Assembly: GCA_016177845.1 (NCBI GenBank) | Contig: JACOUO010000011.1 | Coordinates: 1-64,000, forward strand | Length of the DNA: 64,000 nucleotides | Source of the DNA: Deltaproteobacteria bacterium | Lineage (GTDB): Bacteria > Desulfobacterota > GWC2-55-46 | Direction: 5' to 3' | Shown: positions 1-64,000 of the stretch, one piece after another | Numbering within the stretch: the stretch's first letter is position 1 | How the letters are laid out: each line of letters opens with the position of its first letter | Notes under the pieces: model-generated | The model's database searches: none | What the model was told of the DNA's origin: nothing | What the model saw: the letters and a program-made list of their open reading frames with translations, nothing else | Translations under genes and position numbers: made by a program

Positions 1-747
1 AGCTGTCATTTGAGCAAGAGGCCGTCAACGCATGTGAACAATACTAAAAAATACCCGACTACATGCGAGACCTGCCATAAGTATCCGTCATGGTCAGGCG
101 TGACTCATCAGTCAGGCGGAACGGGATGCGCTACATGCCATACTTCGCCGTCAACGCATACGACAAAGAATTACAGTACTTCGTGCGAGACATGCCACAA
201 GTACCCTACATGGACATATACGCACACAACGGCAAGTACGGGCTGTTCAAGCTGTCATTTGAGCAAGAGGCCGTCAACGCATGTGAACAATACTAAAAAA
301 TACCCGACTACATGTGAGACTTGCCATAAATACCCTTCATGGTCGAATGTGACTCACCAATCAGGCGGGGCAGGATGCGCTACATGCCATACGGCTCCGT
401 CCGGTCATTCGTCCAAGGGCTACAGCACTTCCTGTGAGACATGCCATAAGTACCCGACATGGACATACGCGCATACGACAGCAACTTCCGGATGCTCAAG
501 CTGCCATCTGAATAAGAGGCCTTCAACGCACATAAACGACACCAAGAAGTATCCAACCACCTGCGAGATGTGCCATAAGTATCCGTCATGGACGACGGCA
601 ACACACCAGTCTGGCGGAACGGGCTGCTCCGCGTGCCATACCGCGCCATCAGCGCACTCGACCAAGAACTACGGCACATATTGCGAGAACTGCCACAAGT
701 ATCCGAGCTGGAGTTTCACTCACTCGACCTCTACTTCGATTAATTGC
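1..747 (+). repeat. 249-bp in-frame tandem repeat inside the cytochrome gene, three units
   Basis: Units begin at 1, 250 and 499 and stay in frame (83 codons each). The first about 65 bases of units 1 and 2 are identical at DNA level, while unit 3 is diverged at silent and coding sites. This points to a recent duplication of unit 1/2 on top of an older one. More units may lie upstream of the window. Confidence 0.9.
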
Positions 748-1044
748 TCGACATGCCATTCGAGCAAGGCTCCTGCGGCCCATACTACCTACAGCAACAG
801 GTTCGGCTCAGTCTGCCAGAACTGCCATAAATATCCGTCATGGACGCCTGCGACAATGGACCATTCATTTACTATATTCCCGACAAGTCACAAGGGCTAT
901 TCATTATGCTCAGACTGTCATCCGGGACAGAAGTATGGAAATAAGGGCGGCTGCATTGAGTGTCATACCTCCAGAGGAGTCAAGACGCATAAAACGACCT
1001 CAAATGCCTCATGCCTGAGCTGTCATAAAACCGGCAGCAAGTAA
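1..1044 (+). CDS. Multiheme c-type cytochrome, tandem-repeat type (5' end outside window)
   Basis: The reading frame is open from base 1 (S-C-H, the end of another CXXCH motif), so the TTG at 10 is not the real start and the gene begins upstream. The visible part holds 16 complete CXXCH heme c motifs plus the partial one. They alternate in a regular pattern (CETCHKYPSW, CATCHT, CETCHKYPTW, CSSCHL) with a period of 83 residues. Many other histidines could serve as distal heme ligands. C-type cytochromes mature in the periplasm, so this is an exported electron-transfer protein; the signal peptide lies off the window. The last 110 or so residues depart from the repeat and end with CIECH and CLSCH. 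An outer-membrane barrel gene follows after about 30 bases, which suggests a cytochrome-porin pair. The electron partner is unknown. Confidence 0.93.
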   Translation, partial: SCHLSKRPSTHVNNTKKYPTTCETCHKYPSWSGVTHQSGGTGCATCHTSPSTHTTKNYSTSCETCHKYPTWTYTHTTASTGCSSCHLSKRPSTHVNNTKKYPTTCETCHKYPSWSNVTHQSGGAGCATCHTAPSGHSSKGYSTSCETCHKYPTWTYAHTTATSGCSSCHLNKRPSTHINDTKKYPTTCEMCHKYPSWTTATHQSGGTGCSACHTAPSAHSTKNYGTYCENCHKYPSWSFTHSTSTSINCSTCHSSKAPAAHTTYSNRFGSVCQNCHKYPSWTPATMDHSFTIFPTSHKGYSLCSDCHPGQKYGNKGGCIECHTSRGVKTHKTTSNASCLSCHKTGSK

Positions 1045-1074
1045 TTAATGCACTACTCGGAGGCGAGACAAAGT

Positions 1075-2304
1075 ATGTGGTACCTGATAGCAATAAGGCT
1101 TTTCATAGGCGCACTTCTGATGTTCTTTGCCGTTGAAGCGCAGGCCAAGATGGAGTCACAGGGGCTTATCTCGGTAGATGATTATTTTTCAAAAGGCACT
1201 GATACCGCTTATAACCGCCATATGCTCACCGCAAGGCTTCGTCTTGACCTTGCGAAGCTCAATCAGGAGGGTACGCTCTCATTCCATTTTGACGGAAGGG
1301 AAAGGGTAAACTTCGGCTCCCTGAAAGGCTCAGGCAAGAACGAGCGCATTGACGCGCTGAACATAGAATATGAAAAACCGAAGCTCTACCTTGCCCTTGG
1401 CAGGCTCTGGCCCAAGGAAGTGCCTATTGAGACGCTTGACGGAGTCAACCTTGTGCTTAAGAAGGCAAATTCAGGCGTCGGTTTTTTCGGAGGCCTTAAG
1501 CCTGACCCGTACTCAGAGGTCTTCACGACCGACTATACGACATTAGGCACTTACGTCTACTACATAAAAGACAATCTCAATGCCAACCTGGCGTTCGCGC
1601 ACAATTCATACAAAGGGGCAACTGACCGCCAGTATGTTTACGGACAGGTCTCATATACCTTAAGTAAGCTGATGCTCTACTCAACTCTGACCATGGATTA
1701 CAATAAGCTCGCGAATAAGGTGAACCTCACTAACGGAGTTATCGAACTGACATATACGCCTGATTTCACCAGGAGCATATCAATCGGATATAATCAGTTC
1801 AGGGCTATTCAGCTTCAGAAATCGCAGGCATTTACGGTTGATGACAGCAGGACGCGCGCTTACTACTTAAGCGGTACATACCGCATACGCGAGAAGTATT
1901 CAGTTTACGGCAGGGCAGAGCGGCAGGTGAGGGATGTAACGGATGCCGACAGGGAATACAGGAACTCCAACAGCTACAGGATAGGGCTTAATACGGATGA
2001 TATATTCAAGACCAATATCAATATGAGCCTGAGCATGTCCATGACCGACGGGTACGGTTCAAAGCACAACAGCTACAATATAGAGCTGAGCAGGCTTAAC
2101 TGGGATGTGCTGCAGGTTGTCCTGAACGCGGCTTATATGCAGAACCTCTACGGTTCGGTCAACAGCGATAATGTGATAGTCTACGGCGCGTCAGGCTACT
2201 GGTATGTGAATAAAACCTGGAATGCGTCGCTTTCATATGAAAGGGAAGAGGGCAGGGAGTATAGCACAAACCGCCTGATGACAAGGGTTACAAGCAAGTT
2301 CTAA
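1075..2304 (+). CDS. Outer-membrane beta-barrel protein next to multiheme cytochrome
   Basis: About 409 residues. ATG 1075 is preferred over ATG 1048 because GGAGG at 1059-1063 precedes it and because it gives a compact signal peptide (positive start, hydrophobic stretch, cleavage after A-Q-A). The mature protein alternates polar and hydrophobic residues in many short segments rich in Tyr, Asn and Ser, and it ends in Phe. This is typical of outer-membrane barrels with a BAM-recognised C-terminus. It has no Cys and no heme motif. It lies directly downstream of the multiheme cytochrome and is probably co-transcribed. By analogy with known porin-cytochrome conduits it could hold a cytochrome across the outer membrane, but I see no specific MtrB or OmbB signature, so that role is inference. 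Confidence 0.8.
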   Translation: MWYLIAIRLFIGALLMFFAVEAQAKMESQGLISVDDYFSKGTDTAYNRHMLTARLRLDLAKLNQEGTLSFHFDGRERVNFGSLKGSGKNERIDALNIEYEKPKLYLALGRLWPKEVPIETLDGVNLVLKKANSGVGFFGGLKPDPYSEVFTTDYTTLGTYVYYIKDNLNANLAFAHNSYKGATDRQYVYGQVSYTLSKLMLYSTLTMDYNKLANKVNLTNGVIELTYTPDFTRSISIGYNQFRAIQLQKSQAFTVDDSRTRAYYLSGTYRIREKYSVYGRAERQVRDVTDADREYRNSNSYRIGLNTDDIFKTNINMSLSMSMTDGYGSKHNSYNIELSRLNWDVLQVVLNAAYMQNLYGSVNSDNVIVYGASGYWYVNKTWNASLSYEREEGREYSTNRLMTRVTSKF

Positions 2305-2342
2305 ATTGCCTAAGGAAGTTCTGATTAATTCTCGTTTCTGCT

Positions 2343-2428
2343 GTCATTGCGAGAAGTGAAACGACGAAGCAATCTCTAACTGCTTGATTTACCTGAAAAC
2401 GAGATTGCTTCGCTGCGCTCGCAAAGAC
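2343..2428. repeat. Imperfect inverted-repeat element (dispersed-repeat type)
   Basis: The left arm begins GTCATTGCGAG and ends GAAGCAATCTC. The right arm is its inverted copy (GAGATTGCTTCG ... CTCGCAAAGAC). The middle is unmatched. Related fragments (CAGATTGCTTTCACT, CACAATGACGAC) occur at about 10900 and 11230, so this looks like a non-coding repeat family of this genome. The rest of the 2305-2520 gap holds only this element and a terminator. Confidence 0.65.
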
Positions 2429-2450
2429 TATTCAATAAGAGAGATAATAA

Positions 2451-2488
2451 AAAAACGGGGCCGCAGATATGCAGTCCCGTTTTTTTTA
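2451..2488. terminator. Bidirectional intrinsic terminator between converging genes
   Basis: The hairpin pairs AAAACGGG with CCCGTTTT around a GC-rich centre. It has a T run on the plus strand and an A run before it, which becomes a U run on the minus strand. It sits between the plus-strand barrel gene and the minus-strand oxidoreductase and can serve both. Confidence 0.85.
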
Positions 2489-2520
2489 TGTGTGTAAATA
2501 AATGGCGCTTCAGTTGGATT

Positions 2521-3822
2521 TTACGCCGTACCGTACTTTTTCTCTATGCGTATCCCGATGGACTTCAAGAACTCATTGGGCAGTTCTCCTCCGGCGAATA
2601 CATACACATAGTCATTCGGGATTGTCTTAAGCTCACCGCCTATCTCTATCTTTACATCCTTCTCCCTTATCTCTTTGACATTGGAGTTCAGGACCACTGT
2701 GAGCTTCTTTTTTGAGACTGCTTCATCAAGCCTTGTCTTGTTCATGGGCTTTATCCTGCTGAAGGCCTCGCCCCTGTACGAGAGAGTGACCCTGTTGCCG
2801 GATTGGTTTGTTATTGCCATTGCCGCCTCTACCGCGCTGTCTCCGCCGCCGACAACCAGTATGTCCTGATTTTTGTGCTGTTCCGGGTCAAGGAGGCTGT
2901 AGGTGACTTTTGAAAGCTGTTCACCCGGTACACCGAGCTTTCTTGGCGTACCCCTGCGGCCTATGGCGAGGACAATCGTGCGCGCAAGATATTCCTTTTT
3001 GGATGTAGTGACCTTGAAATGCCCGCCCAAATCCTGTAGTCCTGTCATCTTCTCGCCTGTGTTGAATTTAAGGTCTGTTTTGCTTATTACCTCAGTCCAC
3101 AGCTCAAGGAGAGCTTCTTTTGTAGTCTCCTTAAGTCTTATCTTGCCGTACATGGGCAGCTCTACCGGGGATGTCATTACTATCTTATGCCTCGGATATG
3201 ATAGAACTGTGCCTCCGATATCGTTCTGGTCAAGAGTGACGAAGTTAAGCTTATTCTTCCGCGCGGCAAGGGATGCGCCAATGCCCGCGGGCCCCGCGCC
3301 TACGATAAGCAGGTCATGGATGTTTCTGTCTTTGCCGATATCTTCTTTTATCATGCAGTGGATATAGTCAACAGCCTGTCTGCCCTGCGTTATGGCGTTT
3401 TTGATGAGCCCCATGCCGCCAAGCTCTCCCACAATGAAAACGCCTTTTACATTGGTCTCGAAGTTGGGCGTTACATATGGTATGTCGACTCCCCTTGTGG
3501 CAGTGCCGAATACAAGGGATATGGCCTCCACAGGGCAGGCTGCGGCGCACGCGCCGTGCCCCACGCAATGGGAAGCGTTTATGAGCTTGCCTTTGCCTCC
3601 GCTAAGCCCAAGGATGTCCTTTTCAGGGCAGGCCTTGACGCAGGCTCCGCTGCCGATGCATTTGGCAGAGTCTATATGGGGATGGATAGAGACAGGCTCA
3701 TGCATCCCGTATTCAACGGCCTTGGTTATCTTCTTCTCGGTTTTCTTTGATTTCTTTTTCTGAGTAAGTAAATATATCCAGATAGCCAGAGAAAGGATTA
3801 TTGCCGATATAAGTAATGACAA
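2521..3822 (-). CDS. Membrane-anchored FAD/NAD(P)-binding oxidoreductase with two ferredoxin motifs
   Basis: 433 residues. It starts at TTG 3822 with a GGGGG ribosome site 7 bases upstream. An N-terminal membrane segment (about residues 3-20) is followed by a Lys-rich linker. A ferredoxin domain (about 48-105) comes next, then a thioredoxin-reductase-like flavoprotein (about 165-433) with GAGPAGIG for FAD and GGGDSAVEA for NAD(P). In both ferredoxin motifs the second cysteine is replaced: C-IGS-GAC-VKA-CP and C-VGH-GAC-AAA-CP. Such replacements often go with a [3Fe-4S] or otherwise ligated cluster. No redox CxxC is visible in the flavin domain, so it is not a classical thioredoxin reductase; YpdA-like reductases are the nearest group I know. 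It probably passes electrons between NAD(P)H and an unknown acceptor at the inner membrane. Confidence 0.82.
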   Translation of the reverse strand: MSLLISAIILSLAIWIYLLTQKKKSKKTEKKITKAVEYGMHEPVSIHPHIDSAKCIGSGACVKACPEKDILGLSGGKGKLINASHCVGHGACAAACPVEAISLVFGTATRGVDIPYVTPNFETNVKGVFIVGELGGMGLIKNAITQGRQAVDYIHCMIKEDIGKDRNIHDLLIVGAGPAGIGASLAARKNKLNFVTLDQNDIGGTVLSYPRHKIVMTSPVELPMYGKIRLKETTKEALLELWTEVISKTDLKFNTGEKMTGLQDLGGHFKVTTSKKEYLARTIVLAIGRRGTPRKLGVPGEQLSKVTYSLLDPEQHKNQDILVVGGGDSAVEAAMAITNQSGNRVTLSYRGEAFSRIKPMNKTRLDEAVSKKKLTVVLNSNVKEIREKDVKIEIGGELKTIPNDYVYVFAGGELPNEFLKSIGIRIEKKYGTA

Positions 3823-3941
3823 ACGCTTACCCCCTGAATAAAAAAATAGTGCCTTGAGTAATCAAAAAGGATATGCTCTATTGATAGTATTCCTGATTGC
3901 CGAAAGCTGTCTGTGACAAAAGTCCCATTGGAAGAATGAAG

Positions 3942-4364
3942 ATGATACATATTGCCGATAACATCACCATAGATGAAAATGAAATAGACGAGCAGTTCGT
4001 GCGCTCATCAGGCCCCGGAGGCCAGCATGTCAACAAGACCTCTACTGCGGTACAGTTAAGGTTCGATGTAAAGAACTCTCCCTCTTTGCCTGAGCCGGTT
4101 AAAAGCCGTCTGAAAAAACTTGCGGGCAAGCGCATGACTGAAGAGGGAGTGCTTGTCATCGACGCCAACGAGTTCAGAAGCCAGAAGATGAACAGGGAAG
4201 AGGCCCGCGCAAGGCTCATAAGCCTCATCACTCAGGCAACCATTAAGCCCAAGCCCCGGAAAAAAACCCGCCCCACCCTTGGCTCAAAAGAAAAACGGCT
4301 TACCGGAAAACATAAACATTCCGATGCCAAAAAGTTAAGAAAAAAGATCAAACCTGATTCTTAA
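3942..4364 (+). CDS. arfB: Alternative ribosome-rescue factor ArfB (YaeJ-type peptidyl-tRNA hydrolase)
   Basis: 140 residues from ATG 3942, the length of E. coli ArfB. GGAAG lies 7 bases upstream; the ORF-track start (TTG 3897) adds 15 poorly conserved residues. The release-factor-like domain carries the catalytic GGQ in SSGPGGQHVNKTST near residue 25. The C-terminus is a basic Lys/Arg-rich tail, which in ArfB enters the empty mRNA channel. The known function is hydrolysis of peptidyl-tRNA on ribosomes stalled without a stop codon. It lacks the codon-recognition domains of RF1/RF2. Its 3' end overlaps the converging ABC-F gene by 17 bases. Confidence 0.93.
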   Translation: MIHIADNITIDENEIDEQFVRSSGPGGQHVNKTSTAVQLRFDVKNSPSLPEPVKSRLKKLAGKRMTEEGVLVIDANEFRSQKMNREEARARLISLITQATIKPKPRKKTRPTLGSKEKRLTGKHKHSDAKKLRKKIKPDS

Positions 4365-6240
4365 GAGCTTCAAGGTCTTCCCATTTTTTGTATGCATCTT
4401 TAAGCTCTTTTTCAATTGAGGCCATCTTTTCCTTGATGACCGATATTGCGGACGCCTCTCTCTGATAGAAAGAAGGGTCAGCCATTTCATTATAAATATT
4501 AGCCTGCTCCGCTTCAAGTTCCTCTATCCTTTGAGGCAGGGCTTCAAGCTCCCTCTGCTCCTTAAACGATAATTTCTTTTGGCGTTCTTTTTGAGGCGCT
4601 TCTTTTTTCGGCTCTGAGCCAGCTTTTTTTTCTGCCTTGGCATCTGCCTTTTTTTGCCTCAGCCAATCGTCATATCCGCCTACATATTCGTTGAGCTCTC
4701 CCTGGCCTTCAAAAACAATGGTGCTTGTGACAACATTATTGAGGAAAGCCCTGTCATGGCTTACAAGGAGAACTGTTCCGGGATAATCAAGGAGCATCTC
4801 TTCAAGCAGGTCGAGCGTTTCGCTGTCAAGGTCGTTTGTCGGCTCGTCCATCACAAGCATATTGGAAGGCTTTGTGAAAAGCTTTGCCAGAAGAAGCCTG
4901 TTCCTTTCTCCGCCTGACAGTACCTTTACAGGAGTGCGCGCCCTTTCAGGCGTGAAGAGAAAATCCTGCAGATAGCCTATCACATGCCTCTGCTCGCCAT
5001 TTATAAGGATAGTGTCATTGCCTTCGCCGACATTGTCCTGAACGGTCTTTTCTTCCTCCAGTTTGGCCCTGTGCTGGTCAAAGTAAGTTATATTAAGTTT
5101 AGTGCCAAGCTTGACCTTGCCGCTCTGCGGCTGCAGCTCGCCTAAGAGGAGTTTCAGTAAAGTAGTCTTGCCTGAACCGTTCGGGCCGATAATGCCTACC
5201 TTGTCGCCACGCATTATCATTGTGGAGAAGTTATTTACAACAGGCTTGTCATTAAACTTAAAACTGATATCTTCAGCCTCTATGACGAGCTTGCCTGAGA
5301 GGTCGCTGTTCTGCATGGTGAGCTTAATGTTGCCGCCCTGAACTCTTCGCGCGCTTCTTTCTTCGCGCATCTCTTTCAGAGCGCGCACCCTGCCTTCGTT
5401 CCTCGTCCGTCTTGCCTTTATGCCCTGCCTTATCCAGACCTCTTCCTGCGCGAGCCTCTTGTCAAAAAGCGCGTTTTGAGAGGCTTCGGCATCAAGGGCA
5501 GCCTGCTTGCGTTCAAGATATGTGTCATAGTTGCCGGGCCAGCTTGAAAGCTTGCCCCTGTCAAGCTCGATTATCCTTGTGGCAAGCCGCCTGATCAACG
5601 CCCTGTCATGGGTTACGAAGAAAAGCGTGCCCCTGTAGCTTAAGAGAAATTCCTCAAGCCAGCTGATGGAGTCTATGTCAAGGTGGTTTGTGGGCTCATC
5701 CAGAAGGAGCACATCAGGCTCGGAGACAAGCGCCTTGGCGAGCAGTACCCGCCTTTTATATCCGCCCGATAAGCTTGAGAACTGCACATCGGCAGGCAGT
5801 TTCAGCCGTGAGATGGAGGCCTCTATCTTCTGGTTCAACTGCCAGCCGCCCTTTATCTCAAGCTCATGATGAATGCGCTCAAGCTCGCTTAAAAGGCTTT
5901 CGGTTGCCTCTTTCTCCAGCTTTGCGATTACATGGTGGTAATCGGATAAAAGCTTTACGACACTGCCCAGACCGCTTGAGATTACCTCAAAGACAGTGCC
6001 TGTTATGTCATGGGGGATTTCCTGTGAAAGTCGGGCTGTCCTTAAGCCCTGAGCGCGTATCAACTGGCCGCTGTCAGGGGGAATCTCGCCGTTTATGACC
6101 TTCATCAGGGTTGATTTTCCCGCCCCGTTCCTTCCTATGAGGCACAGCCGTTCGCCTTTTTCTATCTGGATGCTGACCCCGTCAAGGAGGTACGGACCGC
6201 CAAACCTTACATTTATGGACTGCAAATCAAGTAGAGCCAT
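4348..6240 (-). CDS. uup: ABC-F family ATPase, Uup-like
   Basis: 630 residues and no membrane segments. Two ABC domains in tandem: the first has GRNGAGKS, LSGGYKRR and LLLDEPTNHLD, the second GPNGSGKT, LSGGERNR and LVMDEPTNDLD. A charged linker with KARRTRNEGRVRALK lies between them, and a Lys/Glu-rich C-terminal extension is predicted to form a coiled coil, as in Uup. ABC-F proteins bind the ribosomal E site and help with stalled or non-productive ribosomes; Uup has also been linked to precise excision of transposons. Sequence alone does not separate the cellular roles within the family. It is transcribed divergently from prfC and converges on arfB. Confidence 0.92.
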   Translation of the reverse strand: MALLDLQSINVRFGGPYLLDGVSIQIEKGERLCLIGRNGAGKSTLMKVINGEIPPDSGQLIRAQGLRTARLSQEIPHDITGTVFEVISSGLGSVVKLLSDYHHVIAKLEKEATESLLSELERIHHELEIKGGWQLNQKIEASISRLKLPADVQFSSLSGGYKRRVLLAKALVSEPDVLLLDEPTNHLDIDSISWLEEFLLSYRGTLFFVTHDRALIRRLATRIIELDRGKLSSWPGNYDTYLERKQAALDAEASQNALFDKRLAQEEVWIRQGIKARRTRNEGRVRALKEMREERSARRVQGGNIKLTMQNSDLSGKLVIEAEDISFKFNDKPVVNNFSTMIMRGDKVGIIGPNGSGKTTLLKLLLGELQPQSGKVKLGTKLNITYFDQHRAKLEEEKTVQDNVGEGNDTILINGEQRHVIGYLQDFLFTPERARTPVKVLSGGERNRLLLAKLFTKPSNMLVMDEPTNDLDSETLDLLEEMLLDYPGTVLLVSHDRAFLNNVVTSTIVFEGQGELNEYVGGYDDWLRQKKADAKAEKKAGSEPKKEAPQKERQKKLSFKEQRELEALPQRIEELEAEQANIYNEMADPSFYQREASAISVIKEKMASIEKELKDAYKKWEDLEALKNQV

Positions 6241-6329
6241 TTACTTTATACCTCTGGGGACAATAAATTAGTTGGATATGATAACATTTTTGCCCATAAA
6301 AGGGTAGAATTTATGATATTTATTCCATA

Positions 6330-6359
6330 TTGACCGGGCTGTTCTTTTTAAGGTATAAT
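6330..6359 (+). promoter_or_regulatory. Sigma-70 promoter of prfC
   Basis: TTGACC at 6330-6335 and a perfect TATAAT at 6354-6359 with an 18-base spacer. Transcription should start near 6366-6371, only a few bases before the hairpin at 6374. Confidence 0.8.
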
Positions 6360-6373
6360 TTACCTCTTGTAGA

Positions 6374-6399
6374 ACGGGCCGGCAGGGCCCGTTTTTTTA
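6374..6399 (+). terminator. Terminator-like hairpin in the prfC leader
   Basis: ACGGGCC pairs with GGCCCGT around the loop GGCAG, followed by a run of seven T. No plus-strand gene ends here, because the upstream neighbour is divergent. So the hairpin is either an attenuator or a 5' mRNA stabiliser for prfC, not an ordinary gene-end terminator. Confidence 0.7.
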
Positions 6400-6425
6400 T
6401 TACTTAATCCAACTTTGAGGAACAG

Positions 6426-8012
6426 ATGAGCAAGCACCACCAGAAAGAGGTCAACCGCAGGAGAACCTTCGGCATAATCAGCCACCCGGACGCAGGTAAA
6501 ACCACACTTACCGAAAAGCTTCTCCTTTACGGAGGCGCCATTCAGCTTGCGGGCGCGGTCAAGTCAAGAAAGGCAGCAAGGCACGCCACAAGCGACTGGA
6601 TGTCCATTGAAAAAGAGCGCGGTATCTCGGTCACGACCTCTGTAATGAAGTTCAATTACAGGGATTATGAGGTAAACCTGCTGGATACACCCGGTCATCA
6701 GGACTTCTCTGAGGACACATACAGGGTTTTGACTGCCGTTGACAGTGCGCTTATGGTAATCGACAGCGCAAAGGGAGCCGAGCCGCAGACAGAAAAGCTC
6801 ATGTCCGTGTGCCGTATGAGGAACACCCCTATTATCACCTTCATAAACAAGCTTGACAGGGAGGGGCTAAACCCCCTTGACCTTCTTGCTGATATTGAGG
6901 AGAAACTCCAGCTTGAATGCGCCCCGCTTTCATGGCCGATAGGCTCAGGCAAAAGTTTCAAGGGAGTCTATAACCTCTACCGTAAAGAGCTGAATCTCTT
7001 TACGCCCGGCCAGGAGACCCGTAATCAGGACTGTATAGTCATAAAAGACCTCTCAGACCCGAAGCTTGATGAGTATCTGGGCAGGCAGGCGCAGGAACTG
7101 CGCCATGACATAGAACTCCTTGAAGGGGCGGCAAGCCCCTTTGACATGGAGCATTATCTTAAGGGCAGCCAGACCCCTGTTTTCTTTGGCAGCGCCATAA
7201 ATAATTTTGGAGTAAGGGAACTTCTCGATGCCTTTGTTGAGATGGCGCCCCATCCACAGCCAAGGGCCGCCGTAACAAGGGTGGTATCTCCCTATGAGCA
7301 GGCTTTTTCAGGCTTCGCCTTTAAAATCCAGGCAAATATGGACCCCGCGCACCGTGACAGGATAGCGTTTATCAGGATATGCTCAGGAAAGTTCACAAGG
7401 GGCATGAAGGTAATGCACCACAGGACAGGTAAAGAGATGACCCTTGCCAATGCCACGATATTCATGGCGCAGGACAGGGCGCATGTCGAAGAGGCATTCG
7501 CGGGCGATATTATAGGCATTCATAACCACGGCACTATTAAAATCGGCGATACATTCACTGAAAAAGAGCCGCTTAAATTTACCGGCATCCCTAATTTTGC
7601 ACCGGAGCACTTCAGAAGGGTCCTCCTTAAGAATCCTTTGAAGGTAAAACAGCTCCAGAAGGGCTTAAGCCAGCTTACGGAAGAGGGCGCGGTGCAGGTT
7701 TTCCGTCCGCTTCAAGGCAATGATTACATCCTTGGAGCAGTCGGCGTGCTTCAGTTTGAGGTAACTGTAGCAAGGCTTAAGGACGAATACGGGGTTGAGG
7801 CGGTATATGAGGGGGTTGAGTACCAGAGGGCGCGCTGGATAGCGTGTGAAGACAAGAAGAAGCTGGCTGAATTCGAGAACAAGAACAGGGCAAGGCTTGC
7901 CCAGGATTCTGAGGGAAACCTTACATTCCTTGCACCGAGCGAATGGCAGTTAAATTATGTAATGGAGCAGTGGCCCGACATCCTGTTCCATAAGACAAGG
8001 GAGCACCACTAA
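6426..8012 (+). CDS. prfC: Peptide chain release factor 3
   Basis: 528 residues, normal for RF3. ATG 6426 follows a GAGG ribosome site. The GTPase domain begins near residue 15 with [13 protein letters not shown] (P-loop), the switch region [19 protein letters not shown] (G3) and NKLDREG (G4). Domain II and the RF3-specific C-terminal domain follow. The known role is to recycle RF1 and RF2 from the ribosome after termination in a GTP-dependent way. The ATKSDWME-like stretch ([14 protein letters not shown]) separates it from EF-G. It is monocistronic by spacing; the next gene is 117 bases downstream with its own candidate extended -10 (TGTTACAAT near 8050-8058). Confidence 0.97.
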
Positions 8013-8129
8013 AGCAAAGAACAATCTTATTCCTGTTTAATGAATAATTTGTTACAATAAGCAGCATACCCTACAAGACCGAATTACCAAGCTGATTTTA
8101 AAGCGATTCAGATATTTCCAGAGGAGGAT

Positions 8130-9779
8130 ATGAAGCAGTTTATGAAGAAGGAAATCACCTATGTAATCGGCCACAAGAACCCTGATACTGATTCGATTTG
8201 CTCGGCAATCGGCCTTGCCGAACTTAAAATAGCCGAAGGCTCTAAAAATGTCGTAGCCGCAAGAGCCGGCGACTTAAATCCCCAGACCACTTTCATACTC
8301 GATTACTTTAAGGTGCAGCCCCCAAGGTTTTTGCCTGATGTCCATGCAAAGGCTAAGGATATCATGTCTGTTGATATCGTAAAGGTCTCCCATGACACTC
8401 CATTAAGGAAGGTCATGGAACTTATGAGGCAGGAGGAGATAAGGTTTATCCCCGTGCTTGATGAGGGCGGAAGGCCTAAAGGCGTGCTTACACTTATGGA
8501 CCTCGCAAAGAGGTACATCGAGACGGAAAGCTCGCAAGAGATAACCACATCTTTTAAAAATATAATTGAGACCCTCGGGGCAACATCAATACTTGATTTC
8601 TATAATCAGTCAGAGATTACAGTCTCCATGCTCATCGGCGCGATGGCAGAGGAGTCATTCTTAAGCATCATCTGCGGCAAAAACCCGAAGGAATGCTCGC
8701 TGATAGTCGGCGACAGGGCTGATATACAGAAAAAGGCGATTGAAAAAGGCATAGGACTTCTTATAGTAAGCGGCGGCTTCTCACCTGATGCCGCACTTAT
8801 CGACGAGGCGAAGAAAAACAGCGTAAGCATACTTGTATCTCCTTATGATACTGCGACAACCGCGCTTCTTTTAAGGCTCAGCACCCCTGCCTGCAAGCTC
8901 TGTGACGGCCAGTTCGAGAAGGCTTCACCCGAAGACCTTGCCGATGACCTCAAGCACAGGCTTGCCAATGTAAGCGGTCTTACCGTGCTCGATGAGAACG
9001 GAGTAATGCAGGGCGTCATCACCAAAAGCAACCTCCTTCAGCCATCAGGCACAAATCTCATCCTTGTCGATCATAATGAGCTTTCACAGGCCATTGACGG
9101 GGCTGATAAAGCAAATATAGTTGAAGTGGTAGACCATCACAGGATTGGGGATTTCCGCACAAGCACCCCGATACCTTTCATCTGCGAGCCTGTAGGGAGC
9201 ACTTCGACCCTCGTATCCGAATTTTACAAGAGAAGGAATGTGCCTATAAAAAAGGAAATTGCGGGTCTCCTTCTTGGCGGAGTAATGTCTGATACAGTAA
9301 TACTTAAATCCCCGACAACAACGGAAAGGGATAAAGATATAGTAAAATGGCTTGAGGAGCAGTCAGGCCTTGACCATAAGAAGTTCGGCAGTGAGATTTT
9401 TGCCGCCACTTCAAGCCTTAAGAAAAGAGGCGCTGAAGCCGCTGTGAACAGCGACTACAAGGTATTTGAGGCAAAGGGCAAGAAGTTTGGCGTAGGACAG
9501 GTCGAGACAATCGGCTTTGACGAGTTCTTTGAAGTAAAGGCTTCCCTTATGGAAGAGCTTGATAAGGCCATGAAGAAAAAGGGCGTTGTTCTTTCAGCCC
9601 TTCTTATAACTGATATAGTTGTTGAAACATCACTGCTGCTGGCAATTGGGGAAAAAGAGGTGCTCTTCAATCTCAATTACCCGAAGGTCGCAGAGAATGT
9701 CTATGAGCTTAAGAATGTGCTATCGAGGAAGAAGCAGGTGGTTCCGCATCTCATAAATGTATTTAACGAGATATACTAA
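8130..9779 (+). CDS. CBS-domain family II (Mn-dependent) inorganic pyrophosphatase
   Basis: 549 residues; GAGGAGG lies just before ATG 8130. The DHH-family pyrophosphatase core is split by an insert. The N-terminus has GHKNPDTDSICSA (metal ligands). A CBS pair follows (about 75-135 and 270-300) with a DRTGG-type domain between, where IVGDRADIQ and LLIVSGGF are visible. The core then resumes with VDHHRIGDF and the DHHA2 region. Family II enzymes of this type hydrolyse pyrophosphate to phosphate and are controlled by AMP or ADP binding to the CBS pair. It would pull pyrophosphate-producing reactions such as ATP sulfurylase, encoded about 15 kb away. Confidence 0.93.
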   Translation: MKQFMKKEITYVIGHKNPDTDSICSAIGLAELKIAEGSKNVVAARAGDLNPQTTFILDYFKVQPPRFLPDVHAKAKDIMSVDIVKVSHDTPLRKVMELMRQEEIRFIPVLDEGGRPKGVLTLMDLAKRYIETESSQEITTSFKNIIETLGATSILDFYNQSEITVSMLIGAMAEESFLSIICGKNPKECSLIVGDRADIQKKAIEKGIGLLIVSGGFSPDAALIDEAKKNSVSILVSPYDTATTALLLRLSTPACKLCDGQFEKASPEDLADDLKHRLANVSGLTVLDENGVMQGVITKSNLLQPSGTNLILVDHNELSQAIDGADKANIVEVVDHHRIGDFRTSTPIPFICEPVGSTSTLVSEFYKRRNVPIKKEIAGLLLGGVMSDTVILKSPTTTERDKDIVKWLEEQSGLDHKKFGSEIFAATSSLKKRGAEAAVNSDYKVFEAKGKKFGVGQVETIGFDEFFEVKASLMEELDKAMKKKGVVLSALLITDIVVETSLLLAIGEKEVLFNLNYPKVAENVYELKNVLSRKKQVVPHLINVFNEIY

Positions 9780-9807
9780 ATTCAATCAGGGGAAAAGGGA
9801 GGAAGAT

Positions 9808-10794
9808 TTGAAAAAGGGATTACTTGTACTTGTAGCAGCGCTTTTCTGTTTGTCTTTTTATGCCGATTACGCTGACGCAAGGGCGGGCAGGGGAAGCAGA
9901 GGCGGTTTCTCCTCGTACGGAAGCAGAGGTTCAAGGACTTATACTGCTCCCACGAGGCCGTCAAGCCCGGCAACAGGCCAGAGCGCACAGAGACAGGCAA
10001 CACAGCCCCAGAGCCCGGCAGCCGCACCAATGCCGCAGAGCGCGGGCGGAGGCTTCATGAGAAGCCTTGCAGGCGGTCTTGTGGGCGGTATGATAGGCGG
10101 CTTACTTTTCAGCTCTCTTGGTTTTGCGGGCGGACATGGGGCGGGCATGGGCGGTATAGGGATATTTGATATACTCCTGATCGGCCTTGTCATATTCCTT
10201 ATCGTGAAGTTCATGAGGTCAAGGCAGCAGGCTGCTGTCGCGGCCCCTTACGGAGGTAGAACCTACAACCAGGACTTCGGAATCCCGCAAAGAGACATCA
10301 AGCCTGAATATAACAGTATTCCTGCTGAATTTAAGCCTGTGGAAAATGACCTTGGCAGGGGTCTTTCAGGTATAAAGAAGATAAACCATGCCTTTGATGA
10401 GGACAGCTTCAAGGAAGCGGCAACCGATATATTTTTCAGGCTGCAGTCCGCATGGACAAACAGTGACCTGGGGCCTGTAAGATCTTATCTGGCTCCCGAA
10501 ATATCAAAGCCCTTAAGCGATGACCTTGCGGAATTAAGGAAGCAGGGCAGGATAAACAGGATGGAGAACATCGCCATGAGGGAAATGGACATAACCGAGG
10601 CGTGGCAGGAAGAGGGCAAGGATTACATAACAGTGAAGCTCGTTGCCAATGTGCTCGATTATATCACAGACGAATCAGGTAAAGTTCTGGAAGGCAGCAA
10701 GACGGAGCCTGTAAGGTTTGTTGAGTACTGGACATTCGTAAGCGCGATAGGCGAGGGGAACTGGAAGCTCTCAGCCATACAGCAGGATAATTAG
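9808..10794 (+). CDS. Tim44-like domain membrane protein
   Basis: 328 residues from TTG 9808. GGGAGGAAG precedes this start, and the protein then opens with a signal peptide (KKGLLVLVAALF ... DARA). The ORF-track start at 9757 lies inside the pyrophosphatase gene. Next comes a Gly/Arg/Ser- and Pro/Gln-rich low-complexity stretch (about 25-90), a glycine-rich hydrophobic segment, a membrane helix (about 127-145), and a C-terminal Tim44-like domain from about residue 205. Bacterial Tim44-like proteins are poorly characterised; some are linked to envelope assembly. An intrinsic terminator follows directly. Confidence 0.83.
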   Translation: MKKGLLVLVAALFCLSFYADYADARAGRGSRGGFSSYGSRGSRTYTAPTRPSSPATGQSAQRQATQPQSPAAAPMPQSAGGGFMRSLAGGLVGGMIGGLLFSSLGFAGGHGAGMGGIGIFDILLIGLVIFLIVKFMRSRQQAAVAAPYGGRTYNQDFGIPQRDIKPEYNSIPAEFKPVENDLGRGLSGIKKINHAFDEDSFKEAATDIFFRLQSAWTNSDLGPVRSYLAPEISKPLSDDLAELRKQGRINRMENIAMREMDITEAWQEEGKDYITVKLVANVLDYITDESGKVLEGSKTEPVRFVEYWTFVSAIGEGNWKLSAIQQDN

Positions 10795-10816
10795 TTTTTT
10801 ACGCTTAATCAAATCA

Positions 10817-10852
10817 AAAGCCCCTTACAGAAAAAGTAAGGGGCTTTTTTTA
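10817..10852 (+). terminator. Intrinsic terminator of the Tim44-like gene
   Basis: AAAGCCCCTTAC pairs with GTAAGGGGCTTT around AGAAAAA, followed by a T run. Confidence 0.93.
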
Positions 10853-10913
10853 TGTACAGGTATTTCCATACCCCATCTCCTGAAGTAGGGGAAAAAAGCA
10901 GATTGCTTTCACT

Positions 10914-11099
10914 AAGTACTGGATTCCCGATAGAGACATTCGGGAATGACGGTTTGATTAGGTGAGGAAGGGAACGGGCATAAATATTTATTGGCGAACT
11001 CGATAAAAGTACTGGATTCCCGATAGAGACATTCGGGAATGACGGTTTGATTAGGTGAGGAAGGGAACGGGCATAAATATTTATTGGCGAACTCGATAA
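10914..11099. repeat. Perfect 93-bp tandem duplication
   Basis: Copy 1 is 10914-11006 and copy 2 is 11007-11099; I find no mismatch between them. Each copy contains the inverted pair ATTCCCGA / TCGGGAAT. The long minus-strand ORFs over this stretch are artefacts of the repeat. Confidence 0.95.
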
Positions 11100-11162
11100 T
11101 GAACGGAGCCAATGCCACAAGGAGCGAACCTGCTGTTCGCAAAAGTAAAAAAACTACAACGA

Positions 11163-11185
11163 TATGGTGGGCACAGCCCACCATA
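11163..11185. repeat. Perfect 10-bp inverted repeat
   Basis: TATGGTGGGC and GCCCACCATA are separated by ACA. It lies in the same repeat island and is followed by another commonly dispersed motif (CCCCCTCTCCGC ... GGGGTGAGGGG). No terminator T run is present. Confidence 0.75.
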
Positions 11186-11304
11186 CAATGCCCCCTCTCC
11201 GCTTGTGGGGGTTGGGGTGAGGGGTAAAAACAGATTGCTTTCACTCTGTTCACAATGACGACCTTTGGTATTTTCACAACAAAAGGGAACAGTCCAATCT
11301 TTAA

Positions 11305-11438
11305 TACTGGATTCCCGATTGAGACATTCGGGAATGACGGCTTGATTAGGTGAGGAAGAGAGCGGGCATCAATATCGATTAGCGAACTCGATACAAACGG
11401 AGCCAATGCCCCGAAGAGCGAACGGCAGTTCGCAAAAG
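11305..11438. repeat. Third, diverged copy of the repeat unit, longer form
   Basis: It matches 11010-11145 with scattered differences, from TACTGGATTCCCGAT through to GTTCGCAAAAG. The full mobile or dispersed unit is therefore about 135 bp, and the 93-bp duplication is a part of it. The 10853-11517 gap holds only such repeat material; I see no gene. Confidence 0.85.
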
Positions 11439-11517
11439 CAGAAATTAAAAAAAGAATGTTTTAATTAGAGGATATGCTTGATAGAGGGAAGGTAAAGAAA
11501 AAAGTCCCTGAAATTGA

Positions 11518-11549
11518 AAAAAGCCCCTCACTTTCGTGAGGGGCTTTTT
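11518..11549. terminator. Bidirectional terminator after the cold-shock gene
   Basis: AAAAAGCCCCTCAC pairs with GTGAGGGGCTTTTT around a TTTC loop. On the minus strand it lies 15 bases after the cold-shock stop codon and ends in a U run. Confidence 0.9.
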
Positions 11550-11563
11550 GAGGTTCATGTTAT

Positions 11564-11764
11564 TTATTTAGGGATAACATTTACGGCTTTTAAGCCCTTT
11601 GAGTCCTTTGCGATTTCAAACTCAACGGCCTGACCTTCCCTCAGGGTCTTAAAACCATCACCCTGAATGGATGAATAGTGGACGAAAAGATCCTCGCCCG
11701 ATTCCCTTTCAATGAAACCAAAACCTTTTGTTTCATTAAACCACTTTACTTTACCTGTCGGCAT
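11564..11764 (-). CDS. Cold-shock domain protein (CspA family)
   Basis: 66 residues, a complete OB-fold cold-shock domain. RNP1 is KGFGFIE and RNP2 is DLFVHYS, opening with the usual [14 protein letters not shown]. It binds single-stranded nucleic acid and acts as an RNA chaperone. A very strong ribosome site (GGAGAAAGGAGG) precedes the ATG, and a promoter near the -35/-10 consensus gives an 88-base leader. Long leaders are common in cold-induced csp genes, but I cannot tell from sequence whether this copy is cold-induced or constitutive. Confidence 0.97.
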
Positions 11765-11858
11765 TGCACAAAAACCTCCTTTCTCCAGATTAATAAGTAG
11801 TCGAGGTTTTGTGCTGCATTATGTAGCCTGCTCAAATACCCTGCCCTTATAGAATTTA

Positions 11859-11887
11859 ATTTTAGTTTAATTTTAAATGAATGTCAA
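11859..11887 (-). promoter_or_regulatory. Sigma-70 promoter of the cold-shock gene
   Basis: On the minus strand: TTGACA (11887-11882), a 17-base AT-rich spacer, TAAAAT (11864-11859). The start is expected near 11852. Confidence 0.85.
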
Positions 11888-11912
11888 CTTATTTCTTTGG
11901 TTATCTGATTTT

Positions 11913-11940
11913 TTGCACTGTAAAATTCCTGTGCTATACT
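11913..11940 (+). promoter_or_regulatory. Probable promoter of the HTH/Zn-ribbon regulator
   Basis: TTGCAC at 11913-11918 and TATACT at 11935-11940 with a 16-base spacer. It is divergent from the cold-shock promoter, with the -35 boxes about 25 bases apart. Confidence 0.6.
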
Positions 11941-11983
11941 CTGTAAAATTATTTTCTTAAAAACGCAATGAATAGGCCGTGTG

Positions 11984-12286
11984 ATGGAGCAAGAGACTCT
12001 TACAATCAGGCAAAAGATAACAGAGGCGCTCAAAGGGGGGATGCTTACAGCCAAGGATATCTCCGGGATAGTTGGAATAAAGGAAAAAGAGGTGTTTGTC
12101 CATCTTGAGCATGTTGCAAAGACAAACGCAGTAAAAGGGAAGACGAAGTTTGTAGTCGAACCTTCAAAATGCCTTAATTGCGGTTTTGTCTTCAGGAAAA
12201 GGGAGAGGCTAAAGACGCCTTCGAAATGCCCTTTGTGCAGGTCGGAAGAGATAACAGAGACACGGTTCGGTATAGTAGAGGGCTGA
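11984..12286 (+). CDS. Predicted transcription regulator: HTH fused to a zinc ribbon
   Basis: 100 residues from ATG 11984; a GTG codon lies directly before it and the ribosome site is weak. The first about 60 residues look like a winged-helix DNA-binding fold (LTAKDISGIVGIKEKEVFVHLEHV). The C-terminus has C-LN-C and C-PL-C pairs forming a zinc ribbon. The layout matches the HTH plus Zn-ribbon regulators known mainly from archaea (COG3357-like). The barrel gene follows after 36 bases, so it may govern that gene and the triheme cytochromes; this is inference from position. Confidence 0.7.
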   Translation: MEQETLTIRQKITEALKGGMLTAKDISGIVGIKEKEVFVHLEHVAKTNAVKGKTKFVVEPSKCLNCGFVFRKRERLKTPSKCPLCRSEEITETRFGIVEG

Positions 12287-12322
12287 AAAATCCGCAAAAA
12301 ATTTTATTTCAGGAGCTATAAG

Positions 12323-13225
12323 ATGAGGAAATATGCGGTCCTTTTTCTTGCTGTTCTTGCCGTAATCTTCAATACGAAAGCCTTTGCAGCAGAGCCGGCA
12401 GACCTTACGGTAGGCGCAGGCTACAGGGTAGATTCTTTGGACTGGAACATCGCAGGAAATTCCAGCGGCCAAAACCCGAACATACTCTCGGAGCTTACAT
12501 GGGATAATCTGGAGATAGCCTTTTTGAAGGCTAAATTAAGGGCGCCTGTGACCGATAAGATATTCCTCAAGGCATATGCTGACTACGGATGGATCTTCCA
12601 CGGAGATAACCAGGACTCGGATTATAATACCGATGGCAGGACAAACGAGTTCTCAAGGACAAATAACAAGGCTGACGACGGCTGGGTCACAGACGCCTCG
12701 GCAGGGCTTGGGTATAAATTCGTGTTTGGAGAGTTTGATATCGCTCCGTTGGCCGGGTTATCTTATCATGGCCAGTACCTGAAGATTCAGGACGGAGTTC
12801 AGGTAATACCTGCAACAGGCCCTTTCGCCGGCCTTGACAGCAGTTATGACGCAAACTGGTTCGGTCCGTGGGTGGGAGTTGACCTGGCTTATACGCTGGG
12901 GAATTTCAGCTTATTCGGCAACGCTGAGTATCATTACGCATATTACTGGGCAGAAGCGAACTGGAATCTAAGGAGCGATTTTGCCCATCCCAAGAGCTTT
13001 GAGCACGATGCTGACGGCTACGGGGTCATAGCTTCACTTGGGGCTGATTACGCTATCTCAGACCGGTGGTCGGTAAACGCATTCTTCGATTACCAGCTCT
13101 TTAAGGCTACACACGGCACTGATACGACTTATTTTGCTGACGGCACAGCCTCTGAGACACGCCTGAATGAAGTAAACTGGGACTCTCTTGCGGTCATGCT
13201 TGGGGTTAAATACGAATTTTTCTAA
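12323..13225 (+). CDS. Outer-membrane beta-barrel protein, omptin/Pom-like fold
   Basis: 300 residues with a clean signal peptide (cleavage after A-F-A). The mature part alternates strands such as LTVGAGYRVDSL and VIASLGADYAI and ends in YEFF, a typical barrel C-terminus. Periodic Asp and Trp residues (DYGWIF, DDGWVTDAS) recall the omptin or Protochlamydia outer-membrane protein barrels of about ten strands, but catalytic residues cannot be assigned. A triheme cytochrome gene starts 15 bases after its stop, so the two are likely co-transcribed. AGGAGC precedes the ATG. Confidence 0.78.
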   Translation: MRKYAVLFLAVLAVIFNTKAFAAEPADLTVGAGYRVDSLDWNIAGNSSGQNPNILSELTWDNLEIAFLKAKLRAPVTDKIFLKAYADYGWIFHGDNQDSDYNTDGRTNEFSRTNNKADDGWVTDASAGLGYKFVFGEFDIAPLAGLSYHGQYLKIQDGVQVIPATGPFAGLDSSYDANWFGPWVGVDLAYTLGNFSLFGNAEYHYAYYWAEANWNLRSDFAHPKSFEHDADGYGVIASLGADYAISDRWSVNAFFDYQLFKATHGTDTTYFADGTASETRLNEVNWDSLAVMLGVKYEFF

Positions 13226-13240
13226 GAGGATATTTTTTTA

Positions 13241-13660
13241 ATGTTAAGACGGATATTTTTAACTATAGCAATCCTAGGTTGTTATTATAATACCGCTTCA
13301 GGCGCATCTGTTTCGGGGCTGTCGCTTGATCCTCAATCAATGGAGTGCGTAAGCTGCCATGAAAGTTCAATTTCAGCGGCAACAGGGCAGGCCTGCCACA
13401 TGGGCTCCTGCGAACACCCTGTTGCCGCTGATTACGCCTCTTTGTCACTGAAGAACCCGGGCCTTGTCCGGCCAGCCTCCCTTAATCCGGCAATCAAGCT
13501 CGAAAATAACCGGATGGGATGCCTTTCCTGCCATATTCCATACTCAAAGGCAAACCATGAGCTGCTATCGGCTGTGAGAAAGAACGCAAGCGGGCCTGAC
13601 CCCATGCTTGCCCTTGACAATACCCTGAGCAAATTGTGCACCTCCTGCCACAAAAAATAA
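13241..13660 (+). CDS. Small exported triheme c-type cytochrome, copy 1
   Basis: 139 residues. An N-terminal signal peptide is followed by three heme c motifs: CVSCH, CLSCH and CTSCH at the very end. Between the first two lies ACHMGSCEHPVAADY, close to the HPVGVDY signature of the doubled-CXXCH cytochrome group, where the His is probably a distal ligand. The signal region also contains ILGC, a weak lipobox, so a lipid anchor is possible. It is paralogous to the gene at 13846. The electron partner is not known; the barrel gene directly upstream suggests an envelope electron path. Confidence 0.86.
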   Translation: MLRRIFLTIAILGCYYNTASGASVSGLSLDPQSMECVSCHESSISAATGQACHMGSCEHPVAADYASLSLKNPGLVRPASLNPAIKLENNRMGCLSCHIPYSKANHELLSAVRKNASGPDPMLALDNTLSKLCTSCHKK

Positions 13661-13740
13661 AAAGAAAAAAATAAATTTTCCCCTAAATGTTTACCGCCTC
13701 CTGCCGATAAGGAATGTAAAGGAAAATGATTCTAAACTCA

Positions 13741-13768
13741 GTTTACAAAATGGCTGATCTGGTATAAT
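13741..13768 (+). promoter_or_regulatory. Probable promoter of the second triheme cytochrome
   Basis: A TATAAT at 13763-13768 preceded by TGG (extended -10), with GTTTAC about 16 bases upstream. Copy 2 can therefore be expressed apart from copy 1. Confidence 0.6.
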
Positions 13769-13845
13769 GCAGGTATACGACAGTTGATTATTTTATGGCT
13801 TAGTGTAGTGTTGCGCCGTGAAATTACATCGAGGGTGAATGCGAT

Positions 13846-14271
13846 ATGGTTAGATTTACTTTGAAAATACTGGTTTTTCTTTTGTTTTTAGTTTGTTTCT
13901 CCTCTGTGCGGAATGTTGAGGCTGTACTTGACGCGGAGTCCATCCAATGTATGGGATGCCATGACGCGGCAATAGCCTCTGATGTAACATTATCTGTTTG
14001 CCCTACAATGGATTGCGACCACCCGGTCGGAGTCGACTATACCCTTTCAGCATCCAATAACAACGGGCTCAAAGCGCCGGTTTCCTTAGACCCGTCGTTA
14101 AAACTTATTGGTAACAATATAGTCGGCTGCGGCACATGCCATGTTCCTTACGCCGCTCCCACGCATACAGTGTTCTCAAATCTCAGAAGACTGTACCCAA
14201 CAATCGCTGACCCGATGCTGGTGATGGATAACAGGAGGAGCGAGCTTTGCCTGGGGTGCCATGTGAAGTAG
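13846..14271 (+). CDS. Small exported triheme c-type cytochrome, copy 2
   Basis: 141 residues with a hydrophobic signal peptide (cleavage probably after V-E-A). The three heme motifs CMGCH, CGTCH and CLGCH are placed as in copy 1, with the same HPVGVDY segment and a shared DPMLxxDN stretch before the last heme. The third motif ends the protein (CLGCHVK). It belongs to the same doubled-CXXCH group. It differs from copy 1 in having its own promoter and a GAGGGTG ribosome site. It is followed by the promoter and riboswitch of the sulfur operon, not by a clear terminator. Confidence 0.86.
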   Translation: MVRFTLKILVFLLFLVCFSSVRNVEAVLDAESIQCMGCHDAAIASDVTLSVCPTMDCDHPVGVDYTLSASNNNGLKAPVSLDPSLKLIGNNIVGCGTCHVPYAAPTHTVFSNLRRLYPTIADPMLVMDNRRSELCLGCHVK

Positions 14272-14332
14272 GCAGGACTGGGCCAACATCAGGATAACAC
14301 TCAGGTCTTTAAAGTTATTTGAAACAAAATAC

Positions 14333-14361
14333 TTGACACATACCTGAAGTTATATTATAAA
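14333..14361 (+). promoter_or_regulatory. Promoter of the SAM-riboswitch sulfur operon
   Basis: TTGACA at 14333-14338, a 17-base spacer and TATAAA at 14356-14361. The start near 14368 leaves about 20 bases before the riboswitch. Confidence 0.85.
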
Positions 14362-14389
14362 TCATTCTACAATTGCATATTGGATTAAT

Positions 14390-14503
14390 CTTATCCAGAG
14401 TGGCAGAGGGACTGGCCCTATGAAGCCACAGCAACCGGTTCGCTTAATAAGCGGATGTCAGGTGCTAAATCCAGCAGGGCTGTGAAAAGCCCTGGAAGAT
14501 AAG
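14390..14503 (+). promoter_or_regulatory. SAM-I (S-box) riboswitch
   Basis: The P1 strands are CTTATC (14390) and GATAAG (14498-14503). The core is canonical: GAGGGACTGGCCC, TGAAGCC, GCAACC, then GGTGCTAAATCC and a closing hairpin AGGGCTGTGAAAAGCCCT. SAM-I binds S-adenosylmethionine and normally switches downstream genes off. A terminator follows within 10 bases. Confidence 0.97.
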
Positions 14504-14512
14504 AAAAGGTGA

Positions 14513-14549
14513 GCCCTCTTCTTAGCTTCAAATGAGAAGGGGTTTTTTT
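14513..14549 (+). terminator. Riboswitch-controlled terminator
   Basis: CCTCTTCTTA pairs with TGAGAAGGGG and is followed by nine T. Placed directly after the aptamer, it is the expected OFF structure formed when SAM is bound. Confidence 0.9.
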
Positions 14550-14657
14550 TTGCCCTGAATCTTTTTTAGAAGTCTCCTCGTTTCATAGCCTTTCAGAAGC
14601 AGGGACAAAGCGGCATAATAGAATACAGTACGGTTAAAAATGGAGGGAGATCATAAT

Positions 14658-15911
14658 ATGAGTTACATGAAGGCTTTGAAGTGCAGGGAGTGCGGGAAGG
14701 AATACGCAAAAGAGGCGCTCCATGTATGTGAATTGTGTTTTGGCCCGCTTGAGGTCATTTACGAATACGACAAGATCAAAGAGGTCTTGACCCGTGAGAT
14801 AATAGAGAAAAGGGCGCCAAATATGTGGAGGTACAGGGAACTGCTTCCGCTTGATAATGAGCCTTCAGTAGGCGCTCAGGTAGGTTTCACGCCTCTTGTA
14901 AGGGCGCATAACCTCGGTAAAGCGCTCGGCCTTAAGGAATTATATATTAAAAATGACGCAGTAAACTTTCCGACCCTGTCCTTCAAGGACCGTGTCGTTT
15001 CAGTAGCCATATCAAGGGCAAGGGAACTTGGCTTTAAGATCGTTGCCTGCGCTTCAACGGGAAATCTCGCCAATTCGGTTGCGGCAAACGCGGCTGCCTG
15101 CGGCATGGAGAGCTATGTGTTCATCCCGTACGACCTTGAAAAGACAAAGATCATGGGCACTATCGTCTACGGCGCGACAGTCGTAGGCATCAAGGGCACA
15201 TATGATGAAGTCAACAGGCTTTGCAGCGAAATAGCCGGCAAATACGGCTGGGCATTCGTCAATATCAATATCAGGCCGTATTATGCGGAAGGCTCAAAGA
15301 CCTTTGGTTATGAAATAGCGGAACAGCTTGGATGGAAGCTGCCTAAAAATATAATCGTACCGATGGCAGGCGGCTCGCTTATCACGAAGATTTCCAAGTC
15401 GTTTAAAGAGTTCATCAAACTTGGGTTTGTAGAGGATACCGGCACAAAGGTATTCGGCGCGCAGGCAACAGGCTGCTCCCCGATTATCAACGCCGTAAAA
15501 GAGGGCTCAGAGCTTATCAGGCCGGTCAAGCCCAATACGATTGCCAAATCCCTTGCAATAGGCAACCCGGCTGACGGGTACTATTCAGCCAAGGTCATGA
15601 GGGAGAGCGGCGGTTGGGGCGAGAGTGTCACAGACGAAGAGATAATCTCCGCCATGAAGCTTCTTGCCGAGACAGAAGGCATATTCGCGGAAACAGCCGG
15701 GGGAGTCACCCTTGGCGTTACAAAGAAGCTTATCGAGCAGGGCAGGATAAATAAGGACGAGTCGGTAGTTGTCTGCGTTACGGGCAATGGCCTTAAGACA
15801 CAGGAAGCCCTGAACGGACATCTGAGCGAGCCCACAATCATCAACTCAAGGCTTTCCGAGTTCGAGGACCTTGTAAAGGCAAACGGCAAAGAGTACGTAG
15901 TGAAGGCTTAA
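14658..15911 (+). CDS. thrC: Threonine synthase-like PLP enzyme, first gene of the SAM-controlled operon
   Basis: 417 residues. ATG 14658 is used because GGAGGGAGA sits 8 bases upstream; the ORF-track start at 14640 overlaps that site. The N-terminal zinc ribbon (Cys9, 12, 24, 27) is followed by a fold-type II PLP domain with SFKDR (Lys110 as the Schiff-base lysine) and STGNLANSVAANAA for phosphate binding. The family converts O-phosphohomoserine to threonine. Its place under a SAM riboswitch and before sulfite reductase and a sulfur carrier is odd for a pure threonine gene. It may instead, or also, use sulfide on O-phosphohomoserine to give homocysteine; that is a hypothesis. Related cysteate-synthase-like enzymes are another alternative. 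Confidence 0.85.
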   Translation: MSYMKALKCRECGKEYAKEALHVCELCFGPLEVIYEYDKIKEVLTREIIEKRAPNMWRYRELLPLDNEPSVGAQVGFTPLVRAHNLGKALGLKELYIKNDAVNFPTLSFKDRVVSVAISRARELGFKIVACASTGNLANSVAANAAACGMESYVFIPYDLEKTKIMGTIVYGATVVGIKGTYDEVNRLCSEIAGKYGWAFVNINIRPYYAEGSKTFGYEIAEQLGWKLPKNIIVPMAGGSLITKISKSFKEFIKLGFVEDTGTKVFGAQATGCSPIINAVKEGSELIRPVKPNTIAKSLAIGNPADGYYSAKVMRESGGWGESVTDEEIISAMKLLAETEGIFAETAGGVTLGVTKKLIEQGRINKDESVVVCVTGNGLKTQEALNGHLSEPTIINSRLSEFEDLVKANGKEYVVKA

Positions 15912-16011
15912 GGGGTTAATTTTTTTCTGTTAATCTGAATAAATTTTCTGGTAATATATCATCTACTCGCCACTGTGCAGGCGTGAATGAACGAAGGAGT
16001 CGGGACAAGAG

Positions 16012-16965
16012 ATGGCTGACCATTTTATTGAGGATAAAACTACAAAGGTTAATGTAAACCTCGAAGGAAAAGAGCAGAAGATAGATTTCAATGACCTTAA
16101 GTCAGGCGGTTTTATAAAGCAGAGGCAAAAAGACCTTTTTACCGTAAGGCTCAGATGCCCGGGTGGAAGGCTTTCAACCGAAAAGCTTGTTGAAATTGCC
16201 CAGATAGCCAATAAATACAGCAAAAAAGGCGTAGTGCATTTCAGCTTCAGGCAGTCCCTTGAGATACTTTATGTGGATTACAAGGAATTCAACAATATAG
16301 TAGCCGAGCTTGAAAAGATAGGCCAGAAGGTCGCCTCATGCGGCCCAAGGGTAAGGGTCCCGACCGCCTGCGGCGGCTGTGAGTACAACCCCAACGGCCT
16401 CACCGATACTCAGGGCATGGCAAAGATGGTCGATGAGAAATTCTTCGGCACTCCTACCCCGCATAAGTTCAAGACATCATTCTCAGGCTGTCCGATAGAC
16501 TGCGCCAGGACAAAGGAGATGGACTTCGGTTTCCAGGGCGTAGTTGAGCCGGTATGGGAAGAACCTGATTGCACAGGATGCACTATCTGTTCAGAGGCCT
16601 GCAAAGAGGACGCTATCGTATCAGACCCTGATACCGGAAAGCCCATTTTCGACCCGATGAAGTGCATTTTCTGCGGCGATTGCATCAGGGCATGCCCGAC
16701 AGAGGCATGGAAGCCCAAACGCTACGGCCATATCGTAAGGATAGGCGGCAAGCACGGAAGGCATCCGATGGAAGCCCTTGAGGTATGCAGGTTCCTCCCG
16801 GATGAGAAGGTGCCCGAGGCCATACAGAAGACAATCGAATGGTATAATGCCAATGGCAAAAGAGGCGAGAGGATAGGCAACGCCATTAAGAGGGTCGGCG
16901 TGCAGAACTATCTTGATTTCATGGCCCCTGTCTTTAAGGCAATACCGGCCCCGTTCGGCAAATAA
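16012..16965 (+). CDS. Small siroheme/[4Fe-4S] sulfite reductase with inserted ferredoxin domain
   Basis: 317 residues. The N-terminal half is a ferredoxin-like sulfite/nitrite reductase repeat (VRLRCPGGRLSTEKL; FSFRQSLEI). The siroheme-cluster cysteines appear as Cys120-x2-Cys123 and Cys160-x3-Cys164 (GCPIDC). The first spacing is shorter than the usual Cx5C. A two-cluster ferredoxin is inserted at about 187-228 with complete motifs CTGCTICSEAC and CIFCGDCIRACP. Size and layout fit the single-subunit Dsr-like or AsrC-like reductases, not DsrAB. With sat and cysH in the same region, the likely role is six-electron reduction of sulfite to sulfide for assimilation. The electron donor is not encoded nearby. 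Possible nitrite activity cannot be excluded. Confidence 0.87.
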   Translation: MADHFIEDKTTKVNVNLEGKEQKIDFNDLKSGGFIKQRQKDLFTVRLRCPGGRLSTEKLVEIAQIANKYSKKGVVHFSFRQSLEILYVDYKEFNNIVAELEKIGQKVASCGPRVRVPTACGGCEYNPNGLTDTQGMAKMVDEKFFGTPTPHKFKTSFSGCPIDCARTKEMDFGFQGVVEPVWEEPDCTGCTICSEACKEDAIVSDPDTGKPIFDPMKCIFCGDCIRACPTEAWKPKRYGHIVRIGGKHGRHPMEALEVCRFLPDEKVPEAIQKTIEWYNANGKRGERIGNAIKRVGVQNYLDFMAPVFKAIPAPFGK

Positions 16966-17005
16966 GGGTTTTTCAGGGGCCATATAAAAATTAAAAGAGG
17001 GGATT

Positions 17006-17242
17006 ATGACTGAGATAAAGGCAAATGCCTCCCTGGACCTTCGCGGCATCATGTGTCCGATAAATTTTGTTAAGACAAAGCTTAAGCTTGAGACCCTTGA
17101 GGCGGGAGAGGTCCTTGAAGTCATATTGGACAGCGGAGATCCTATCCAGAATGTCCCCAAGAGCATCAAGGAAGAGGGCCACAGGATAGTAGAGGTAAAG
17201 AAGGAAGGCGAGCATTTCAGGCTCAAGGTACAGAAGGGCTGA
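17006..17242 (+). CDS. TusA-family sulfur-transfer protein
   Basis: 78 residues, the usual TusA length. The active site is DLRGIMCPINFVKTK, with Cys17 as the persulfide-carrying residue and the CPxP-type helix start (here CPIN). GAGGGG precedes the ATG. TusA-like proteins pass sulfane sulfur between enzymes. It lies between sulfite reductase and the sulfur carrier, so it may hand sulfur to or from the carrier pathway; this is inference. Confidence 0.93.
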   Translation: MTEIKANASLDLRGIMCPINFVKTKLKLETLEAGEVLEVILDSGDPIQNVPKSIKEEGHRIVEVKKEGEHFRLKVQKG

Positions 17243-17251
17243 TACGGAACT

Positions 17252-17274
17252 AATAAACCCCATAAGGGTTTATT
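17252..17274 (+). other. Intercistronic hairpin between tusA-like and sulfur-carrier genes
   Basis: AATAAACCC pairs exactly with GGGTTTATT around CATAA. No U run follows, so it is probably an mRNA processing or stability element and not a terminator. Confidence 0.6.
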
Positions 17275-17317
17275 AAATTAATATGATTAAATACCGATAT
17301 GATTGAGGAGGCTTGAA

Positions 17318-17599
17318 ATGGCAATAAAGGTTAGGATACCGACCCCGTTAAGGAAGATAACAAACGGTTCAGATGAAGTAGCTGCCGAGGGCTGTAATAT
17401 TTCTGAAGTAATCGAGAACCTTGAAACCAACTATCCCGGGCTTAAGGAGCGCATATGCGAAGCCGACGGAAAGTTAAGGCGTTTCGTAAATATATACCTC
17501 AATGACGAGGATATCAGGTTCAAGAAGAACCTTGAGACGGAATTGAAGGAAAACGATGAGATTTCCATCATTCCAGCGATTGCCGGAGGAAAATTTTGA
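17318..17599 (+). CDS. ThiS/MoaD-type sulfur carrier protein with C-terminal GG-KF
   Basis: 93 residues from ATG 17318; GAGGAGG lies 6 bases upstream, and the ORF-track TTG is inside that site. The beta-grasp fold is recognisable (AIKVRIPTPLRK; FVNIYLNDEDIRF; LKENDEISIIPAIAGG). Carriers of this group end in Gly-Gly, which is adenylated and turned into a thiocarboxylate. Here Lys-Phe follows the Gly-Gly, so the tail must be removed first. That is known for QbsE of the thioquinolobactin pathway, which is clipped by a JAMM protease. A JAMM protease and a MoeB-like enzyme are encoded 1.5-3 kb downstream. A CysO-like or HcyS-like role is most likely. Confidence 0.9.
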   Translation: MAIKVRIPTPLRKITNGSDEVAAEGCNISEVIENLETNYPGLKERICEADGKLRRFVNIYLNDEDIRFKKNLETELKENDEISIIPAIAGGKF

Positions 17600-17832
17600 A
17601 GAAAAGGGTTTATCTCACTTATCCGAAAGAGCAGGTTAAAGAACCTCTTCTGTACCATGTGGCACAGCTTTTTAAAGTTGTGACCAACATCAGGCAGGCG
17701 AGCGTTTCCGACAAGATAGGGCTTGTGGCCCTTGAGCTTGAAGGTGAACCTGAAGCTATCGAGAATGCGATTAAATACTTTATTGAAAAAGGCGTCAAGG
17801 TCGAGCCCATCGAACTTGATATAATCGAATAA
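17596..17832 (+). CDS. NIL-domain protein
   Basis: 78 residues, a single ferredoxin-like NIL domain (LTYPKEQVKEPLLYHVAQLFKVVTNIRQASVSDKIGLVALELEGEPEAI). It starts at TTG 17596, overlapping the carrier stop by four bases (TTGA), with GGAGGA upstream, so translation is coupled. NIL domains occur at the C-terminus of the methionine importer ATPase MetN, where they sense methionine, and in proteins linked to homocysteine synthesis in methanogens. A stand-alone copy tied to a sulfur carrier suggests a methionine or homocysteine function; the ligand is not known. Confidence 0.87.
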   Translation: MKKRVYLTYPKEQVKEPLLYHVAQLFKVVTNIRQASVSDKIGLVALELEGEPEAIENAIKYFIEKGVKVEPIELDIIE

Positions 17833-17853
17833 TTCGCGTTTTTTCGGAATGTG

Positions 17854-17887
17854 AAAACCCCGCCGATTATGACGGGGTTTTTTTTTA
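17854..17887 (+). terminator. Intrinsic terminator of the SAM-controlled operon
   Basis: AAAACCCCG pairs with CGGGGTTTT, followed by a long T run. It separates the riboswitch operon from the cysteine synthase unit. The rest of 17888-18121 carries the next promoter and operator. Confidence 0.92.
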
Positions 17888-17998
17888 AATTCGGCACTTG
17901 TTTAAGTTGTTTTTATATTTCAATTATTTGCCCGATTTTCAGGCAGAAATAAGGTAAATAGGTGAAATTTTTAAAAGGGAAACTCACTTCAAAATATC

Positions 17999-18048
17999 TT
18001 GACAAGCCTACTAAGGTATTATAAACTTGAGAAGCTTACTAAGGTATT
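17999..18048 (+). promoter_or_regulatory. Promoter region with a 17-bp direct repeat, likely operator
   Basis: A TTGACA at 17999-18004 is followed by TAAACT at 18022 (17-base spacer) or TATAAA at 18020. The sequence AAGCCTACTAAGGTATT (18004-18020) recurs as AAGCTTACTAAGGTATT at 18032-18048 with one mismatch, 28 bases apart. The first copy fills the promoter spacer, as expected for a repressor site. Confidence 0.6.
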
Positions 18049-18093
18049 TTTTTGCTTTTTGCCGGCACCAAATTACAGCTGTTGCGGGTACTA

Positions 18094-18116
18094 TTTACCC
18101 CGTAGGGGGAGGTAAA
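18094..18116 (+). promoter_or_regulatory. Hairpin that can mask the cysteine synthase ribosome site
   Basis: TTTACC pairs with GGTAAA, extended by CC with GG. The enclosed and paired segment GGGGGAGG is the ribosome site of ATG 18122. It could regulate translation; no known riboswitch is recognised. Confidence 0.45.
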
Positions 18117-18121
18117 CATAT

Positions 18122-19078
18122 ATGAGTGGACACAAATTACTTGTAGCGGAACCTTCTAAATCAATAAGCACCGGAATAAAAGGCTCTGCTCTTGACCTGG
18201 TAGGCAATACTCCGCTTATTAAGATAAATAAGATCACCGAAGAGCTGCCAAAGGAAGTAGAGGTTTACGCCAAGCTTGAAGGGTATAACCCGGGCGGCTC
18301 GGTAAAGGACCGTGCGGCCTTAAGCATGATACTTGATGCTGAAAGAAGCGGAAGGCTCACAAAGGAGAAGGTGATACTTGATTCGACCTCCGGCAATACC
18401 GGCATAGCCTATGCCTGGATAGGCGCTGTAAAAGGCTACAGGGTAGAGCTTGTCGTTCCCGCCAATGTGAGCGAAGAACGCAAAAAAATACTCCATGCCT
18501 TTGGCGCGCATGTCATTTTTTCAAACCCTCTTGAGGGCTCTGACGGAGCCATCAGGCTTGCCTGGAAGCTCTATGTGGATAACCCGGATAAATACTGCAA
18601 GCTTGACCAGTACAACAACCCTTCAAACCCGCAGGCCCACTATGATACAACGGGCCCTGAGATAATAGAGCAGACAGAGGGAAGAATAACCCATTTCGTT
18701 GCCAGCATCGGAACAGGCGGCACAATAATGGGAACGGGAAGAAGGCTTAAGGACTTCAGGAAGGATATCCGTGTAATAGCCGTAGAGCCTGAGACAGCCT
18801 TCCACGGGCTTGAAGGGCTAAAGCACATGGCATCATCCATTGTGCCGGGCATCTACCATGAGGAAGAACTCGATGAGAAAGTGCCTGCCCCGACTGAAGA
18901 TTCGTATAACATGGCAAAAAGGCTCGCGAGGGAAGAGGGGCTTCTTGTGGGTCAATCAGCAGGCGCGGCCATGTGGGGCGCGCTGGAAGTAGCAAAAAAG
19001 CTTAAAAAAGGCGTTGTAGTAGCCATATTCCCTGACGGAGGGGATAAGTACCTCTCTACCCGTTTGTGGGAAATTTAA
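18122..19078 (+). CDS. cysM: Cysteine synthase (CysM/CysK family, probably sulfur-carrier dependent)
   Basis: 318 residues, fold-type II PLP enzyme. Lys62 in NPGGSVKDR is the Schiff-base lysine, STSGNTGIA (88-96) binds the substrate carboxylate, and GTGGTIMGTGRRL binds the PLP phosphate. It makes cysteine from O-acetylserine or O-phosphoserine. Two neighbouring genes (JAMM peptidase, MoeB-like) together with the carrier match the mycobacterial CysM-CysO-Mec arrangement. There the sulfur donor is a protein thiocarboxylate and the acceptor is O-phosphoserine, so the same is inferred here. Free sulfide use cannot be excluded. Confidence 0.92.
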   Translation: MSGHKLLVAEPSKSISTGIKGSALDLVGNTPLIKINKITEELPKEVEVYAKLEGYNPGGSVKDRAALSMILDAERSGRLTKEKVILDSTSGNTGIAYAWIGAVKGYRVELVVPANVSEERKKILHAFGAHVIFSNPLEGSDGAIRLAWKLYVDNPDKYCKLDQYNNPSNPQAHYDTTGPEIIEQTEGRITHFVASIGTGGTIMGTGRRLKDFRKDIRVIAVEPETAFHGLEGLKHMASSIVPGIYHEEELDEKVPAPTEDSYNMAKRLAREEGLLVGQSAGAAMWGALEVAKKLKKGVVVAIFPDGGDKYLSTRLWEI

Positions 19079-19113
19079 TATATACTTTTTAATAAGAACG
19101 GAGAAGCAGTTAG

Positions 19114-19566
19114 ATGTTTTTCGGATTCGGCAGTAAATCGACAATAACCATACCCAGAGGCGTGTACGAAGAGATAATAAATCACGCCAGGGAATCTTAT
19201 CCCAATGAGTGCTGCGGAGTAATTGTAGGCGGCTCGATCAAGGGAAGGAAGATATTTGATTCCCAAAGGGCCACGAACACAAATACCGAGAGGGCAAACG
19301 ACAGATACATTATCGACCCGAAGGAACTCAACCTTATAGATAAGATAGCAAGGACGCAGGGGATGGACATAATGGGCTTTTACCATTCCCACCCCGACCA
19401 TCCTGACAAACCCTCGGCAACAGACAGGGAATGGGGGCAGCCGGGCTACTCTTATATCATCATATCCGTCAAGGGAGGGACTGAAGTCTCTGTCAGGAGC
19501 TGGATATTCAATGATGACAATGAGGAATTCAAGGAAGAGAAGCTTGAGATAGTCGAGCCTAAGTAA
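19114..19566 (+). CDS. JAMM/Mov34 zinc peptidase (Mec/QbsD-like)
   Basis: 150 residues with a complete JAMM metal site: Glu32 (PNECCG), His91-x-His93 (HSHPDHP), Ser101 and Asp104 (KPSATD). Bacterial stand-alone JAMM proteases next to ThiS-like carriers do one of two jobs. They cleave the amino acid adduct from the carrier C-terminus (Mec in the CysO pathway), or they trim extra residues after Gly-Gly (QbsD). Since the carrier here ends in GG-KF, this enzyme may do both. CGGAGAAG precedes the ATG. It lies 35 bases after cysM in the same direction. Confidence 0.92.
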   Translation: MFFGFGSKSTITIPRGVYEEIINHARESYPNECCGVIVGGSIKGRKIFDSQRATNTNTERANDRYIIDPKELNLIDKIARTQGMDIMGFYHSHPDHPDKPSATDREWGQPGYSYIIISVKGGTEVSVRSWIFNDDNEEFKEEKLEIVEPK

Positions 19567-19610
19567 GCTTTTCTCAGGGCTTTAAAAACTGCGTCTCCCG
19601 TAGTCTTTTT

Positions 19611-19633
19611 GCCCCTTTTAAGGGGCTATTTTT
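19611..19633 (+). terminator. Weak intrinsic terminator between JAMM and MoeB-like genes
   Basis: GCCCCTT pairs with AAGGGGC around a TT loop, followed by TATTTTTAT. It may only partly end transcription, since the next gene belongs to the same pathway. Confidence 0.7.
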
Positions 19634-19694
19634 ATAAAGGCAAGAAGTTGCAATAAGTTGAATTTATCAAGTAGCACGGAGGAACGGCAAGGCC

Positions 19695-20519
19695 ATGGAT
19701 TTTACAGAAGAGCAAATAGAACGGTATTCAAGGCATATCATATTGCCCGAGGTCGGCGGCAGAGGACAGGCAAAGCTTCTAAAGAGCAAGGTGTTCGTGC
19801 TTGGCGCGGGCGGACTGGGCTCGCCATCCCTGCTTTATCTTGCGGCAGCAGGTGTCGGCACAATAGGCATTGCTGACGGGGATTGCGTAGATATGAGCAA
19901 CCTTCAGAGGCAGGTAATACATAATACCGATACGGTAGGCAAGCCCAAGGTACATTCAGCGGCTGCCACCATCAATAAATTGAACCCTGATGTTAATGTG
20001 GTTCCTTTCCACGGACGCCTTACGGTAGATAACATAAGGGAGATAATCAGGGACTATGATGTAGTACTTGACGGAAGCGACAACTTTCCGACAAGATTTC
20101 TGATGAATGACGCGGCGTTTTTTGAGAACAAGCCGCTTGTCTCAGGCTCCATGTTCAGGTTTGACGGGCAGGTGTCGATATTCCACCCTGCAAAAGGCTA
20201 CCCGTGTTACAGGTGCCTTTATCCTGAACCGCCTCCGAAGGGACTTGTGCCGAGCTGTCAGGAAGCTGGTGTGCTTGGCGCTCTTGCGGGCGTCATAGGC
20301 GTATTGCAGGCAGTAGAGACGGTAAAGCAGGTGCTTGGGATAGGCGAGAGCCTTGCGGGCCACCTGATGATATTCGATGCCCTTAAGATGACATTCAGGA
20401 AGGTCAAGGTCAGGAAAGACCCTGAGTGCGCCCTTTGCGGAGAGAACCCGACCATCACCGAGCTTAAGCAGTATGAGGAACAGGCCTGCGAATTCAAGGC
20501 CGCAACCTGCGAGAGCTGA
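19695..20519 (+). CDS. MoeB/ThiF-type sulfur-carrier adenylyltransferase
   Basis: 274 residues. It starts RYSRHIILPEVGGRGQ, the usual family opening, followed by the ATP-binding GAGGLGSP (37-44), DxVDMSNLQRQV and DGSDNFPTRF. Two Cys pairs, CYRC and CALC, bind structural zinc. There is no C-terminal rhodanese domain, so sulfur must come from a separate donor. It adenylates the Gly-Gly end of a ThiS/MoaD-like carrier. With the carrier at 17318 and the JAMM protease it completes a CysO-type route; supply of molybdopterin or thiamine sulfur is an alternative or additional role. GGAGG precedes ATG 19695. Confidence 0.92.
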   Translation: MDFTEEQIERYSRHIILPEVGGRGQAKLLKSKVFVLGAGGLGSPSLLYLAAAGVGTIGIADGDCVDMSNLQRQVIHNTDTVGKPKVHSAAATINKLNPDVNVVPFHGRLTVDNIREIIRDYDVVLDGSDNFPTRFLMNDAAFFENKPLVSGSMFRFDGQVSIFHPAKGYPCYRCLYPEPPPKGLVPSCQEAGVLGALAGVIGVLQAVETVKQVLGIGESLAGHLMIFDALKMTFRKVKVRKDPECALCGENPTITELKQYEEQACEFKAATCES

Positions 20520-20535
20520 TTTTGATTTGTCCTGT

Positions 20536-20557
20536 GCCCGCGGCGTATGCCGCGGGC
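20536..20557 (+). other. Strong hairpin after the MoeB-like gene
   Basis: GCCCGCGGC pairs with GCCGCGGGC around GTAT. No U run follows, so it is not a standard terminator. It may be a stability or Rho-related element between two transcription units. Confidence 0.55.
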
Positions 20558-20615
20558 CCTTTGAAAGTTCTGGCCTTAAAAACCCTTGGCTAAAGCCTTG
20601 GGAGGATTCATTGAT

Positions 20616-20651
20616 TTGATTTATTCACCTGCCTTCAAAAATTGCCTGTAA
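20616..20651 (+). other. Possible 11-codon leader ORF
   Basis: The only good ribosome site before the radical SAM gene is GGGAGGA at 20600-20606. It is spaced for TTG 20616, which opens an 11-codon frame with a late Cys codon and a stop 5 bases before ATG 20657. The main ATG has no ribosome site of its own, so coupled re-initiation is possible. Confidence 0.3.
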
Positions 20652-20656
20652 ATTGA

Positions 20657-21862
20657 ATGAAAAAAAATTACCTGAATAATCCGGGCTCGCTTAAGATTGA
20701 CCTGATGCTCCGGGGCATAAGGATTGATGACCCTCTTGTCAAGGCTTGGGCGTGCGGGACTTCAGGCGTGGATATACTATTGCCTCAGAATACCCTTGTG
20801 AACATCCCTTGCAGGGAAGAGTTCACCAAGGGCTCTCCTTATACCATTAAAAAAAGGGACGGCAATTATCTTATTACAGACGGGGCAGAGGAAGTGCCCG
20901 TAAGCCTGGTGCCGAGGCCTGAGTTCTATAACAGGAAGACCACTACAGGCGTGCCGTTTACCAGTATAGCGGTAGTTCATGGCAGCTATACCGTAATCAC
21001 TCCTTCTCCGAGGTGCGATTTTTTTAACAGGAGCATTGAGTGCAAGTACTGCGCAGGCAACTTTGATGTCAAGGGCAGCAGCAATGTCACTTATACCGTA
21101 GAGGAAGTGATTGAGACCGTGGAAGCGGTGCTTAAGGAGAAGGCCTCTGAGATAATATACCTTTCGATAGGATTCAGCGAGAGCGATGACGGGGGAATAT
21201 CATTTTTAAAGCCTTATCTGACAGCCATCAAGAAGCACTTTAATTGCCTTGTGGCTGTTGAGGCGCTTCCGCCAAAGCAGAACCACTGGATTGATGAGAC
21301 CTACGCCATAGGCGCTGATTCAGTCCTTTATAACCTTGAGATATTCGACCCTGAGCTTTTTGAGATAATATGCCCGGGAAGGGCAAGCCTCATCGGAAGA
21401 AAAAGGTACATGGAGTCCCTGGAGTATGCGGCAAAGATATTCCCGAACGGCACTGTTGCCTCACACCTGATTGTCGGGCTTGAGCCGCCGGGGTCAACCT
21501 GCATGGGAATAGATTACCTTACCGGTATCGGAGTTGTCCCGATACTCCCGATATACAGGCCCACTTCAAGCAGGGCTTTAAGGATAGAGCCTTTGAACGC
21601 GGAGATAATCCTGCCTGTTTACAAGCACCTTTACCACGCTGTTAAAAAAAGCGGCGTGAACATGAACTGGGTCAGGGACATAAGCATGGTTACTACTCCC
21701 ATAGAGGTCAAGACCCTTGCGGGAGACGGGGCCAGCAAGACTACATTAGTAGAAAATTTCTATAAAACCAAAATAGGTATCAAGGCGGCATGGGGTTTGT
21801 CCACTCTAAGGAGAAAACTCAGAGTTAAAGGTTCCAAGGACCCGTCTGATTCAAAGCATTGA
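20657..21862 (+). CDS. Radical SAM-like protein with CX8CX2C cluster motif
   Basis: 401 residues; an in-frame stop directly before the ATG fixes the start. The cluster motif is Cys120-x8-Cys129-x2-Cys132 (RCDFFNRSIECKYCAG), not the standard CX3CX2C. A TIM-barrel pattern follows: IIYLSIGFSESDDGG resembles the glycine-rich SAM contact, then VAVEALPP and IVGLEPPGST. The N-terminal 100 residues form a separate domain of unknown type. Substrate and product are unknown. It leads a run of same-strand genes for sulfate uptake and activation (SLC13, Usp, cysH, sat), so a role in sulfur metabolism is inferred from context only. Confidence 0.72.
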   Translation: MKKNYLNNPGSLKIDLMLRGIRIDDPLVKAWACGTSGVDILLPQNTLVNIPCREEFTKGSPYTIKKRDGNYLITDGAEEVPVSLVPRPEFYNRKTTTGVPFTSIAVVHGSYTVITPSPRCDFFNRSIECKYCAGNFDVKGSSNVTYTVEEVIETVEAVLKEKASEIIYLSIGFSESDDGGISFLKPYLTAIKKHFNCLVAVEALPPKQNHWIDETYAIGADSVLYNLEIFDPELFEIICPGRASLIGRKRYMESLEYAAKIFPNGTVASHLIVGLEPPGSTCMGIDYLTGIGVVPILPIYRPTSSRALRIEPLNAEIILPVYKHLYHAVKKSGVNMNWVRDISMVTTPIEVKTLAGDGASKTTLVENFYKTKIGIKAAWGLSTLRRKLRVKGSKDPSDSKH

Positions 21863-21878
21863 TTTTACGGAGTAGTTG

Positions 21879-23312
21879 GTGAGCGTTGAGATAGATACAA
21901 GGCCTATATGGCTTCTTATTTTCCTGAAAGCAGTAAGGCCGCTGTTCTTTTTGTTGATGGGACTTGCTTTCCTTTATGCGGTTCAGATGCCCACGCCAGA
22001 AGGCCTGACCATCGGCGGGCAAAGGGCCATAGCCATATTTTTCGTCTGCCTTATCCTGTGGGTCACCAATGTAGTGCCCCTTGCAATAACAAGCCTCTTT
22101 GCCATTGTCCTGGTCCCGCTTCTCGGTGTTCTTACCCAGAAAGATACCTATTCCCTGTTCGGGAATGAGGCAGTGTTTTTCATCCTCGGCGCATTTATTC
22201 TTGCAGGCGCGATAATGCATTCGGGGCTTTCCAACAGGATAGCCCTGAACATAATGGACAGGTTCGGCGGTTCTCCGAGGAAACTTCTTTTAAGCATATT
22301 TCTGCTTGCCGCCGTGCTTTCGTTCTTTATGTCAGAGCATGCGGTCGCCGCGATGCTATTTCCCATTGTCCTTGAGATATCCAAAAGCCTTGGGCTTAAG
22401 CCCGGCAAATCCAATTACGGTAAGCTCATGTTCTTTGCTCTTGCGTGGGGCTGTGTCATAGGCGGCGTCGGCACATTCCTCGGCGGGGCGAGAGTGCCGC
22501 TTGCGATAGGAATATTAAAAGAGACAACAGGGGCATCTATTGAATTTCTTGATTATACAATCGCGGTATTCCCGCTTGTCATCATAATGATGTTGGTCGG
22601 CTATATGCTTCTTACGAGGTTTTTCCCCATCGATATTACCGGGGTTGAAAGCGCGAGGCAGGTCCTTGCCAAGAGGCTCAAGGGCCTTGGCAAAATGACA
22701 TATTCAGAGTATTGCGTAGGTGCGGTACTGGGACTGACGATACTTGCGTGGATATTCTTCGGCAGAAGATTTGGGCTTGCAACAATTGCATTAAGTTCGG
22801 TTGTAATGCTATTTATGCTTAGGCTCGTAAGATGGAAAGATATCGAAGAATATGTGAATTGGGGTATAATACTGATGTACGGAGGGGCCATCATACTTGG
22901 GACCGCGCTCGATAAGAGCGGGGCAGCCTCATGGCTCGTAAACGGCGCAATAGGCAAATGGGCGACGAGCCCATGGACTGTGTTTGCCATCTTCTCGCTT
23001 CTTTCCATTTTTCTTACCGAGGCAATGAGCAACGCCGCCGTCATAGCTATACTGCTTCCCGTAAGCATAGGAATGGCGGAGAACCTTTCCATGGACCCGT
23101 CCATAGTGACTTATTCGATAGCCGTGCCTGCCGGACTTGCCTTCATGTTCCCGATGTCAACTCCGGCCAATGCCATAGCTGTCTCGTCGAATTACATAAC
23201 CGTAAAGGATATGGTAAAAGGCGGCTTTATAATGTGCATAACCGCATGGCTGGTATTTAACCTGGTTGCGGCTTACTGGTGGCCGCTTATCGGAATGGGG
23301 TATTCGAAATGA
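21879..23312 (+). CDS. SLC13/DASS-family anion symporter, probable sulfate importer
   Basis: 477 residues from GTG 21879, which has ACGGAG 6 bases upstream; TTG 21876 is too close to it. At least ten hydrophobic segments are visible. The family has two anion/sodium binding repeats, seen here as the FFMSEHAVAAMLFP and FLTEAMSNAAVIAILLP segments, each followed by a Pro-rich region (FMFPMSTPANAI). The family imports sulfate or dicarboxylates with sodium. The first repeat has EHA in place of the common SNT. The neighbours cysH and sat make sulfate the likely substrate. Confidence 0.87.
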   Translation: MSVEIDTRPIWLLIFLKAVRPLFFLLMGLAFLYAVQMPTPEGLTIGGQRAIAIFFVCLILWVTNVVPLAITSLFAIVLVPLLGVLTQKDTYSLFGNEAVFFILGAFILAGAIMHSGLSNRIALNIMDRFGGSPRKLLLSIFLLAAVLSFFMSEHAVAAMLFPIVLEISKSLGLKPGKSNYGKLMFFALAWGCVIGGVGTFLGGARVPLAIGILKETTGASIEFLDYTIAVFPLVIIMMLVGYMLLTRFFPIDITGVESARQVLAKRLKGLGKMTYSEYCVGAVLGLTILAWIFFGRRFGLATIALSSVVMLFMLRLVRWKDIEEYVNWGIILMYGGAIILGTALDKSGAASWLVNGAIGKWATSPWTVFAIFSLLSIFLTEAMSNAAVIAILLPVSIGMAENLSMDPSIVTYSIAVPAGLAFMFPMSTPANAIAVSSNYITVKDMVKGGFIMCITAWLVFNLVAAYWWPLIGMGYSK

Positions 23313-23776
23313 AGGATGTATTGTTAGTGCTTTCCACATCAGGCATTTCAGATGAGGCAATCAACTTCGCCGTTGAAAAGGCTAAAAAAGACGGAGTTGG
23401 CATTATCGCGCTCTATCTGCTTGAGGCAGGCGCCGCCGATGAGGTCTTTGATACCTTTACCGATATAGGTTTTATCGGAGACAGGCCCTCGACACAGCTT
23501 TCCGAATCCATCATGAAAGAGTTCAGGCAGAGGGGTTATGAGGAACTTGGCAAGGTACAGGTCAAGGCAATGGAGGAGGGGGTTGATTTTGAGCCTGTAA
23601 TGGAGCAGGGCGATTTTGTAAAGACAATCCTTAAAGAGCTTAATGAGAGGGATATCAGTACAGCGATATTGGTCAGGAGAAAGAGAAGGAACTTCTTCAG
23701 ATATTTCTCCAGGTCAGTTACCGATGAAATAAAAGAGAAGGCCCAATGTGAGGTAATAATCTTCACTGAGGAATAA
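23309..23776 (+). CDS. Universal stress (UspA) domain protein
   Basis: 155 residues from ATG 23309, which overlaps the transporter stop as ATGA, so translation is coupled. The ORF-track start at 23279 lies inside the transporter gene. The fold is Usp-like: DVLLVLSTSG at the start and a C-terminal LVRRKRRNFFRYFSRSVTDEI followed by CEVIIF. The usual ATP-binding G-x2-G-x9-G(S/T) is not clear; RRKRRNFFRYF occupies that place, so nucleotide binding is uncertain. Fusion or coupling of Usp proteins to transporters is common and suggests it regulates the SLC13 protein. Confidence 0.8.
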   Translation: MKDVLLVLSTSGISDEAINFAVEKAKKDGVGIIALYLLEAGAADEVFDTFTDIGFIGDRPSTQLSESIMKEFRQRGYEELGKVQVKAMEEGVDFEPVMEQGDFVKTILKELNERDISTAILVRRKRRNFFRYFSRSVTDEIKEKAQCEVIIFTEE

Positions 23777-23803
23777 ACAAAGCAAAAAAGACGGAGGATA
23801 AAT

Positions 23804-24505
23804 ATGTCTGAGAAAATATGGACTGAAGAGGAACTTAAAAAAGTAAATGACAGCCTTGAAGGCAAGAGTCCTGAAGAGGCTTTGAAATGGGGGCTTGATA
23901 ACTTCGGACAGGAAGAGATTTCGCTTGCCTGCAGCTTCGGCCCTGAAGATGTGGCCCTTGTTGACATGATAGTTAAGCTGAGGCCTGAGGCACGGATATT
24001 CTATCTGGATACCGACCTGCTCTTTAAGGAATCCCTTGACGTAAGGGACAAGCTCATATCAAAATACGGTATCAAGCCCGAAAGGTTCGGCGCAAAGACT
24101 AACCTTGAGGAAATGGCAGCCGAGTTCGGCCCAGAGCTTTGGAAAAAGGAACCCGACAAATGCTGCAATATCCGTAAAATGGTTCCCCTTGCCGAGGCGC
24201 TTTCGAACTTAAGGGCGTGGGTAACAGGCATCAGGAGAGAGCAGTCCCCCACAAGGGCCAATGCGCCTGTTGTAAGCTGGGACGCCAAGTTCAAGCTGGT
24301 AAAGATAAACCCGCTTGTTGCCTGGAAAGACAAGGATGTATGGGATTATATCCATAAGCATAATATCCCTTACAATGTCCTCCATGACAAAAATTATCCG
24401 TCTATCGGCTGTGAGCCTTGCACAAAGCCCGTTATGCCCGGAGAAGACCCGAGGGCAGGCAGGTGGGCAGGTTTCCAGAAGACCGAATGCGGGCTTCACA
24501 AGTAA
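23804..24505 (+). CDS. cysH: Adenylyl-sulfate (APS) reductase, CysH family with [4Fe-4S] motif
   Basis: 233 residues. It has the PAPS-reductase fold with SFGPEDVALVD, YLDTDLLF and TGIRREQSPTRA. The cluster motif is the double CC...CxxC type: KCCNIRK and GCEPC. The catalytic ECGLHK ends the protein. The Cys cluster is the mark of the assimilatory enzyme that reduces APS directly to sulfite with thioredoxin, and no APS kinase is encoded in the window, which agrees. It lies between usp and sat with a GGAGG ribosome site. Confidence 0.95.
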   Translation: MSEKIWTEEELKKVNDSLEGKSPEEALKWGLDNFGQEEISLACSFGPEDVALVDMIVKLRPEARIFYLDTDLLFKESLDVRDKLISKYGIKPERFGAKTNLEEMAAEFGPELWKKEPDKCCNIRKMVPLAEALSNLRAWVTGIRREQSPTRANAPVVSWDAKFKLVKINPLVAWKDKDVWDYIHKHNIPYNVLHDKNYPSIGCEPCTKPVMPGEDPRAGRWAGFQKTECGLHK

Positions 24506-24552
24506 TTTGCAGATAAAATTCATTCAGAATAGAATATTCAGGAGGCTTACAG

Positions 24553-25725
24553 GTGGAAGGACTTATACAGCCGCACGGCGGCAGGCTTATCAACAGGGTT
24601 GTTGAAGGAGTTGAAAGGGAAGAGCTTGAGAGAAAGGCTAAAGACCTTAAAAAGATAGCCCTCAACGACAGGGAAGTTTCGGATATCGAGATGATATCGA
24701 TCGGCGCGCTTAGCCCGCTTGAAGGCTTCATGGGCAAGGACGATTACCATTCAGTAATGGATACCATGCACCTTAAGAACGGGCTGCCGTGGACAATACC
24801 CATTACCCTTTCAGCCACTTTGGAAGAGGCAAAGACGCTTAAGGAAGGAACAGACATAGCCCTTACCGACAAGAACCACGCGATAATCGGCGTGCTCCAT
24901 CTTGAGGAGATATTCCCGATAGATAAGGAGAAGGAAGCCATACAGGTCTACGGCACTGCCGAGGATAAACACCCCGGAGTTAAAAAGGTCTATGAGATGG
25001 GAGAGATGCTCCTTGGCGGAAAAGTATCCCTCTTAAAAAGGCCTGTTCATACAGAGTTCCTTGAGCAGAGGCTTGACCCCAGGGACACAAGGGCGCTCTT
25101 CAGGGAAAAGGGCTGGAAGAGGGTAGTAGGCTTCCAGACAAGAAATCCCATACACAGGGCACACGAGTACATCCAGAAGTGCGCTCTTGAGACAGTTGAC
25201 GGCATAATGATACACCCGCTTGTCGGAGAGACAAAGGGCGATGACATCCCGGCAACGGTACGCATGCGCTGCTATAAGGCTTTGATAGAGAATTACTATC
25301 CCAAGGACAGGGTGGCTCTTGTCGTAAATCCTGCCGCAATGAGATATGCAGGCCCTAAAGAGGCGGTTTTCCATGCCCTTATCAGGAAGAACTACGGCTG
25401 CACTCATTTCATCATAGGCAGGGACCACGCAGGCGTAGGCAATTACTACGGCACATTCGATGCCCATTACATCTTCGATAACTTTGACCCGGCATTGATC
25501 GGCATCACGCCGATGTTCTTTGACTATACCTTCTATTGCAAGAAGTGCGCAGGCATGGCCTCATACAAGAGCTGCCCGCACGGAAGCGAAGACCATATCA
25601 TCCTTTCAGGCACAAAGGTAAGGGAGATGCTCAGGGGCGGAATATGCCCTCCGCCCGAGTTCAGCAGGCCTGAGGTAGCGGCGATACTTATTGAGGCGAT
25701 GAAAGGCCAGGCGCAGCCTGCCTGA
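24553..25725 (+). CDS. sat: Sulfate adenylyltransferase (ATP sulfurylase)
   Basis: 390 residues, the bacterial/archaeal homo-oligomeric type. It starts at GTG 24553 with GGAGG 7 bases upstream. The active site carries [23 protein letters not shown] and [16 protein letters not shown] ... CPHG segment near the end is a zinc site of this family. It forms APS and pyrophosphate from ATP and sulfate. No APS-kinase domain is fused. With cysH directly upstream it gives sulfite, so it is placed here as assimilatory, although the same type serves dissimilatory sulfate reducers. Confidence 0.97.
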
Positions 25726-25731
25726 TTTCGC

Positions 25732-25759
25732 TTGATTCCGGCTAAAAATCGAATATACT
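25732..25759 (+). promoter_or_regulatory. Probable promoter of the M20 hydrolase
   Basis: TTGATT at 25732-25737 and TATACT at 25754-25759 with a 16-base spacer, directly after sat. Confidence 0.6.
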
Positions 25760-25791
25760 TTCTAAGTTGGTAATACTGCCGAGCGGGAAAA

Positions 25792-26976
25792 ATGGAAGAT
25801 TTAACCGGATTAAAAAAAGAATTTATAAAGGCCGCCGAGGAGCTTGAGCCAAGGCTCACAAAGCTCAGCGATGGCTTTTATCATCACCCGGAGACCGGCC
25901 TGGAGGAGTGGAGGACATCCTCCGCCATGCAGGAGCTCCTTAAGGAATTCGGCTTTTCAGTTGAGTCTAACCTTGCCGGGATGCCTACGGCATTCAGGGC
26001 CCGGTTAGGCTCAGGGAAGCCCTCCATAGCCTTGTTGGCTGAGATGGACGCACTTCCCGCAGTCGGACACGGCTGCGGGCATAATATTGCAGGCACAGCC
26101 TCTATAGGGGCTGCGGCCGCGCTTTCAAAGATCCTTTCAAAAAGACTTCCCAAAGACAAAGGCAGCCTCATCGTTCTCGGAACTCCTGCCGAAGAGCTTG
26201 GCAAGGGCAAGATAGAGATGATAAAGGCAGGTATCTTTAACGATATCGATGCCTCCATGATGGTGCACGGCTCTTCAAAAAGGACTGTAGTAAAGCATTT
26301 CCTCGGCCTTATCAGGCTTAACTTCGTATTCCACGGCCACTCAAGCCATGCCTCGGCATACCCTGAAGAAGGCATCAACGCGCTTGACGCGGTAATCCTT
26401 TTATTCAACGCCATAAACGCCTTAAGGCAGCAGACAAGGACCGATGTCAGGATACACGGCATAATAACGGACGGCGGAAGGGCGCCCAATATCATACCTG
26501 ACAGGGCAGAGGCGAACTTTTATGTAAGGGCCAATGATCTTAAAGAGCTTGATTCAATAAAAAAGAGGGTTATCAACTGCGCCGAGGGCGCTGCCGTCTC
26601 TACAGGCTGCAGGCTTGAATGCACAGAGGTCGGCGAGTTAAACGCTCCGATGAAGATAAATCTCTCTTTTGTCAATGCTTACAGAAAGTCGCTTGATTAT
26701 CTTGGGCTTGAGGAAGACAGGCAGGCCCCGGAAAAAAATGTCGGCTCATCCGATATCGGCAATGTCTCACAGATAATCCCGACTATTCATCCCCATGTGC
26801 CTATAAGGGAGGGGATAAATATACACACCCACGAATTCGCAGCCGCAACAATCACCTCTGACGGCCACAGGGCTTTAATGGAAGGCGTTAAGACCCTTGG
26901 GCTGACCGCGATAGACCTCATCTTTGACCCTAAAACACTTCATGAGATTAAAAAGGACTTCCAAAGGCAGGAATAA
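25792..26976 (+). CDS. M20 family amidohydrolase/peptidase
   Basis: 394 residues. The motifs fit the M20D aminoacylase/carboxypeptidase group: HHPETGLEEWRTS near residue 30, LLAEMDALPAVGHGCGHN (metal ligands), TPAEELGKGK with the Glu-Glu pair, a dimerisation lid (FHGHSSHAS) and SSDIGNVS ... HTHEF near the end. Family members hydrolyse N-acyl amino acids or p-aminobenzoyl-glutamate with two metal ions. Its location after sat suggests recycling of an N-acyl sulfur amino acid, but it has its own promoter and the substrate cannot be read from sequence. Confidence 0.88.
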   Translation: MEDLTGLKKEFIKAAEELEPRLTKLSDGFYHHPETGLEEWRTSSAMQELLKEFGFSVESNLAGMPTAFRARLGSGKPSIALLAEMDALPAVGHGCGHNIAGTASIGAAAALSKILSKRLPKDKGSLIVLGTPAEELGKGKIEMIKAGIFNDIDASMMVHGSSKRTVVKHFLGLIRLNFVFHGHSSHASAYPEEGINALDAVILLFNAINALRQQTRTDVRIHGIITDGGRAPNIIPDRAEANFYVRANDLKELDSIKKRVINCAEGAAVSTGCRLECTEVGELNAPMKINLSFVNAYRKSLDYLGLEEDRQAPEKNVGSSDIGNVSQIIPTIHPHVPIREGINIHTHEFAAATITSDGHRALMEGVKTLGLTAIDLIFDPKTLHEIKKDFQRQE

Positions 26977-27009
26977 TCGATTTAAGCATGCCTTAATGGT
27001 AAGTCCCTC

Positions 27010-27038
27010 TTGATTCAAATTGTGAATTAATTTATGAT
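27010..27038 (+). promoter_or_regulatory. Probable promoter of the HAMP protein/pseudopilin pair
   Basis: TTGATT at 27010-27015, a 17-base spacer and TATGAT at 27033-27038. The leader is about 160 bases and holds a hairpin (TTCTGTT pairs with AACAGAA, extended by CATCA/TGATG, about 27066-27105). No riboswitch class is recognised. Confidence 0.6.
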
Positions 27039-27205
27039 TCCTATATGAAATGTGCCTTTTCGCACATCATTTTTTCTGTTCCGCATGGTAACAGAAGGTG
27101 ATGCGAAGAGGAGCTAAAGAACTTCCGGCGTTATGCCAGTTCGCCTTCAGGCTTTCCCCGACTGCCATCAACGCGCTTGTATCCCAAAAAAAGCGGAGAG
27201 GACAA

Positions 27206-27787
27206 ATGGATTTCAGCTTCACTCGCAAAAAGATAATTATAAAACCGGAATATCAGTTAAGGCTCGCGCTGACATTTTTCATTTACATAATTTTATATTC
27301 CATAGTTTTGGGTTTCATAATCTTTTATCCTTTATACAACGACCTTAACGCAGCCGCCAGCATAGAAGAGCAGACCCGCATATCAGCCCTTGTCCTTTAT
27401 CTGCACAAGAGGATATGGATAGGGCTCTTATTTGTAGCCGTTCTGGCCGCGGTACATGCGATATTTGCGTCACATAAGTTAGTAGGCCCCATGTACCGGT
27501 TTGAGAAGGCGATGAATGAGCTTATCAGGGGCAATTACAAGCTCAGGATACGCATAAGAAAGAAAGATGAGTTCAAGGAGATGGAAGGCCTTATCAATAG
27601 GCTTTCCGAGCTTCTTGATATTGAGAAGACAAGGGACGCGCAGTTCTATACTGATATGAAAATGCGGCTTGAGATGATCTCCGCGATGCTTGAGGCCGAA
27701 GGCGCAGCTTACCCTCCTGAGGTCAGGAGACTCATGCAGGACCTTGTTTTAGAGCTGAGTTCACGCGCGCAACATAAAAATTATTAA
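27206..27787 (+). CDS. HAMP-domain inner-membrane protein without an output domain
   Basis: 193 residues from ATG 27206, which has GGAGAGG 4 bases upstream. The ORF-track start at 27098 adds 36 unlikely residues. Two membrane helices (about 17-39 and 70-90) flank a short periplasmic loop. A HAMP-like segment (SHKLVGPMYRFEKAMNELIRGNY ... DEFKEMEGLINRL) and a coiled-coil tail follow. No kinase, methyl-accepting or cyclase domain is present. It pairs with the pseudopilin gene 9 bases downstream, so it may control or assemble that pilin-like protein. Confidence 0.75.
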   Translation: MDFSFTRKKIIIKPEYQLRLALTFFIYIILYSIVLGFIIFYPLYNDLNAAASIEEQTRISALVLYLHKRIWIGLLFVAVLAAVHAIFASHKLVGPMYRFEKAMNELIRGNYKLRIRIRKKDEFKEMEGLINRLSELLDIEKTRDAQFYTDMKMRLEMISAMLEAEGAAYPPEVRRLMQDLVLELSSRAQHKNY

Positions 27788-27795
27788 GGTTTTTA

Positions 27796-28275
27796 ATGTT
27801 GAGAACATCTTCCAAAAAAAAGAGTTCAGCACAGGGCGGCTTCACCGTCCTTGAGCTTCTTTTTGTCATGTTCATAGTCGCGATCCTGGCTGTTTTCGCC
27901 ATCCCGGCTTATATAGGCTTTATTCAAAAGGCACGGGAGACTGCGGTTGTGTCCTATCTTTCAAAGATAAAAAAGGCCGAGGAAGTCCACAGGCTCGGGC
28001 TTAATTCAGGCGGCCTCTATTCCAACAGTTTTGATGTTCTTGAAGATACCGGTATCGTCCCTCCCGCTACAGGCATCTCCAGCCGTGTGGAACATGATTA
28101 CACCTTTGACCTTACTGCCGGAGTTGACGGAAGCAGTCTGCCCTACTGGAGGGTTAATGCCGCTCCTTTAAGTTCGGATGCAAGCGCAAAATGGTTCTAT
28201 ATCGATGATCAGGGCCCTGTGAGATACGAAACAGGGGCCGCGGCAACAGCCTCAAGCCCAGTCTTAAAACGATAA
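27796..28275 (+). CDS. Type IV pilin-like protein (pseudopilin)
   Basis: 159 residues. A basic leader ends with GG, and cleavage would give FTVLELLFVMFIVAILAVFA, the class IV prepilin signature with Glu5. The remaining globular part is short and has no Cys. It differs from the main pilin at 56205 in sequence, size and lack of an aromatic-rich helix end. It is not next to the pil genes, so it may be a minor pilin or part of a secretion pseudopilus. The peptidase that cleaves it is not in this window. Confidence 0.87.
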   Translation: MLRTSSKKKSSAQGGFTVLELLFVMFIVAILAVFAIPAYIGFIQKARETAVVSYLSKIKKAEEVHRLGLNSGGLYSNSFDVLEDTGIVPPATGISSRVEHDYTFDLTAGVDGSSLPYWRVNAAPLSSDASAKWFYIDDQGPVRYETGAAATASSPVLKR

Positions 28276-28341
28276 TTCCCGAGCATGAAAAGCCGAAACA
28301 TTGCGAGTGTCAGACTATTAGACTTAATTCCGCAACTGTGA

Positions 28342-28436
28342 TATATATTGAGGAACAAACCTTAAGGACGGAAATTTTTTAAGCCGCAAGGGCATCTCCA
28401 AAGGGGAGAGGGCGCCGGAGGCCGAATTTATAGGAG
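28342..28436 (+). promoter_or_regulatory. Candidate promoter end and structured 5' leader of the CsgG/FlgT operon
   Basis: A TATATA -10 at 28342 is followed by a GC-rich leader able to fold: CTCC-AAAG-GGAG forms an inner hairpin, GCC/GGC helices surround it, and AAATT/AATTT could close the outside. It ends at AGGAGG before ATG 28443. It resembles an aptamer in layout but lacks the conserved GGGACGCAAAGCC of c-di-GMP-I, and I assign no class. Confidence 0.4.
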
Positions 28437-28442
28437 GTTTGT

Positions 28443-29660
28443 ATGAACCAACAGGGGATTGAATTCCCGGGCCGTTACAGAACCATTATCAAGATAATTC
28501 TGCTCACGATACTGCTTATCTATCCGCTTCTCGTCAATGCCGAAACGCAACCCGAATCAAAATCAGTCGAGTCCACAGGCATGGCGGTCATTACAGATAA
28601 CAATGTGCCCGTAGCACGGGACGCAGCCGTTGGGGACGCCCTGAGAAAGGCTGTTGAACAGGCTGTAGGCACCATGGTCTCTTCTGAGACAATGGTTGAG
28701 AACTTCCAGCTCCTCTCCGATAATGTTTACACAAAGACACAGGGCTACATAAAGAGTTATACGGTTACCAAAGAAGGGCAGTCACAGGGCTTTTATCAGG
28801 TGACTGTAAAGGCGTTGGTCGAGGTAGGCACTCTTATGGACGACCTTAACGCAATGGGGATTTTACAGAAAAAGGCAGAAAAGCCCAGGGTGCTTTTCAT
28901 GATAGCCGAAAAGAACATAGGGCATAAGTATTATACATTCTGGTGGTGGGGCAAGAGCGAGTTCAAGGGCGAGACCGTGGATATATCAGCCGCGGAGACA
29001 TCCTTGAAGCAAATTTTCCTTAATAAAGGCTTCAATGTTGTCGATATGTCAGGGAGCACCGAGAGCTTTGTCGTTGAAGACTCTTTCAAGGTTGAAGACC
29101 TCACAAAAGACGGCGCAAAACAGATAGGCAAGAAGCTTAACGCGGAAATAGTAGTATTCGGCAAGGCAATGGCAAAGGAAGGCCCGAGGACGCCCGAGAG
29201 CGCGGTAGGGACCTATCTGGCGGACATAACGCTTCAGGCAGTAAGGGTAGATGACGGCGGAGTGCTTGCCTCAGCCAGCGGCCACGGGGCGGCCCGCCAT
29301 ATATCCGAGATTACAGGCGGCTCTGAGGCAATACAGAAGGCGTCTTCCGAGCTTGGTGAGAAGCTCATTGAGCAGATAGTCCAGAGGTGGTCCGCAGGCC
29401 ATGAGATTACAGTTAGGCTCAGGGGCGTTACCGATTACCTCAGAGTTGTGGAATTTAAAAACCTCCTCAGGGGCAGGGTCAGGGGAGTGCAGTCAGTCTA
29501 CCAGAGAAGGTTTGAGAACGGGGAAGCCATATTCGAGATTGAGTCAAAAGTACCTGCCCAGCAGGTAGCTGATGACATACTCAAGCTCGGGTTGAGCCTG
29601 AGGGTTTTAAGCACCTCGCCCAATACGATAACGGTTGTAATGGAGCCGGTGCAGCAGTAA
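28443..29660 (+). CDS. FlgT N-domain-like exported protein
   Basis: 405 residues. It starts at ATG 28443 after AGGAGG and has a hydrophobic export segment (about 14-33, ending V-N-A). The first domain (about 40-130) has the FlgT N-terminal pattern: GMAVITDNNVPVARDAAVGDALRKAVEQAVG, then YTKTQGYIKSY and a beta strand YQVTVKALVEVG. The middle (about 145-290) looks like the nucleotide-binding-like fold seen in CsgG/LpoB-type proteins. A C-terminal region of alternating strands follows. FlgT is a Vibrio flagellar H-ring component, but no flagellar gene is present here. It is the first gene of a six-gene envelope operon. Confidence 0.72.
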   Translation: MNQQGIEFPGRYRTIIKIILLTILLIYPLLVNAETQPESKSVESTGMAVITDNNVPVARDAAVGDALRKAVEQAVGTMVSSETMVENFQLLSDNVYTKTQGYIKSYTVTKEGQSQGFYQVTVKALVEVGTLMDDLNAMGILQKKAEKPRVLFMIAEKNIGHKYYTFWWWGKSEFKGETVDISAAETSLKQIFLNKGFNVVDMSGSTESFVVEDSFKVEDLTKDGAKQIGKKLNAEIVVFGKAMAKEGPRTPESAVGTYLADITLQAVRVDDGGVLASASGHGAARHISEITGGSEAIQKASSELGEKLIEQIVQRWSAGHEITVRLRGVTDYLRVVEFKNLLRGRVRGVQSVYQRRFENGEAIFEIESKVPAQQVADDILKLGLSLRVLSTSPNTITVVMEPVQQ

Positions 29661-29725
29661 GATAGTTCGGAATAAACCTGAAAAGCCCTGATTTAAGGTC
29701 CGTGGGGCAGTTGAGATGAGATTTT

Positions 29726-30517
29726 ATGAAAAAGTTTCGTGTACTGCTCTTAGCCGTTTTTTTGCTTGTTCTCGGCGCATGTGCCGCGCCCATGCGCCAC
29801 AGAGTTCCTCCCAATTACTCTAACCCGATATATACGGTAGCCGTTTTGCCGATGTATAACGCCTCCAACGATGTGGAGGGGGCGCGCATGGTCAGGGAGG
29901 AATTCAATAAGAGGATTCAGAATATCAATTATCTTATAAAGCCTCTGAGCGAAGTCGATAGGGTGCTGATGGACCAGATGGGCATAACCCTGGGCTCGCA
30001 GCTTGAGATGACAAACCCGAAGCAGCTTGGTGAGATACTCGGGGTGGACGGGGTCGTTTACGGTTATCTCCTGAACTTCGATGATATCACCACAGGCGTA
30101 TACAACGCCAAAAGGGTAAGGGCAGGTTTTAAGCTCGTGGACACCAAAACAGGCGTCGTGATGTGGGCTGACGGGCATGGCGTAAAAAGCCTGCTTGCGG
30201 GAAGCGATGTGGGCACAGGCATAACATTATTGAAGGAAGCTCAGGACTCTAAAGAGGGGCTTGATTATTACAAGGCCATAGAAGGCCTTAATGAAATACC
30301 GGGGCTGAAAAACTGGCAGATAATAAGGGCTGGAGGCACGAAAAAAGTAGGGGATGCGGCTGCCTTGGCCCTTGGTGAAAAACTTTTGACAAAGGCCTTG
30401 AAGATACATTTAAGGCTTGAATCCGATACAATGCTCAATAGCATTGTAAAGGGCTTCCCGGCAGGGCCGGGCTCTTCGAGGACAGCGGCAGCTCCGTCAG
30501 AGCCTGAAAAAAAATAA
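29726..30517 (+). CDS. GNA1162/DUF799-like lipoprotein
   Basis: 263 residues. The lipobox LGAC gives a lipid-anchored Cys at residue 19. The domain at about 35-190 fits the GNA1162 (DUF799) family: YTVAVLPMYNASNDVEGARMVREEF, then LGVDGVVYGYLLNF and KLVDTKTGVVMWADGHG. In proteobacteria this family is usually found in a small operon with a CsgG-like protein and a DUF4810 lipoprotein. Here CsgG follows directly, but the third partner is replaced by a TPR/SLH protein. The function is unknown; an outer-membrane periplasmic complex is likely. Confidence 0.82.
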   Translation: MKKFRVLLLAVFLLVLGACAAPMRHRVPPNYSNPIYTVAVLPMYNASNDVEGARMVREEFNKRIQNINYLIKPLSEVDRVLMDQMGITLGSQLEMTNPKQLGEILGVDGVVYGYLLNFDDITTGVYNAKRVRAGFKLVDTKTGVVMWADGHGVKSLLAGSDVGTGITLLKEAQDSKEGLDYYKAIEGLNEIPGLKNWQIIRAGGTKKVGDAAALALGEKLLTKALKIHLRLESDTMLNSIVKGFPAGPGSSRTAAAPSEPEKK

Positions 30518-30603
30518 TTTTTTAGGCTGCTGACCTGAAGTGCCGAGGTTTTCAGTCCTCGAATCGGTTTATTCGAAATTTGGATTTTTAACAGGAGGTA
30601 TAT

Positions 30604-31569
30604 ATGATTAAGAGCTTGAGTTACAGGCCTGTGATTTTCACCGCCCTTTTGGCCGGTGTTTTTATTTTTACGGGCTGCGGGTCTATTAACACTACGGGAG
30701 TGGTTAAAGACGATGTAACGCTTTCCGGGCAGACAAAAAAACTTGAGGAAGCGGGTTCCCAGTACAGGGGGCCTGAATATACCATAGCCATTCTGCACTT
30801 TGACAACAAGACGCCGAGCAGGACTATCGGGGTTGGCGAGGCCGCAACAGATGTCCTGAGAACAATTGTAAAGCAGTCGGGCCTTGAGCCTATTGTGCTT
30901 ACAAAAGATGAGATGAAGCAGCAGGAGAGGATGATAGAGCTACAGCAGACAGGCGCGGTAAAGACAGGCAAGAAAAACGCCGCCGAAGGCTTTGACTCAA
31001 TTGACTTCAGGATCTCAGGTTCAGTCACATCATATTCAGAGCTTGAGGAATCATCAGATAATCTCCTGACCCAGAGCAAGAACCATATAGCAAGGGTGCA
31101 GGTCGATTATGCGCTTGTCGATGTGGCAACAGGTAGAAGCCTTCTTTCAGAATCAGGAGTTGGCGAATACAGCAAAAAGACAAGCGGCGTGCTTGGGCTT
31201 GGCGCAAAATCCACGGCTGACCAGGCATTGAGGGACGGCGCATTGAGGGACGCCCTTACAAAGGCCATGACCAAAATGGTAAATAAGCTTAACTCTATCC
31301 CGTTCCAGAGCAGGGTAGTGCTTGTTGAGAGCAACAATGTAGTAATCAGGGCAGGCACAAAGAGCAGGCTTGACCCAGGTACGGTTATGGGCGTTTACAG
31401 GCCCGGAGCTGACCTCGTTGACCCTGATACAGGCAGGGTAATAGGCAAGAGGGAGAAGCAGATAGGCGAAGTAGTCCTCACCCAGCACCAGGGAGACAAT
31501 GTATCTGAGGCGACGATTAAATCAGGAGTTGGTTTTCAGACGGGCGATGTCGTAAAAGTCCTTAGATAG
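30604..31569 (+). CDS. CsgG/HfaB-like outer-membrane lipoprotein with FlgT C-domain-like tail
   Basis: 321 residues with lipobox TGCG and an AGGAGGT ribosome site. The CsgG-like domain (about 55-230) has YTIAILHFDNKTPS, FRISGSVTSYSE and DYALVDVATGRSLLSESG. The last about 85 residues (VVLVESNNVVIRAGTKSRLDPGTVMGVYRPG ... DPDTGRVIGK ... FQTGDVVKV) look like the FlgT C-terminal domain. CsgG forms the nonameric pore that exports curli subunits; HfaB is its holdfast homologue. No curli subunit gene is near, so either the cargo lies elsewhere or the protein forms a scaffold and not a pore. Confidence 0.83.
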   Translation: MIKSLSYRPVIFTALLAGVFIFTGCGSINTTGVVKDDVTLSGQTKKLEEAGSQYRGPEYTIAILHFDNKTPSRTIGVGEAATDVLRTIVKQSGLEPIVLTKDEMKQQERMIELQQTGAVKTGKKNAAEGFDSIDFRISGSVTSYSELEESSDNLLTQSKNHIARVQVDYALVDVATGRSLLSESGVGEYSKKTSGVLGLGAKSTADQALRDGALRDALTKAMTKMVNKLNSIPFQSRVVLVESNNVVIRAGTKSRLDPGTVMGVYRPGADLVDPDTGRVIGKREKQIGEVVLTQHQGDNVSEATIKSGVGFQTGDVVKVLR

Positions 31570-31578
31570 GAGGATTTG

Positions 31579-32790
31579 ATGAAAAATTTTTTAAAGGTAT
31601 TTTCTGTTTTTATTTGCATGGCTCTTCTTTTCGCGGGCTGTTCAAAGCCTGTGATGAAGTGCACTTCACCTGAGGACAACCCCAGGCACCATTATCTCAA
31701 GGGTATGGACCTTCTGGAGGAAAACAAGGTCGGAGACGCAACAGCCAAATTCGACCGTGCCGTTTACTGCGATGAAAAATTCAGCTCCGCGCACTCGGCC
31801 ATGGCGATTGTCGAGGCCATGAAAGCAAGCTCGCAAAAGACTGACGGATACCGCAGCGTTGACATTGCAAAGGCTATGGAGCACCTCAAGGCAGCTAAAA
31901 AGACCTCTGAAACGCCTGAGGACGACTTTGCGTACCATCTGGCCTCAATGCGCGTGAATATGATTCTCAAGCAGGCAGAGTGGCTTGATGAGGTCAAAGA
32001 TGATTACAAAGACGCGACAAAGCTTAAGGTCGATGAGAAGAAGCTCATCTATTATAACGGGAAGGAAGCAGCCTCATATTTCATGGGCGCTGCCTATCTT
32101 GACGCAAGGGAGTTCCAGAGCGCAAGGGATAAGTTCGGCGAAGTGCTGAGCGCGAAGAAGGACAGCAAATGGAATGCCTTTGCTGAGAGCGGATGGAAGA
32201 AGACGGATAAGATAGTAAGGGCTCTTGCAGGCATTACGCTCGGCGATGTGGGCAAGGAGATTGCCTTGAAAGATTCGGTCAAGAGGGGAGATATGGCGGC
32301 CCTTTTTGTCGATGAGCTTATGCTTGAGAAGCTCTTTGCGGGCAGGATTCCCGTCAAATCAGCGGTCGATAAGAAGCAGCCTGATTTCATCCCTGCCGAT
32401 ATGCTCAACAACGCGTTCAGGGAAGAGGTCAAGACAATGATGAAGTGGGAAGTAAGGGGGCTTGAGCCTGTCTATGACAATACGACAAAGGCATTCCTCT
32501 TTAAGCCTGATGAGCCGGTCTCAAGAAAAGAGTTTGCCCTTGTGCTTGAGGATGTGCTTTTAAAGATTACAGGAGATGAGGGGCTCTCAAGGGCGTATTT
32601 CGGCCATGAGAAATCCCCGTTCCCGGATGTGCCTGCCACATCAGCCTGGTACAATGCCATTATGAACATAACCACAAGGAACATGATGGAGACCGAGCTT
32701 TCAGGCGAGTTCAGGCCTAATGACAATATCGACGGGGCAGAGGCAGTGCTTGCCATAAGGGTATTAAGGCAAAGGCTCAATATAAATTAA
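31579..32790 (+). CDS. Lipoprotein with TPR-like repeats and SLH-like domains
   Basis: 403 residues from ATG 31579 (GGAGG 5 bases upstream; the ORF-track start TTG 31576 is one codon early). The lipobox is FAGC. Residues 40-220 form TPR-like helices (YLKGMDLLEENKVGDATAKFDRAVYCDEKF). Residues 225-400 carry SLH-like segments (KRGDMAALFVDELML; VSRKEFALVLEDVL; FRPNDNIDGAEAVLAIRVL; FPDVPATSAWYNAIM). SLH domains bind cell-wall or outer-membrane-linked polymers. It sits where DUF4810 proteins occur in related operons, and could link the CsgG-like assembly to the wall. Confidence 0.77.
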   Translation: MKNFLKVFSVFICMALLFAGCSKPVMKCTSPEDNPRHHYLKGMDLLEENKVGDATAKFDRAVYCDEKFSSAHSAMAIVEAMKASSQKTDGYRSVDIAKAMEHLKAAKKTSETPEDDFAYHLASMRVNMILKQAEWLDEVKDDYKDATKLKVDEKKLIYYNGKEAASYFMGAAYLDAREFQSARDKFGEVLSAKKDSKWNAFAESGWKKTDKIVRALAGITLGDVGKEIALKDSVKRGDMAALFVDELMLEKLFAGRIPVKSAVDKKQPDFIPADMLNNAFREEVKTMMKWEVRGLEPVYDNTTKAFLFKPDEPVSRKEFALVLEDVLLKITGDEGLSRAYFGHEKSPFPDVPATSAWYNAIMNITTRNMMETELSGEFRPNDNIDGAEAVLAIRVLRQRLNIN

Positions 32791-32831
32791 TTCCCGATTA
32801 AGTGATGGAAGCCAATTAACGGAGGCGATAG

Positions 32832-33680
32832 ATGAGAAAATTGCTGTTAGTTCCCCTGATGATCTTCCTCTTTGCCGCAAGCGCATGGGCGGAGATGAAC
32901 CAGGGTTTGCCGCAGGTGGTCACAGACCCGAGACAGGCCTTTGTGACGGGTTCGATAGTTGTTAAGGGAGAGGGCGCTGCACCCACGGAAAAGAAGCTTT
33001 CAGCCGCGCAGAAGAGGATTATGGCACTGAGGGCGGCTAAGGTAGTGGCGCTCAGGGAAATTGCCGAGATATTGGATGGTGTTGCCATAAGCGGCGAGAC
33101 AACGGTAGTCAATGCCGCCGCTGAATCGGATACTGTCCGCGCTACCGTGCAGGGCATCGTAAAAGGCGCGCAGGTAATCAAGGAAATATACGACCCTTTA
33201 AGCGAGATGGCGGTCGTATATGTAACAGTGCCCATGACAGGGCCTAACGGCATTATGGGGCAGTTGCTGCCTCAGGTCATACCCCTGGCGCCTCCGGCAT
33301 GGCCTGCATACCAGCAGCCGCTGGAGACTGTACAGCCGTCCAATTTTGACGGCCTTATAATAGATGCAAGGGAGAAGCCGTTCAGGCCGGCCCTTATTAA
33401 CCGCATAGTCACAAAGAACGGTGAAAGCATCTATGACCCCGCAAAGGTCGCCCAGGACATACTTGTTGAAAGGGGAGCCGCGGAATATACCAATGACATT
33501 GGGAAGGCAAAGGCTCTTTTAGGTGAAAGGGGCTCAAGCAATCCTCTTATCATAAAAGCCGAAGGCATTGTAAGGTCAACGGATGTGGAGGTTGCTCCTG
33601 AGGACGCGAGCGCGATATTCAGTTCAAATCAGTCCAAAAACTACCTTGAAGGCGCAAAGGTGGTTTTTGTTTTAAGATAG
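32832..33680 (+). CDS. LPP20/FlgP-like exported protein
   Basis: 282 residues with a signal peptide cleaved after A-W-A. There is no lipobox. The first half (about 35-140) matches the LPP20/FlgP pattern: KRIMALRAAKVVALREIAEIL followed by AESDTVRATVQGIVKGAQVIKEIYD and VVYVTVPM. The second half after a Pro-rich linker contains a domain with PSNFDGLIIDAREKPFRPAL and AQDILVERGAAEYTND. FlgP is the H-ring partner of FlgT in Vibrio. Together with the FlgT-like genes it suggests a ring-like envelope structure without a flagellum. Confidence 0.75.
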   Translation: MRKLLLVPLMIFLFAASAWAEMNQGLPQVVTDPRQAFVTGSIVVKGEGAAPTEKKLSAAQKRIMALRAAKVVALREIAEILDGVAISGETTVVNAAAESDTVRATVQGIVKGAQVIKEIYDPLSEMAVVYVTVPMTGPNGIMGQLLPQVIPLAPPAWPAYQQPLETVQPSNFDGLIIDAREKPFRPALINRIVTKNGESIYDPAKVAQDILVERGAAEYTNDIGKAKALLGERGSSNPLIIKAEGIVRSTDVEVAPEDASAIFSSNQSKNYLEGAKVVFVLR

Positions 33681-33714
33681 CTGTTGAGAAGAAAAAATAC
33701 TCGGAGGTGCAGTT

Positions 33715-34470
33715 GTGAGGAAATTGTTTGTAGCTGTTTTTATGTTTGTTGCTCTCGCTTTCACAGCGTCAACAGCTTCAGCCGTGGTAGATGTTGAAGG
33801 CAGGTACTGGTTTACTGAGCTTGACGACACTATAAAGGTAACGAGCGGAAATGTTATCGGAACTGAGATAGACCTTAAAAATGACCTTGGCGTCGATGAT
33901 AAGAAGAACTTCTGGGAAGGCAGAATAACCCTTGAGCTCGGAAGCCACAAATTGAGATACGGCTATATGCCCCTTAAATGGGACGGCTCTAAAAACCTGA
34001 CACAGTCAGTTGTCTTCAATGGCCAGACTTACTCAGCCTCCGCCGATGTAAATTCAGAACTTAAGATGGATTATCACCGCCTCGGGTATGAGTATGATTT
34101 TTTTGATACCCTCAATAACCGTCTCGGCGTAATCCTTGAGGTAAAATATTTTGATGGGGACGCAAAGCTCAAGTCAACTTCCCTTGGCCTCAATGAGCAG
34201 GAAAGCTTCAAGCTGCCGATCCCCACAGTGGGTATAACAGGTCAGGTAGGCCTTCCCCTTCTTTTAAGCGTCGGCGGTGAAGTGACAGGCGTAACACTGG
34301 GCAGCTCGGCATATCTTGTAGATGCGGAAGCAGGCATTAACCTTAAGCCTGCCCCGTTTGTCGTGATATCTGGCGGCTACAGGATCTTTAAGCTCCATGT
34401 CGAGAGTGATGATGATAAAGTAGACCTTACTGTAAAAGGCCCGTTCGTATCTCTCAGGGCTGATTTCTAA
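33715..34470 (+). CDS. Small outer-membrane beta-barrel protein
   Basis: 251 residues from GTG 33715 after GGAGGTG. The signal peptide ends A-S-A. The mature part consists of alternating strands (VDVEGRYWFTEL, WEGRITLELGSHKLRYGY, MDYHRLGYEYDFF, LGVILEVKYFDGDAKL, YLVDAEAGINL, VVISGGYRIFKLHVE) and ends FVSLRADF with a terminal Phe. Eight strands are plausible. It closes the FlgT/CsgG/FlgP-like operon and may be its membrane-embedded part or its client. A terminator follows. Confidence 0.8.
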   Translation: MRKLFVAVFMFVALAFTASTASAVVDVEGRYWFTELDDTIKVTSGNVIGTEIDLKNDLGVDDKKNFWEGRITLELGSHKLRYGYMPLKWDGSKNLTQSVVFNGQTYSASADVNSELKMDYHRLGYEYDFFDTLNNRLGVILEVKYFDGDAKLKSTSLGLNEQESFKLPIPTVGITGQVGLPLLLSVGGEVTGVTLGSSAYLVDAEAGINLKPAPFVVISGGYRIFKLHVESDDDKVDLTVKGPFVSLRADF

Positions 34471-34490
34471 ATAAGAATTTTAATCATTCA

Positions 34491-34531
34491 CCGGGGGTAT
34501 TTTCCATCATTGGAATCCCCCGGTTTTTTTA
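34491..34531 (+). terminator. Intrinsic terminator of the CsgG/FlgT operon
   Basis: CCGGGGG pairs with CCCCCGG around a 19-base loop, itself partly paired (TTCCATCATTGGAA), and is followed by seven T. The gap to 34705 also has a TATAAT at 34643-34648, a possible -10 of the Mla operon with a poor -35. Confidence 0.9.
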
Positions 34532-34705
34532 TTTTCAATGTATTCTCAGACTGCGGCGCGCTCTCGTAGGAAACATTGCTCTCGCCTGCGCATAATTTTA
34601 AAATAATTAAAGCAAATACTTTAAAAAAAATTGTAAATATTGTATAATTTTCGCGAATTTAGGTGTGCGTTTAAGGTCCGGGCGCACGATTCGGGAAAAG
34701 GCTGA

Positions 34706-35491
34706 ATGAAAATTATCAGGTATTTAGGCGAATCTGTCCTGAGGCGTTTCACGGTCCTCAGTTCGGTATGGGAAATACTCCTCTCCTCATTTCTGAATCT
34801 CATCTTCAGGTTCCATCGGGGCCGCAAGGCTACCTTAAGAGTACTTCTCAAACAGATATACTTCACAGGTTTTGAGGCCATACCCATCGTGTCCTGGATA
34901 GCCATTGTCCTCGGCCTCATCATCGTCACACAATCACTTTCAATCCTTCCCAGATTCGGCGGAGAGGGCTTGATAGGCGAGATATTCGTATGGGTAGTCA
35001 TCAGGGAAGTCGGCCCTGTATTCGCCTCTGTAATCGTTATCGCGAGGAGCGGAACAGCGATTGCCTCCGAGCTTGGCAGCATGAAGATATCCAAAGAGAT
35101 AACCTCCCTTGAAGTGATGGGCATAGACCCCATCCATTACCTCATAACACCAAGGGTAATCGGGACCGGCATCAGCGTACTTCTCCTGACATTCTATTTC
35201 GAGGCAGTATCCATCCTTGGCGGCTATTTGCTCGCCGGCTTCGGCAAGAATATCTCTTTTTCCGTCTACACGCAGAGCATACTTGAGGCAATGGGGTTTC
35301 TTGAGATAGGAGTTTCGCTCTTGAAGAGCTTACTCTTCGGGCTTATAATAGGCGCAGTCTGTTCTTATCACGGGTTGATGGCAGAGAAGTCAATTACGCA
35401 GATACCGCAGCAGACCACAAAGGCGGTCATAGGAAGCCTGAGGCTTGTCTTTGTGATGGATGCTGTAATAACTTTTGTCTTTTTTATGTAG
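34706..35491 (+). CDS. mlaE: MlaE-type phospholipid ABC transporter permease
   Basis: 261 residues. The MlaE family core is clear: FTGFEAIPIVSWIAIVLGLIIVTQ, then FGGEGLIGEIFVWVVIREVGPVFASVIVIARSGTAIASELGSMKISKEITSLEVMGIDP, and LKSLLFGLIIGAVCSYHG. Five or six membrane helices are visible. The complex carries phospholipids between inner and outer membranes. Its ATPase partner is the next gene, which is degenerate, and the MCE protein follows. GGGAAAAGG serves as ribosome site. Confidence 0.95.
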   Translation: MKIIRYLGESVLRRFTVLSSVWEILLSSFLNLIFRFHRGRKATLRVLLKQIYFTGFEAIPIVSWIAIVLGLIIVTQSLSILPRFGGEGLIGEIFVWVVIREVGPVFASVIVIARSGTAIASELGSMKISKEITSLEVMGIDPIHYLITPRVIGTGISVLLLTFYFEAVSILGGYLLAGFGKNISFSVYTQSILEAMGFLEIGVSLLKSLLFGLIIGAVCSYHGLMAEKSITQIPQQTTKAVIGSLRLVFVMDAVITFVFFM

Positions 35492-35503
35492 GGTTTTAAA
35501 AGA

Positions 35504-36175
35504 ATGGCTCAATTCGTAGAGATAAAGGAACTGACAAGCTATTCGGAGGATGGGAGGGCGGTATTTGAAAATGCCGGCCTGATCTTAAAAGGCGGGGAAA
35601 GGGTTCTTATTACCGCGCCTGTGGCATCAGGCAAAAGCCTTTTGCTTAAGCTCCTCTCAGGCATTGAGAAGCCTGAAAAAGGCCAAGTCCTCATATTCGG
35701 GGAGGATACCTCGGCAATTGATAATGAAGCTTTGAACAGGCTTCGCAGCAGGCTGGGGTTCGTTTTTCAGGATAATGTGCTTATAAGCAACCTCAAAGTG
35801 CTTGAGAACATCGCGCTCCCTTTATTATACCATTCAAATATGCCCTATGATGAGGTAATGGAGCGGGCTTTGGAACTCCTTGATAAAACGGGCTTCAGGG
35901 GCGACCCATGGGTACAGCCGGGAAGCCTTGCCCTCTACTCAAAGAAGGAAGTCGCAGTTGCCAGGGCAATGGCTTTGGAGCCTGACATAATAGTGTGCGA
36001 GAGCTTGTGCGAAGGGCTTACTGAGGCTGAAAAGGGCCAGATATCAGACCTTTTGATAAAATATCAGGAGAACAGTAACAGGCTTCTTGTATTTACTGCG
36101 GTCAATGACGCGGATGCAGGCCTCCTGAGGCCTGACCGTGTCATCAGGATTGAAGGGAACAGGTTTTTGGAATAG
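35504..36175 (+). CDS. MlaF-position ABC ATPase with degenerate catalytic motifs
   Basis: 223 residues, collinear with MlaF. The Walker A is APVASGKS (first Gly lost, GKS kept) and the Q-loop FVFQDN is intact. The signature LSGGQ is replaced by LALYS, followed by the usual VAVARAMALEPD. The Walker B is IIVCES: the Asp that holds magnesium is Cys, the Glu remains. The D-loop Asp is Thr (CEGLT) and the H-loop His is Asn (TAVNDAD). The frame is complete, so it is not a simple pseudogene. It may bind ATP without normal hydrolysis, or act in a passive or differently driven complex. It lies 12 bases after mlaE and directly before the MCE gene. Confidence 0.85.
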   Translation: MAQFVEIKELTSYSEDGRAVFENAGLILKGGERVLITAPVASGKSLLLKLLSGIEKPEKGQVLIFGEDTSAIDNEALNRLRSRLGFVFQDNVLISNLKVLENIALPLLYHSNMPYDEVMERALELLDKTGFRGDPWVQPGSLALYSKKEVAVARAMALEPDIIVCESLCEGLTEAEKGQISDLLIKYQENSNRLLVFTAVNDADAGLLRPDRVIRIEGNRFLE

Positions 36176-36176
36176 T

Positions 36177-37199
36177 ATGGATAAGATAAAAGAAAAGGAT
36201 TCAAGGTTTAAATACCTTGAGGTAAAGGTCGGCATAATGGCATTAATTGCCATTATAGGTATAATTATCTTAATTGTCCTTGTCGGGAGGGAAAAGGACC
36301 TGTTTACTCCCAAGTACCGCCTGCATTTTGTATCCATGAGCGGAACAGGCTTTACCGAGGGGATGCCTGTTAAGCTCTCCGGCTTCAAGATAGGCAGAGT
36401 GAAGAGCATCGAGCTTACGGATGACGCAAAGGTAAAGGTAACTACGGAGATAAATAAAAAGTACGAGAGATGGGTCAGGGAAGGGTCAAAGGCAAGGCTG
36501 TCCAAGGAGGGGCTCATAGGAGAATCCATAATTGAAGTGACCGTGGGAAACCCTGCCGGGAAGGTATTTGCGGACGGAGAGTTGATACCTTTTGAAAAAA
36601 CAGGCGGAATAGAGGAGCTTGTCGAAGAAGCCAAACCTGTACTGGAAGAAGTTAAGGAGATCATACATTACGCCAATAGCCCGGAGGGTGACATTAAACA
36701 GGCTCTCGGTAATATAAAAGACTTAACTGCCGAACTTAAGGAAACTCGCAAAACTATTGAAATTACATTGAAAAAAACCAATAATCTGATAGATAATGTA
36801 AATAGTAAAACAGCCCCTGCCGCTGATTCGGCATTGAAGATAATGAAGAACCTTGAAGGCGTGTCCGAGAGGATAGGCCCGGTCATGACACGCATAGAAG
36901 GCATTACGGTAAAAGCAGACACAGTTGCGGAAAAATTACCCGCAACACTGGATAAATTTGAAAAAACGGTCAATAATATCAAGAATATCACAGACACCTT
37001 TGCAGGAGAGACCCCAAGGATGAGGGAGATGCTCATTAACGCCGATGATACGCTTCGTGACGGCAAGACCATCATGAGGGGCGTTAAGCAGAGCTGGCCT
37101 GTAAGGTTGATGGTGCCACAGCCAAAAGACCCGGGGCTGGTGCCGCTCGACGGTTATTTGTTCGACAGGAGGATGAATGAAGTTGAAAAGAAGAAATAG
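36177..37199 (+). CDS. mlaD: MlaD-type MCE-domain protein
   Basis: 340 residues from ATG 36177, one base after the ATPase stop; the ORF-track start at 36138 lies inside that gene. One membrane helix (about 18-38) is followed by an MCE domain (about 45-125: YRLHFVSMSGTGFTEGMPVKLSGFKIGRVKSIEL). A long helical part (about 150-310, many Asn/Lys/Thr heptads) is likely a coiled coil forming a tunnel or needle. Its length exceeds the E. coli MlaD (183 aa) and is closer to the longer Mce/PqiB-like forms. It would form a hexameric ring moving lipids across the periplasm. Confidence 0.92.
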   Translation: MDKIKEKDSRFKYLEVKVGIMALIAIIGIIILIVLVGREKDLFTPKYRLHFVSMSGTGFTEGMPVKLSGFKIGRVKSIELTDDAKVKVTTEINKKYERWVREGSKARLSKEGLIGESIIEVTVGNPAGKVFADGELIPFEKTGGIEELVEEAKPVLEEVKEIIHYANSPEGDIKQALGNIKDLTAELKETRKTIEITLKKTNNLIDNVNSKTAPAADSALKIMKNLEGVSERIGPVMTRIEGITVKADTVAEKLPATLDKFEKTVNNIKNITDTFAGETPRMREMLINADDTLRDGKTIMRGVKQSWPVRLMVPQPKDPGLVPLDGYLFDRRMNEVEKKK

Positions 37200-38133
37200 T
37201 TTGTTGTTTGCGTCCCTATTGGCTATTTCGTTGGCTGGCTGCGCCGGTGTTCAGAAAGTCGAGAGTGACAAGCCGTTTATTCAGGCAAAAGCGGCTGAGG
37301 CAAACAGAACAGGAGCTGACGCATATGCAAGAGGTGAGTACAGCAGGGCTCTTGATAAGTTCCTTGAGTCACTTAGGATAAACAGGAGCATAGATAACAG
37401 GGCAGGAGAGGTTTTGGACCTTATTAATATCGGTCGGGTATATACCTCGCTCGGCCATTACAAAGATGCAGTAAATTTCCTCAATGATTCGGTCAGGCTC
37501 GGTGTGTCATTGAAGGATGATAAAATGTTATCTGAGGCTTATGCTACCCTTGCCAAGGCAGATTACCTTGGTGGGGATTCGGTGGCCGCTCTTGATCATA
37601 TCGCGGAATCCATCCAGCTCGATGAGAAGCTTGGCATCAGGTCGGGCGCAAAATTAAATCTAAAGGCAGTTATATTTATTGAGACTGAAAGACGCTCTGA
37701 GGCCGCTGAAGCTCTTAAGTCAGCGCTTGCCCTTAATAAAAGTTCCAAAGATGAACTGGAGATAGCCAACTCATGCAGGGCCATCGCGGAGATACACAGG
37801 TTTGAGGGAAGGCATGATGACGCCTTTGAATATTTCAAAATGGCATATGATATAGACAAGAACACAGGGGATTCGAAAAAGATAGCCCTTGACCTTGAGA
37901 GGATGGCAGAGCTGCACCTTAAGGCAGGCCGTAACAATGATGCCATCTTTCTTTTTGAAAGGTCGTATATCGTAAACCTCAACAGCGGATACATTGGCAG
38001 GGCTGTCCAGACGCTAGATCTCCTTATTGACGCATGCAGGATATCGGGCAATGATGATAAGGCGGTAAGGTATTCGAAGATGCGCGACAGCATACTTTCC
38101 AGTGTTGAAGTCGAGAAGGTGAATGTGAGATGA
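37177..38133 (+). CDS. TPR-repeat lipoprotein of the Mla operon
   Basis: 318 residues. The lipobox LAGC follows a basic, hydrophobic signal, and AGGAGG precedes the ATG, which lies 23 bases inside the mlaD gene. About six TPR units fill the rest (AYARGEYSRALDKFLESLRI; YKDAVNFLNDSVRLG; AEALKSALALNKSS; DAFEYFKMAYDIDKN; NDAIFLFERSYIVNL). TPR proteins dock partner proteins. Its place suggests it scaffolds or regulates the MCE complex at the outer leaflet of the inner membrane or at the outer membrane. No MlaC or MlaA homologue is next to it. Confidence 0.85.
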   Translation: MKLKRRNSLLFASLLAISLAGCAGVQKVESDKPFIQAKAAEANRTGADAYARGEYSRALDKFLESLRINRSIDNRAGEVLDLINIGRVYTSLGHYKDAVNFLNDSVRLGVSLKDDKMLSEAYATLAKADYLGGDSVAALDHIAESIQLDEKLGIRSGAKLNLKAVIFIETERRSEAAEALKSALALNKSSKDELEIANSCRAIAEIHRFEGRHDDAFEYFKMAYDIDKNTGDSKKIALDLERMAELHLKAGRNNDAIFLFERSYIVNLNSGYIGRAVQTLDLLIDACRISGNDDKAVRYSKMRDSILSSVEVEKVNVR

Positions 38134-39215
38134 AACCCAGGGTCATGGCTGTAGATGACGATGAGAAAAACCTTGCCCTGTTAAGCGCAAAGCTTGAAAG
38201 GGAGGGGTATGAGGTCGTTACTGCCAGAAACGGCATCGAGGCCCTTGCAAAGGTGCGTCTTACTCCGCCTGACCTTATCCTGATGGATGTCATGATGCCC
38301 CAGATGGACGGGTATGAGGCCTTAAGGCAGCTTAAATCAAGGGAAGATACTCGCTATATACCCGTAATAATGCTTACAGGAAGGGCAGAGGTCGAGGATA
38401 AGGTGCTTGGCTTTGAGGTGGGCGCCGAAGATTACATACAGAAACCCTACAGTCTTCAGGAGGTATCCGCAAGAGTAAAATCCCTTTTAAGAATGAGGGC
38501 TTTGCAGACAAAGCTCAGGGAAACCGAAAAGATGGCCGCATTGGGAGAGATGGTGGACGGGATTGCCCATGAGGTCAGAAATCCGCTTACTGCAATCGGA
38601 GGGCTTGCCAGAAGGCTTTTTGAGGGCACTGCCGACCCGCAGCATAAGGCTTATACCCAGAGCATACTGAAGTATGTCCAGCGCCTTGAGAGGATGCTGC
38701 AGAGGATAGATGAGTATAAGAGGATACTGGTATCAACGCCTTCAAGAGGTGAATTGAATCCGCTTGTATCAGCCGCGGTCAAGGATATCAGGGAGTTTAT
38801 CGAAGGCACGGGCAAGGACATTGCCTTACAGGAGAGGCTGATGCCTGATCCGCCGCCTGTCATGATGGATTACGGGAACTTAAAGATTGCCCTTTTCAAT
38901 ATCCTCCAGAACTCGGTTGAGGCCATTGAGAAAAAAGGCGAGATACGGGTTGAGACAACTCCTGAGTTTGACCAGACTGTGGCGATAAAGATTTCCGATA
39001 CAGGCGTGGGCATGACGCAGGATGAGATAAGAAAGATTTTCAATCCCTTCCAGACCTCGAAGTTTGAGGGCGCGGGACTTGGCCTTACAATAAGCTACAG
39101 GATAGTGCACGACCACGGCGGCGAAATAGATGTCGAAAGCCGCAAAGGCGAGGGGACTACAGTTACTATCAGGCTCCACCCCGCAAAATCCGCTGAAGAG
39201 CCTAAAAGGATTTAA
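38130..39215 (+). CDS. Receiver-histidine kinase hybrid (REC-HisKA-HATPase)
   Basis: 361 residues and no membrane helix. An N-terminal receiver (1-120, Asp53 in LILMDVMMPQMDGYE, Lys in YIQKPYS) is joined to a HisKA domain with the phospho-His in GIAHEVRNPLTAIGG (about 150) and a HATPase (NILQNSVEAIEKKG; ISDTGVGM; GAGLGLTIS). The N-terminal receiver with C-terminal kinase is the layout of response-regulator-kinase relay proteins. The ATG overlaps the previous stop (ATGA), so it is coupled to the Mla operon and may report on envelope lipid state. Its partner is unknown. Confidence 0.9.
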   Translation: MKPRVMAVDDDEKNLALLSAKLEREGYEVVTARNGIEALAKVRLTPPDLILMDVMMPQMDGYEALRQLKSREDTRYIPVIMLTGRAEVEDKVLGFEVGAEDYIQKPYSLQEVSARVKSLLRMRALQTKLRETEKMAALGEMVDGIAHEVRNPLTAIGGLARRLFEGTADPQHKAYTQSILKYVQRLERMLQRIDEYKRILVSTPSRGELNPLVSAAVKDIREFIEGTGKDIALQERLMPDPPPVMMDYGNLKIALFNILQNSVEAIEKKGEIRVETTPEFDQTVAIKISDTGVGMTQDEIRKIFNPFQTSKFEGAGLGLTISYRIVHDHGGEIDVESRKGEGTTVTIRLHPAKSAEEPKRI

Positions 39216-39275
39216 CGAAGTTTACAAAACTTAATTCTATTTCAAAATAAACTTACAGCCATGTAATAGGATTTT

Positions 39276-39701
39276 TTAGAATCTTACAGATGGGGCTTTA
39301 TCTTCATTAAGATTATTTTCTAAACTCCACATCCTGGCCTCTCCATGAGAGATGCGAAGCAATATCAACTCCGAGTCATCTGCTTTGAATCCCCTTAAGT
39401 AATCACGCTCATTTATCAACTTCTGCTTCTTTGCCCTGTCGTCCACGACCTCGACAACGCCTGTAAGGCGCATCATTGTTTTAAAATCCTTTGCCAGATA
39501 GCATAGCTCTACTTTCGGGTTTTTATTTAACTGTTTAAAAACATTTTTATTTCTTCCGGTAGTAAAATAGATATTATGGTTATCATTATCCTCGAAAAAG
39601 ACCGAGAGAAACGCCCTGGCATGCGGCTGGTCTCCGTCAACAGTTGCGATAGTGCATACAGGATTTTCTTTTGCAAATGATATCATATCAAGGACAGTCA
39701 T
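39276..39701 (-). CDS. PNPOx-like flavin-binding (split-barrel) protein
   Basis: 141 residues. The split-barrel pattern begins with FAKENPVCTIATVDGDQPHARAFL, followed by NIYFTTGRNKNVFKQLNKNPKVELCYL. The family binds FMN or F420 and reduces varied substrates; this sequence fits the short general-stress or pyridoxamine-oxidase-related group. AAGGAG precedes the ATG. It is 80 bases downstream of the AraC gene on the same strand. The substrate is not predictable. Confidence 0.85.
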   Translation of the reverse strand: MTVLDMISFAKENPVCTIATVDGDQPHARAFLSVFFEDNDNHNIYFTTGRNKNVFKQLNKNPKVELCYLAKDFKTMMRLTGVVEVVDDRAKKQKLINERDYLRGFKADDSELILLRISHGEARMWSLENNLNEDKAPSVRF

Positions 39702-39781
39702 TGTCGTCTCCTTCAGGGATTATAAAATATTATTATATGCCTTCATGGAGTTTCGGTGCTTACATTATCCTGCTATCTTCT

Positions 39782-40666
39782 TTAGAAATTCTGCTTTTTG
39801 AGGGTTTTCAGGAAATTCCTGGGAGATATCCTGTATTTTTTGCTGAAGCTGGATGAAAGATATGAGGGGCTTGCAAAACCGCATTCGAAGGCTATTTCTG
39901 TGATGGATTTATCCCCTGTCATCAAAAGTTTTTTAACCATATCCATCCGTATTTCGTTCAAGTATTCGCAAGGGGTCTTGCCTATCTCTTTTTTAAATAT
40001 CCTGATGAAATGCGCCGATGACATGCATGCGACCTCGGCCATGTCCTGAATCTTTAATTTTCTGGAAAGGTCGGAATGGATGAATTCAACAGCCCTGTCG
40101 ATTTCGATTCTTTGGGTAATACTCTCATTCGGGGCTTTAAAATTGAGGAAACTTCTGATAATGGAATGGCATAATTCAAGGCTGATGCCGTACAACACGC
40201 TTTCAGCCCCAGGCATCTTATTATCCGCTTCTATCATGAATTGCTTCAGGTACTGCAGGAGATTGGAAGATGGTTCAAAGCAATCTCCCTGGAAGCTGAC
40301 ATCGCCTTCAACCTTGTAATCGGACAATTGCTTCTCAAAGAAGGCCTTTTCAATAAAGACGGCTATGTAGCGCGGACGCGAGTCCGACTGAAGCTCATGA
40401 TGCGGTATGCCCGGAGATAACGCGAAAAGCCTGCCTGGTACTGTTTTAGAAATCCTGTCTTTTATTTTTATGGAAGCGATATCATTGAACGGAAGGACGA
40501 ACATGTATGAAGGATGCGTGTGGAGCGGGGTTTGCGCGTAGAAGCAAGCTCCTCCCGCAGGCATAAACAGCCCGACATGGTCGCTTACAAAAGAATCAAC
40601 ATACCTCAGTTCTTTTGAGGTGACCTTGCCTACAAGGTTACGGATTCTGGAAAGCTTATCTTCCAT
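39782..40666 (-). CDS. AraC-family transcription regulator
   Basis: 294 residues. The N-terminal half (about 30-140) is a cupin-like sensor (GGACFYAQTPLHTHPSYMFVLPF; ALSPGIPHHELQ). The C-terminal about 100 residues are the double HTH: KIQDMAEVACMSSAHFIRIFKKEIGKTPCEYLNEIRM and ITEIAFECGFASPSYLSSSFSKKYRISPRNF. AraC proteins usually activate by binding direct repeats and sensing a small molecule. It follows nadB by 30 bases, so it is probably co-transcribed; whether it controls nadB is not shown. Confidence 0.93.
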   Translation of the reverse strand: MEDKLSRIRNLVGKVTSKELRYVDSFVSDHVGLFMPAGGACFYAQTPLHTHPSYMFVLPFNDIASIKIKDRISKTVPGRLFALSPGIPHHELQSDSRPRYIAVFIEKAFFEKQLSDYKVEGDVSFQGDCFEPSSNLLQYLKQFMIEADNKMPGAESVLYGISLELCHSIIRSFLNFKAPNESITQRIEIDRAVEFIHSDLSRKLKIQDMAEVACMSSAHFIRIFKKEIGKTPCEYLNEIRMDMVKKLLMTGDKSITEIAFECGFASPSYLSSSFSKKYRISPRNFLKTLKKQNF

Positions 40667-40696
40667 TTTTAAGGATTACGCCGCAATGACCCGTTC

Positions 40697-42316
40697 TCAT
40701 GCCAGACCGGCAAGCTTGTTAAGCTTAAGTATAGTATCTTTCAGGAAGTTCGCGTCGTCCTTTTCAGGATAATCTATGTTGTAATGGAGGCCTCTGGACT
40801 CTTTTCTCATGCTTGCCGAATTTATGATAAGCTCTGCTACAGTTGCGATATTCCTCAGCTCTACAATGTCGCTTGTGATTTTAAAATCCCAGTAATACTC
40901 GTTTATCTCATTTTTCAGGAGCGTTATCCTTCTCTTTGCCCTTTCAAGCCTTTTATCAGACCTTACAATGCCGACATAGTTCCACATGAACCGCCTTATC
41001 TCGTCCCAGTTCTGGCTTATTACGACAGCCTCGTCGCTTGCTACCGCCCCTCTGGTCTCCCATTGCGGGATGGGGGGGATTTCCGATGAAGTGTTCTTAA
41101 TGATCTTTATGGCGTGCTCAGAGGCCTTGTCAGCGAATACGAGCGATTCAAGGAGCGAGTTTGAGGCAAGCCTGTTGGCCCCATGAAGCCCTGTGCAGGC
41201 GGCCTCTCCGACGGCATAGAGCCTGTTTACGCTGGTCATGCCTTCCTTGTCAGTTTTGATCCCTCCGCAGGTGTAGTGCGCCGCGGGCACAACAGGAATA
41301 GGCATGGCGGTTATGTCAATGCCGAACTCAAGGCACTTCCTGTGAATATTGGGGAAACGGTCTCTTATGAAATCAGCGGGCTTATGGCTTAAGTCAAGAT
41401 AGACGCACTCGTCTCCGCTTTTTTTAAGTTCAAAATCTATTGCCCTGGCTACAATGTCCCTTGGCGCAAGGTCTGCCATAGGATGGTGCTTTTTCATGAA
41501 CAGAGTGCCGTCTTTGAGCTTTAATATCGCACCTTCGCCCCTTAACGCCTCGGAAATCAAAAAGCTCTTTGCCTTGGAATGGTAGAGGCATGTCGGATGG
41601 AATTGGATGAACTCCATATTGGAAATCTCAGCGCCTACACGGTAGGCCATGGCTACCCCGTCTCCTGTTGCGATATCAGGGTTACTGGTAAAGAGATAGA
41701 CTTTTCCTGCCCCGCCTGTTGCAAGAATTGTAGCCTTTGAAAGGAATGAGTGTATCTCGCCTTTGGTCTTATCAAGGGCGTAGGCTCCCCAGACAGTATC
41801 CTCCTGAATCTGACCTACGAACTTTGAATGGGAGATGAGGTCTACGGCTATATGGTGCTCATAGACAGAGATGTTCTTATTTGACAGGACTGCGGCTACG
41901 AGCGCCTCTTCAACTGCCTTTCCGGTAAGGTCTTCGGCATGGACTATCCTTCTTTTTGAGTGCCCGCCCTCTCTTCCGAGGTCAAGTTCAGTATCGTTGC
42001 CGGTAGTCCTGCTTGAGAATTTTACGCCGAGCTGAATGAGCTCCTGTATGCGGGCAGGGCCGTCTTTTACGACAAGCTCCACTATTTCCCTGTTGCAGAG
42101 CCCGGCCCCGGCGTACAGGGTATCTTTTATGTGAGAGTCGAAAGTGTCTTCCTTGCTCAGCACGGAGGCTATCCCGCCCTGAGCGTAAAAAGTGGCTGAC
42201 TCTCTGATATTTCTTTTGGTAATAAGCGCAACCGTGCCTGATGAGGCGGCCTTAAGAGCGAAGCTCAGGCCGGCAATGCCGCTGCCTATTACCAGAAAAT
42301 CCGACTTTATTTCCAA
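40697..42316 (-). CDS. nadB: L-aspartate oxidase
   Basis: 539 residues. It starts at TTG 42316 with AAAGGAG 8 bases upstream. The FAD-binding fold is seen in DFLVIGSGIAGLSFALKA, and the substrate domain has FYAQGGIASVL, REGGHSKRRIVHA, EFIQFHPTCLY, SEALRGEGA and HYTCGGIKTD ... ALYAVGEAACTGLHGANRLASNSLLE. The enzyme oxidises aspartate to iminoaspartate for NAD synthesis; it can use fumarate or oxygen as acceptor. The partners nadA and nadC are not in the window. The promoter at 42407-42435 carries an inverted repeat at the start site. Confidence 0.96.
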   Translation of the reverse strand: MEIKSDFLVIGSGIAGLSFALKAASSGTVALITKRNIRESATFYAQGGIASVLSKEDTFDSHIKDTLYAGAGLCNREIVELVVKDGPARIQELIQLGVKFSSRTTGNDTELDLGREGGHSKRRIVHAEDLTGKAVEEALVAAVLSNKNISVYEHHIAVDLISHSKFVGQIQEDTVWGAYALDKTKGEIHSFLSKATILATGGAGKVYLFTSNPDIATGDGVAMAYRVGAEISNMEFIQFHPTCLYHSKAKSFLISEALRGEGAILKLKDGTLFMKKHHPMADLAPRDIVARAIDFELKKSGDECVYLDLSHKPADFIRDRFPNIHRKCLEFGIDITAMPIPVVPAAHYTCGGIKTDKEGMTSVNRLYAVGEAACTGLHGANRLASNSLLESLVFADKASEHAIKIIKNTSSEIPPIPQWETRGAVASDEAVVISQNWDEIRRFMWNYVGIVRSDKRLERAKRRITLLKNEINEYYWDFKITSDIVELRNIATVAELIINSASMRKESRGLHYNIDYPEKDDANFLKDTILKLNKLAGLA

Positions 42317-42387
42317 AGGAAACTCCTTTCAAGGGAAATGTAGCCAAAATCACGGATAAAAATGCTTAAATATTCTATAAGGTTTGG

Positions 42388-42402
42388 TGATACTAACTAT
42401 CA
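42388..42402. promoter_or_regulatory. Palindromic operator-like site at the nadB transcription start
   Basis: TGATA-CTAAC-TATCA is a perfect 5-bp inverted repeat with a 5-base centre. It spans the predicted start of the minus-strand nadB transcript, the usual place of a repressor site. Confidence 0.5.
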
Positions 42403-42406
42403 GTCC

Positions 42407-42435
42407 AGATTAAGACAACAGGTATTTTTTGTCAA
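42407..42435 (-). promoter_or_regulatory. Sigma-70 promoter of nadB
   Basis: On the minus strand: TTGACA (42435-42430), a 17-base spacer, TAATCT (42412-42407). The expected start is near 42400. Confidence 0.75.
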
Positions 42436-42584
42436 TTTTTTTAATGCGGATTTCCCTTCGTATAGCCTGTTAACAGAAATATGTAAAAAAATCTTGCCCT
42501 TTTCTGAATCAAATTGTAAACTAAGTGCAAGGATTTGCCTGCTTGTTGAGCGATTTTAATGGAGGCCTTGAAAATGGGCGGCAT

Positions 42585-43193
42585 ATGAAGATAAAACTTT
42601 TAACAATCATATTTTCCATTATAATCCTTCATGCGGCAGGTGCAAATGTATATGCCGATTTCTACAGGTATATAGATGAGGACGGGGTGGTCCATATAAC
42701 CAATGTCCCCACATCGACCAAGTTCAAATGGATGATGGAGGAGAGGCATGCGGCCCATGTGGCGCTTAACCCCAACACCTATATTAAAAAAGGCATTTCA
42801 AAAAAGCAGTTTGACGATATGATACAGCGCAAGGCCGAGATGTACGGGATCGACCCTACGCTTGTAAAGGCAATCGTAAAAGCGGAATCTGATTACGATG
42901 CCTCTGCCATCTCCAATAAAGGCGCAACCGGCCTCATGCAGCTTATGCCTGAGACATCAAGGATGATGGGCGTTAAAAACATCCATGACCCTGAGGAGAA
43001 TGTCGAAGGCGGAATCAGGTACTTAAGCAAGCTCCTTAAGATGTTTGACTGGAAGGTGCCTCTGGCGGTTGCCGCGTATAATGCCGGAGAGAACGCGGTG
43101 CTTAAATACGGCGGCATCCCGCCGTATTCCGAGACGCAGACTTATGTGAAAAGAGTGCTCCATTACCACAGGATGTACGGCTCGGAAAAATAG
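42585..43193 (+). CDS. Lytic transglycosylase (SLT domain) with DUF4124
   Basis: 202 residues from ATG 42585, which opens directly into a signal peptide (KIKLLTIIFSIIILHAAGANVYA); the ORF-track start adds 20 residues without support. A DUF4124-like segment (DFYRYIDEDGVVHITNVPTS) is followed by the SLT domain: the catalytic Glu in VKAIVKAESDYD, then GATGLMQLMPETSRMMGV, PEENVEGGIRYL and AAYNAGENAV. It cleaves peptidoglycan glycan strands in the periplasm. Such enzymes often serve pilus or secretion systems, and a pil locus lies downstream. Confidence 0.93.
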   Translation: MKIKLLTIIFSIIILHAAGANVYADFYRYIDEDGVVHITNVPTSTKFKWMMEERHAAHVALNPNTYIKKGISKKQFDDMIQRKAEMYGIDPTLVKAIVKAESDYDASAISNKGATGLMQLMPETSRMMGVKNIHDPEENVEGGIRYLSKLLKMFDWKVPLAVAAYNAGENAVLKYGGIPPYSETQTYVKRVLHYHRMYGSEK

Positions 43194-43221
43194 GGCCTCC
43201 CGTTTAAGGTAAAAGGCTTAG

Positions 43222-43812
43222 GTGCCTTTTAGAAAAATAATGAGATCAGAGACACAGGTGAGCAATTTAAATCTTCCAAACAGCCTCTCCATAATCAGAA
43301 TAGGCACAGCGCCGATAATGGTACTTCTCCTTCTTTCGCCGGGGAAGACCTTAAGTTTAATCTCAGCCGTTGTATTCGTAATAGTTTGCATTACTGACCT
43401 CCTTGACGGTTATCTCGCGAGAAAAAAAGGGATTGTGACTTCGCTCGGTAAATTCCTTGACCCCCTTGCCGATAAGCTCCTTATAACAACGGCGTTCATT
43501 ATGCTCATTCCTCTCGGAAGGGTACCCGCGTGGATAGTTGCGCTCATGATAAGCAGGGAGATGGCCGTAACAGGGCTTAGGGCAATAGCATCGGATATGG
43601 GAGTGGTGATATCGGCGAGCAGGCTTGGCAAATTAAAGACGATCTCGCAGATAGTATGCCTTGTCCCTCTTATGGTCCACTACACTTATTACGGCCTCGA
43701 TTTCCACGCTGCGGGGATGATCTTGCTTGCGGTGGCTTTTGTGCTTACAATGTGGTCAGGTATCGACTACTTCGTGAGTTTTTTCAGAAGCGAAAAATTT
43801 TCAGAGAATTAG
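43222..43812 (+). CDS. pgsA: CDP-diacylglycerol-glycerol-3-phosphate 3-phosphatidyltransferase
   Basis: Up to 196 residues. The CDP-alcohol phosphatidyltransferase motif is complete: DLLDGYLARKKGIVTSLGKFLDPLADK (D-x2-DG-x2-AR-x8-G-x3-D-x3-D, as two parts). The family opening NLPNSLSIIRIGTAPIMVLLL and several membrane helices fit PgsA. It makes phosphatidylglycerol phosphate in the inner membrane. The start is uncertain: GTG 43222, ATG 43240 or GTG 43258 are all possible and none has a strong ribosome site; the family usually begins just before NLPN. Confidence 0.94.
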   Translation: MPFRKIMRSETQVSNLNLPNSLSIIRIGTAPIMVLLLLSPGKTLSLISAVVFVIVCITDLLDGYLARKKGIVTSLGKFLDPLADKLLITTAFIMLIPLGRVPAWIVALMISREMAVTGLRAIASDMGVVISASRLGKLKTISQIVCLVPLMVHYTYYGLDFHAAGMILLAVAFVLTMWSGIDYFVSFFRSEKFSEN

Positions 43813-43907
43813 TTCAGAATTTCTTTCTAAGCCATCTCAGGACCTCACATCCTATTCCGTCTGTTACAGCCGTAAAAATTTGATATCTTACCGGATAAAA
43901 CGGCACT

Positions 43908-45866
43908 ATGAGATTAAAGCTCTCAACCAGGTTCAATCTTTATATAGGATTGATAATAATCCTGGGCATCTCTACGCTCCTCTTCTTTGATTTGCGCTCA
44001 AATTCCAAGCTGCTCAGTGAGATAGGTTTCAGCGAGGCTGAGCGGCTGGGCAATGCTGTTTTTGACCAGCTCTATACCACCATGCGTCTTGGCGGGGGCA
44101 GGGCAGAGAACAGGGCCATCATACAAAGATTCAAGCAGATGGAAAACATAGATGAGATACGCGTCATCCACGGCCCTGCCCTTGACAGGCAGTACGGCAT
44201 GGAAGAGGATGAACTGCCCATGGATGCGTTTGAAAGGGCGGCTCTTGAAGGCAATATCTCAAGAATAATGGAGAAGGTAAATGATTCAAGCTCTGCAAGG
44301 GTAATCCTCCCCATATTCTTAAAAGAGGACTGCATGAGATGCCATATTGGCAAGGCGGGGGACAGATACGGCGCCATATCCGTCAGAATATCACTTAACA
44401 ACTACCGGGACATAATATCAGGCCATACGAGGAATTTCCTCTTTTGGGGAGGCGGGATTTTCGCGCTTATTTCAGTCGCCATTCTCCTTATCGTGCATAA
44501 GAGATTTCTTGAGCCTCTGGAGAAGCTTAAAAAAGGCGCAGAGGAGCTTGCGAAAGGAAATCTTAAATACAGGGTTGAGATAAGTACGGGCGATGAACTG
44601 GAAGACCTCGGAAAGACTTTCGACAATATGGCGGAGTCTCTCCTGAGCGCTACAGGCCGGCTTAAGGAAATAAATGAGAAATACCTCAAGCTCGTGCAGA
44701 TGGCCCCTGATGCCATACTTCTGAAGGATATTCAGACAGGCAGGTTCATTGACATGAACCCCGCGGCTGTAATCCTTATGGGATACGCTAAAGAAGAACT
44801 CTCCAATATGGATTCCGAACAGATATATCCTAAGGATAAAGTGCGTGAGTACAAAGATGTGTTCAGGAGATGGCTCCATGACGGCAAGGGATACCTGCAT
44901 AATGCCGAAATTATAAAAAAGGACGGCTTTACCGTGCCTGTTGAAATAGCAGCCTCGGTAATAGAGTTGAACAGGAGGAAATACATACAGGAAATATGGA
45001 GGGACCTCTCCGAGAGGAGAGGCCTTGAAGAGACAATAAGAAGGCATATTACCGAACTGGAAGCTGTTGTCCGGGACAGGACCGCTGAACTCAACAGGTC
45101 TCTGGCAGAACTTGAGCTTGCGTATGACAAGTTGAGGAATTCCGAGCAGAGGCTGATACAATCCGCCAAGCTCATCTCGCTTGGTGAGATGGGCGCGGGA
45201 ATCGCCCATGAGCTTAACAGTCCCCTTGCCGGTATACTGACCTTGACCGAACTGCTTTTGAGCCGCATGCCAAAGGATGACACCAACTACAGGTTCCTTG
45301 AGAAGATAAAGGACGCGGTAGTGCGCTCAAAATACATAATACTGGATATGCTTACCTATTCGAGGCCTTCGAGGGGAGAGTTTACCCCCATGTTCCTGAA
45401 CGAGTCCATAAGGGCTACCCTGCTGCTCTTTACATCCGAGTTAAAGACAAGCTCTCTTGAGATAATCGAGAATTTTGACCCTGACCTCCCCAAGGTCTTT
45501 GGCAACAAGGGCCAGATAATGGAAGTGATACTTAATATAATCAAGAATGCAAGGGATGCCTTGGGCGGCAATGGACGGCTGTTTATTACAACGAAATCCG
45601 TTAAAGAGGGCAGTAAAGAGTTCGCGGTAGCCGGATTCCGTGACACAGGTCCCGGAATCCCAAAAGATATTATGGATAAGATATTCGACCCTTTCTTTAC
45701 GACCAAGGAAAAGGGAGGCGGGATGAACATAGGTCTGGGGCTTTCAATATCGCAGAGCATAATCAAGGAACATGGGGGAAGGATAGAGGTGGAAAGCTCT
45801 CCCGGCAAAGGGGCGAAATTCAGCGTCTATCTGCCGGTCTATAAAGAACAGGATAAGAAAGAATAA
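43908..45866 (+). CDS. Sensor histidine kinase with a periplasmic heme c motif
   Basis: 652 residues. TM1 is about 10-28 and TM2 about 175-198. The periplasmic domain between them contains a single CMRCH at 142-146, so heme c should be attached (DUF3365/Tll0287-like or Geobacter heme-PAS type sensors are the known parallels). HAMP (about 198-252), PAS (about 260-370, GYAKEELSNM), a coiled coil, HisKA with GIAHELNSPLAG, and HATPase (NIIKNARDALGG; RDTGPGIP; GLGLSISQSIIKEHGG) follow. It likely senses redox potential or a heme ligand such as NO. The receiver at 45888 is its probable partner. It lies just before the pil operon. Confidence 0.92.
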   Translation: MRLKLSTRFNLYIGLIIILGISTLLFFDLRSNSKLLSEIGFSEAERLGNAVFDQLYTTMRLGGGRAENRAIIQRFKQMENIDEIRVIHGPALDRQYGMEEDELPMDAFERAALEGNISRIMEKVNDSSSARVILPIFLKEDCMRCHIGKAGDRYGAISVRISLNNYRDIISGHTRNFLFWGGGIFALISVAILLIVHKRFLEPLEKLKKGAEELAKGNLKYRVEISTGDELEDLGKTFDNMAESLLSATGRLKEINEKYLKLVQMAPDAILLKDIQTGRFIDMNPAAVILMGYAKEELSNMDSEQIYPKDKVREYKDVFRRWLHDGKGYLHNAEIIKKDGFTVPVEIAASVIELNRRKYIQEIWRDLSERRGLEETIRRHITELEAVVRDRTAELNRSLAELELAYDKLRNSEQRLIQSAKLISLGEMGAGIAHELNSPLAGILTLTELLLSRMPKDDTNYRFLEKIKDAVVRSKYIILDMLTYSRPSRGEFTPMFLNESIRATLLLFTSELKTSSLEIIENFDPDLPKVFGNKGQIMEVILNIIKNARDALGGNGRLFITTKSVKEGSKEFAVAGFRDTGPGIPKDIMDKIFDPFFTTKEKGGGMNIGLGLSISQSIIKEHGGRIEVESSPGKGAKFSVYLPVYKEQDKKE

Positions 45867-45887
45867 GGAAAAGGAGGCTGTCTTTAA

Positions 45888-46283
45888 ATGTCAAGAATGA
45901 TCAAGGAAAACAGGATACTTGTCGTGGACGATGAAGAGACCATAGGCCTTGGCATGTCCGAAGTGTTGAAAGATGCCGGATTCAATGCCTTTTACGTGAC
46001 CAGCGGCAAGGATGCGATAGAGGCCATTTCAAAAAATCAATATTCCCTTGTGTTTATGGATATGGTCATGCCGGGCATGAACGGTCTTGAGACCTTCAGA
46101 AAGATAAAGGAGATAAGCCCGAAGTCCTCTGTTGTATTATTTACAGGGTACTTCAAGGATGCTGACAAGACCATTTTTGAAGGGGTAAAGGAGGGGATGA
46201 TAGATATGTATATCAGAAAGCCCTTCTTCTCGGAGGAGATAATAAACACGGCGAAGAGGTATTCGGAAGGTGAGAACGCCTGA
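45888..46283 (+). CDS. Single-domain response regulator
   Basis: 131 residues, one receiver domain only: ILVVDDEET at the start, phospho-acceptor Asp58 in FMDMVMPGMNG, Thr in LFTGYF and Lys in YIRKPFF. GGAGG precedes the ATG. Without an output domain it must act by protein contact or phosphorelay. It is 21 bases after the heme-c kinase and is its likely partner. Confidence 0.93.
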   Translation: MSRMIKENRILVVDDEETIGLGMSEVLKDAGFNAFYVTSGKDAIEAISKNQYSLVFMDMVMPGMNGLETFRKIKEISPKSSVVLFTGYFKDADKTIFEGVKEGMIDMYIRKPFFSEEIINTAKRYSEGENA

Positions 46284-46371
46284 CCTTCGTCAACCCTAAA
46301 ATGCCCTGTAAATCAGATATTTCTAAAGGGTTTTCAGCTCTTTGCCGATAAACTATGCAGGGCTAAATACC

Positions 46372-46400
46372 TTGACATAAGAAGCTAATTTTAATAATAT
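46372..46400 (+). promoter_or_regulatory. Sigma-70 promoter of pilB
   Basis: TTGACA at 46372-46377, a 17-base spacer and TAATAT at 46395-46400. It stands 33 bases before ATG 46434. Confidence 0.82.
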
Positions 46401-46433
46401 TAATTACGACAATTTTTGTCACTCTAACTTTGG

Positions 46434-48137
46434 ATGACGATGACTGATAGGATAGGCGAGCTTTTATTAAGAGAGAAACTGATTACATCTGATCAGCTCA
46501 AAAAGGCTATCGATGAGCAGAAGAAGAGCGGCGGAAGGCTCGGATATAATCTGACAAAACTTGGCTATATCACCGAAAAAGACCTTACCACTTTTCTGAG
46601 CAGGCAGTACGGCATCCCCACCATTGACCTTTCAAGCCAGGAAATTGAGCCTGATATCATCAAGCTCATCCCCGAGGATGTTTCACAGAAATATCAGATA
46701 ATACCCATAAGCAGGACAGGCTCAACGCTTGTCGTGGCTATGGCTGACCCTTCCAATATTTTTGCAATTGACGATATAAAATTCCTGACCGGCTATAATG
46801 TCGAGCCCCTTGTCGCTTCCGACGCCGCCATAAAGGCTGCGGTCGAGAGATATTACGAAACGCCTGAAATGGGCCTCGAAGGCGTTCTGACCGAGTTTGA
46901 CGAAGGCGAGATGGAAGTCATAAAGGACGAGGAAGAAGTCGACCTGATGGACCTTAAAAAGGCTGTCGAGGACGCCCCTGTCGTAAAGCTCGTCAACCTC
47001 ATCCTTACCGACGCCATCAAAAAAGGCGCAAGCGACATCCACATCGAGCCTTATGAGAAGTCCTTTCGCGTAAGGTACAGGATTGACGGAATACTTATGG
47101 AGGTCATGAAGCCTCCCATGAAGCTTAAGAACGCGATAGTCTCAAGAATCAAGATTATGAGCCAGCTTGACATCGCGGAGAGAAGGCTGCCGCAGGACGG
47201 GCGTATAAAGCTTAAACTCTCAAAGAACAAGGAGATGGACTACAGGGTATCGGTCCTTCCGACCCTTTTCGGCGAGAAGGTCTGCTTAAGGCTTCTTGAC
47301 AAGAGCAACCTCCAGCTCGATATGACAAAACTGGGGTTTGAAGAGAAGGCCCTGCAGGACTTCATGAGCGCCATACATAGGCCATGGGGCATTGTGCTTG
47401 TAACCGGCCCTACGGGAAGCGGAAAGACTACGACGCTTTATTCAGCCCTTTCAGAGCTTAATAAGATATCAGAGAATATATCAACAGCTGAGGACCCGGT
47501 TGAGTTCAACCTGATGGGCATAAATCAGGTGCAGATGCACGATGACATAGGGCTTAACTTTGCGGCATCGCTGAGGAGCTTTCTGAGGCAGGACCCTGAC
47601 ATCATCATGGTCGGGGAGATAAGGGATTACGAAACCGCTGAAATTGCAATCAAGGCGGCTCTCACCGGCCATCTTGTGCTTTCAACCCTTCACACCAATG
47701 ACGCGCCTTCAACGGTCAACAGGCTTCTTAATATGGGCATAGAGCCCTTCCTTGTGTCCTCATCATGTAACCTTATACTTGCCCAGAGGCTTGCGAGAAA
47801 GATATGCAAGGACTGCAAGGTAAAGCTCCCAACGAATGAAAAGGTCTTTATTGACCTTGGCATATCGCCCCAGGAGGCTCATAAGCTGGAGTGCTATAAG
47901 GGCAGCGGATGCGCCACATGCGGCGGTACAGGCTACAAAGGCAGGATAGCTTTATACGAGGTAATGCCTTTTACGGAGAGCGTAAAGGAGATGGTCTTAA
48001 ACGGCGCTTCATCCGCAGAGATAAAGAGGGCTGCCATAAAAGACGGCATGAAGACCCTGAGGATGAGCGGCATTACCAAGGTGGCGGAGGGAGTGACCAC
48101 CATTGAAGAGGTCATAAGGGTCACAATGGCGGATTAA
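46434..48137 (+). CDS. pilB: Type IV pilus assembly ATPase PilB
   Basis: 567 residues. The N-terminal MshEN-like region (about 1-145: LLREKLITSDQLKKAIDEQKK; LGYITEKDLTTFLSRQYGIP) is known in related ATPases to bind c-di-GMP. The motor domain has the Walker A GPTGSGKTT (about 325-333), an Asp box (TAEDPVE), the Walker B IIMVGEIRD, and the His box LSTLHTND. The zinc-binding tetracysteine lies in CKDCK and CATC. It powers pilus extension at the inner membrane. It leads the pilB-T-C-S-R group with its own promoter. Confidence 0.97.
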   Translation: MTMTDRIGELLLREKLITSDQLKKAIDEQKKSGGRLGYNLTKLGYITEKDLTTFLSRQYGIPTIDLSSQEIEPDIIKLIPEDVSQKYQIIPISRTGSTLVVAMADPSNIFAIDDIKFLTGYNVEPLVASDAAIKAAVERYYETPEMGLEGVLTEFDEGEMEVIKDEEEVDLMDLKKAVEDAPVVKLVNLILTDAIKKGASDIHIEPYEKSFRVRYRIDGILMEVMKPPMKLKNAIVSRIKIMSQLDIAERRLPQDGRIKLKLSKNKEMDYRVSVLPTLFGEKVCLRLLDKSNLQLDMTKLGFEEKALQDFMSAIHRPWGIVLVTGPTGSGKTTTLYSALSELNKISENISTAEDPVEFNLMGINQVQMHDDIGLNFAASLRSFLRQDPDIIMVGEIRDYETAEIAIKAALTGHLVLSTLHTNDAPSTVNRLLNMGIEPFLVSSSCNLILAQRLARKICKDCKVKLPTNEKVFIDLGISPQEAHKLECYKGSGCATCGGTGYKGRIALYEVMPFTESVKEMVLNGASSAEIKRAAIKDGMKTLRMSGITKVAEGVTTIEEVIRVTMAD

Positions 48138-48270
48138 GCCACGAAAAATAAAAAATACCTTTATTCCTAAAAAAAAGAGCCTTTTTGTAACTTTAGTCCT
48201 AACAATTGCACCTATATCATTATAAGATTTTTTGAGCAGTTTTGTAACACCGCAAAAAACGGGGGAGCAG

Positions 48271-49392
48271 ATGGCAGTAGAAGGCGGCACAAGATACAAT
48301 CTTCAGGAGCTTTTGAGGATAATGGTTGACCAGGGCGGGTCTGACCTGCATATTGCTGCGGGCTCACCCCCGAGGATAAGAATCCATGGAAAGCTCGCGC
48401 CCATGAATGCCCCGGTGCTTAACGCTGTTGATACGAAGCAGATGTGCTACACCATCCTAACGGATGTCCAGAAGCATAAGTTTGAGGATGAGAATGAGCT
48501 CGATTTTTCATTTGGCATCAAGGGCCTGAGCCGCTTCAGGGGCAATCTGTTTGTCCAGAGGGGAACGGTTGCCGGAGTATTCAGGACAATTCCGTTTAAG
48601 ATTAAATCATTTACAGAACTGGGGCTCCCTCCCATAATGGAAGAGCTTTCCAAAAAGCCGCGCGGACTGGTGCTGGTCACAGGGCCGACGGGCAGCGGTA
48701 AATCCACCACACTTGCCTCAATCATCGATAAGATAAATACCGACAGGGCCGAGCATATTATAACTATCGAAGATCCTATAGAGTATCTCCATAATTCAAA
48801 GACAGCGCTTGTAAACCAGAGGGAGGTCGGATACGACACCCATGCGTTTAAAAAGGCGCTTAAGTATGTACTCCGCCAGGACCCCGATGTTGTGCTTCTG
48901 GGAGAGCTCAGGGACATGGAAACAATAGAGACAGCCCTGACGATCGCCGAGACAGGACACCTCTGCTTTGCCACACTCCATACAAATTCATGCGTTCAGA
49001 CCATAAACAGGATAGTGGACGTATTCCCTTCGAACCAGCAGCCGCAGGTAAGGGCGCAGTTATCGTTCGTGCTCGAAGGCGTTCTTTCCCAGCTGCTTGT
49101 GCCAAGGGCTGACGGCAAGGGCAGGGTAGTGGCGCTTGAGATAATGGTCCCGAATGCCGCTATAAGAAACCTTATAAGAGAAGATAAGATACACCAGATA
49201 TATTCGCAGATGCAGGTCGGGCAAACAAAATTCGGCATGCAGACAATGAACCAGAGCCTGATGAACCTCTATACAAGGAGGCTCATCAGCCTTGAGGATG
49301 CCCTTGGCAGAAGCCAGGAACCTGATGAACTGCGCCAGATGCTGGCAAACGCGGGTATTTTACGCCCCGGAATGCCAGGGAGGACGATGTAG
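48271..49392 (+). CDS. pilT: Type IV pilus retraction ATPase PilT
   Basis: 373 residues from ATG 48271, with GGGGGAG 3-4 bases upstream; the ORF-track TTG is not supported. Characteristic motifs are GGSDLHIAAGSPP at the start, GPTGSGKSTT (Walker A), ITIEDPIEYLH (Asp box), VLLGELRDMETI (Walker B) and FATLHTNS (His box). The PilT-specific C-terminal stretch ALEIMVPNAAIRNLIREDKIHQIYSQMQ, close to the known AIRNLIRE signature, is present. It drives pilus retraction and so twitching or DNA uptake. The 130-base gap to pilB has no clear promoter. Confidence 0.97.
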   Translation: MAVEGGTRYNLQELLRIMVDQGGSDLHIAAGSPPRIRIHGKLAPMNAPVLNAVDTKQMCYTILTDVQKHKFEDENELDFSFGIKGLSRFRGNLFVQRGTVAGVFRTIPFKIKSFTELGLPPIMEELSKKPRGLVLVTGPTGSGKSTTLASIIDKINTDRAEHIITIEDPIEYLHNSKTALVNQREVGYDTHAFKKALKYVLRQDPDVVLLGELRDMETIETALTIAETGHLCFATLHTNSCVQTINRIVDVFPSNQQPQVRAQLSFVLEGVLSQLLVPRADGKGRVVALEIMVPNAAIRNLIREDKIHQIYSQMQVGQTKFGMQTMNQSLMNLYTRRLISLEDALGRSQEPDELRQMLANAGILRPGMPGRTM

Positions 49393-49395
49393 TAT

Positions 49396-50619
49396 ATGGC
49401 CACCTTTGTCTATACGGGCAAGACATTAAGCGGTGAAGTCAAAAAGGGCGAGATACAGGCCGCCAACCTTGCGCAGGCGACCGCAGCGCTCAGAAGGCAG
49501 CAGATCGCGCCTTCTGCCATTAGCCAGAAGAAGGCGGGCCTTTCATCTCTAAGTGATATTAAAATACCGGGTTTCACCAAAGGCGTTAAGACAAAGGACC
49601 TGGTCATCTTCAGCCGCCAGTTTGCCACAATGATTGACGCTGGGCTTCCTCTCGTGCAGTGCCTTGATATCCTTGCTTCCCAGCAGGAAAACCCCGAGTT
49701 TAAAAAAGTCCTTCTCGATGTAAAAGGCTCTGTTGAAGGCGGTTCTACATTTGCGGATGCCCTCAAAAAACATCCCAAGGTATTTGACAGTCTCTATGTA
49801 AACCTCATTGCCGCAGGCGAGGTCGGCGGTATTCTCGATACGATATTGAACAGGCTCTCAGGCTTCCTTGAAAAGACCGAGAAGCTTAAGGGCAAGGTCA
49901 AAAGCGCAATGACATATCCTACAGCGGTTATATTCATAGCCTGCCTTGTCGTTACAGGCCTTCTGCTCTGGGTTGTCCCGATATTCCAGGAGATGTTCGC
50001 GGGCTTTGGGCAGGCGCTTCCGGCTCCTACCCAGATGGTTGTCAATATGAGCAACGCCCTCCAGCATTACTGGTGGCTTATTTTCGGAACTATCGCCGGT
50101 ACAGGTGTTGCTTTGAACAGGCTCTATAAGACCCCAAAGGGCAGAAAGGTAATGGACGCGGCATTCCTTAAGGCCCCGGTCATCGGCGACCTTATAAGAA
50201 AGACTGCTGTAGCGAGGTTTACAAGGACCCTCGGCACAATGCTTTCAAGCGGCGTGCCTATCCTTGAGGGCCTTGAGATAGTCTCCAAGACCTCAGGCAA
50301 TGTCATAATAGAAGAGGCGATACTGAAGGCCCGCACAAGCCTGAGCCAGGGTAAAACCCTTGCGGAGCCTCTCATGGAAACAAAAGTATTTCCGGGCATG
50401 GTCACGCAGATGATAGCCGTTGGAGAGACAACAGGCGCCCTTGACGCAATGCTTACAAAGATAGCTGATTTTTATGAAGATGAAGTCGATGTGGCTGTTG
50501 ACGGACTTACTTCGCTTATTGAGCCGATGCTTATGGCATTTCTCGGCATCGTTGTCGGCGGACTGGTCATAGCTCTCTATCTTCCGATATTCCAGATTGC
50601 GGGGGCAGCCGCGGGCTAA
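49396..50619 (+). CDS. pilC: Type IV pilus inner-membrane platform protein PilC
   Basis: 407 residues. Two GspF/PilC domains are seen: FSRQFATMIDAGLPLVQCLDILASQQENPEFK and the repeat ARFTRTLGTMLSSGVPILEGLEIVSKTSGNVIIEEAI. Membrane helices follow each (about 170-195 and 220-240; about 375-400). It links the ATPases to pilin polymerisation. It starts 3 bases after pilT with GGGAGGACG inside that gene's end. No pilMNOPQ genes are in the window. Confidence 0.97.
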   Translation: MATFVYTGKTLSGEVKKGEIQAANLAQATAALRRQQIAPSAISQKKAGLSSLSDIKIPGFTKGVKTKDLVIFSRQFATMIDAGLPLVQCLDILASQQENPEFKKVLLDVKGSVEGGSTFADALKKHPKVFDSLYVNLIAAGEVGGILDTILNRLSGFLEKTEKLKGKVKSAMTYPTAVIFIACLVVTGLLLWVVPIFQEMFAGFGQALPAPTQMVVNMSNALQHYWWLIFGTIAGTGVALNRLYKTPKGRKVMDAAFLKAPVIGDLIRKTAVARFTRTLGTMLSSGVPILEGLEIVSKTSGNVIIEEAILKARTSLSQGKTLAEPLMETKVFPGMVTQMIAVGETTGALDAMLTKIADFYEDEVDVAVDGLTSLIEPMLMAFLGIVVGGLVIALYLPIFQIAGAAAG

Positions 50620-50625
50620 TCAAAA

Positions 50626-52284
50626 ATGATACAGGCATCTCCCCCAAACCCGCTTAAAGCCAAGCTTCTGGCCATGATGATACTGAGGGTGGTGCTCGCG
50701 CTTGCCTTCCTCGGCCTTACCACCTGGTTCCAGATAAAGGGATATTCTTTTGCCAAGCTCAACTTTTATCCCCTTTACGGAATAGTAATCACCGTCGGGC
50801 TCCTGACTATAATCTATGCGCTTGTCCTGCACAGGATAGCTAATCTTCGTCTTTTTACCTACGCGCAGGTAATGATGGATATCGCCCTTGTTACGGTGAT
50901 AGTCTACATTACCGGCGGGACTGAAAGTTATCTTCAGACCCTCTATCCGCTTGCGGTTATAGGCAGTTCCATACTTCTCAGTAAAAGGGGCGGCTTTATA
51001 GCGGCCTCTGTCTCAAGCATAGCCTACGGCGTGCTTATTGACATGGATTTTTACGGCATGCTGCCGGAGAAGTACAAGGTCTTTGACTCCCCCATCATTC
51101 CTGCATGGGAAGATGTGTTTACGACAGTATCCACCAATATCCTCGCCTTTTTTACCGTAGCGTACCTTACCGGTCATCTCGCCGAGAGGACTGCAAGGGT
51201 AGAGAAAGAGCTTGAGGAAAAAGAGGTGGATTATGAAAAACTTGAGGTGCTCAACAGGCATATCGTTGAGAACATCACAAGCGGAATAATGACCCTTGAC
51301 GAGAAGTTGAGGATAACTTCTTTTAACCGCGAGGCTGAGGCCGTAACAGGGTATACGCTCAAGGATGTCTATTACAGGGATGTCAATGACATCTTCCCTG
51401 AGATGATGAGCAACGGGCATGATACCGGAGGCGTAAGGTTAGAGAAGAAGTTCAAGAAAAAGAGCGGTGACGAGATATGCCTCGGATTTACCGTGTCGCA
51501 GGGCCAGGGCGGGGATGCGGACTCAATAATTATTTTTCAGGATTTGACGCAGCTTAAGGCAATGGAAGAGCAGCTTAGAAGGGACGAGAAGCTAAAGGCC
51601 CTTGGCGAGCTTTCAGTTGGCATAGCGCACGAGATAAGAAACCCGCTTGCCTCCATCAGCGGTTCAATTCAGGTATTAAAGGGTGAGCTTGACCTTTCAG
51701 GAGATAATGAACACTTGATGGAGATAGTGCTCAGGGAGACTGAGAGGCTAAACGCCCTCATTACGGATTATCTCCTTTTTGCCAGGCCTGCGCAGGAGAA
51801 AAGGGAGCGGATAGACTTAAGCGGGCTTATCAATGAGACCGTAAAGATATTCATGAACTGCAAGGAAGCGGACTCCATTAATATTAATAACCAGATTGAG
51901 GACGGGATTTACATAGAGGGGGATTCGCGCCAGCTTGGGCAGGTCTTCTGGAATCTGTTTATCAATGCTGCCCATGCCATGCCCGATGGAGGGAGCTTGA
52001 CTATCACCTCAAGGTTTGATTTTATAACCGAGAGGGGCTCAGGCAGACCCAGCTCTTTTATCGATATAAAGATATCTGACTCCGGGCAGGGAATAACCTC
52101 AGAGAACCTTAACAGGATATTTGACCCGTTCTTTTCAACAAAGGACCAGGGAACAGGGCTTGGACTTGCGATAGTGCACAGGATAGTGACAAGCCACGGC
52201 GGCTCAATAGGGGTAAAGAGCAGGTTTGGAAAAGGGACTACTTTCAGAATAAGGCTTCCGCTTGAGGCGGCTGGCTTAAATTAG
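50626..52284 (+). CDS. pilS: Sensor histidine kinase PilS
   Basis: 552 residues. The N-terminal about 190 residues hold six membrane helices, the layout of PilS. A PAS domain (about 215-320: HIVENITSGIMTLDEKLRITSFNREAEAVTGY) is followed by HisKA with SVGIAHEIRNPLASISGSI and a HATPase (NLFINAAHAMPDGG; ISDSGQGIT; GTGLGLAIVHRI). PilS senses pilin in the inner membrane and phosphorylates PilR. It sits between pilC and pilR. The ribosome site is weak, so translation may be coupled to pilC, 6 bases upstream. Confidence 0.93.
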   Translation: MIQASPPNPLKAKLLAMMILRVVLALAFLGLTTWFQIKGYSFAKLNFYPLYGIVITVGLLTIIYALVLHRIANLRLFTYAQVMMDIALVTVIVYITGGTESYLQTLYPLAVIGSSILLSKRGGFIAASVSSIAYGVLIDMDFYGMLPEKYKVFDSPIIPAWEDVFTTVSTNILAFFTVAYLTGHLAERTARVEKELEEKEVDYEKLEVLNRHIVENITSGIMTLDEKLRITSFNREAEAVTGYTLKDVYYRDVNDIFPEMMSNGHDTGGVRLEKKFKKKSGDEICLGFTVSQGQGGDADSIIIFQDLTQLKAMEEQLRRDEKLKALGELSVGIAHEIRNPLASISGSIQVLKGELDLSGDNEHLMEIVLRETERLNALITDYLLFARPAQEKRERIDLSGLINETVKIFMNCKEADSININNQIEDGIYIEGDSRQLGQVFWNLFINAAHAMPDGGSLTITSRFDFITERGSGRPSSFIDIKISDSGQGITSENLNRIFDPFFSTKDQGTGLGLAIVHRIVTSHGGSIGVKSRFGKGTTFRIRLPLEAAGLN

Positions 52285-52292
52285 AGAATTCA

Positions 52293-53690
52293 ATGGCTAA
52301 GAACAAAATCTTAATAGTAGATGATGAAAGGGACATGAGGGACTTCCTGGCTATAATGCTCAGGAAGGAAGGCTATGAAGTCGAGACCCTGCCCTCAGCC
52401 AAATTGGCCCTTGATTACTGCAGGGAAAACCATATCGACCTTGTCATCTCGGATGTCAGGATGCCCATAATGGGCGGGGTGGATTTCCTTAAGGCCGTAA
52501 AGGAGCTTGATAAGGATATCATTGTAATAATGATAACTGCTTATGCCTCTGTAGAGACAGCCATCGAGGCAATGAAGTCAGGCGCGTATGATTATTTTAC
52601 CAAGCCTTTTAACATTGACGAAGTAAAGCTCAATATCAAAAAGGCGCTTAAGGCAAAAAGCCTTGAGAAAGAGAACGAGATACTCAGGAAAGACCTCAAG
52701 ACAAAATTCGGGTTCAGCAATCTTATCGGCGCAAGCCAGAAGATGAAGGATGTCTACAGCCTCATAATGAGTGTTGCAGGCACAAAGACCAACATCTTCA
52801 TAACCGGCGAAAGCGGCACAGGCAAGGAGCTGGTAGCAAGGGCGATACACTACGAGAGCGACAGAAAAGATAAGCCCTTTATAGCTGTCAATTGCGGGGC
52901 GATACCGGATAATCTTATGGAGAGCGAGCTCTTCGGACATCAGAAAGGCGCGTTTACAGGAGCTGTATCGAATAAGGAAGGCCTTGCCGAACAGGCTGAC
53001 GGGGGCACTCTGTTCCTGGATGAGCTTACTGAACTTCCTCTGCATCTTCAGGTAAAGCTTCTGAGGTTCATACAGGAGAGGAACTTCAGAAGGGTAGGCG
53101 GCACAGTCGATACAACGGTAGATGTACGGCTTATAGCTGCTTCCAACAGGGACCTTGAAGCAGAGGTAAAGGCTGGCAGGTTCAGGGAAGACCTTTTCTA
53201 CAGGCTCAATGTCATAAGGATAAGCCTACCTCCTTTGAGGGAGCGCAGGGAAGACATAGCGATGCTTGCCAGGCACTTCATGGAAAAGTTCAGTGCGGAA
53301 CTTGGCAAAGATGTAAGGAAAATATCAGAGACAGCAATGGGCCTGATAGTGAACCACGAGTTCTCGGGAAATGTCAGGGAGCTTGAAAATGTGATTGAGA
53401 GGGCGGTAACGCTTGAGCCGTCAGATACCATTACGCCTGAGAGCCTGCCTGATTATATCAGGGACAGGACGATGGCAACGGCATCGGTCAATGACGGCGA
53501 GACAGAGGCGCTAAAAGTGCCTGAGAGCGGAATGGACCTTGAAAAGACTGTTGAGGAATTTGAAAAGGCGATAATCATGGACGCCTTGAAAAAAACAAGA
53601 GGAGTAAAGAAAAGGGCTGCGGAGCTCCTTGGGCTTTCATTCAGGTCCATGAGATACAAACTAAGCAAATATGACATCCCGGAAGACTGA
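52293..53690 (+). CDS. pilR: Sigma-54 activator PilR (NtrC family)
   Basis: 465 residues. A receiver (phospho-Asp54 in LVISDVRMP) is followed by an AAA+ domain with GESGTGKELVARAIH (Walker A), the sigma-54 contact loop GAFTGA, GGTLFLDEL (Walker B) and the arginine finger region LRERREDI. A Fis-type HTH ends the protein (KKRAAELLGLSFRSMRYKLSKY). It activates sigma-54 promoters when phosphorylated. A strong -24/-12 element lies upstream of pilA 2.4 kb away, its expected target. It follows pilS by 8 bases. Confidence 0.95.
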   Translation: MAKNKILIVDDERDMRDFLAIMLRKEGYEVETLPSAKLALDYCRENHIDLVISDVRMPIMGGVDFLKAVKELDKDIIVIMITAYASVETAIEAMKSGAYDYFTKPFNIDEVKLNIKKALKAKSLEKENEILRKDLKTKFGFSNLIGASQKMKDVYSLIMSVAGTKTNIFITGESGTGKELVARAIHYESDRKDKPFIAVNCGAIPDNLMESELFGHQKGAFTGAVSNKEGLAEQADGGTLFLDELTELPLHLQVKLLRFIQERNFRRVGGTVDTTVDVRLIAASNRDLEAEVKAGRFREDLFYRLNVIRISLPPLRERREDIAMLARHFMEKFSAELGKDVRKISETAMGLIVNHEFSGNVRELENVIERAVTLEPSDTITPESLPDYIRDRTMATASVNDGETEALKVPESGMDLEKTVEEFEKAIIMDALKKTRGVKKRAAELLGLSFRSMRYKLSKYDIPED

Positions 53691-55953
53691 ACAGTCCGTT
53701 AAAATAATATCTGCTGTATTACTCTTTGGGCTTGGGATATTCCTCCTCCTTTCAGCTTATCAGAAACAGCAATGGGATTCTGACATATTCTGGGCGCTGA
53801 AAAGCGGTGAGTGGATATTCTCAAACCTTAAAGTCCCTGCCACAGACCCGTTCTCCTATACATTCGGGGGAAAACCATGGGTTGATTTTACATGGGGTTT
53901 TCAGGTACTGGTCTATTCGTTCTTCAACTATCTCGGAGGCTGGAACGGCCTGTTCATATTTCAGGTAATACTGACCTCTCTGACCTTTCTTTTCATCTAT
54001 CTCAACCTTAGGCTTTTGACCTCGAACAGGACTTGGCTCAATATTACCTTCCTGTTTCTTGTTTATGTCTGCGCACATTCAAGGCTTTTTATAAGGCCGC
54101 ACCTCTTTGAATATTTCTTTGTTTCGCTCTATCTGCTCCTGCTGACTCTGTATGAGAAAAAAGGGAGTTCATTGTATTTATATTTGATGCTGCCTTTGCA
54201 GGTCTTATGGGTGAACATCCACTCAAGCGCAATACTCGGCATTTTTATAGCAGGCTCTTATGCGGCGGGCAAGATAATCGATGAGCTTCGCAGCGACGGC
54301 TTTAAGATAAAGGGCTCATCAAGCATAAATGCCCTTATATTTATGCCTGCCCTTCTTCCGATTGTATCTCTGATAAACCCATACGGGCTTAAGCTCGTTG
54401 TATTTCCTTTTATCCATCACGGCATTGATAATGCCGACGCGATAAAGCATATAGGGGAGTGGCTAAAGCCTAATCTCAAAGAGCTTTTCTTTTTCTTTTA
54501 CCCTTTCCCGCTTGATCATTTCGCTTTCGTTCTGCTGTTTACGGCTGTTGTAATCTCCTTAGCCCTGAATTTCAGGAAATTAAAGGCAAGATACATTTTC
54601 CTGCTTGCGGCGGCCCTTTACATGGCTACCTCGCACACAAGATGGATTGCGTTATTTGCGTTTTTTGCCGCCCCGATAGCGGCAGCCAACATCTGCTCTT
54701 ATCTGGAGAGTAAGGTTTGCAGTGAAAAATTCTTAAGCCGCTCAGCCCTTGCTCTTTCCGTTTTCATGGCTATTGTCATGGGGATAGTATTTTCAACAGG
54801 GCATCTCAGGGATAATTTCGGCATTGGCAAAAGGGAAGGGGTATTCCCCGAGGGAACTGTAGCCTTCATGAAAAAGGAAGGCATAAAGGGCAATATCTAT
54901 AATGAGTATATATTTGGCGGCTATCTTATCCACGAATACCCTGAAGTGAAGGTGTTTATAGACGGAAGGACGCCTACGGTCTATTCCCCGTATTTCTTCT
55001 GGATGACGAGGCTTGCCGAGGACCCTGCTCATTGGAAGAAGATGGTAAAAGAATACGATATAAAGATGGCGCTTATAAAAATCGACAGCAAATTTTGCGG
55101 TCAGCTCAGGAGCAGCAGGGAGTGGGCCCCGGTGAGCTTTGACGATGTGTCCATACTGTTTCTTAAAAATGCAGATGAATATAAGGATGTGATATCAAGG
55201 TGGGGCATGACCGAGCTTAACCCGTGCTCAGAAGGAGCGAGGTATAAGCTCCCGAATGATCCTGTAGCCCTTGACACGATAAAAGGCGAGCTTGAGAGGG
55301 TAATCTCTTATAATGAGGGTTTTGCAAGGCCTCACAGGCTTCTTGGGCTCCTTTACACAGAACTCGGCGGAGAGAGCCTCGGTAAAGCCGTATCTGAATT
55401 CGAGAAGGCTCTTGCGATAGTTCAAAACCCGTTTATTTACTATGATTATGCTGTCGCGCTTGGGAAGATGACGCGACATAACGATGCCATAGCCGCATTT
55501 AAAAAGGCAATAGACGGAGATGAGGAGTTTAAGGACGCCTATCTTGGCCTCGGAGTTGCCTACCATGACCTGAAAGAAAATAAGGAAGCTGTAAAAGCGC
55601 TCTCAAAATACATTACCCTTGCTGATGACACCAGCGACCCTATTGCTTATAAGATACTCGGGTTATCTTATTTCGAACTTGGGGAATTTGAACCGGCTGC
55701 TATTTACCTGAAAAGGGCGGCTTTTGCCATCAATGACCCTAAGGAGCTTGGCAATATAAATTACTATTTGGGCAATGCCTTATTCGAAGCCGGTGAGGAT
55801 GAAGAAGGGCTTAAATATTACTCAAGGGCTATTGCCATAAACCCCGAATACAAAGATGTCCTGCAGAACCTCTCAGATAATCTCAGAAGATCAGGCAAAA
55901 GCGGCAGAGCGGATAAGATATCTTCCATAGTTTCTTCTGAAAAGGCCGAATAA
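53671..55953 (+). CDS. Polytopic membrane protein with C-terminal TPR repeats
   Basis: 760 residues. The first about 390 have ten or so membrane helices, with QWDSDIFWALKSGEWIF near the start and HSSAILGIFIAG inside, a GT-C-like glycosyltransferase layout (an early Asp-containing loop). A periplasmic part (about 395-530: GNIYNEYIFGGYLIHEYPEVKVFIDGRTPTVYS) and about six TPR units (545-745) follow. It overlaps pilR by 20 bases and precedes pilA, so a role in pilin modification or assembly is inferred. No catalytic proof is visible; similar proteins are annotated only as membrane/TPR proteins. Confidence 0.75.
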   Translation: MTSRKTEQSVKIISAVLLFGLGIFLLLSAYQKQQWDSDIFWALKSGEWIFSNLKVPATDPFSYTFGGKPWVDFTWGFQVLVYSFFNYLGGWNGLFIFQVILTSLTFLFIYLNLRLLTSNRTWLNITFLFLVYVCAHSRLFIRPHLFEYFFVSLYLLLLTLYEKKGSSLYLYLMLPLQVLWVNIHSSAILGIFIAGSYAAGKIIDELRSDGFKIKGSSSINALIFMPALLPIVSLINPYGLKLVVFPFIHHGIDNADAIKHIGEWLKPNLKELFFFFYPFPLDHFAFVLLFTAVVISLALNFRKLKARYIFLLAAALYMATSHTRWIALFAFFAAPIAAANICSYLESKVCSEKFLSRSALALSVFMAIVMGIVFSTGHLRDNFGIGKREGVFPEGTVAFMKKEGIKGNIYNEYIFGGYLIHEYPEVKVFIDGRTPTVYSPYFFWMTRLAEDPAHWKKMVKEYDIKMALIKIDSKFCGQLRSSREWAPVSFDDVSILFLKNADEYKDVISRWGMTELNPCSEGARYKLPNDPVALDTIKGELERVISYNEGFARPHRLLGLLYTELGGESLGKAVSEFEKALAIVQNPFIYYDYAVALGKMTRHNDAIAAFKKAIDGDEEFKDAYLGLGVAYHDLKENKEAVKALSKYITLADDTSDPIAYKILGLSYFELGEFEPAAIYLKRAAFAINDPKELGNINYYLGNALFEAGEDEEGLKYYSRAIAINPEYKDVLQNLSDNLRRSGKSGRADKISSIVSSEKAE

Positions 55954-55997
55954 AGCCTGTTCTTTCCATGAAAAAAATTCAAGGCGTCAGCGAAAAT

Positions 55998-56038
55998 TGA
56001 CATAAAATGTCAGAATAGTGACAAAAAATGTCACTATT
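55998..56038. promoter_or_regulatory. Two adjacent inverted repeats upstream of pilA, probable PilR sites
   Basis: Site 1 is TGACAT-AAA-ATGTCA (55998-56012). Site 2 is AATAGTGACA-AAAAA-TGTCACTATT (56014-56038). Both contain GACA/TGTC half-sites, and PilR of Pseudomonas is known to bind tandem TGTC motifs. They lie about 60-100 bases upstream of the -24 box, the normal distance for an enhancer site. Confidence 0.7.
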
Positions 56039-56098
56039 AAAGTTTTTCAAAAGTACACAGGAAATCGTAAGTAGTTGTTTTGTAATAATTTCATGTTT

Positions 56099-56114
56099 TG
56101 GCATGGGCATTGCA
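56099..56114 (+). promoter_or_regulatory. Sigma-54 (-24/-12) promoter of pilA
   Basis: TGGCAT-GGGCA-TTGCA, with GG at 56100-56101 and GC at 56112-56113 exactly 10 bases apart. The start is expected near 56125, giving an 80-base leader. The leader contains a stable hairpin, TTCGG-TGCAAGT-CCGAA, before the ribosome site GGAAGGAGG. Confidence 0.9.
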
Positions 56115-56204
56115 CATTAGTATATGCAAAACGATTTAAGTTTTTCGGTGCAAGTCCGAAGATTTAAATAAGTTCAAAATCAAAATGCCGGAAGGAGGAA
56201 AGAA

Positions 56205-56606
56205 ATGTTTCTACAGAGAATGCTGAAAAGGATTAAAAGAGAAGAAGGTTTTACACTGGTCGAGTTGCTGATAGTCGTTGCTATCATCGCAATACTCGCG
56301 GCAATCGCAATCCCGCAGTTCACAAAATACAGGCTGAGGGGCTACAAGACAGAGCTTGACTCTGACGCAAAGAATGCGTACACAGCTGCTCAGGCTTATC
56401 TTACAGATAACCCGGCACAGACTGTTGACAGCATCGACAAGCTCAAAGCAGGCGGATACCAGAAGTCTACAAATGTGGCCTTTACAAACGGCTCAATGAC
56501 ACTTTCAGCCGGCAATATAGAGCTGGATACAACAGCCGGTGGCCTTACAGACAACAACTCAGTTGTATTCTTCAACGGCAGGATCGTTTTCGCGAACACA
56601 CCCTGA
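56205..56606 (+). CDS. pilA: Type IVa major pilin PilA
   Basis: 133 residues. A short leader (about 15 residues, ending REEG) is cleaved before FTLVELLIVVAIIAILAAIAIP, the type IVa signature with Glu5 and Pro22. The mature protein is about 118 residues, short for a type IVa pilin but longer than the truncated Geobacter PilA (about 61). Aromatic residues lie at mature positions 1, 24, 27, 32, 44 and 50, similar to the Geobacter pattern in the helix. There are no Cys residues, so the usual disulfide loop is absent. GGAAGGAGG gives a strong ribosome site. It is monocistronic, with a sigma-54 promoter and a terminator. Confidence 0.97.
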   Translation: MFLQRMLKRIKREEGFTLVELLIVVAIIAILAAIAIPQFTKYRLRGYKTELDSDAKNAYTAAQAYLTDNPAQTVDSIDKLKAGGYQKSTNVAFTNGSMTLSAGNIELDTTAGGLTDNNSVVFFNGRIVFANTP

Positions 56607-56630
56607 TCCTGGCTTATAACAGCATGAATG

Positions 56631-56663
56631 AAAAGGAGGGGTTCTTACCCCTCCTTTTTTTTT
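56631..56663 (+). terminator. Intrinsic terminator of pilA
   Basis: AAAAGGAGGGG pairs with CCCCTCCTTTT around TTCTTA, followed by a long T run. Confidence 0.95.
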
Positions 56664-56698
56664 ACTTTTTTGCATTTCTGTATTAATATGAAAATCTA

Positions 56699-58408
56699 AT
56701 GAAGAAAAGCCTCATCAATCTTTCATACCTGCTTTTAATCCCGCTTGGGCTTATTATCTATGCAAAGGTATTAAACGGGCCTTTTGTCTTTGACGACCAT
56801 GCCTATATTGCCCTCAATCCCTGGGTAAAGTCATTAAGCAATTTCATCGATGTAAAAGGTATGCGGTATGCAGGGGATTTAAGTTTTGCGCTTACCTACA
56901 AATTTTGGGCGCTCGACCCTTTCGGCTATCACCTCATAAATGTATTAATCCACATTGTTAATTCCATAATTGTATTTTTCCTGTGCGGGCTTATATTGAA
57001 AACTCCGCTTTTAAAGGCGAAGTTATCAGATGAGCGCAAGGTCCTCTGGTTTTCCTTCTGTGTCTCTTTGATTTTTCTCTGCCATCCCATACAGACTCAG
57101 GCAGTAGCCTACATAAGCCAGAGATATACCTCGTTGGCGACTCTTTTCTATTTGGCGTCCTGTTCTTCATACCTGAAGGCACGGCTTTTGAGGTCTGAGG
57201 ACAAGAGGCATCTTCATTGGTATGTTACCGCTTTTATCTCCGCTATATTTGCAATGAAGACAAAGGAGATAAGTTTCACCCTGCCTTTTGTGGTCATGAT
57301 TCTGGAGTTCAGCCTTTTTTCCTCTGATATCAGCTTTGGAAAACGGATTAAGTTTCTCGCGCCTATTCTGCTTACGGCAATTATCATCCCCTTGAGTCTT
57401 ATATTGCCTGATGTGGGCATAACAGAGGGCGGCAACAGGGCTGAAGAGCTTTTCAGGCTTCGTAAGTTAAATGAGGCCGCTTCGATTTCACGCTATCAAT
57501 ATCTTCTCACTGAAACGACTGTCATAATTACTTATCTTCGTCTCATGTTCCTGCCTGTGGGCCAGCATTTCAATTACTATTACCCTCTCGCAGAGTCGAT
57601 ATTTGAACCTGTAGTTTTACTATCATTCATCGTCCTGTCTCTTTTTTTTATCTCGGGCATCTATCTGCTCTTTCGTTCTGAAAAAGGCTGGGGCAGGATT
57701 GCGGGCCTCGGCATGGTGTGGTTTTTCATAACCCTTTCAGTAGAATCTTCCGTAATCCCTATAAGGGATGTGATAAATGAGCACAGGATGTATCTGCCTG
57801 CTTTCGGCCTCATTATCGCTTTCTTCTCAGGGGTATTTTACCTGTTGGAATCCGCAATAAAACGGGGGAGCAGATTGGATGCTGAAAAGGCAGTTGCGAT
57901 CATGCTTATCATTATTGCGGTGCCTCTTTCATCAGCCTCGTACATGAGGAATACTGTTTGGGGCAATAAGTTCCTTTTATACGCCGATGAGGTTAAAAAA
58001 AATCCCTTATCGGTCAGCCCTCATATGAACATCGGCATAATTTATTATGAGCGCGGGCAATATAACGAAGCCATCGGCCACTTCAAAGAGGCTGAGAGGA
58101 TAAACCCTGCTTCTGTCTATGTGCACAGGACGCTTGGGAAATTTTATTTTCATATCGGCGATATGGATAAGGCTATGGAAGAATACAGAAAGATAATCAC
58201 TCTGGATCCTGACAGGGAGGAATATATCGAAGCGCGGTACAACCTTGGCGTGCTTTACATGAAAAAAGGATTTTTTAATATGGCCGAGGAAGAATTCAGA
58301 AAGGTGCTTGAAAAAAATAATAATGACAAGCACGCAATAAAAGCGCTGGAGATGATATCAAAACAAAAAGCCAACAAAGCGCCATTCGCTGTCAAAGAGA
58401 GCAAATGA
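56699..58408 (+). CDS. TMTC-like (DUF1736) membrane glycosyltransferase with TPR repeats
   Basis: 569 residues. About ten membrane helices (1-425) are followed by TPR units (about 440-560: AHYNEGIIYYERGQYNEAI-like, IGDMDKAMEEYRKIITLDP, FNMAEEEFRKVLEKN). The first loop has FDDHAYIALNPWV with the acidic pair of GT-C enzymes. LCHPIQTQAVAYISQRYTSLATLFYLAS is the TMTC family signature. Eukaryotic TMTC proteins are O-mannosyltransferases; bacterial members are mostly uncharacterised. Its position right after pilA suggests pilin glycosylation; this is inference. Confidence 0.82.
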   Translation: MKKSLINLSYLLLIPLGLIIYAKVLNGPFVFDDHAYIALNPWVKSLSNFIDVKGMRYAGDLSFALTYKFWALDPFGYHLINVLIHIVNSIIVFFLCGLILKTPLLKAKLSDERKVLWFSFCVSLIFLCHPIQTQAVAYISQRYTSLATLFYLASCSSYLKARLLRSEDKRHLHWYVTAFISAIFAMKTKEISFTLPFVVMILEFSLFSSDISFGKRIKFLAPILLTAIIIPLSLILPDVGITEGGNRAEELFRLRKLNEAASISRYQYLLTETTVIITYLRLMFLPVGQHFNYYYPLAESIFEPVVLLSFIVLSLFFISGIYLLFRSEKGWGRIAGLGMVWFFITLSVESSVIPIRDVINEHRMYLPAFGLIIAFFSGVFYLLESAIKRGSRLDAEKAVAIMLIIIAVPLSSASYMRNTVWGNKFLLYADEVKKNPLSVSPHMNIGIIYYERGQYNEAIGHFKEAERINPASVYVHRTLGKFYFHIGDMDKAMEEYRKIITLDPDREEYIEARYNLGVLYMKKGFFNMAEEEFRKVLEKNNNDKHAIKALEMISKQKANKAPFAVKESK

Positions 58409-60078
58409 AAGGCTCTATGAACAGGAACCTTAATATAATTTGGATACTTGTCGTAGCCTTTACCGCTATCCTCGGGCTTGAGCTGATTGACAACAGGGTC
58501 TCAAGCATCAGGGGAGGGGACGCGATAAATTATATCCTTCTGGCGAAATCCATTGCTACGGGGCATGGCTTCGCTGATATCAATATACCGGGTTTTCCTC
58601 CTCACACCCAGTACCCTCCGATACTGCCGCTCATCCTAAGCCCTGTCTATTATCTGTACGGGTTTAATTTTGTTCTGATGAGGCTTGTAGTCGTGCTTTT
58701 CGCGATAGGCTCTGTCTGTCTGGTCAAACGCATATTCGAAAAGGAGTCTGACAAAGGCATCGGGATTTTTCTTTCGCTGATAACAGGGACGAACTTCTAC
58801 TTCCTGTTCTTCGCCAAGGAACTGATGACCGAAATCCCTTACATGTTCCTTTCGCTGCTCGCTATCTTCTGTCTTGACAGGTATTCATCGGAAAAAGCAG
58901 GCGGCAGATATCTGGTATTCGGCAGCATACTCCTGTCAATCGCTTACCTTACAAGGATGATAGGCATTACGCTTTACGCGGCTGCGGCAATTTACATTAT
59001 AATAGATACATTCAGAACAAGAGGAGACGGAAATAAGAAAAAGGGACTTTTCTTTTTATTGGCCGTTGGCGGTCTGCCGTTCCTGATATGGATGATAAGG
59101 GGAAGCTTATATTCCCATGATGTCTCTACTTATGAATCCATCTTCATGCAGGCTGATTATTACGCGAATGATAGCGGTTCAGCCGGGCTTGGCTCACTCT
59201 TTGGCAGGGCATATGAGAATATCGGATACTACATCGATACTCTACCAAAGGGACTCATCAGCTTTATAGATATAAAACATTATCTCAATGCGCTCCCTCT
59301 TAAGATATTCTATCTGCTTGTTCTGTTCATTATGCTCTTAGGTTTCGCTATCGAGCTTTACAGGAAAAGAGGGATAAAGGATTTCTATATCCTATTTTAT
59401 TTCATACTGCTTGCCGTATGGCCTGTGTACGGCTCAGGCGACGCAAGGAGGTATATCGTTCCAATACTTCCTTTCCTGTATTTTTATTTTTTCAGAGGGT
59501 TTTGTGCGTTAGGAAGTCTAAAAAATGTCTTCAGAGAAAGCAGCAGGCTCACTCTTAACAAAGCAGCGGTTTTTCCTGTCATTTTATTCTTATCTTTCAA
59601 TATTGCCGAAATATACAGGATGGTCTATCCGCCCGATGCCTTAAAAAGGATAAACTCAGCAGTAAAATATCTCGCAATATATTCAGGAGAGAGGGTTGAT
59701 AACATTGAGCTTGATACTGTCTCTGAACATTTCAAAATGAATTCACCATGCTACAGTAAATACCTTGAGACAGCTTTTGGGGCTAAATCCATCTTAGGCG
59801 CTCAGGATGTTGTCATGACAAGAAAGCCTGAGGTGGTCTACCTTATTACAGGCGGGTATTCCGTTAGATTTCCATATACGAAAGATGACGGCAGGATGAA
59901 GGAGTTTATCAAGGGCAGGGATGTTGACTTCGTGCTTGTTGACCAATGCTATCCTGAGGCGACCGCTTATCTGGTCCCTTTTATCTCATCAAATCCGGGT
60001 ATGTTCGACACTGTCTTTGATGATGCAAAAGGGACCGTTCTTTTAAAGGTGAAAAAAGCTTCGGTTAAGCCGGAGTAA
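58405..60078 (+). CDS. GT-C type membrane glycosyltransferase (PMT/ArnT-like)
   Basis: 557 residues. The ATG overlaps the previous stop (ATGA), so translation is coupled. About eleven membrane helices are visible. The first loop SSIRGGDAINYILLAKSIATGHGF ... PPHTQYPPILPLIL is the usual ArnT/PMT pattern, with an acidic residue and a lipid-sugar binding segment; KELMTEIPYMFLSLLAIFCLDRY follows. A soluble C-terminal part (about 430-557) ends the protein. It would move a sugar from a polyprenyl carrier to protein or glycan in the periplasm. The acceptor is unknown; pilin is a candidate. Its 3' end overlaps the converging radical SAM gene by 14 bases. Confidence 0.82.
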   Translation: MKGSMNRNLNIIWILVVAFTAILGLELIDNRVSSIRGGDAINYILLAKSIATGHGFADINIPGFPPHTQYPPILPLILSPVYYLYGFNFVLMRLVVVLFAIGSVCLVKRIFEKESDKGIGIFLSLITGTNFYFLFFAKELMTEIPYMFLSLLAIFCLDRYSSEKAGGRYLVFGSILLSIAYLTRMIGITLYAAAAIYIIIDTFRTRGDGNKKKGLFFLLAVGGLPFLIWMIRGSLYSHDVSTYESIFMQADYYANDSGSAGLGSLFGRAYENIGYYIDTLPKGLISFIDIKHYLNALPLKIFYLLVLFIMLLGFAIELYRKRGIKDFYILFYFILLAVWPVYGSGDARRYIVPILPFLYFYFFRGFCALGSLKNVFRESSRLTLNKAAVFPVILFLSFNIAEIYRMVYPPDALKRINSAVKYLAIYSGERVDNIELDTVSEHFKMNSPCYSKYLETAFGAKSILGAQDVVMTRKPEVVYLITGGYSVRFPYTKDDGRMKEFIKGRDVDFVLVDQCYPEATAYLVPFISSNPGMFDTVFDDAKGTVLLKVKKASVKPE

Positions 60079-60934
60079 CTTCTTTTATATCCACCGAAGT
60101 ATGCCCGTACTGCTGGAAGCGGTTTGTCTTTACCTTTACATCGCATGGGTTGCAGTGGCCGAATACTTCGCAGACCCTGTAGATATCCTCAAGTTCAAAA
60201 TTCGGGTCGATAAGATTGCCTACAGGCGTCCTGCCTTCGTATAGGTCGCTGTGGCATCTGTAAATGCTGCCGTCACTGCCTGCGATAAGCTCGGTGGTTT
60301 TGCAAAGCACTTTTTTCTCGAACTTCCTGTCGCATGAGCCTTCGTATTTGAAAGTGCCGTAAAGTTTGCCATCGTATTCACCGAGGAATTCCTTGAACCT
60401 GAAATCAATCCCGCGGCCCTGGCAGTATTCCTGCGCCTTGCGGATGACATCTTCCTGAGACGGGTGGAGCACTCCCCAAATACCTATGCTGAAGCCGGCG
60501 TCCTGCATCCTTAAGACCTTCTCGACCAAAGGCAGCAGTTCCATCTGTTCAGGATGGTAGCTGACCCTGATGGAAGCGTAAGGGGCATTTCTTTTTATCC
60601 TGTTCGGGTCGACCTTGGCTATGAACTCGTTTATGTCGAACTGAAGGTTCGTCAGTATGTCTATATTAAGCTCAGGCTTAATGTTATTTAGGATATATAT
60701 GAAGTCCTTATGCAGGCTCGGCTCGCCGCCCTGAAGCGTTATGGGAAGGTCGTATCTCGATTTTATCCTGTTGATGCCTTGCACCCATTCTTCGCCTGAA
60801 AGCCGTTTATTCACAAACCCGTCTTTGCCGAAGTGGTTGATGCAGTAGCTGCACTTCAGGTTGCAGGCAAGCGTGAGGAATGTAGCGATGTAGTTATAAT
60901 GTTCGGGAATTATAATGGGTTTAAGCTCTTTCAT
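60065..60934 (-). CDS. Radical SAM protein with extra cysteine region
   Basis: 289 residues. The cluster motif near residue 24 is CNLKCSYC (CX3CX2C). TLQGGEPSLHKDF carries the GGEP SAM contact, and VSYHPEQMELLPL follows. The C-terminal third has several Cys (SCDRKFEKKVLCKTT; IYRCHSDL; FGHCNPCDV), which may hold an auxiliary cluster as in SPASM proteins. CGGAGAAAT precedes the ATG. It lies 1 base after the GT9 gene in the minus-strand glycan operon. The substrate is unknown; sugar or lipid modification fits the setting. Confidence 0.86.
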   Translation of the reverse strand: MKELKPIIIPEHYNYIATFLTLACNLKCSYCINHFGKDGFVNKRLSGEEWVQGINRIKSRYDLPITLQGGEPSLHKDFIYILNNIKPELNIDILTNLQFDINEFIAKVDPNRIKRNAPYASIRVSYHPEQMELLPLVEKVLRMQDAGFSIGIWGVLHPSQEDVIRKAQEYCQGRGIDFRFKEFLGEYDGKLYGTFKYEGSCDRKFEKKVLCKTTELIAGSDGSIYRCHSDLYEGRTPVGNLIDPNFELEDIYRVCEVFGHCNPCDVKVKTNRFQQYGHTSVDIKEVTPA

Positions 60935-60935
60935 C

Positions 60936-61868
60936 TTATTTCTCCGAAATCAGTTTTTCGATATTTTCAAGGACCGTTGCAGGCTCTATCTCATAAAGGC
61001 ATGTCCTGTCCTTAATGCAGACCGTGTTCATGCAGGGCAGGCAGTCGAATTCCTTTTCAGGCAGAAGCTTAACGCCGTGCTTTACATATACTTCGTTGGC
61101 AAGGGTGGGGCCGAAGATGGCGACTATCTTTTTATCAAGGGCGTGTGCGATATGGAGACCAAGGCTGTCATTTGTGACAATAAGCCTGCAGGAGTTTATC
61201 CATTCAATATATTCCTCAATGGATTTCAGGCCCTGCTGCCATGAGATGGTATATTTATCACCGATCAGTTTTTCAAGCTCTTTCCAGTATTCAAGCGGCC
61301 ATGCCTTTATAGGCCATTTGTCGCCGACATTGAAGTTGAAACCGATGTCGTACACTTCCTCTGAGGTCGGTTTATAACCGATTGTGGGTATCTCACCCTG
61401 CCATTGGCTTCCGACCATCTCAAAGAGAAAATCTTCCCAGTACTTTTTATTTGAGAGCTTATCTTTCTGGTTGTTGCAAAGCTCAAGAACGGTCTGTGTG
61501 CCGTCATATGCGTTTGCCGTGCCTGTCTCAGGGTCGAACCTGAACCCGAAGCGCCTCCAGGCGGTAAGCGAGTCTGAGAACGCGCAAATGCCCGCCACCT
61601 TCTCAAGGTTGACGATGGTATCGAACCTCTCTGCCTTAAGCTGCAATACTGTGGTAAGGTCGTACGGCATTATCCTGTGGATGTAAGGGTTGCCTTTAAG
61701 AAGAGCTATTGCCTTTTCATCTACGAGCCATGTTACATGGGCGTCTTTAAACAGGTGAAGGAGAACAGTGCTTCTTAATACATCGCCAAGGCTTGTCTTT
61801 CTGCTTATCTCGCCAACAAGGGTTTCTGAATAGCCAAGTTTTATAATAAGTATTTTTTCTTTCTGCAT
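60936..61868 (-). CDS. Glycosyltransferase family 9 (heptosyltransferase-like)
   Basis: 310 residues. The GT9 fold starts with ILIIKLGYSETLVGEISRKTSLGDVLRSTVLLHLFKDA, followed by VTWLVDEKAIALLKGNPYI. The donor-binding end has NDSLGLHIAHALDKKIVAIFGPT, the family signature (D-S-G-x-H). A Cys-rich segment FDCLPCMNTVCIKDRTC near the C-terminus is common in one GT9 subgroup. GT9 enzymes add heptose to lipopolysaccharide core. The ATG overlaps the stop of the next upstream gene by one base (TGATG). Confidence 0.93.
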   Translation of the reverse strand: MQKEKILIIKLGYSETLVGEISRKTSLGDVLRSTVLLHLFKDAHVTWLVDEKAIALLKGNPYIHRIMPYDLTTVLQLKAERFDTIVNLEKVAGICAFSDSLTAWRRFGFRFDPETGTANAYDGTQTVLELCNNQKDKLSNKKYWEDFLFEMVGSQWQGEIPTIGYKPTSEEVYDIGFNFNVGDKWPIKAWPLEYWKELEKLIGDKYTISWQQGLKSIEEYIEWINSCRLIVTNDSLGLHIAHALDKKIVAIFGPTLANEVYVKHGVKLLPEKEFDCLPCMNTVCIKDRTCLYEIEPATVLENIEKLISEK

Positions 61869-62356
61869 CAGCTTTCCCTCACAATCCGAACTGCTTCATT
61901 ATATATTTCAACAGGGCGGTAGCCCATGTTCTCAAGGCGGCGCTTTCTTAGAAAATACTCGGTAAACGAATAAGCCCTTACGAAGAAAATGCCTTTCATC
62001 TGTAGAAATACCATGTCAAGGGCCACATGGAATATCAGCCCGAGGCAAAGCGCGGTAAGTAAAGACGACCCTATAGCGTATGAAAAGATGTAAAGAGGCA
62101 CTATAAATTCTATCGTGTGGAATATCTCGATATTTAAAAACTCCGGTGAATACCATACGCGCTCAAGCGCCTTATGGTACGCGAACATGCCTTTGATACT
62201 CAGGTCGGTAAAGCCGTTATGGTAAATGTAGTCAAGGTAATGGTCGATATCAATGGCAAATGAGGCGCCCCAGAAGAACAGGCTCTCAACACCCATTATA
62301 GGGTACATGGCTATTGATGCCGCAGTGCCTAATATAAGGTGGTCTTTGGGCGTCAT
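61868..62356 (-). CDS. YdjM-like integral membrane metal-dependent hydrolase
   Basis: 162 residues from ATG 62356, placed 3 bases after the stop of the upstream gene. The ORF-track start at 62596 lies inside that gene and is rejected. Several membrane helices (HLILGTAASIAMYPIMG; LFFWGASFAID; LLTALCLGLIFHVALDMVF) and a DIDHYLDYIYH motif match the LexA-binding/YdjM group of predicted membrane-bound metal hydrolases. The substrate is unknown. It lies in the same operon as GT9 and two radical SAM genes. Confidence 0.75.
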   Translation of the reverse strand: MTPKDHLILGTAASIAMYPIMGVESLFFWGASFAIDIDHYLDYIYHNGFTDLSIKGMFAYHKALERVWYSPEFLNIEIFHTIEFIVPLYIFSYAIGSSLLTALCLGLIFHVALDMVFLQMKGIFFVRAYSFTEYFLRKRRLENMGYRPVEIYNEAVRIVRES

Positions 62357-62358
62357 TT

Positions 62359-63843
62359 TCAGATCTTTCTTACCTGAGAAGTGTTCATGACCTCTTCCGA
62401 ATGCTTGAAATGTTCCAGTACAAAGCTTTCGTAGATGCCCCTTATCGTATTTACAACAGAGAACTTCATGGGGTATATCCGCGTCTTTACAAGATAAGCC
62501 TTTGTAAAATAATACATCATAAAATATGTTCTGGTAAAAGGCAGTTTTATAAGCCTGTTTACTACTAAATTCCTGAGCGAAGGCTTCCAAAGGCATAGGG
62601 TCGAGAGCAATGACAGATTCCTCTGCAGGAGCTTTTCCTTATCACTGAAGCATTTAAGGGGCGAGGTCGATTGATAGCTCATGTGGAGGCTGTCGTAATT
62701 CCCGTTGAAGTCCCCCCTCTTTATGGCGTACTTCGCAAGCTCGGTCTCAGGGTAGGGGAAGAAGATAGGAAATTCCCCGAATGTCACCTTGCACCTCAGG
62801 TTGGTATCAAGCGATTCAATATCCTCTTGTATCGAAGTGCCCGGAATCGCGAAGATGGTATTTGAGAATGTGGGTATATTGTGCTTGCTGCAAAGGTCAA
62901 ACGCCTCAACCATCACTTCTTTGCTCATGTTGCGCTTAAGTATTTCGTTCCTTACCTTGTCATTGCCGCTCTCAATGGACATGCTCAGAGAGGCAAGCCC
63001 GGCCTTCTTAAGCTTAAGCAGTATCGGCTCAGTAAGTAAATTGGCCCGCATCAGGCAGTGAAACGGCACTCCTATCTCTTTGGGATATCTTACCGAGAAC
63101 TCCTCGAGCCACTCGTCATCCTTCATAACGAATATATCGTCATAGAATTTTATAAATTGAGTCTCCCAGTTCTTTTTAAGGTGTTTAAGTTCAGCTATGA
63201 CCCTGTCAACGCTCATCCTTGAGACAAGAGAGCCTTTGCCCTTATATAACAAATTGTATTTGTGATTAAAACAGTAAGTGCATTTGTAAGGGCAGCCCCT
63301 GCCGACCATGAAGCTCCTCATGGGGAAACGGCCAAGGCGCGTGGTTGAATAGAAGAGTTCCCTGTCAAGAAAGGGAAGGTCGTCAAGCTCCCTTCTCCTC
63401 TGGCGGATAACCGGCGGTTTGCTTTTATCGAAATTGTTTTTTGTGATTATGTTAGGGATATTGTCGAACGGAAGCTTTTTATCAAAGGCGTCAAGGAGCT
63501 CAGGCCAGGCGTCATCACCTTCACCGACGCAGAGAGCGTCAAAAGAATGCTTTTCAATTATCTCAGGAAAAAATGTCGCGTGCGGCCCGCCTATGACGGA
63601 CAATACATTGCTGTTGATTGATTTTATGAGATCGTTAGCCGCGAGATAGTATTTATGTTCGCCTGTCTTTGCGCTGTAAGCTACGATATCGGGCTTGAAT
63701 TCCTTTACCCTGCCTTCAAGGTTGCCGTCTGCAAGTACGGCGATGCCTGTAGAGTGTCCTTTTTCTTTGGCAAGGGCGGACAGGAGCATAATCCCCATCG
63801 GGTCGATATATTCGATATCTTTGATTACAAACAGAATCTTCAA
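62359..63843 (-). CDS. B12-binding-domain radical SAM protein
   Basis: 494 residues, starting at TTG 63843 (GAAGGTG 6 bases upstream). The N-terminal about 130 residues resemble a cobalamin-binding Rossmann domain (ILFVIKDIEYIDPMGIMLLSALAKEKGH; SVIGGPHATFFPE). The radical SAM domain has GRGCPYKCTYCFN (CX3CX2C, about residue 185). The B12 ligand motif DxHxxG is not visible, so cobalamin may bind base-off or not at all. The rest is helical. Family members methylate or rearrange lipids, sugars and tetrapyrroles. In this glycan operon a lipid or sugar substrate is likely, but it is not known. Confidence 0.87.
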   Translation of the reverse strand: MKILFVIKDIEYIDPMGIMLLSALAKEKGHSTGIAVLADGNLEGRVKEFKPDIVAYSAKTGEHKYYLAANDLIKSINSNVLSVIGGPHATFFPEIIEKHSFDALCVGEGDDAWPELLDAFDKKLPFDNIPNIITKNNFDKSKPPVIRQRRRELDDLPFLDRELFYSTTRLGRFPMRSFMVGRGCPYKCTYCFNHKYNLLYKGKGSLVSRMSVDRVIAELKHLKKNWETQFIKFYDDIFVMKDDEWLEEFSVRYPKEIGVPFHCLMRANLLTEPILLKLKKAGLASLSMSIESGNDKVRNEILKRNMSKEVMVEAFDLCSKHNIPTFSNTIFAIPGTSIQEDIESLDTNLRCKVTFGEFPIFFPYPETELAKYAIKRGDFNGNYDSLHMSYQSTSPLKCFSDKEKLLQRNLSLLSTLCLWKPSLRNLVVNRLIKLPFTRTYFMMYYFTKAYLVKTRIYPMKFSVVNTIRGIYESFVLEHFKHSEEVMNTSQVRKI

Positions 63844-64000
63844 CTAAGCACCTTCAATAATCCGTCTTGCGGGGGAGTTGTACTTTGCCCTCTCCTTTAT
63901 GCGAACCTCCCAGAATAGCGTTCCTATTGCTTTGAATACGCTCACAATGTTTTTCAGAGCGAAAGCCTTTGTCTTTCCCGTCTCCCTCGGCTTTATATCT
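63844..64000 (-). CDS. Partial gene, C-terminal end, possibly a family 2 glycosyltransferase
   Basis: The minus-strand frame is open from the window edge to TAG at 63844-63846, directly before the TTG of the B12/radical SAM gene. The visible 51 residues run from IKPRETGKTKAF to SPARRIIEGA. The PRETGKTKA segment is like the R-x-x-G-x-S/T-K motif near the C-terminus of polyprenyl-phosphate GT2 enzymes. Too little is present to be sure. Confidence 0.45.
   Translation of the reverse strand, partial: DIKPRETGKTKAFALKNIVSVFKAIGTLFWEVRIKERAKYNSPARRIIEGA

Follow-up and report, generated by a model that had tools for sequence, protein, structure and literature searches.

A conserved, flagellum-independent module of FlgT-, CsgG- and FlgP-like envelope proteins in Desulfobacterota and Nitrospirota

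The six genes at positions 28443-34470 of the window (the whole analyzed stretch of 64,000 nucleotides) encode relatives of flagellar outer-ring proteins and of the curli pore, and the question is which envelope structure they might build. The ORF listing of the window confirmed the first-pass annotation of six genes on one strand, and A, B, C and D passed Pfam cut-offs. All genes are located on the forward strand. Gene A (28443..29660) encodes a FlgT-like protein of 405 aa with a signal peptide, gene B (29726..30517) a GNA1162-like lipoprotein of 263 aa, and gene C (30604..31569) a lipoprotein of 321 aa with a CsgG/FlgT_M-like domain and a FlgT_C/TsaP-C-like tail. Gene D (31579..32790) encodes an outer-membrane-type lipoprotein of ~403 aa with an N-terminal TPR and a C-terminal SLH region; its start is more likely the ATG at 31579 than the TTG at 31576. 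Gene E (32832..33680) encodes a periplasmic protein of 282 aa with a FlgP/LPP20-type SHS2 domain carrying an insert, and gene F (33715..34470) an accessory outer-membrane beta-barrel of 251 aa. The single terminator proposed earlier was also found. An intrinsic terminator on the same strand at ~34490..34531, 3' of F, with a strong hairpin (-21 kcal/mol, z-score -3.82, RNA fold) followed by U7, closes the module before the mla genes. No RNA element or riboswitch was matched 5' of A in Rfam at E <= 1. A pilin-like gene is located directly upstream of the module in the window, and likewise in some relatives.

The annotation of A as similar to the FlgT N-domain was borne out by FlgT_N (PF16548), with 34.1 bits against a cut-off of 28.8. 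The protein is composed of a FlgT_N/SHS2 domain, a TolB/FlgT_M-like middle domain and a C-terminal alpha/beta domain, and the best PDB match of its AlphaFold model was FlgT (8z5n_0, 9.4e-11; 3w1e, 2.7e-10). C matched CsgG (PF03783) with 26.7 bits against 20.8, while the nearest fold of its predicted model was FlgT (2.8e-16), ahead of CsgG. Its syntenic Nitrospirota orthologue matched FlgT_C with 34.7 bits against 27, so that the description of C as a CsgG-like lipoprotein with a tail similar to the FlgT C-domain was upheld. The predicted models were moderate (pLDDT 70-72, TM-scores to FlgT of 0.3-0.5), so the domain assignments are sounder than the overall shape.

E itself remained below the Pfam cut-off for LPP20 (18.8 bits, cut-off 25.9), but a syntenic orthologue was above it (31.1 bits). 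The E family profile matched solved FlgP structures (9hmf, 1e-15; 8z5n, 1.5e-10), all of which are flagellar rings, in agreement with the earlier LPP20/FlgP-like assignment. The C-terminal domain of E resembled Treponema Tp0624 (5jir, 2.1e-5, profile). Row L055 of alignment A3, at only 16% identity, probably represents a protein other than E and slightly diluted the profile. In the FlgP family, ring formation is reported to accompany an insertion that separates the SHS2 helix from strand 2 (PMC12222027). This insert had a length of 75-76 in all genuine rows of the E family and an invariant length in the A family, flagellum-less species included. When A and E were aligned with Campylobacter jejuni FlgP, no gaps or gaps of one residue were present through the insert region.

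B was confirmed as a GNA1162-like lipoprotein (PF05643, 42.6 bits against 25.9), and its family profile matched the GNA1162 structure 4hrv (8.8e-20). It has a TolB/PelC/CsgG-type alpha/beta domain, and its lipobox was read by eye as LGAC. D was likewise confirmed as a TPR/SLH lipoprotein (SLH PF00395, 46.1 bits against 20.8). The lipobox Cys and the SLH Arg residues were invariant in the D family, and each of six distant relatives examined likewise had SLH above the cut-off. However, the SLH link to the cell wall that had been proposed remains putative: none of the 198 genomes of the phylum contained a CsaB above the TIGR03609 cut-off, and the genome under study had no match. Because no canonical CsaB was found in these genomes, classical SLH anchoring, i.e., canonical SLH-polymer binding by D, is not supported. 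Genes for SpoIID-type wall-remodeling proteins were found near D-E in 12 named loci. For F, the small barrel gene predicted by the first-pass annotation is present, and its resemblance to TIGR04219 stayed below the cut-off (75.7 bits against 105). F occurred in 21/79 named loci. It was located 5' of A-C-D-E in L089, L092 (with one gene between), L094 and L112, and some loci of the Nitrospirota type encoded a similar barrel ahead of A. F itself belongs to the class of this genome.

A neighborhood survey indicated that the genes do not separate freely. Members of the same class carried the order A-B-C-D-E(-F), two further families had E-D-A-B-C (25-39% identity), and A-(B)-C-D-E was found in relatives from Desulfobacterota and Nitrospirota, such as Geobacter relatives and Thermosulfurimonas. 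B and F were often missing, and many Geobacter loci consisted of D-E only. Among the 198 genomes, D co-occurred with E (31/41, Fisher p 2.6e-15) and with A (p 7.9e-11), and E co-occurred with A (p 1.9e-25). A-E is thus a real conserved module.

The locus had been described as lacking both a flagellum and curli, which is true inside the window only. Elsewhere the genome encodes flagellin, a second flagellin-N protein, FliF and FlhA, and contig C9 carries a complete-looking curli cluster with CsgE, CsgF, CsgG and three curlin-repeat proteins. The module might be a flagellar H-ring or basal-disk set encoded apart from the other flagellar genes. The matches of A and C to FlgT and of E to FlgP would fit such a set, as would a flagellated genome in which a threshold of E <= 1e-15 gave no second copy of either A or E; because these are the sole copies found, A and E could also serve the flagellum here. 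The distribution argues otherwise. FliF was found in 21/41 genomes with D and in 88/157 without D (p 0.60), most genomes with FliF had no D, and A and E were if anything commoner in genomes without FliF. FliF was absent from 16 of the 28 genomes carrying D, E and A, so the module does not always accompany a full flagellar set, and all seven FliF-less genomes checked also had no FlhA. Near-complete genomes without FliF and FlhA kept the module, three of them with flagellated congeners (G090 and G147, G019 and G122, G075 and G039, respectively). The module is independent of flagella; this strongly weakens its reading as a flagellar set, which we consider highly unlikely.

A curli-like secretion system with C as a CsgG-type pore is suggested by the CsgG domain, but the comparison of C with the curli CsgG of the same genome showed that the constriction loop is deleted (about 11 residues) and that the two membrane-hairpin regions are about 6 and 12 residues shorter. 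A secretion pore formed by C is therefore unlikely. Since the fold of C is also closer to FlgT, the module contains no curlin-like cargo and no CsgE or CsgF, and curli has its own operon, this reading is already weakened, and there is very little chance that it is right. Somewhat better grounds exist for a collar that encircles a type IV pilus or a type II secretin, in the manner of TsaP around PilQ. The tail of C matched the TsaP-type chains 6ve2 (1e-8) and 3jc8 (2e-4), the pilin-like gene lies just upstream, and PilQ was above its cut-off in 37/41 genomes with D and 104/157 without D (p 0.0018, uncorrected for phylogeny). A rough by-eye count per family, however, gave no clear support for the PilQ association. 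In G157 (100% complete) and G182 (96%), D, E and A are present but no PilQ exceeds the cut-off, no LysM domain was found in a Pfam scan of the window proteins, and the pilin linkage was confined to one group of close relatives. Such a collar is possible but rather improbable.

The lipoproteins could also be regulators of peptidoglycan synthases with the LpoB/CsgG fold, or a simple tether between outer membrane and wall that forms no ring. One Nitrospirota C matched LpoB with 32.8 bits against a cut-off of 22.3, with C itself (15.9) below it and B weaker (15.3 against 110.55 for its model). The TPR-SLH architecture of D, the SpoIID neighbors and the Tp0624-like domain of E point the same way, Tp0624 having been proposed as an envelope stabilizer. 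Nevertheless, the LpoB match is unspecific, as LpoB, FlgT_M and CsgG share this fold, and two SHS2 proteins with a ring-type insert would be unexpected in a simple regulator. We regard this explanation as unlikely.

The explanation we favor, at about even chances, is that the module specifies a non-flagellar FlgT/FlgP-type periplasmic ring or collar, anchored in the outer membrane and tied wallward by D. A ring-type architecture is supported by homology only. The SHS2/TolB-like domains of the FlgP-type E and the FlgT-type A and C would mediate their oligomerization, giving one or several rings beneath the outer membrane, and the lipoproteins B, C and D would hold these rings to the inner leaflet. 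The TPR region of D may act as a scaffold with its SLH region facing the cell wall, and F, where present, may be an outer-membrane partner. Placed around some envelope structure, such a ring could make the outer membrane stiffer and fasten it to the wall; alternatively, it could serve as a stand-alone tether. We infer the oligomerization, the wall binding and whatever the ring would surround. Of the ring-shaped outer-membrane secretion or anchoring machine first envisaged, an uncharacterized flagellum-independent module of outer-ring-type parts thus stands, with the ring proposed by homology, while the secretion role does not, given the lost constriction loop, the shortened hairpins and the FlgT-like fold of C.

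Among known systems, the outer (H/T) rings that FlgO, FlgT and FlgP form in the polar flagella of Vibrio (3w1e, 8z5n) likewise combine FlgT- and FlgP-like proteins, i.e., outer-membrane lipoproteins with periplasmic partners, which the module encodes together as A, C and E. The module differs in occurring without flagella, in splitting the FlgT-type domains over two proteins and in adding the GNA1162-like B, the TPR-SLH protein D, the Tp0624-like domain on E and the barrel F. The Campylobacter FlgP basal disk (9hmf, PMC12222027) shares with E the SHS2 match, gap-free or nearly so through the ring-forming insert. C. jejuni FlgP, however, is a 171-residue lipoprotein of the flagellar motor, whereas E has no lipobox, carries an extra C-terminal domain and occurs without a motor. 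Adjacent genes for GNA1162-like and CsgG-like lipoproteins recall the CsgG-DUF4810-GNA1162 trio (NMB1162-1164 type), but C ends in a FlgT_C tail, the module additionally contains A, D and E, and no DUF4810 gene was seen in the window. A small lipoprotein gene after C in two families was considered for DUF4810 and turned out to encode a PEGA protein. C shares the core fold and lipoprotein signal with curli CsgG (4uv3, 6l7a), from which it differs in the loop and hairpins and in the missing cargo and CsgE/CsgF. Its C-terminal domain is shared with TsaP, which forms a ring on the secretin of type IV pili (6ve2, 3jc8), though LysM is missing and the module has no obligate link to PilQ.

No comparable module was described in the open literature searched (LPP20/FlgT-like proteins outside flagella, GNA1162 with CsgG, and SLH with CsgG), which agrees with the initial view of an undescribed system. 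It is tentatively suggested, with some doubt, that this is a previously unreported ring machine of the outer membrane, non-flagellar and widespread among Desulfobacterota and Nitrospirota, which draws on the protein stock that also supplies the H-rings and basal disks of flagella and has a TPR-SLH lipoprotein as its anchor. Studies of FlgP and FlgT rings treat them as accessories of the flagellum that increase torque or shield the outer membrane. Conservation of the same parts without a flagellum suggests a flagellum-independent envelope job for proteins of these types. If the proposal is true, flagellar outer rings could have been recruited from a stand-alone envelope ring, and the module offers a testable origin for them. 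It may also provide a link between outer membrane and wall in Geobacter relatives and sulfate reducers, where envelope organization matters for extracellular electron transfer.

A neighboring protein of 730-840 aa in Desulfobacteria loci looked by eye like AsmA, which no Pfam match supported. The mla genes were not counted as members, since the terminator intervenes and they were not seen in loci from other lineages; in the class of this genome they are kept downstream of the module.

The six genes, here termed A to F, were found at 28443-34470, as the first-pass annotation had claimed, and all of them on the + strand. Pfam assignments over the cut-off were obtained for A (FlgT_N), B (GNA1162), C (CsgG) and D (SLH). 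E scored under the cut-off for LPP20, which an orthologue in another family exceeded, and F resembled the outer-membrane barrel TIGR04219 with a score under the cut-off. Lipoboxes were recognized by eye in B, C and D, their cysteine being invariant in D and nearly so in B and C. A strong hairpin and U-run (z -3.8) located 3' of F bore out the proposed single terminator and set the six genes apart from the downstream mla genes. The stretch directly downstream (34706-37199) encodes MlaE, an ATPase and MlaD, then a TPR lipoprotein and a response-regulator/kinase, and is conserved in most of the same class. Upstream, a HAMP-like membrane protein and a pilin-like gene (27098-28275) adjoin A, also in some close relatives. 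A SAM riboswitch (RF00162, 91.2 bits) was located at 14388-14505.

C was searched in 198 genomes of the phylum, and the neighbourhoods were labelled with the six proteins, then with profiles. Genomes of the same class displayed the order A-B-C-D-E, often also with F, and two other families the order E-D-A-B-C, at 25-39% identity. Scanning named genomes with a D profile gave 134 relatives (80 kept) from Nitrospirota and Desulfobacterota, the latter including Geobacter relatives, Trichlorobacter thiogenes, Geotalea, Geomonas, Thermosulfurimonas and Desulfothermus. Among 79 of these D loci, like genes were found for E in at least 68, A in at least 51, C in at least 40, B in at least 37 and F in at least 21, all lower bounds as some contigs stop early. 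The order A-C-D-E was repeated in Nitrospirota and Thermosulfurimonas. Some Geobacter relatives also had it, and many Geobacter loci kept only D-E. B and F are dispensable. D, E and A occurred together across the 198 genomes (p 1e-10 to 1e-25); the free separation that the first-pass annotation had named as contrary to its proposal was absent.

The E profile matched FlgP of C. jejuni (9hmf, identified via PMC12222027; 1e-15) and of Vibrio (8z5n; 1.5e-10), and its C-terminal half matched Treponema Tp0624 (5jir; 2.1e-5). A also matched 9hmf (3.6e-5). In the FlgP family, an insert separating the SHS2 helix from the second strand accompanies ring oligomerisation (PMC12222027). Over this region A and E aligned to FlgP with gaps of zero or one residue, and its length was invariant, flagellum-less species included. 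AlphaFold models, single chains of moderate confidence, had FlgT as best fold match for A (9.4e-11) and C (2.8e-16); in A the insert stretch separated helix 55-75 from strand 100-114, at low confidence. A Nitrospirota orthologue of C carried both CsgG and FlgT_C over the cut-off, and the tail of C is also similar to TsaP-type secretin-ring proteins. The best-supported reading of these sequence likenesses is that FlgP/FlgT-type subunits would form a ring or collar anchored to the outer membrane, with D as its predicted scaffold.

D combines TPR and SLH domains, SLH being over the cut-off in all six distant relatives examined. The SLH link to the cell wall was weaker than first claimed: the domain was there, but CsaB was over the cut-off in none of the 198 genomes, and the SLH region must therefore have another binding partner. 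This partner may be peptidoglycan itself or a protein. SpoIID-type proteins adjoin the module in other lineages, which points towards a wall connection.

The absence of flagellum and curli, as first described, applied to the window only. The genome (30 contigs, 100% complete) does encode two flagellin-N proteins, FliF and FlhA; they lie 430-500 kb from the window, on its contig. A complete-looking curli cluster on another contig (G000:C9:82000-101900; L059:6188-11605) contains three curlin-repeat proteins, CsgG, CsgF, a LuxR-type regulator and CsgE. This genuine CsgG has normal membrane hairpins, whereas in the alignment the constriction loop is missing from C and its hairpin regions are shorter. 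At E <= 1e-15, this genome gave no further copy of A or E, so the module may serve the flagellum in flagellated species. It did not, however, always occur with a complete flagellar set, since 16 of the 28 genomes that carry D, E and A together lack FliF. FliF was found in 21 of 41 genomes with D vs 88 of 157 without (p 0.60; both counts uncorrected for phylogeny). FlhA was missing too in all seven FliF-less module genomes examined (G197, G016, G090, G019 and G075, 98-100% complete; G150, 90%; G124, 79%), while G147, G122 and G039, congeners of G090, G019 and G075, encoded both. Thus, the module is retained in flagellum-less genomes, some of them close kin of flagellated ones.

The type IV pilus secretin PilQ was commoner with D (37/41 vs 104/157 genomes; p 0.0018, uncorrected), but two genomes (G157 and G182) carried the module with no PilQ over the cut-off. 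No description of such a module was found in the open-access literature searched.

Several loci displayed additional genes. An additional A-like protein was encoded in the E-F interval in several same-class genomes (L035:5759-6958, L078, L084). Larger gene sets from Nitrospirota and from one further family (L099:13382-21153, L112:7559-16499, L045:9750-17718) contained a second FlgT_N protein, TPR-CsgG and CsgG-fibronectin III fusions, as well as transglutaminase, PEGA or FecR proteins. Desulfobacterales-type loci (L136:7635-16186, L148:7639-19263) encoded two lipoproteins without assigned family in the A-to-D interval, and downstream of E came a 785-829 aa protein with no Pfam family and a TPR-SpoIID protein.

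Follow-up and report, generated by a model that had tools for sequence, protein, structure and literature searches.

Several questions about phospholipid transport by MCE systems are unsettled, namely the route by which phospholipids reach the outer membrane, the direction of transport and the role of ATP. In the MlaFEDB system of Proteobacteria, the MlaE permease and MlaD are accompanied by an NBD, MlaF, the dimers of which are stabilised by a C-terminal 'handshake' extension; the E. coli MlaF variants K47A and E170Q do not complement (PMC7367683). A smaller, three-component MlaEFD system, with a long MlaD and lacking MlaA and MlaC, occurs in Veillonella and most diderms, and its MlaF is reported to be conserved (PMC10665443). 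MCE systems free of an ATPase are already known: PqiA and LetA, the partners of other MCE proteins, contain no ATPase domain (PMC12436622). Also known are ABC transporters with one degenerate site. Each composite ABC site combines Walker A, Walker B and the H-loop from one subunit with the signature contributed by its partner; in the heterodimers Pdr5, TAP, TM287/288 and BmrCD, a loss of the catalytic Glu, the His and signature residues has been maintained by selection, the defects falling on one composite site and leaving one canonical site (PMC7756269).

The window analysed here is a stretch of 64,000 nucleotides (GenBank assembly GCA_016177845.1, contig JACOUO010000011.1) from a member of the Desulfobacterota. 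It contains an operon with the gene order mlaE–psF–mlaD, in which psF, sitting at the MlaF position, specifies a degenerate ABC domain. The features of the locus are:

32832..33680, + strand: secreted LPP20-like protein, 282 aa, upstream neighbour of the barrel gene, syntenic across the class (Pfam LPP20 18.8 bits, below the threshold of 25.9)
33715..34470, + strand: outer-membrane beta-barrel protein, 251 aa, with a signal peptide and Phe as its last residue, kept in synteny with the MCE genes
34491..34530, + strand: intrinsic-terminator-like hairpin plus T run, between the barrel gene and the mlaE operon (from the sequence; single exact match)
34620..34648, + strand: promoter-like TTTAAA-17-TATAAT upstream of mlaE, a weak candidate
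34706..35491, + strand: MlaE-type permease, 261 aa, of the 'MCE2' MlaE clade (PF02405, 212 bits, above the cut-off; tree)
35504..36175, + strand: psF, degenerate MlaF-position ABC domain, 223 aa (ORF, profile, alignment and fold)
36177..37199, + strand: MlaD, 340 aa, one MCE domain and a long helical region (PF02470, 57.2 bits, cut-off 25.1), with its ATG at 36177
37177..38133, + strand: TPR lipoprotein with the lipobox LAGC, its start overlapping the end of mlaD
38130..39215, + strand: response regulator-histidine kinase hybrid, overlapping the TPR gene by 4 nt, final gene of the presumed operon

The psF reading frame begins with ATG 12 nt past the end of mlaE, has no internal stop and ends 1 nt ahead of the mlaD ATG, confirming the statement of a sequence-only reading of this DNA that an intact gene has been kept between mlaE and mlaD. 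Its product scored 65.3 bits on PF00005 (cut-off 25), sufficient for assignment as an ABC_tran domain; on the NCBIfam MlaF model NF008809 it reached 86.8 bits, below the cut-off of 441, and the FtsE and LolD models scored slightly above the MlaF model, all far under their cut-offs. The nearest PDB entries by sequence were those of MlaF (7d06, 6z5u and 6xbd). The AF2 model predicts that a complete ABC fold is kept (pLDDT 92.4), and the closest solved folds include MlaF entries 6xgz, 6xbd and 7cha, E. coli MlaF being among the nearest. The permease of the window scored 168.6 bits on TIGR00056, below the cut-off of 212.2, and MlaE identity across the class was 59–76%. No barrel was recognised in the 340-residue MlaD sequence. 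The product of the barrel gene weakly matched NCBIfam TIGR04219 OMP (75.7 bits, under the cut-off of 105); its AF2 model is a barrel (pLDDT 87.5), and its best PDB folds are outer-membrane barrels. The barrel gene was syntenic with the MCE operon at 16 of the 20 loci read, and we infer that its product belongs with the transporter. Upstream of it, between positions 28443 and 32790, genes for secreted FlgT_N-like, GNA1162-like, CsgG-like and SLH-domain proteins lie in a row, their order and size being preserved in many relatives; they could specify an envelope or flagellar outer-membrane structure tied to the MCE operon.

When set beside the described systems, the psF operon resembles that of MlaFEDB in its set of MlaE, NBD and MlaD, and in that MlaF is among the nearest proteins by sequence and predicted fold. 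It differs in that psF lacks the catalytic residues and the C-terminal extension, in that no MlaB gene was recognised in the operon and no MlaC in the genome, and in bearing the additional TPR lipoprotein and kinase genes. With the three-component MlaEFD it shares the small set without MlaA and MlaC and the long MlaD; however, MlaF is conserved in that type, to which a canonical system on contig C5 of the same genome conforms while the psF system does not. As in LetAB and PqiABC, an MCE protein would operate with an inner-membrane complex devoid of ATPase activity, if psF is as inactive as its sequence suggests; unlike in those systems, the membrane partner is a permease of the MlaE type (PF02405) and not of the LetA or PqiA type, the NBD fold is kept, and there is one MCE domain instead of several. 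The degenerate-site heterodimers show the same kind of loss, but in psF both damaged halves are in one protein, and no second NBD gene was seen beside psF at any of the 20 class loci, which leaves zero intact sites. In the literature searched (most subscription journals lay outside its scope), we found no description of a degenerate MlaF or of a lipid ABC transporter with both sites dead, nor of a selected loss of both site halves of an NBD over a class, graded over a phylum.

Catalytic motifs of psF

Motifs were compared with those of the canonical MlaF that the same genome encodes on contig C5, the Walker B region in a gap-free alignment anchored on GL. The remnants in psF are:

35615..35638, + strand: Walker A remnant APVASGKS, residues 38-45 (canonical GRSGEGKS)
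35927..35941, + strand: signature remnant LALYS, residues 142-146 (canonical LSGGM in the same genome)
35990..36004, + strand: Walker B remnant IVCES (canonical LFDE), with Asp replaced by Glu166 and the catalytic Glu by Ser167
36095..36109, + strand: H-loop remnant TAVND, with His replaced by Asn201

The destruction of the signature, D-loop and H-loop that the sequence-only reading had reported was verified residue by residue (LALYS, Asp to Thr173, and Asn201), as was the change of the first Walker A Gly to Ala; the second Gly is also Ala, which goes further than had been claimed. Lys44 and Ser45 of Walker A are retained, as is Gln89 of the Q-loop. In the case of Walker B, the loss of the Asp stood, while its replacement by Cys with the Glu kept did not: when the canonical stretch EIVLFDEPTTGLDP was aligned without a gap to DIIVCESLCEGLTE of psF, residues I163-V-C-E166-S167 formed the Walker B region, and the earlier register was off by one residue, a shift that leaves the conclusion unchanged. 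The C-terminal extension of MlaF is missing from psF in the alignment (223 aa, compared with 248 in the canonical MlaF of its own genome). Since psF lacks the catalytic Glu, the switch His and the Gly-Gly of the signature, no normal ABC site would be possible, and it is near-certain from these residues that it cannot hydrolyse ATP.

Conservation in the class and history in the phylum

Orthologues were sought in 59 relatives and then in 63 genomes of the class. At least 29 of the 63 were found to have one, spread over several families and orders, 39–57% identical to psF and all with open frames; to these G033 adds a psF fragment at a contig end. A search of genome contigs with psF as the single query returned only remote ABC proteins (from Draconibacterium and one Thermodesulfovibrionales MAG) and no orthologues. 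The operon of MlaE, psF, MlaD, TPR and kinase genes was shared by 20/20 loci read, with extra ORFs between mlaE and psF at two of them. In G051 (L065:4686-7883), mlaE and psF are both intact although extra ORFs of 161 and 852 aa lie between them; in G056 (L064:4493-6063), mlaE is preceded by two tandem copies of the barrel gene.

None of the 28 full-length psF proteins retains the catalytic Glu, the A-loop aromatic, the H-loop His or either signature Gly, whereas 36/36 canonical MlaF proteins (from the same and related genomes) have all of these residues. The Walker A Lys was found in 25 of the 28 and is lost in genus g19 (SANGNAAN), and the Ser/Thr that follows it was found in 17; Glu166 at the position of the Walker B Asp is common to many members. 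Normal motifs in sister genomes, which the sequence-only reading had named as the mark of a local decay or sequencing problem, were looked for and not seen; the alignment within the class shows the losses to be fixed in every full-length orthologue. Among close relatives, dN/dS was 0.06–0.18 for psF and 0.04–0.06 for MlaF; in most pairs the psF value was some three times that of MlaF yet well under 1, with dS nearly saturated in some pairs. These ratios indicate that psF is under purifying selection. The conserved frames and operon, together with the low dN/dS, make psF a family that has been kept and not a case of local decay, and the claim that the gene at the mlaF position would be unable to act as an ATPase is strengthened by the fixation of the changes over families and orders under such selection.

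The segment that comes after the Q-loop of an ABC transporter lies opposite the permease's coupling helix, and it is here that psF is most conserved:

35780..35833, + strand: LISNLKVLENIALPLLYH, 18-residue stretch after the Q-loop, the most conserved window of psF and its presumed MlaE-contacting groove

The entropy of LISNLKVLENIALPLLYH was 0.50 bits, against a median of 1.67 in the psF family; taken over 19 residues, the best-conserved window was LISNLKVLENIALPLLYHS. Column entropy in psF was 1.59 bits overall; the post-Q-loop groove stood at 0.52 bits and the catalytic motifs at 1.3–2.3, while the catalytic motifs of canonical MlaF gave 0–0.4 bits. The post-Q-loop consensus is ISNLKVxEN, and N92 (the Asn of ISN) was present in 49/49 NBDs of the psF-related clade and in 0/36 canonical MlaF proteins. 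The coupling helix of MlaE is located between TM2 and TM3 (PMC7790496); loop 114-142 of the psF-associated MlaE, which is the coupling-helix region by position, was also conserved (0.61 versus 0.82 bits). Over 19 genome pairs, the mean identity was 48% for psF and 66% for its permease, compared with 82% for canonical MlaF and 80% for canonical MlaE, a contrast which implies that selection has been relaxed on the ATPase part only. These patterns indicate that constraint has been lifted from catalysis and retained on the putative docking surface.

The phylum was scanned with the MlaE alignment over 395 sampled genomes, with some candidates per genome scored and the counts being lower bounds; related MCE2-type permeases were found in at least 38 of them. 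In the MlaE tree, these permeases stood apart from the canonical ones with support of 100/99 and formed two subclades. The NBDs of subclade one range from near-intact (G088, with an intact Walker A, LSLGL, Asp-Glu-Pro and His changed to Asn), through intermediates with Glu-to-Gln or Glu-to-Asp changes (G113 and G069), to wrecked (G074 and G189). Subclade two unites the class of the window with three other families; its NBDs are all wrecked, and the P-loop is unrecognisable in G120, G205 and G298. This subclade also includes three loci (L197 in G206, L198 in G153 and L200 in G257) at which an MCE2-type mlaE stands alone, adjoining a fructose-1,6-bisphosphatase gene, and neither MlaD nor a matching NBD was found within ~5 kb. 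Over the 49 NBDs of the clade, the first signature Gly was present in none and the H-loop His in one (G428, otherwise wrecked), where it is probably due to chance. The history is most simply read as one in which the switch His and signature Gly disappeared early and complete decay followed, and complete loss of catalysis probably occurred at least twice. In the NBD tree, psF lay on a separate, fully supported branch from canonical MlaF; when LolD and FtsE outgroups were included, the less degenerate relatives fell outside the psF clade (in a midpoint-rooted tree with long branches). As this tree leaves the history unsettled, the claim of one clade rests on the MlaE tree. With members that run stepwise from near-intact catalysis to none, the clade lends itself to the study of non-hydrolytic roles of the ABC domain. 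In most of the phylum's MCE2 operons, the gene after mlaD specifies a TPR lipoprotein. In family f31 (L156:7029-7868, L188:3969-4810 and L189), the MCE2 mlaE and its NBD gene have a gene for a metallo-beta-lactamase-fold hydrolase between them or immediately behind them.

Possible roles of the psF transporter

The second MlaF whose existence had been considered is indeed present in the genome, in a normal MlaE-MlaF-MlaD set (contig C5; mlaF at L048:6091-6837, minus strand). The MlaD of this set (L048:4462-6018) is 518 aa in length; it is greatly extended at its C-terminus and in this resembles the barrel-bearing MlaD type of Veillonella. Canonical MlaF was found in 25 of the 28 psF genomes searched; those of G016 and G033 are 79–85% complete. 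G002 was considered as a psF genome without canonical MlaF, and hence as a case against powering in trans, and was rejected, as its contig breaks off immediately past alr, the point at which mlaE would be expected. Canonical MlaFED also occurs in genomes without psF (as scored by its permease).

There is, in our estimate, about an even chance that psF is a structural pseudo-ATPase which holds MlaE in a non-cycling state and makes the complex a passive lipid conduit. The conservation pattern suggests that psF would dock, as a putative dimer, on the coupling helices of MlaE; without ATP-driven closing and reopening, it would fix the permease in a single conformation, which would most likely be the nucleotide-free V shape open towards the MlaD ring. 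MlaE without nucleotide has been seen to be V-shaped and open to this ring, and MlaC is reported to receive lipids from MlaD without ATP, a transfer that ATP hydrolysis prevents (PMC10212509). The sequences suggest that lipids may likewise pass through the psF transporter without ATP; they would travel from the inner membrane through MlaE and MlaD to the outer membrane along their own gradient, and we infer both this passive role and a net flow that by default would most likely run from the inner to the outer membrane. ATP-driven work would be done by the canonical MlaFED encoded elsewhere in the genome. As the genome has no MlaC, MlaD and the TPR lipoprotein would need to span the periplasm, possibly together with the barrel, a speculation from gene order. 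Since dead MlaF fails in E. coli, the psF system must do something other than ordinary Mla function. The Walker A Lys of 25 of the 28 class members counts against the passive conduit, since it makes nucleotide binding possible.

Some of the alternatives would leave psF either useless or still catalytic. The rapid divergence of psF might point to a pseudogene, recent decay or a sequencing error, but the frames are open, the operon is shared across families and orders and dN/dS is well under 1; the bare pseudogene reading is ruled out by the operon and dN/dS, and this group of explanations as a whole retains hardly any probability. It is very improbable that a rearranged active site hydrolyses ATP, for while many members have Glu166 in place of the Walker B Asp, and relatives in the phylum with Asp-Glu (G088, G131 and G203) may hydrolyse, the catalytic Glu, His and signature are missing in 28/28 and the entire P-loop in some, and the motif columns of psF vary freely where those of MlaF do not.

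Other readings keep the transporter energised or switchable. psF might bind ATP through its Walker A without hydrolysing it, toggling MlaE between open and closed as a latch or energy sensor; the retained Lys fits this, and the downstream response regulator-kinase makes sensing thinkable. However, the Lys is missing in g19 and the P-loop is unrecognisable in several other families, and with the A-loop aromatic and signature Gly-Gly in 0/28 and the Ser/Thr in 17/28, an ATP sandwich dimer is hardly possible, so we hold this to be unlikely. It is unlikely too that the C5 canonical MlaF replaces psF on MlaE, or pairs with it, and hydrolyses ATP there, leaving psF as a regulator or asymmetric partner. 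A complete canonical MlaEFD is at hand in the genome, and the coupling region of the psF-partner MlaE resembles the canonical one; yet a heterodimer of MlaF with psF, which is defective in both halves, would have zero intact sites, psF lacks the dimer-stabilising extension, N92 strictly separates the two NBD clades, and the presence of canonical MlaFED where psF is absent makes the co-occurrence unspecific. It is likewise unlikely that MlaE, MlaD or the TPR lipoprotein is driven by another energy source, such as the proton-motive force: PqiAB and LetAB do function with inner-membrane partners without an ATPase (PMC12436622), but no ExbB/TolQ-type or other energising partner was found among the syntenic genes. 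The sequence-only reading had foreseen a transporter that is passive, is driven by another protein or pairs with a second MlaF; the passive conduit, a putative role, is the best supported, and the second MlaF exists, but pairing with it would yield no intact composite site.

If the psF system does move lipids without ATP, the MlaE-MlaD core would be a passive channel and ATP would only set the direction. A natural, selected MCE complex whose ATPase appears dead, sharing its cell with one whose ATPase is intact, would be a ready-made experiment. We propose more tentatively, with the chances somewhat against it, a phylum-wide branch of MCE systems in which an ABC ATPase became a structural subunit, losing catalysis at least twice and with the ATPase gene apparently gone from the locus of one family, to give an ATP-independent inner-to-outer-membrane conduit beside the ATP-driven retrograde Mla pump of the same cell.

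In genus g19, a third MCE set was observed (L160, on contig C11 of G035), in which MlaF-MlaE-MlaD are followed by MlaA-like and MlaC-like genes; this is the genus whose psF has lost the Walker A Lys.
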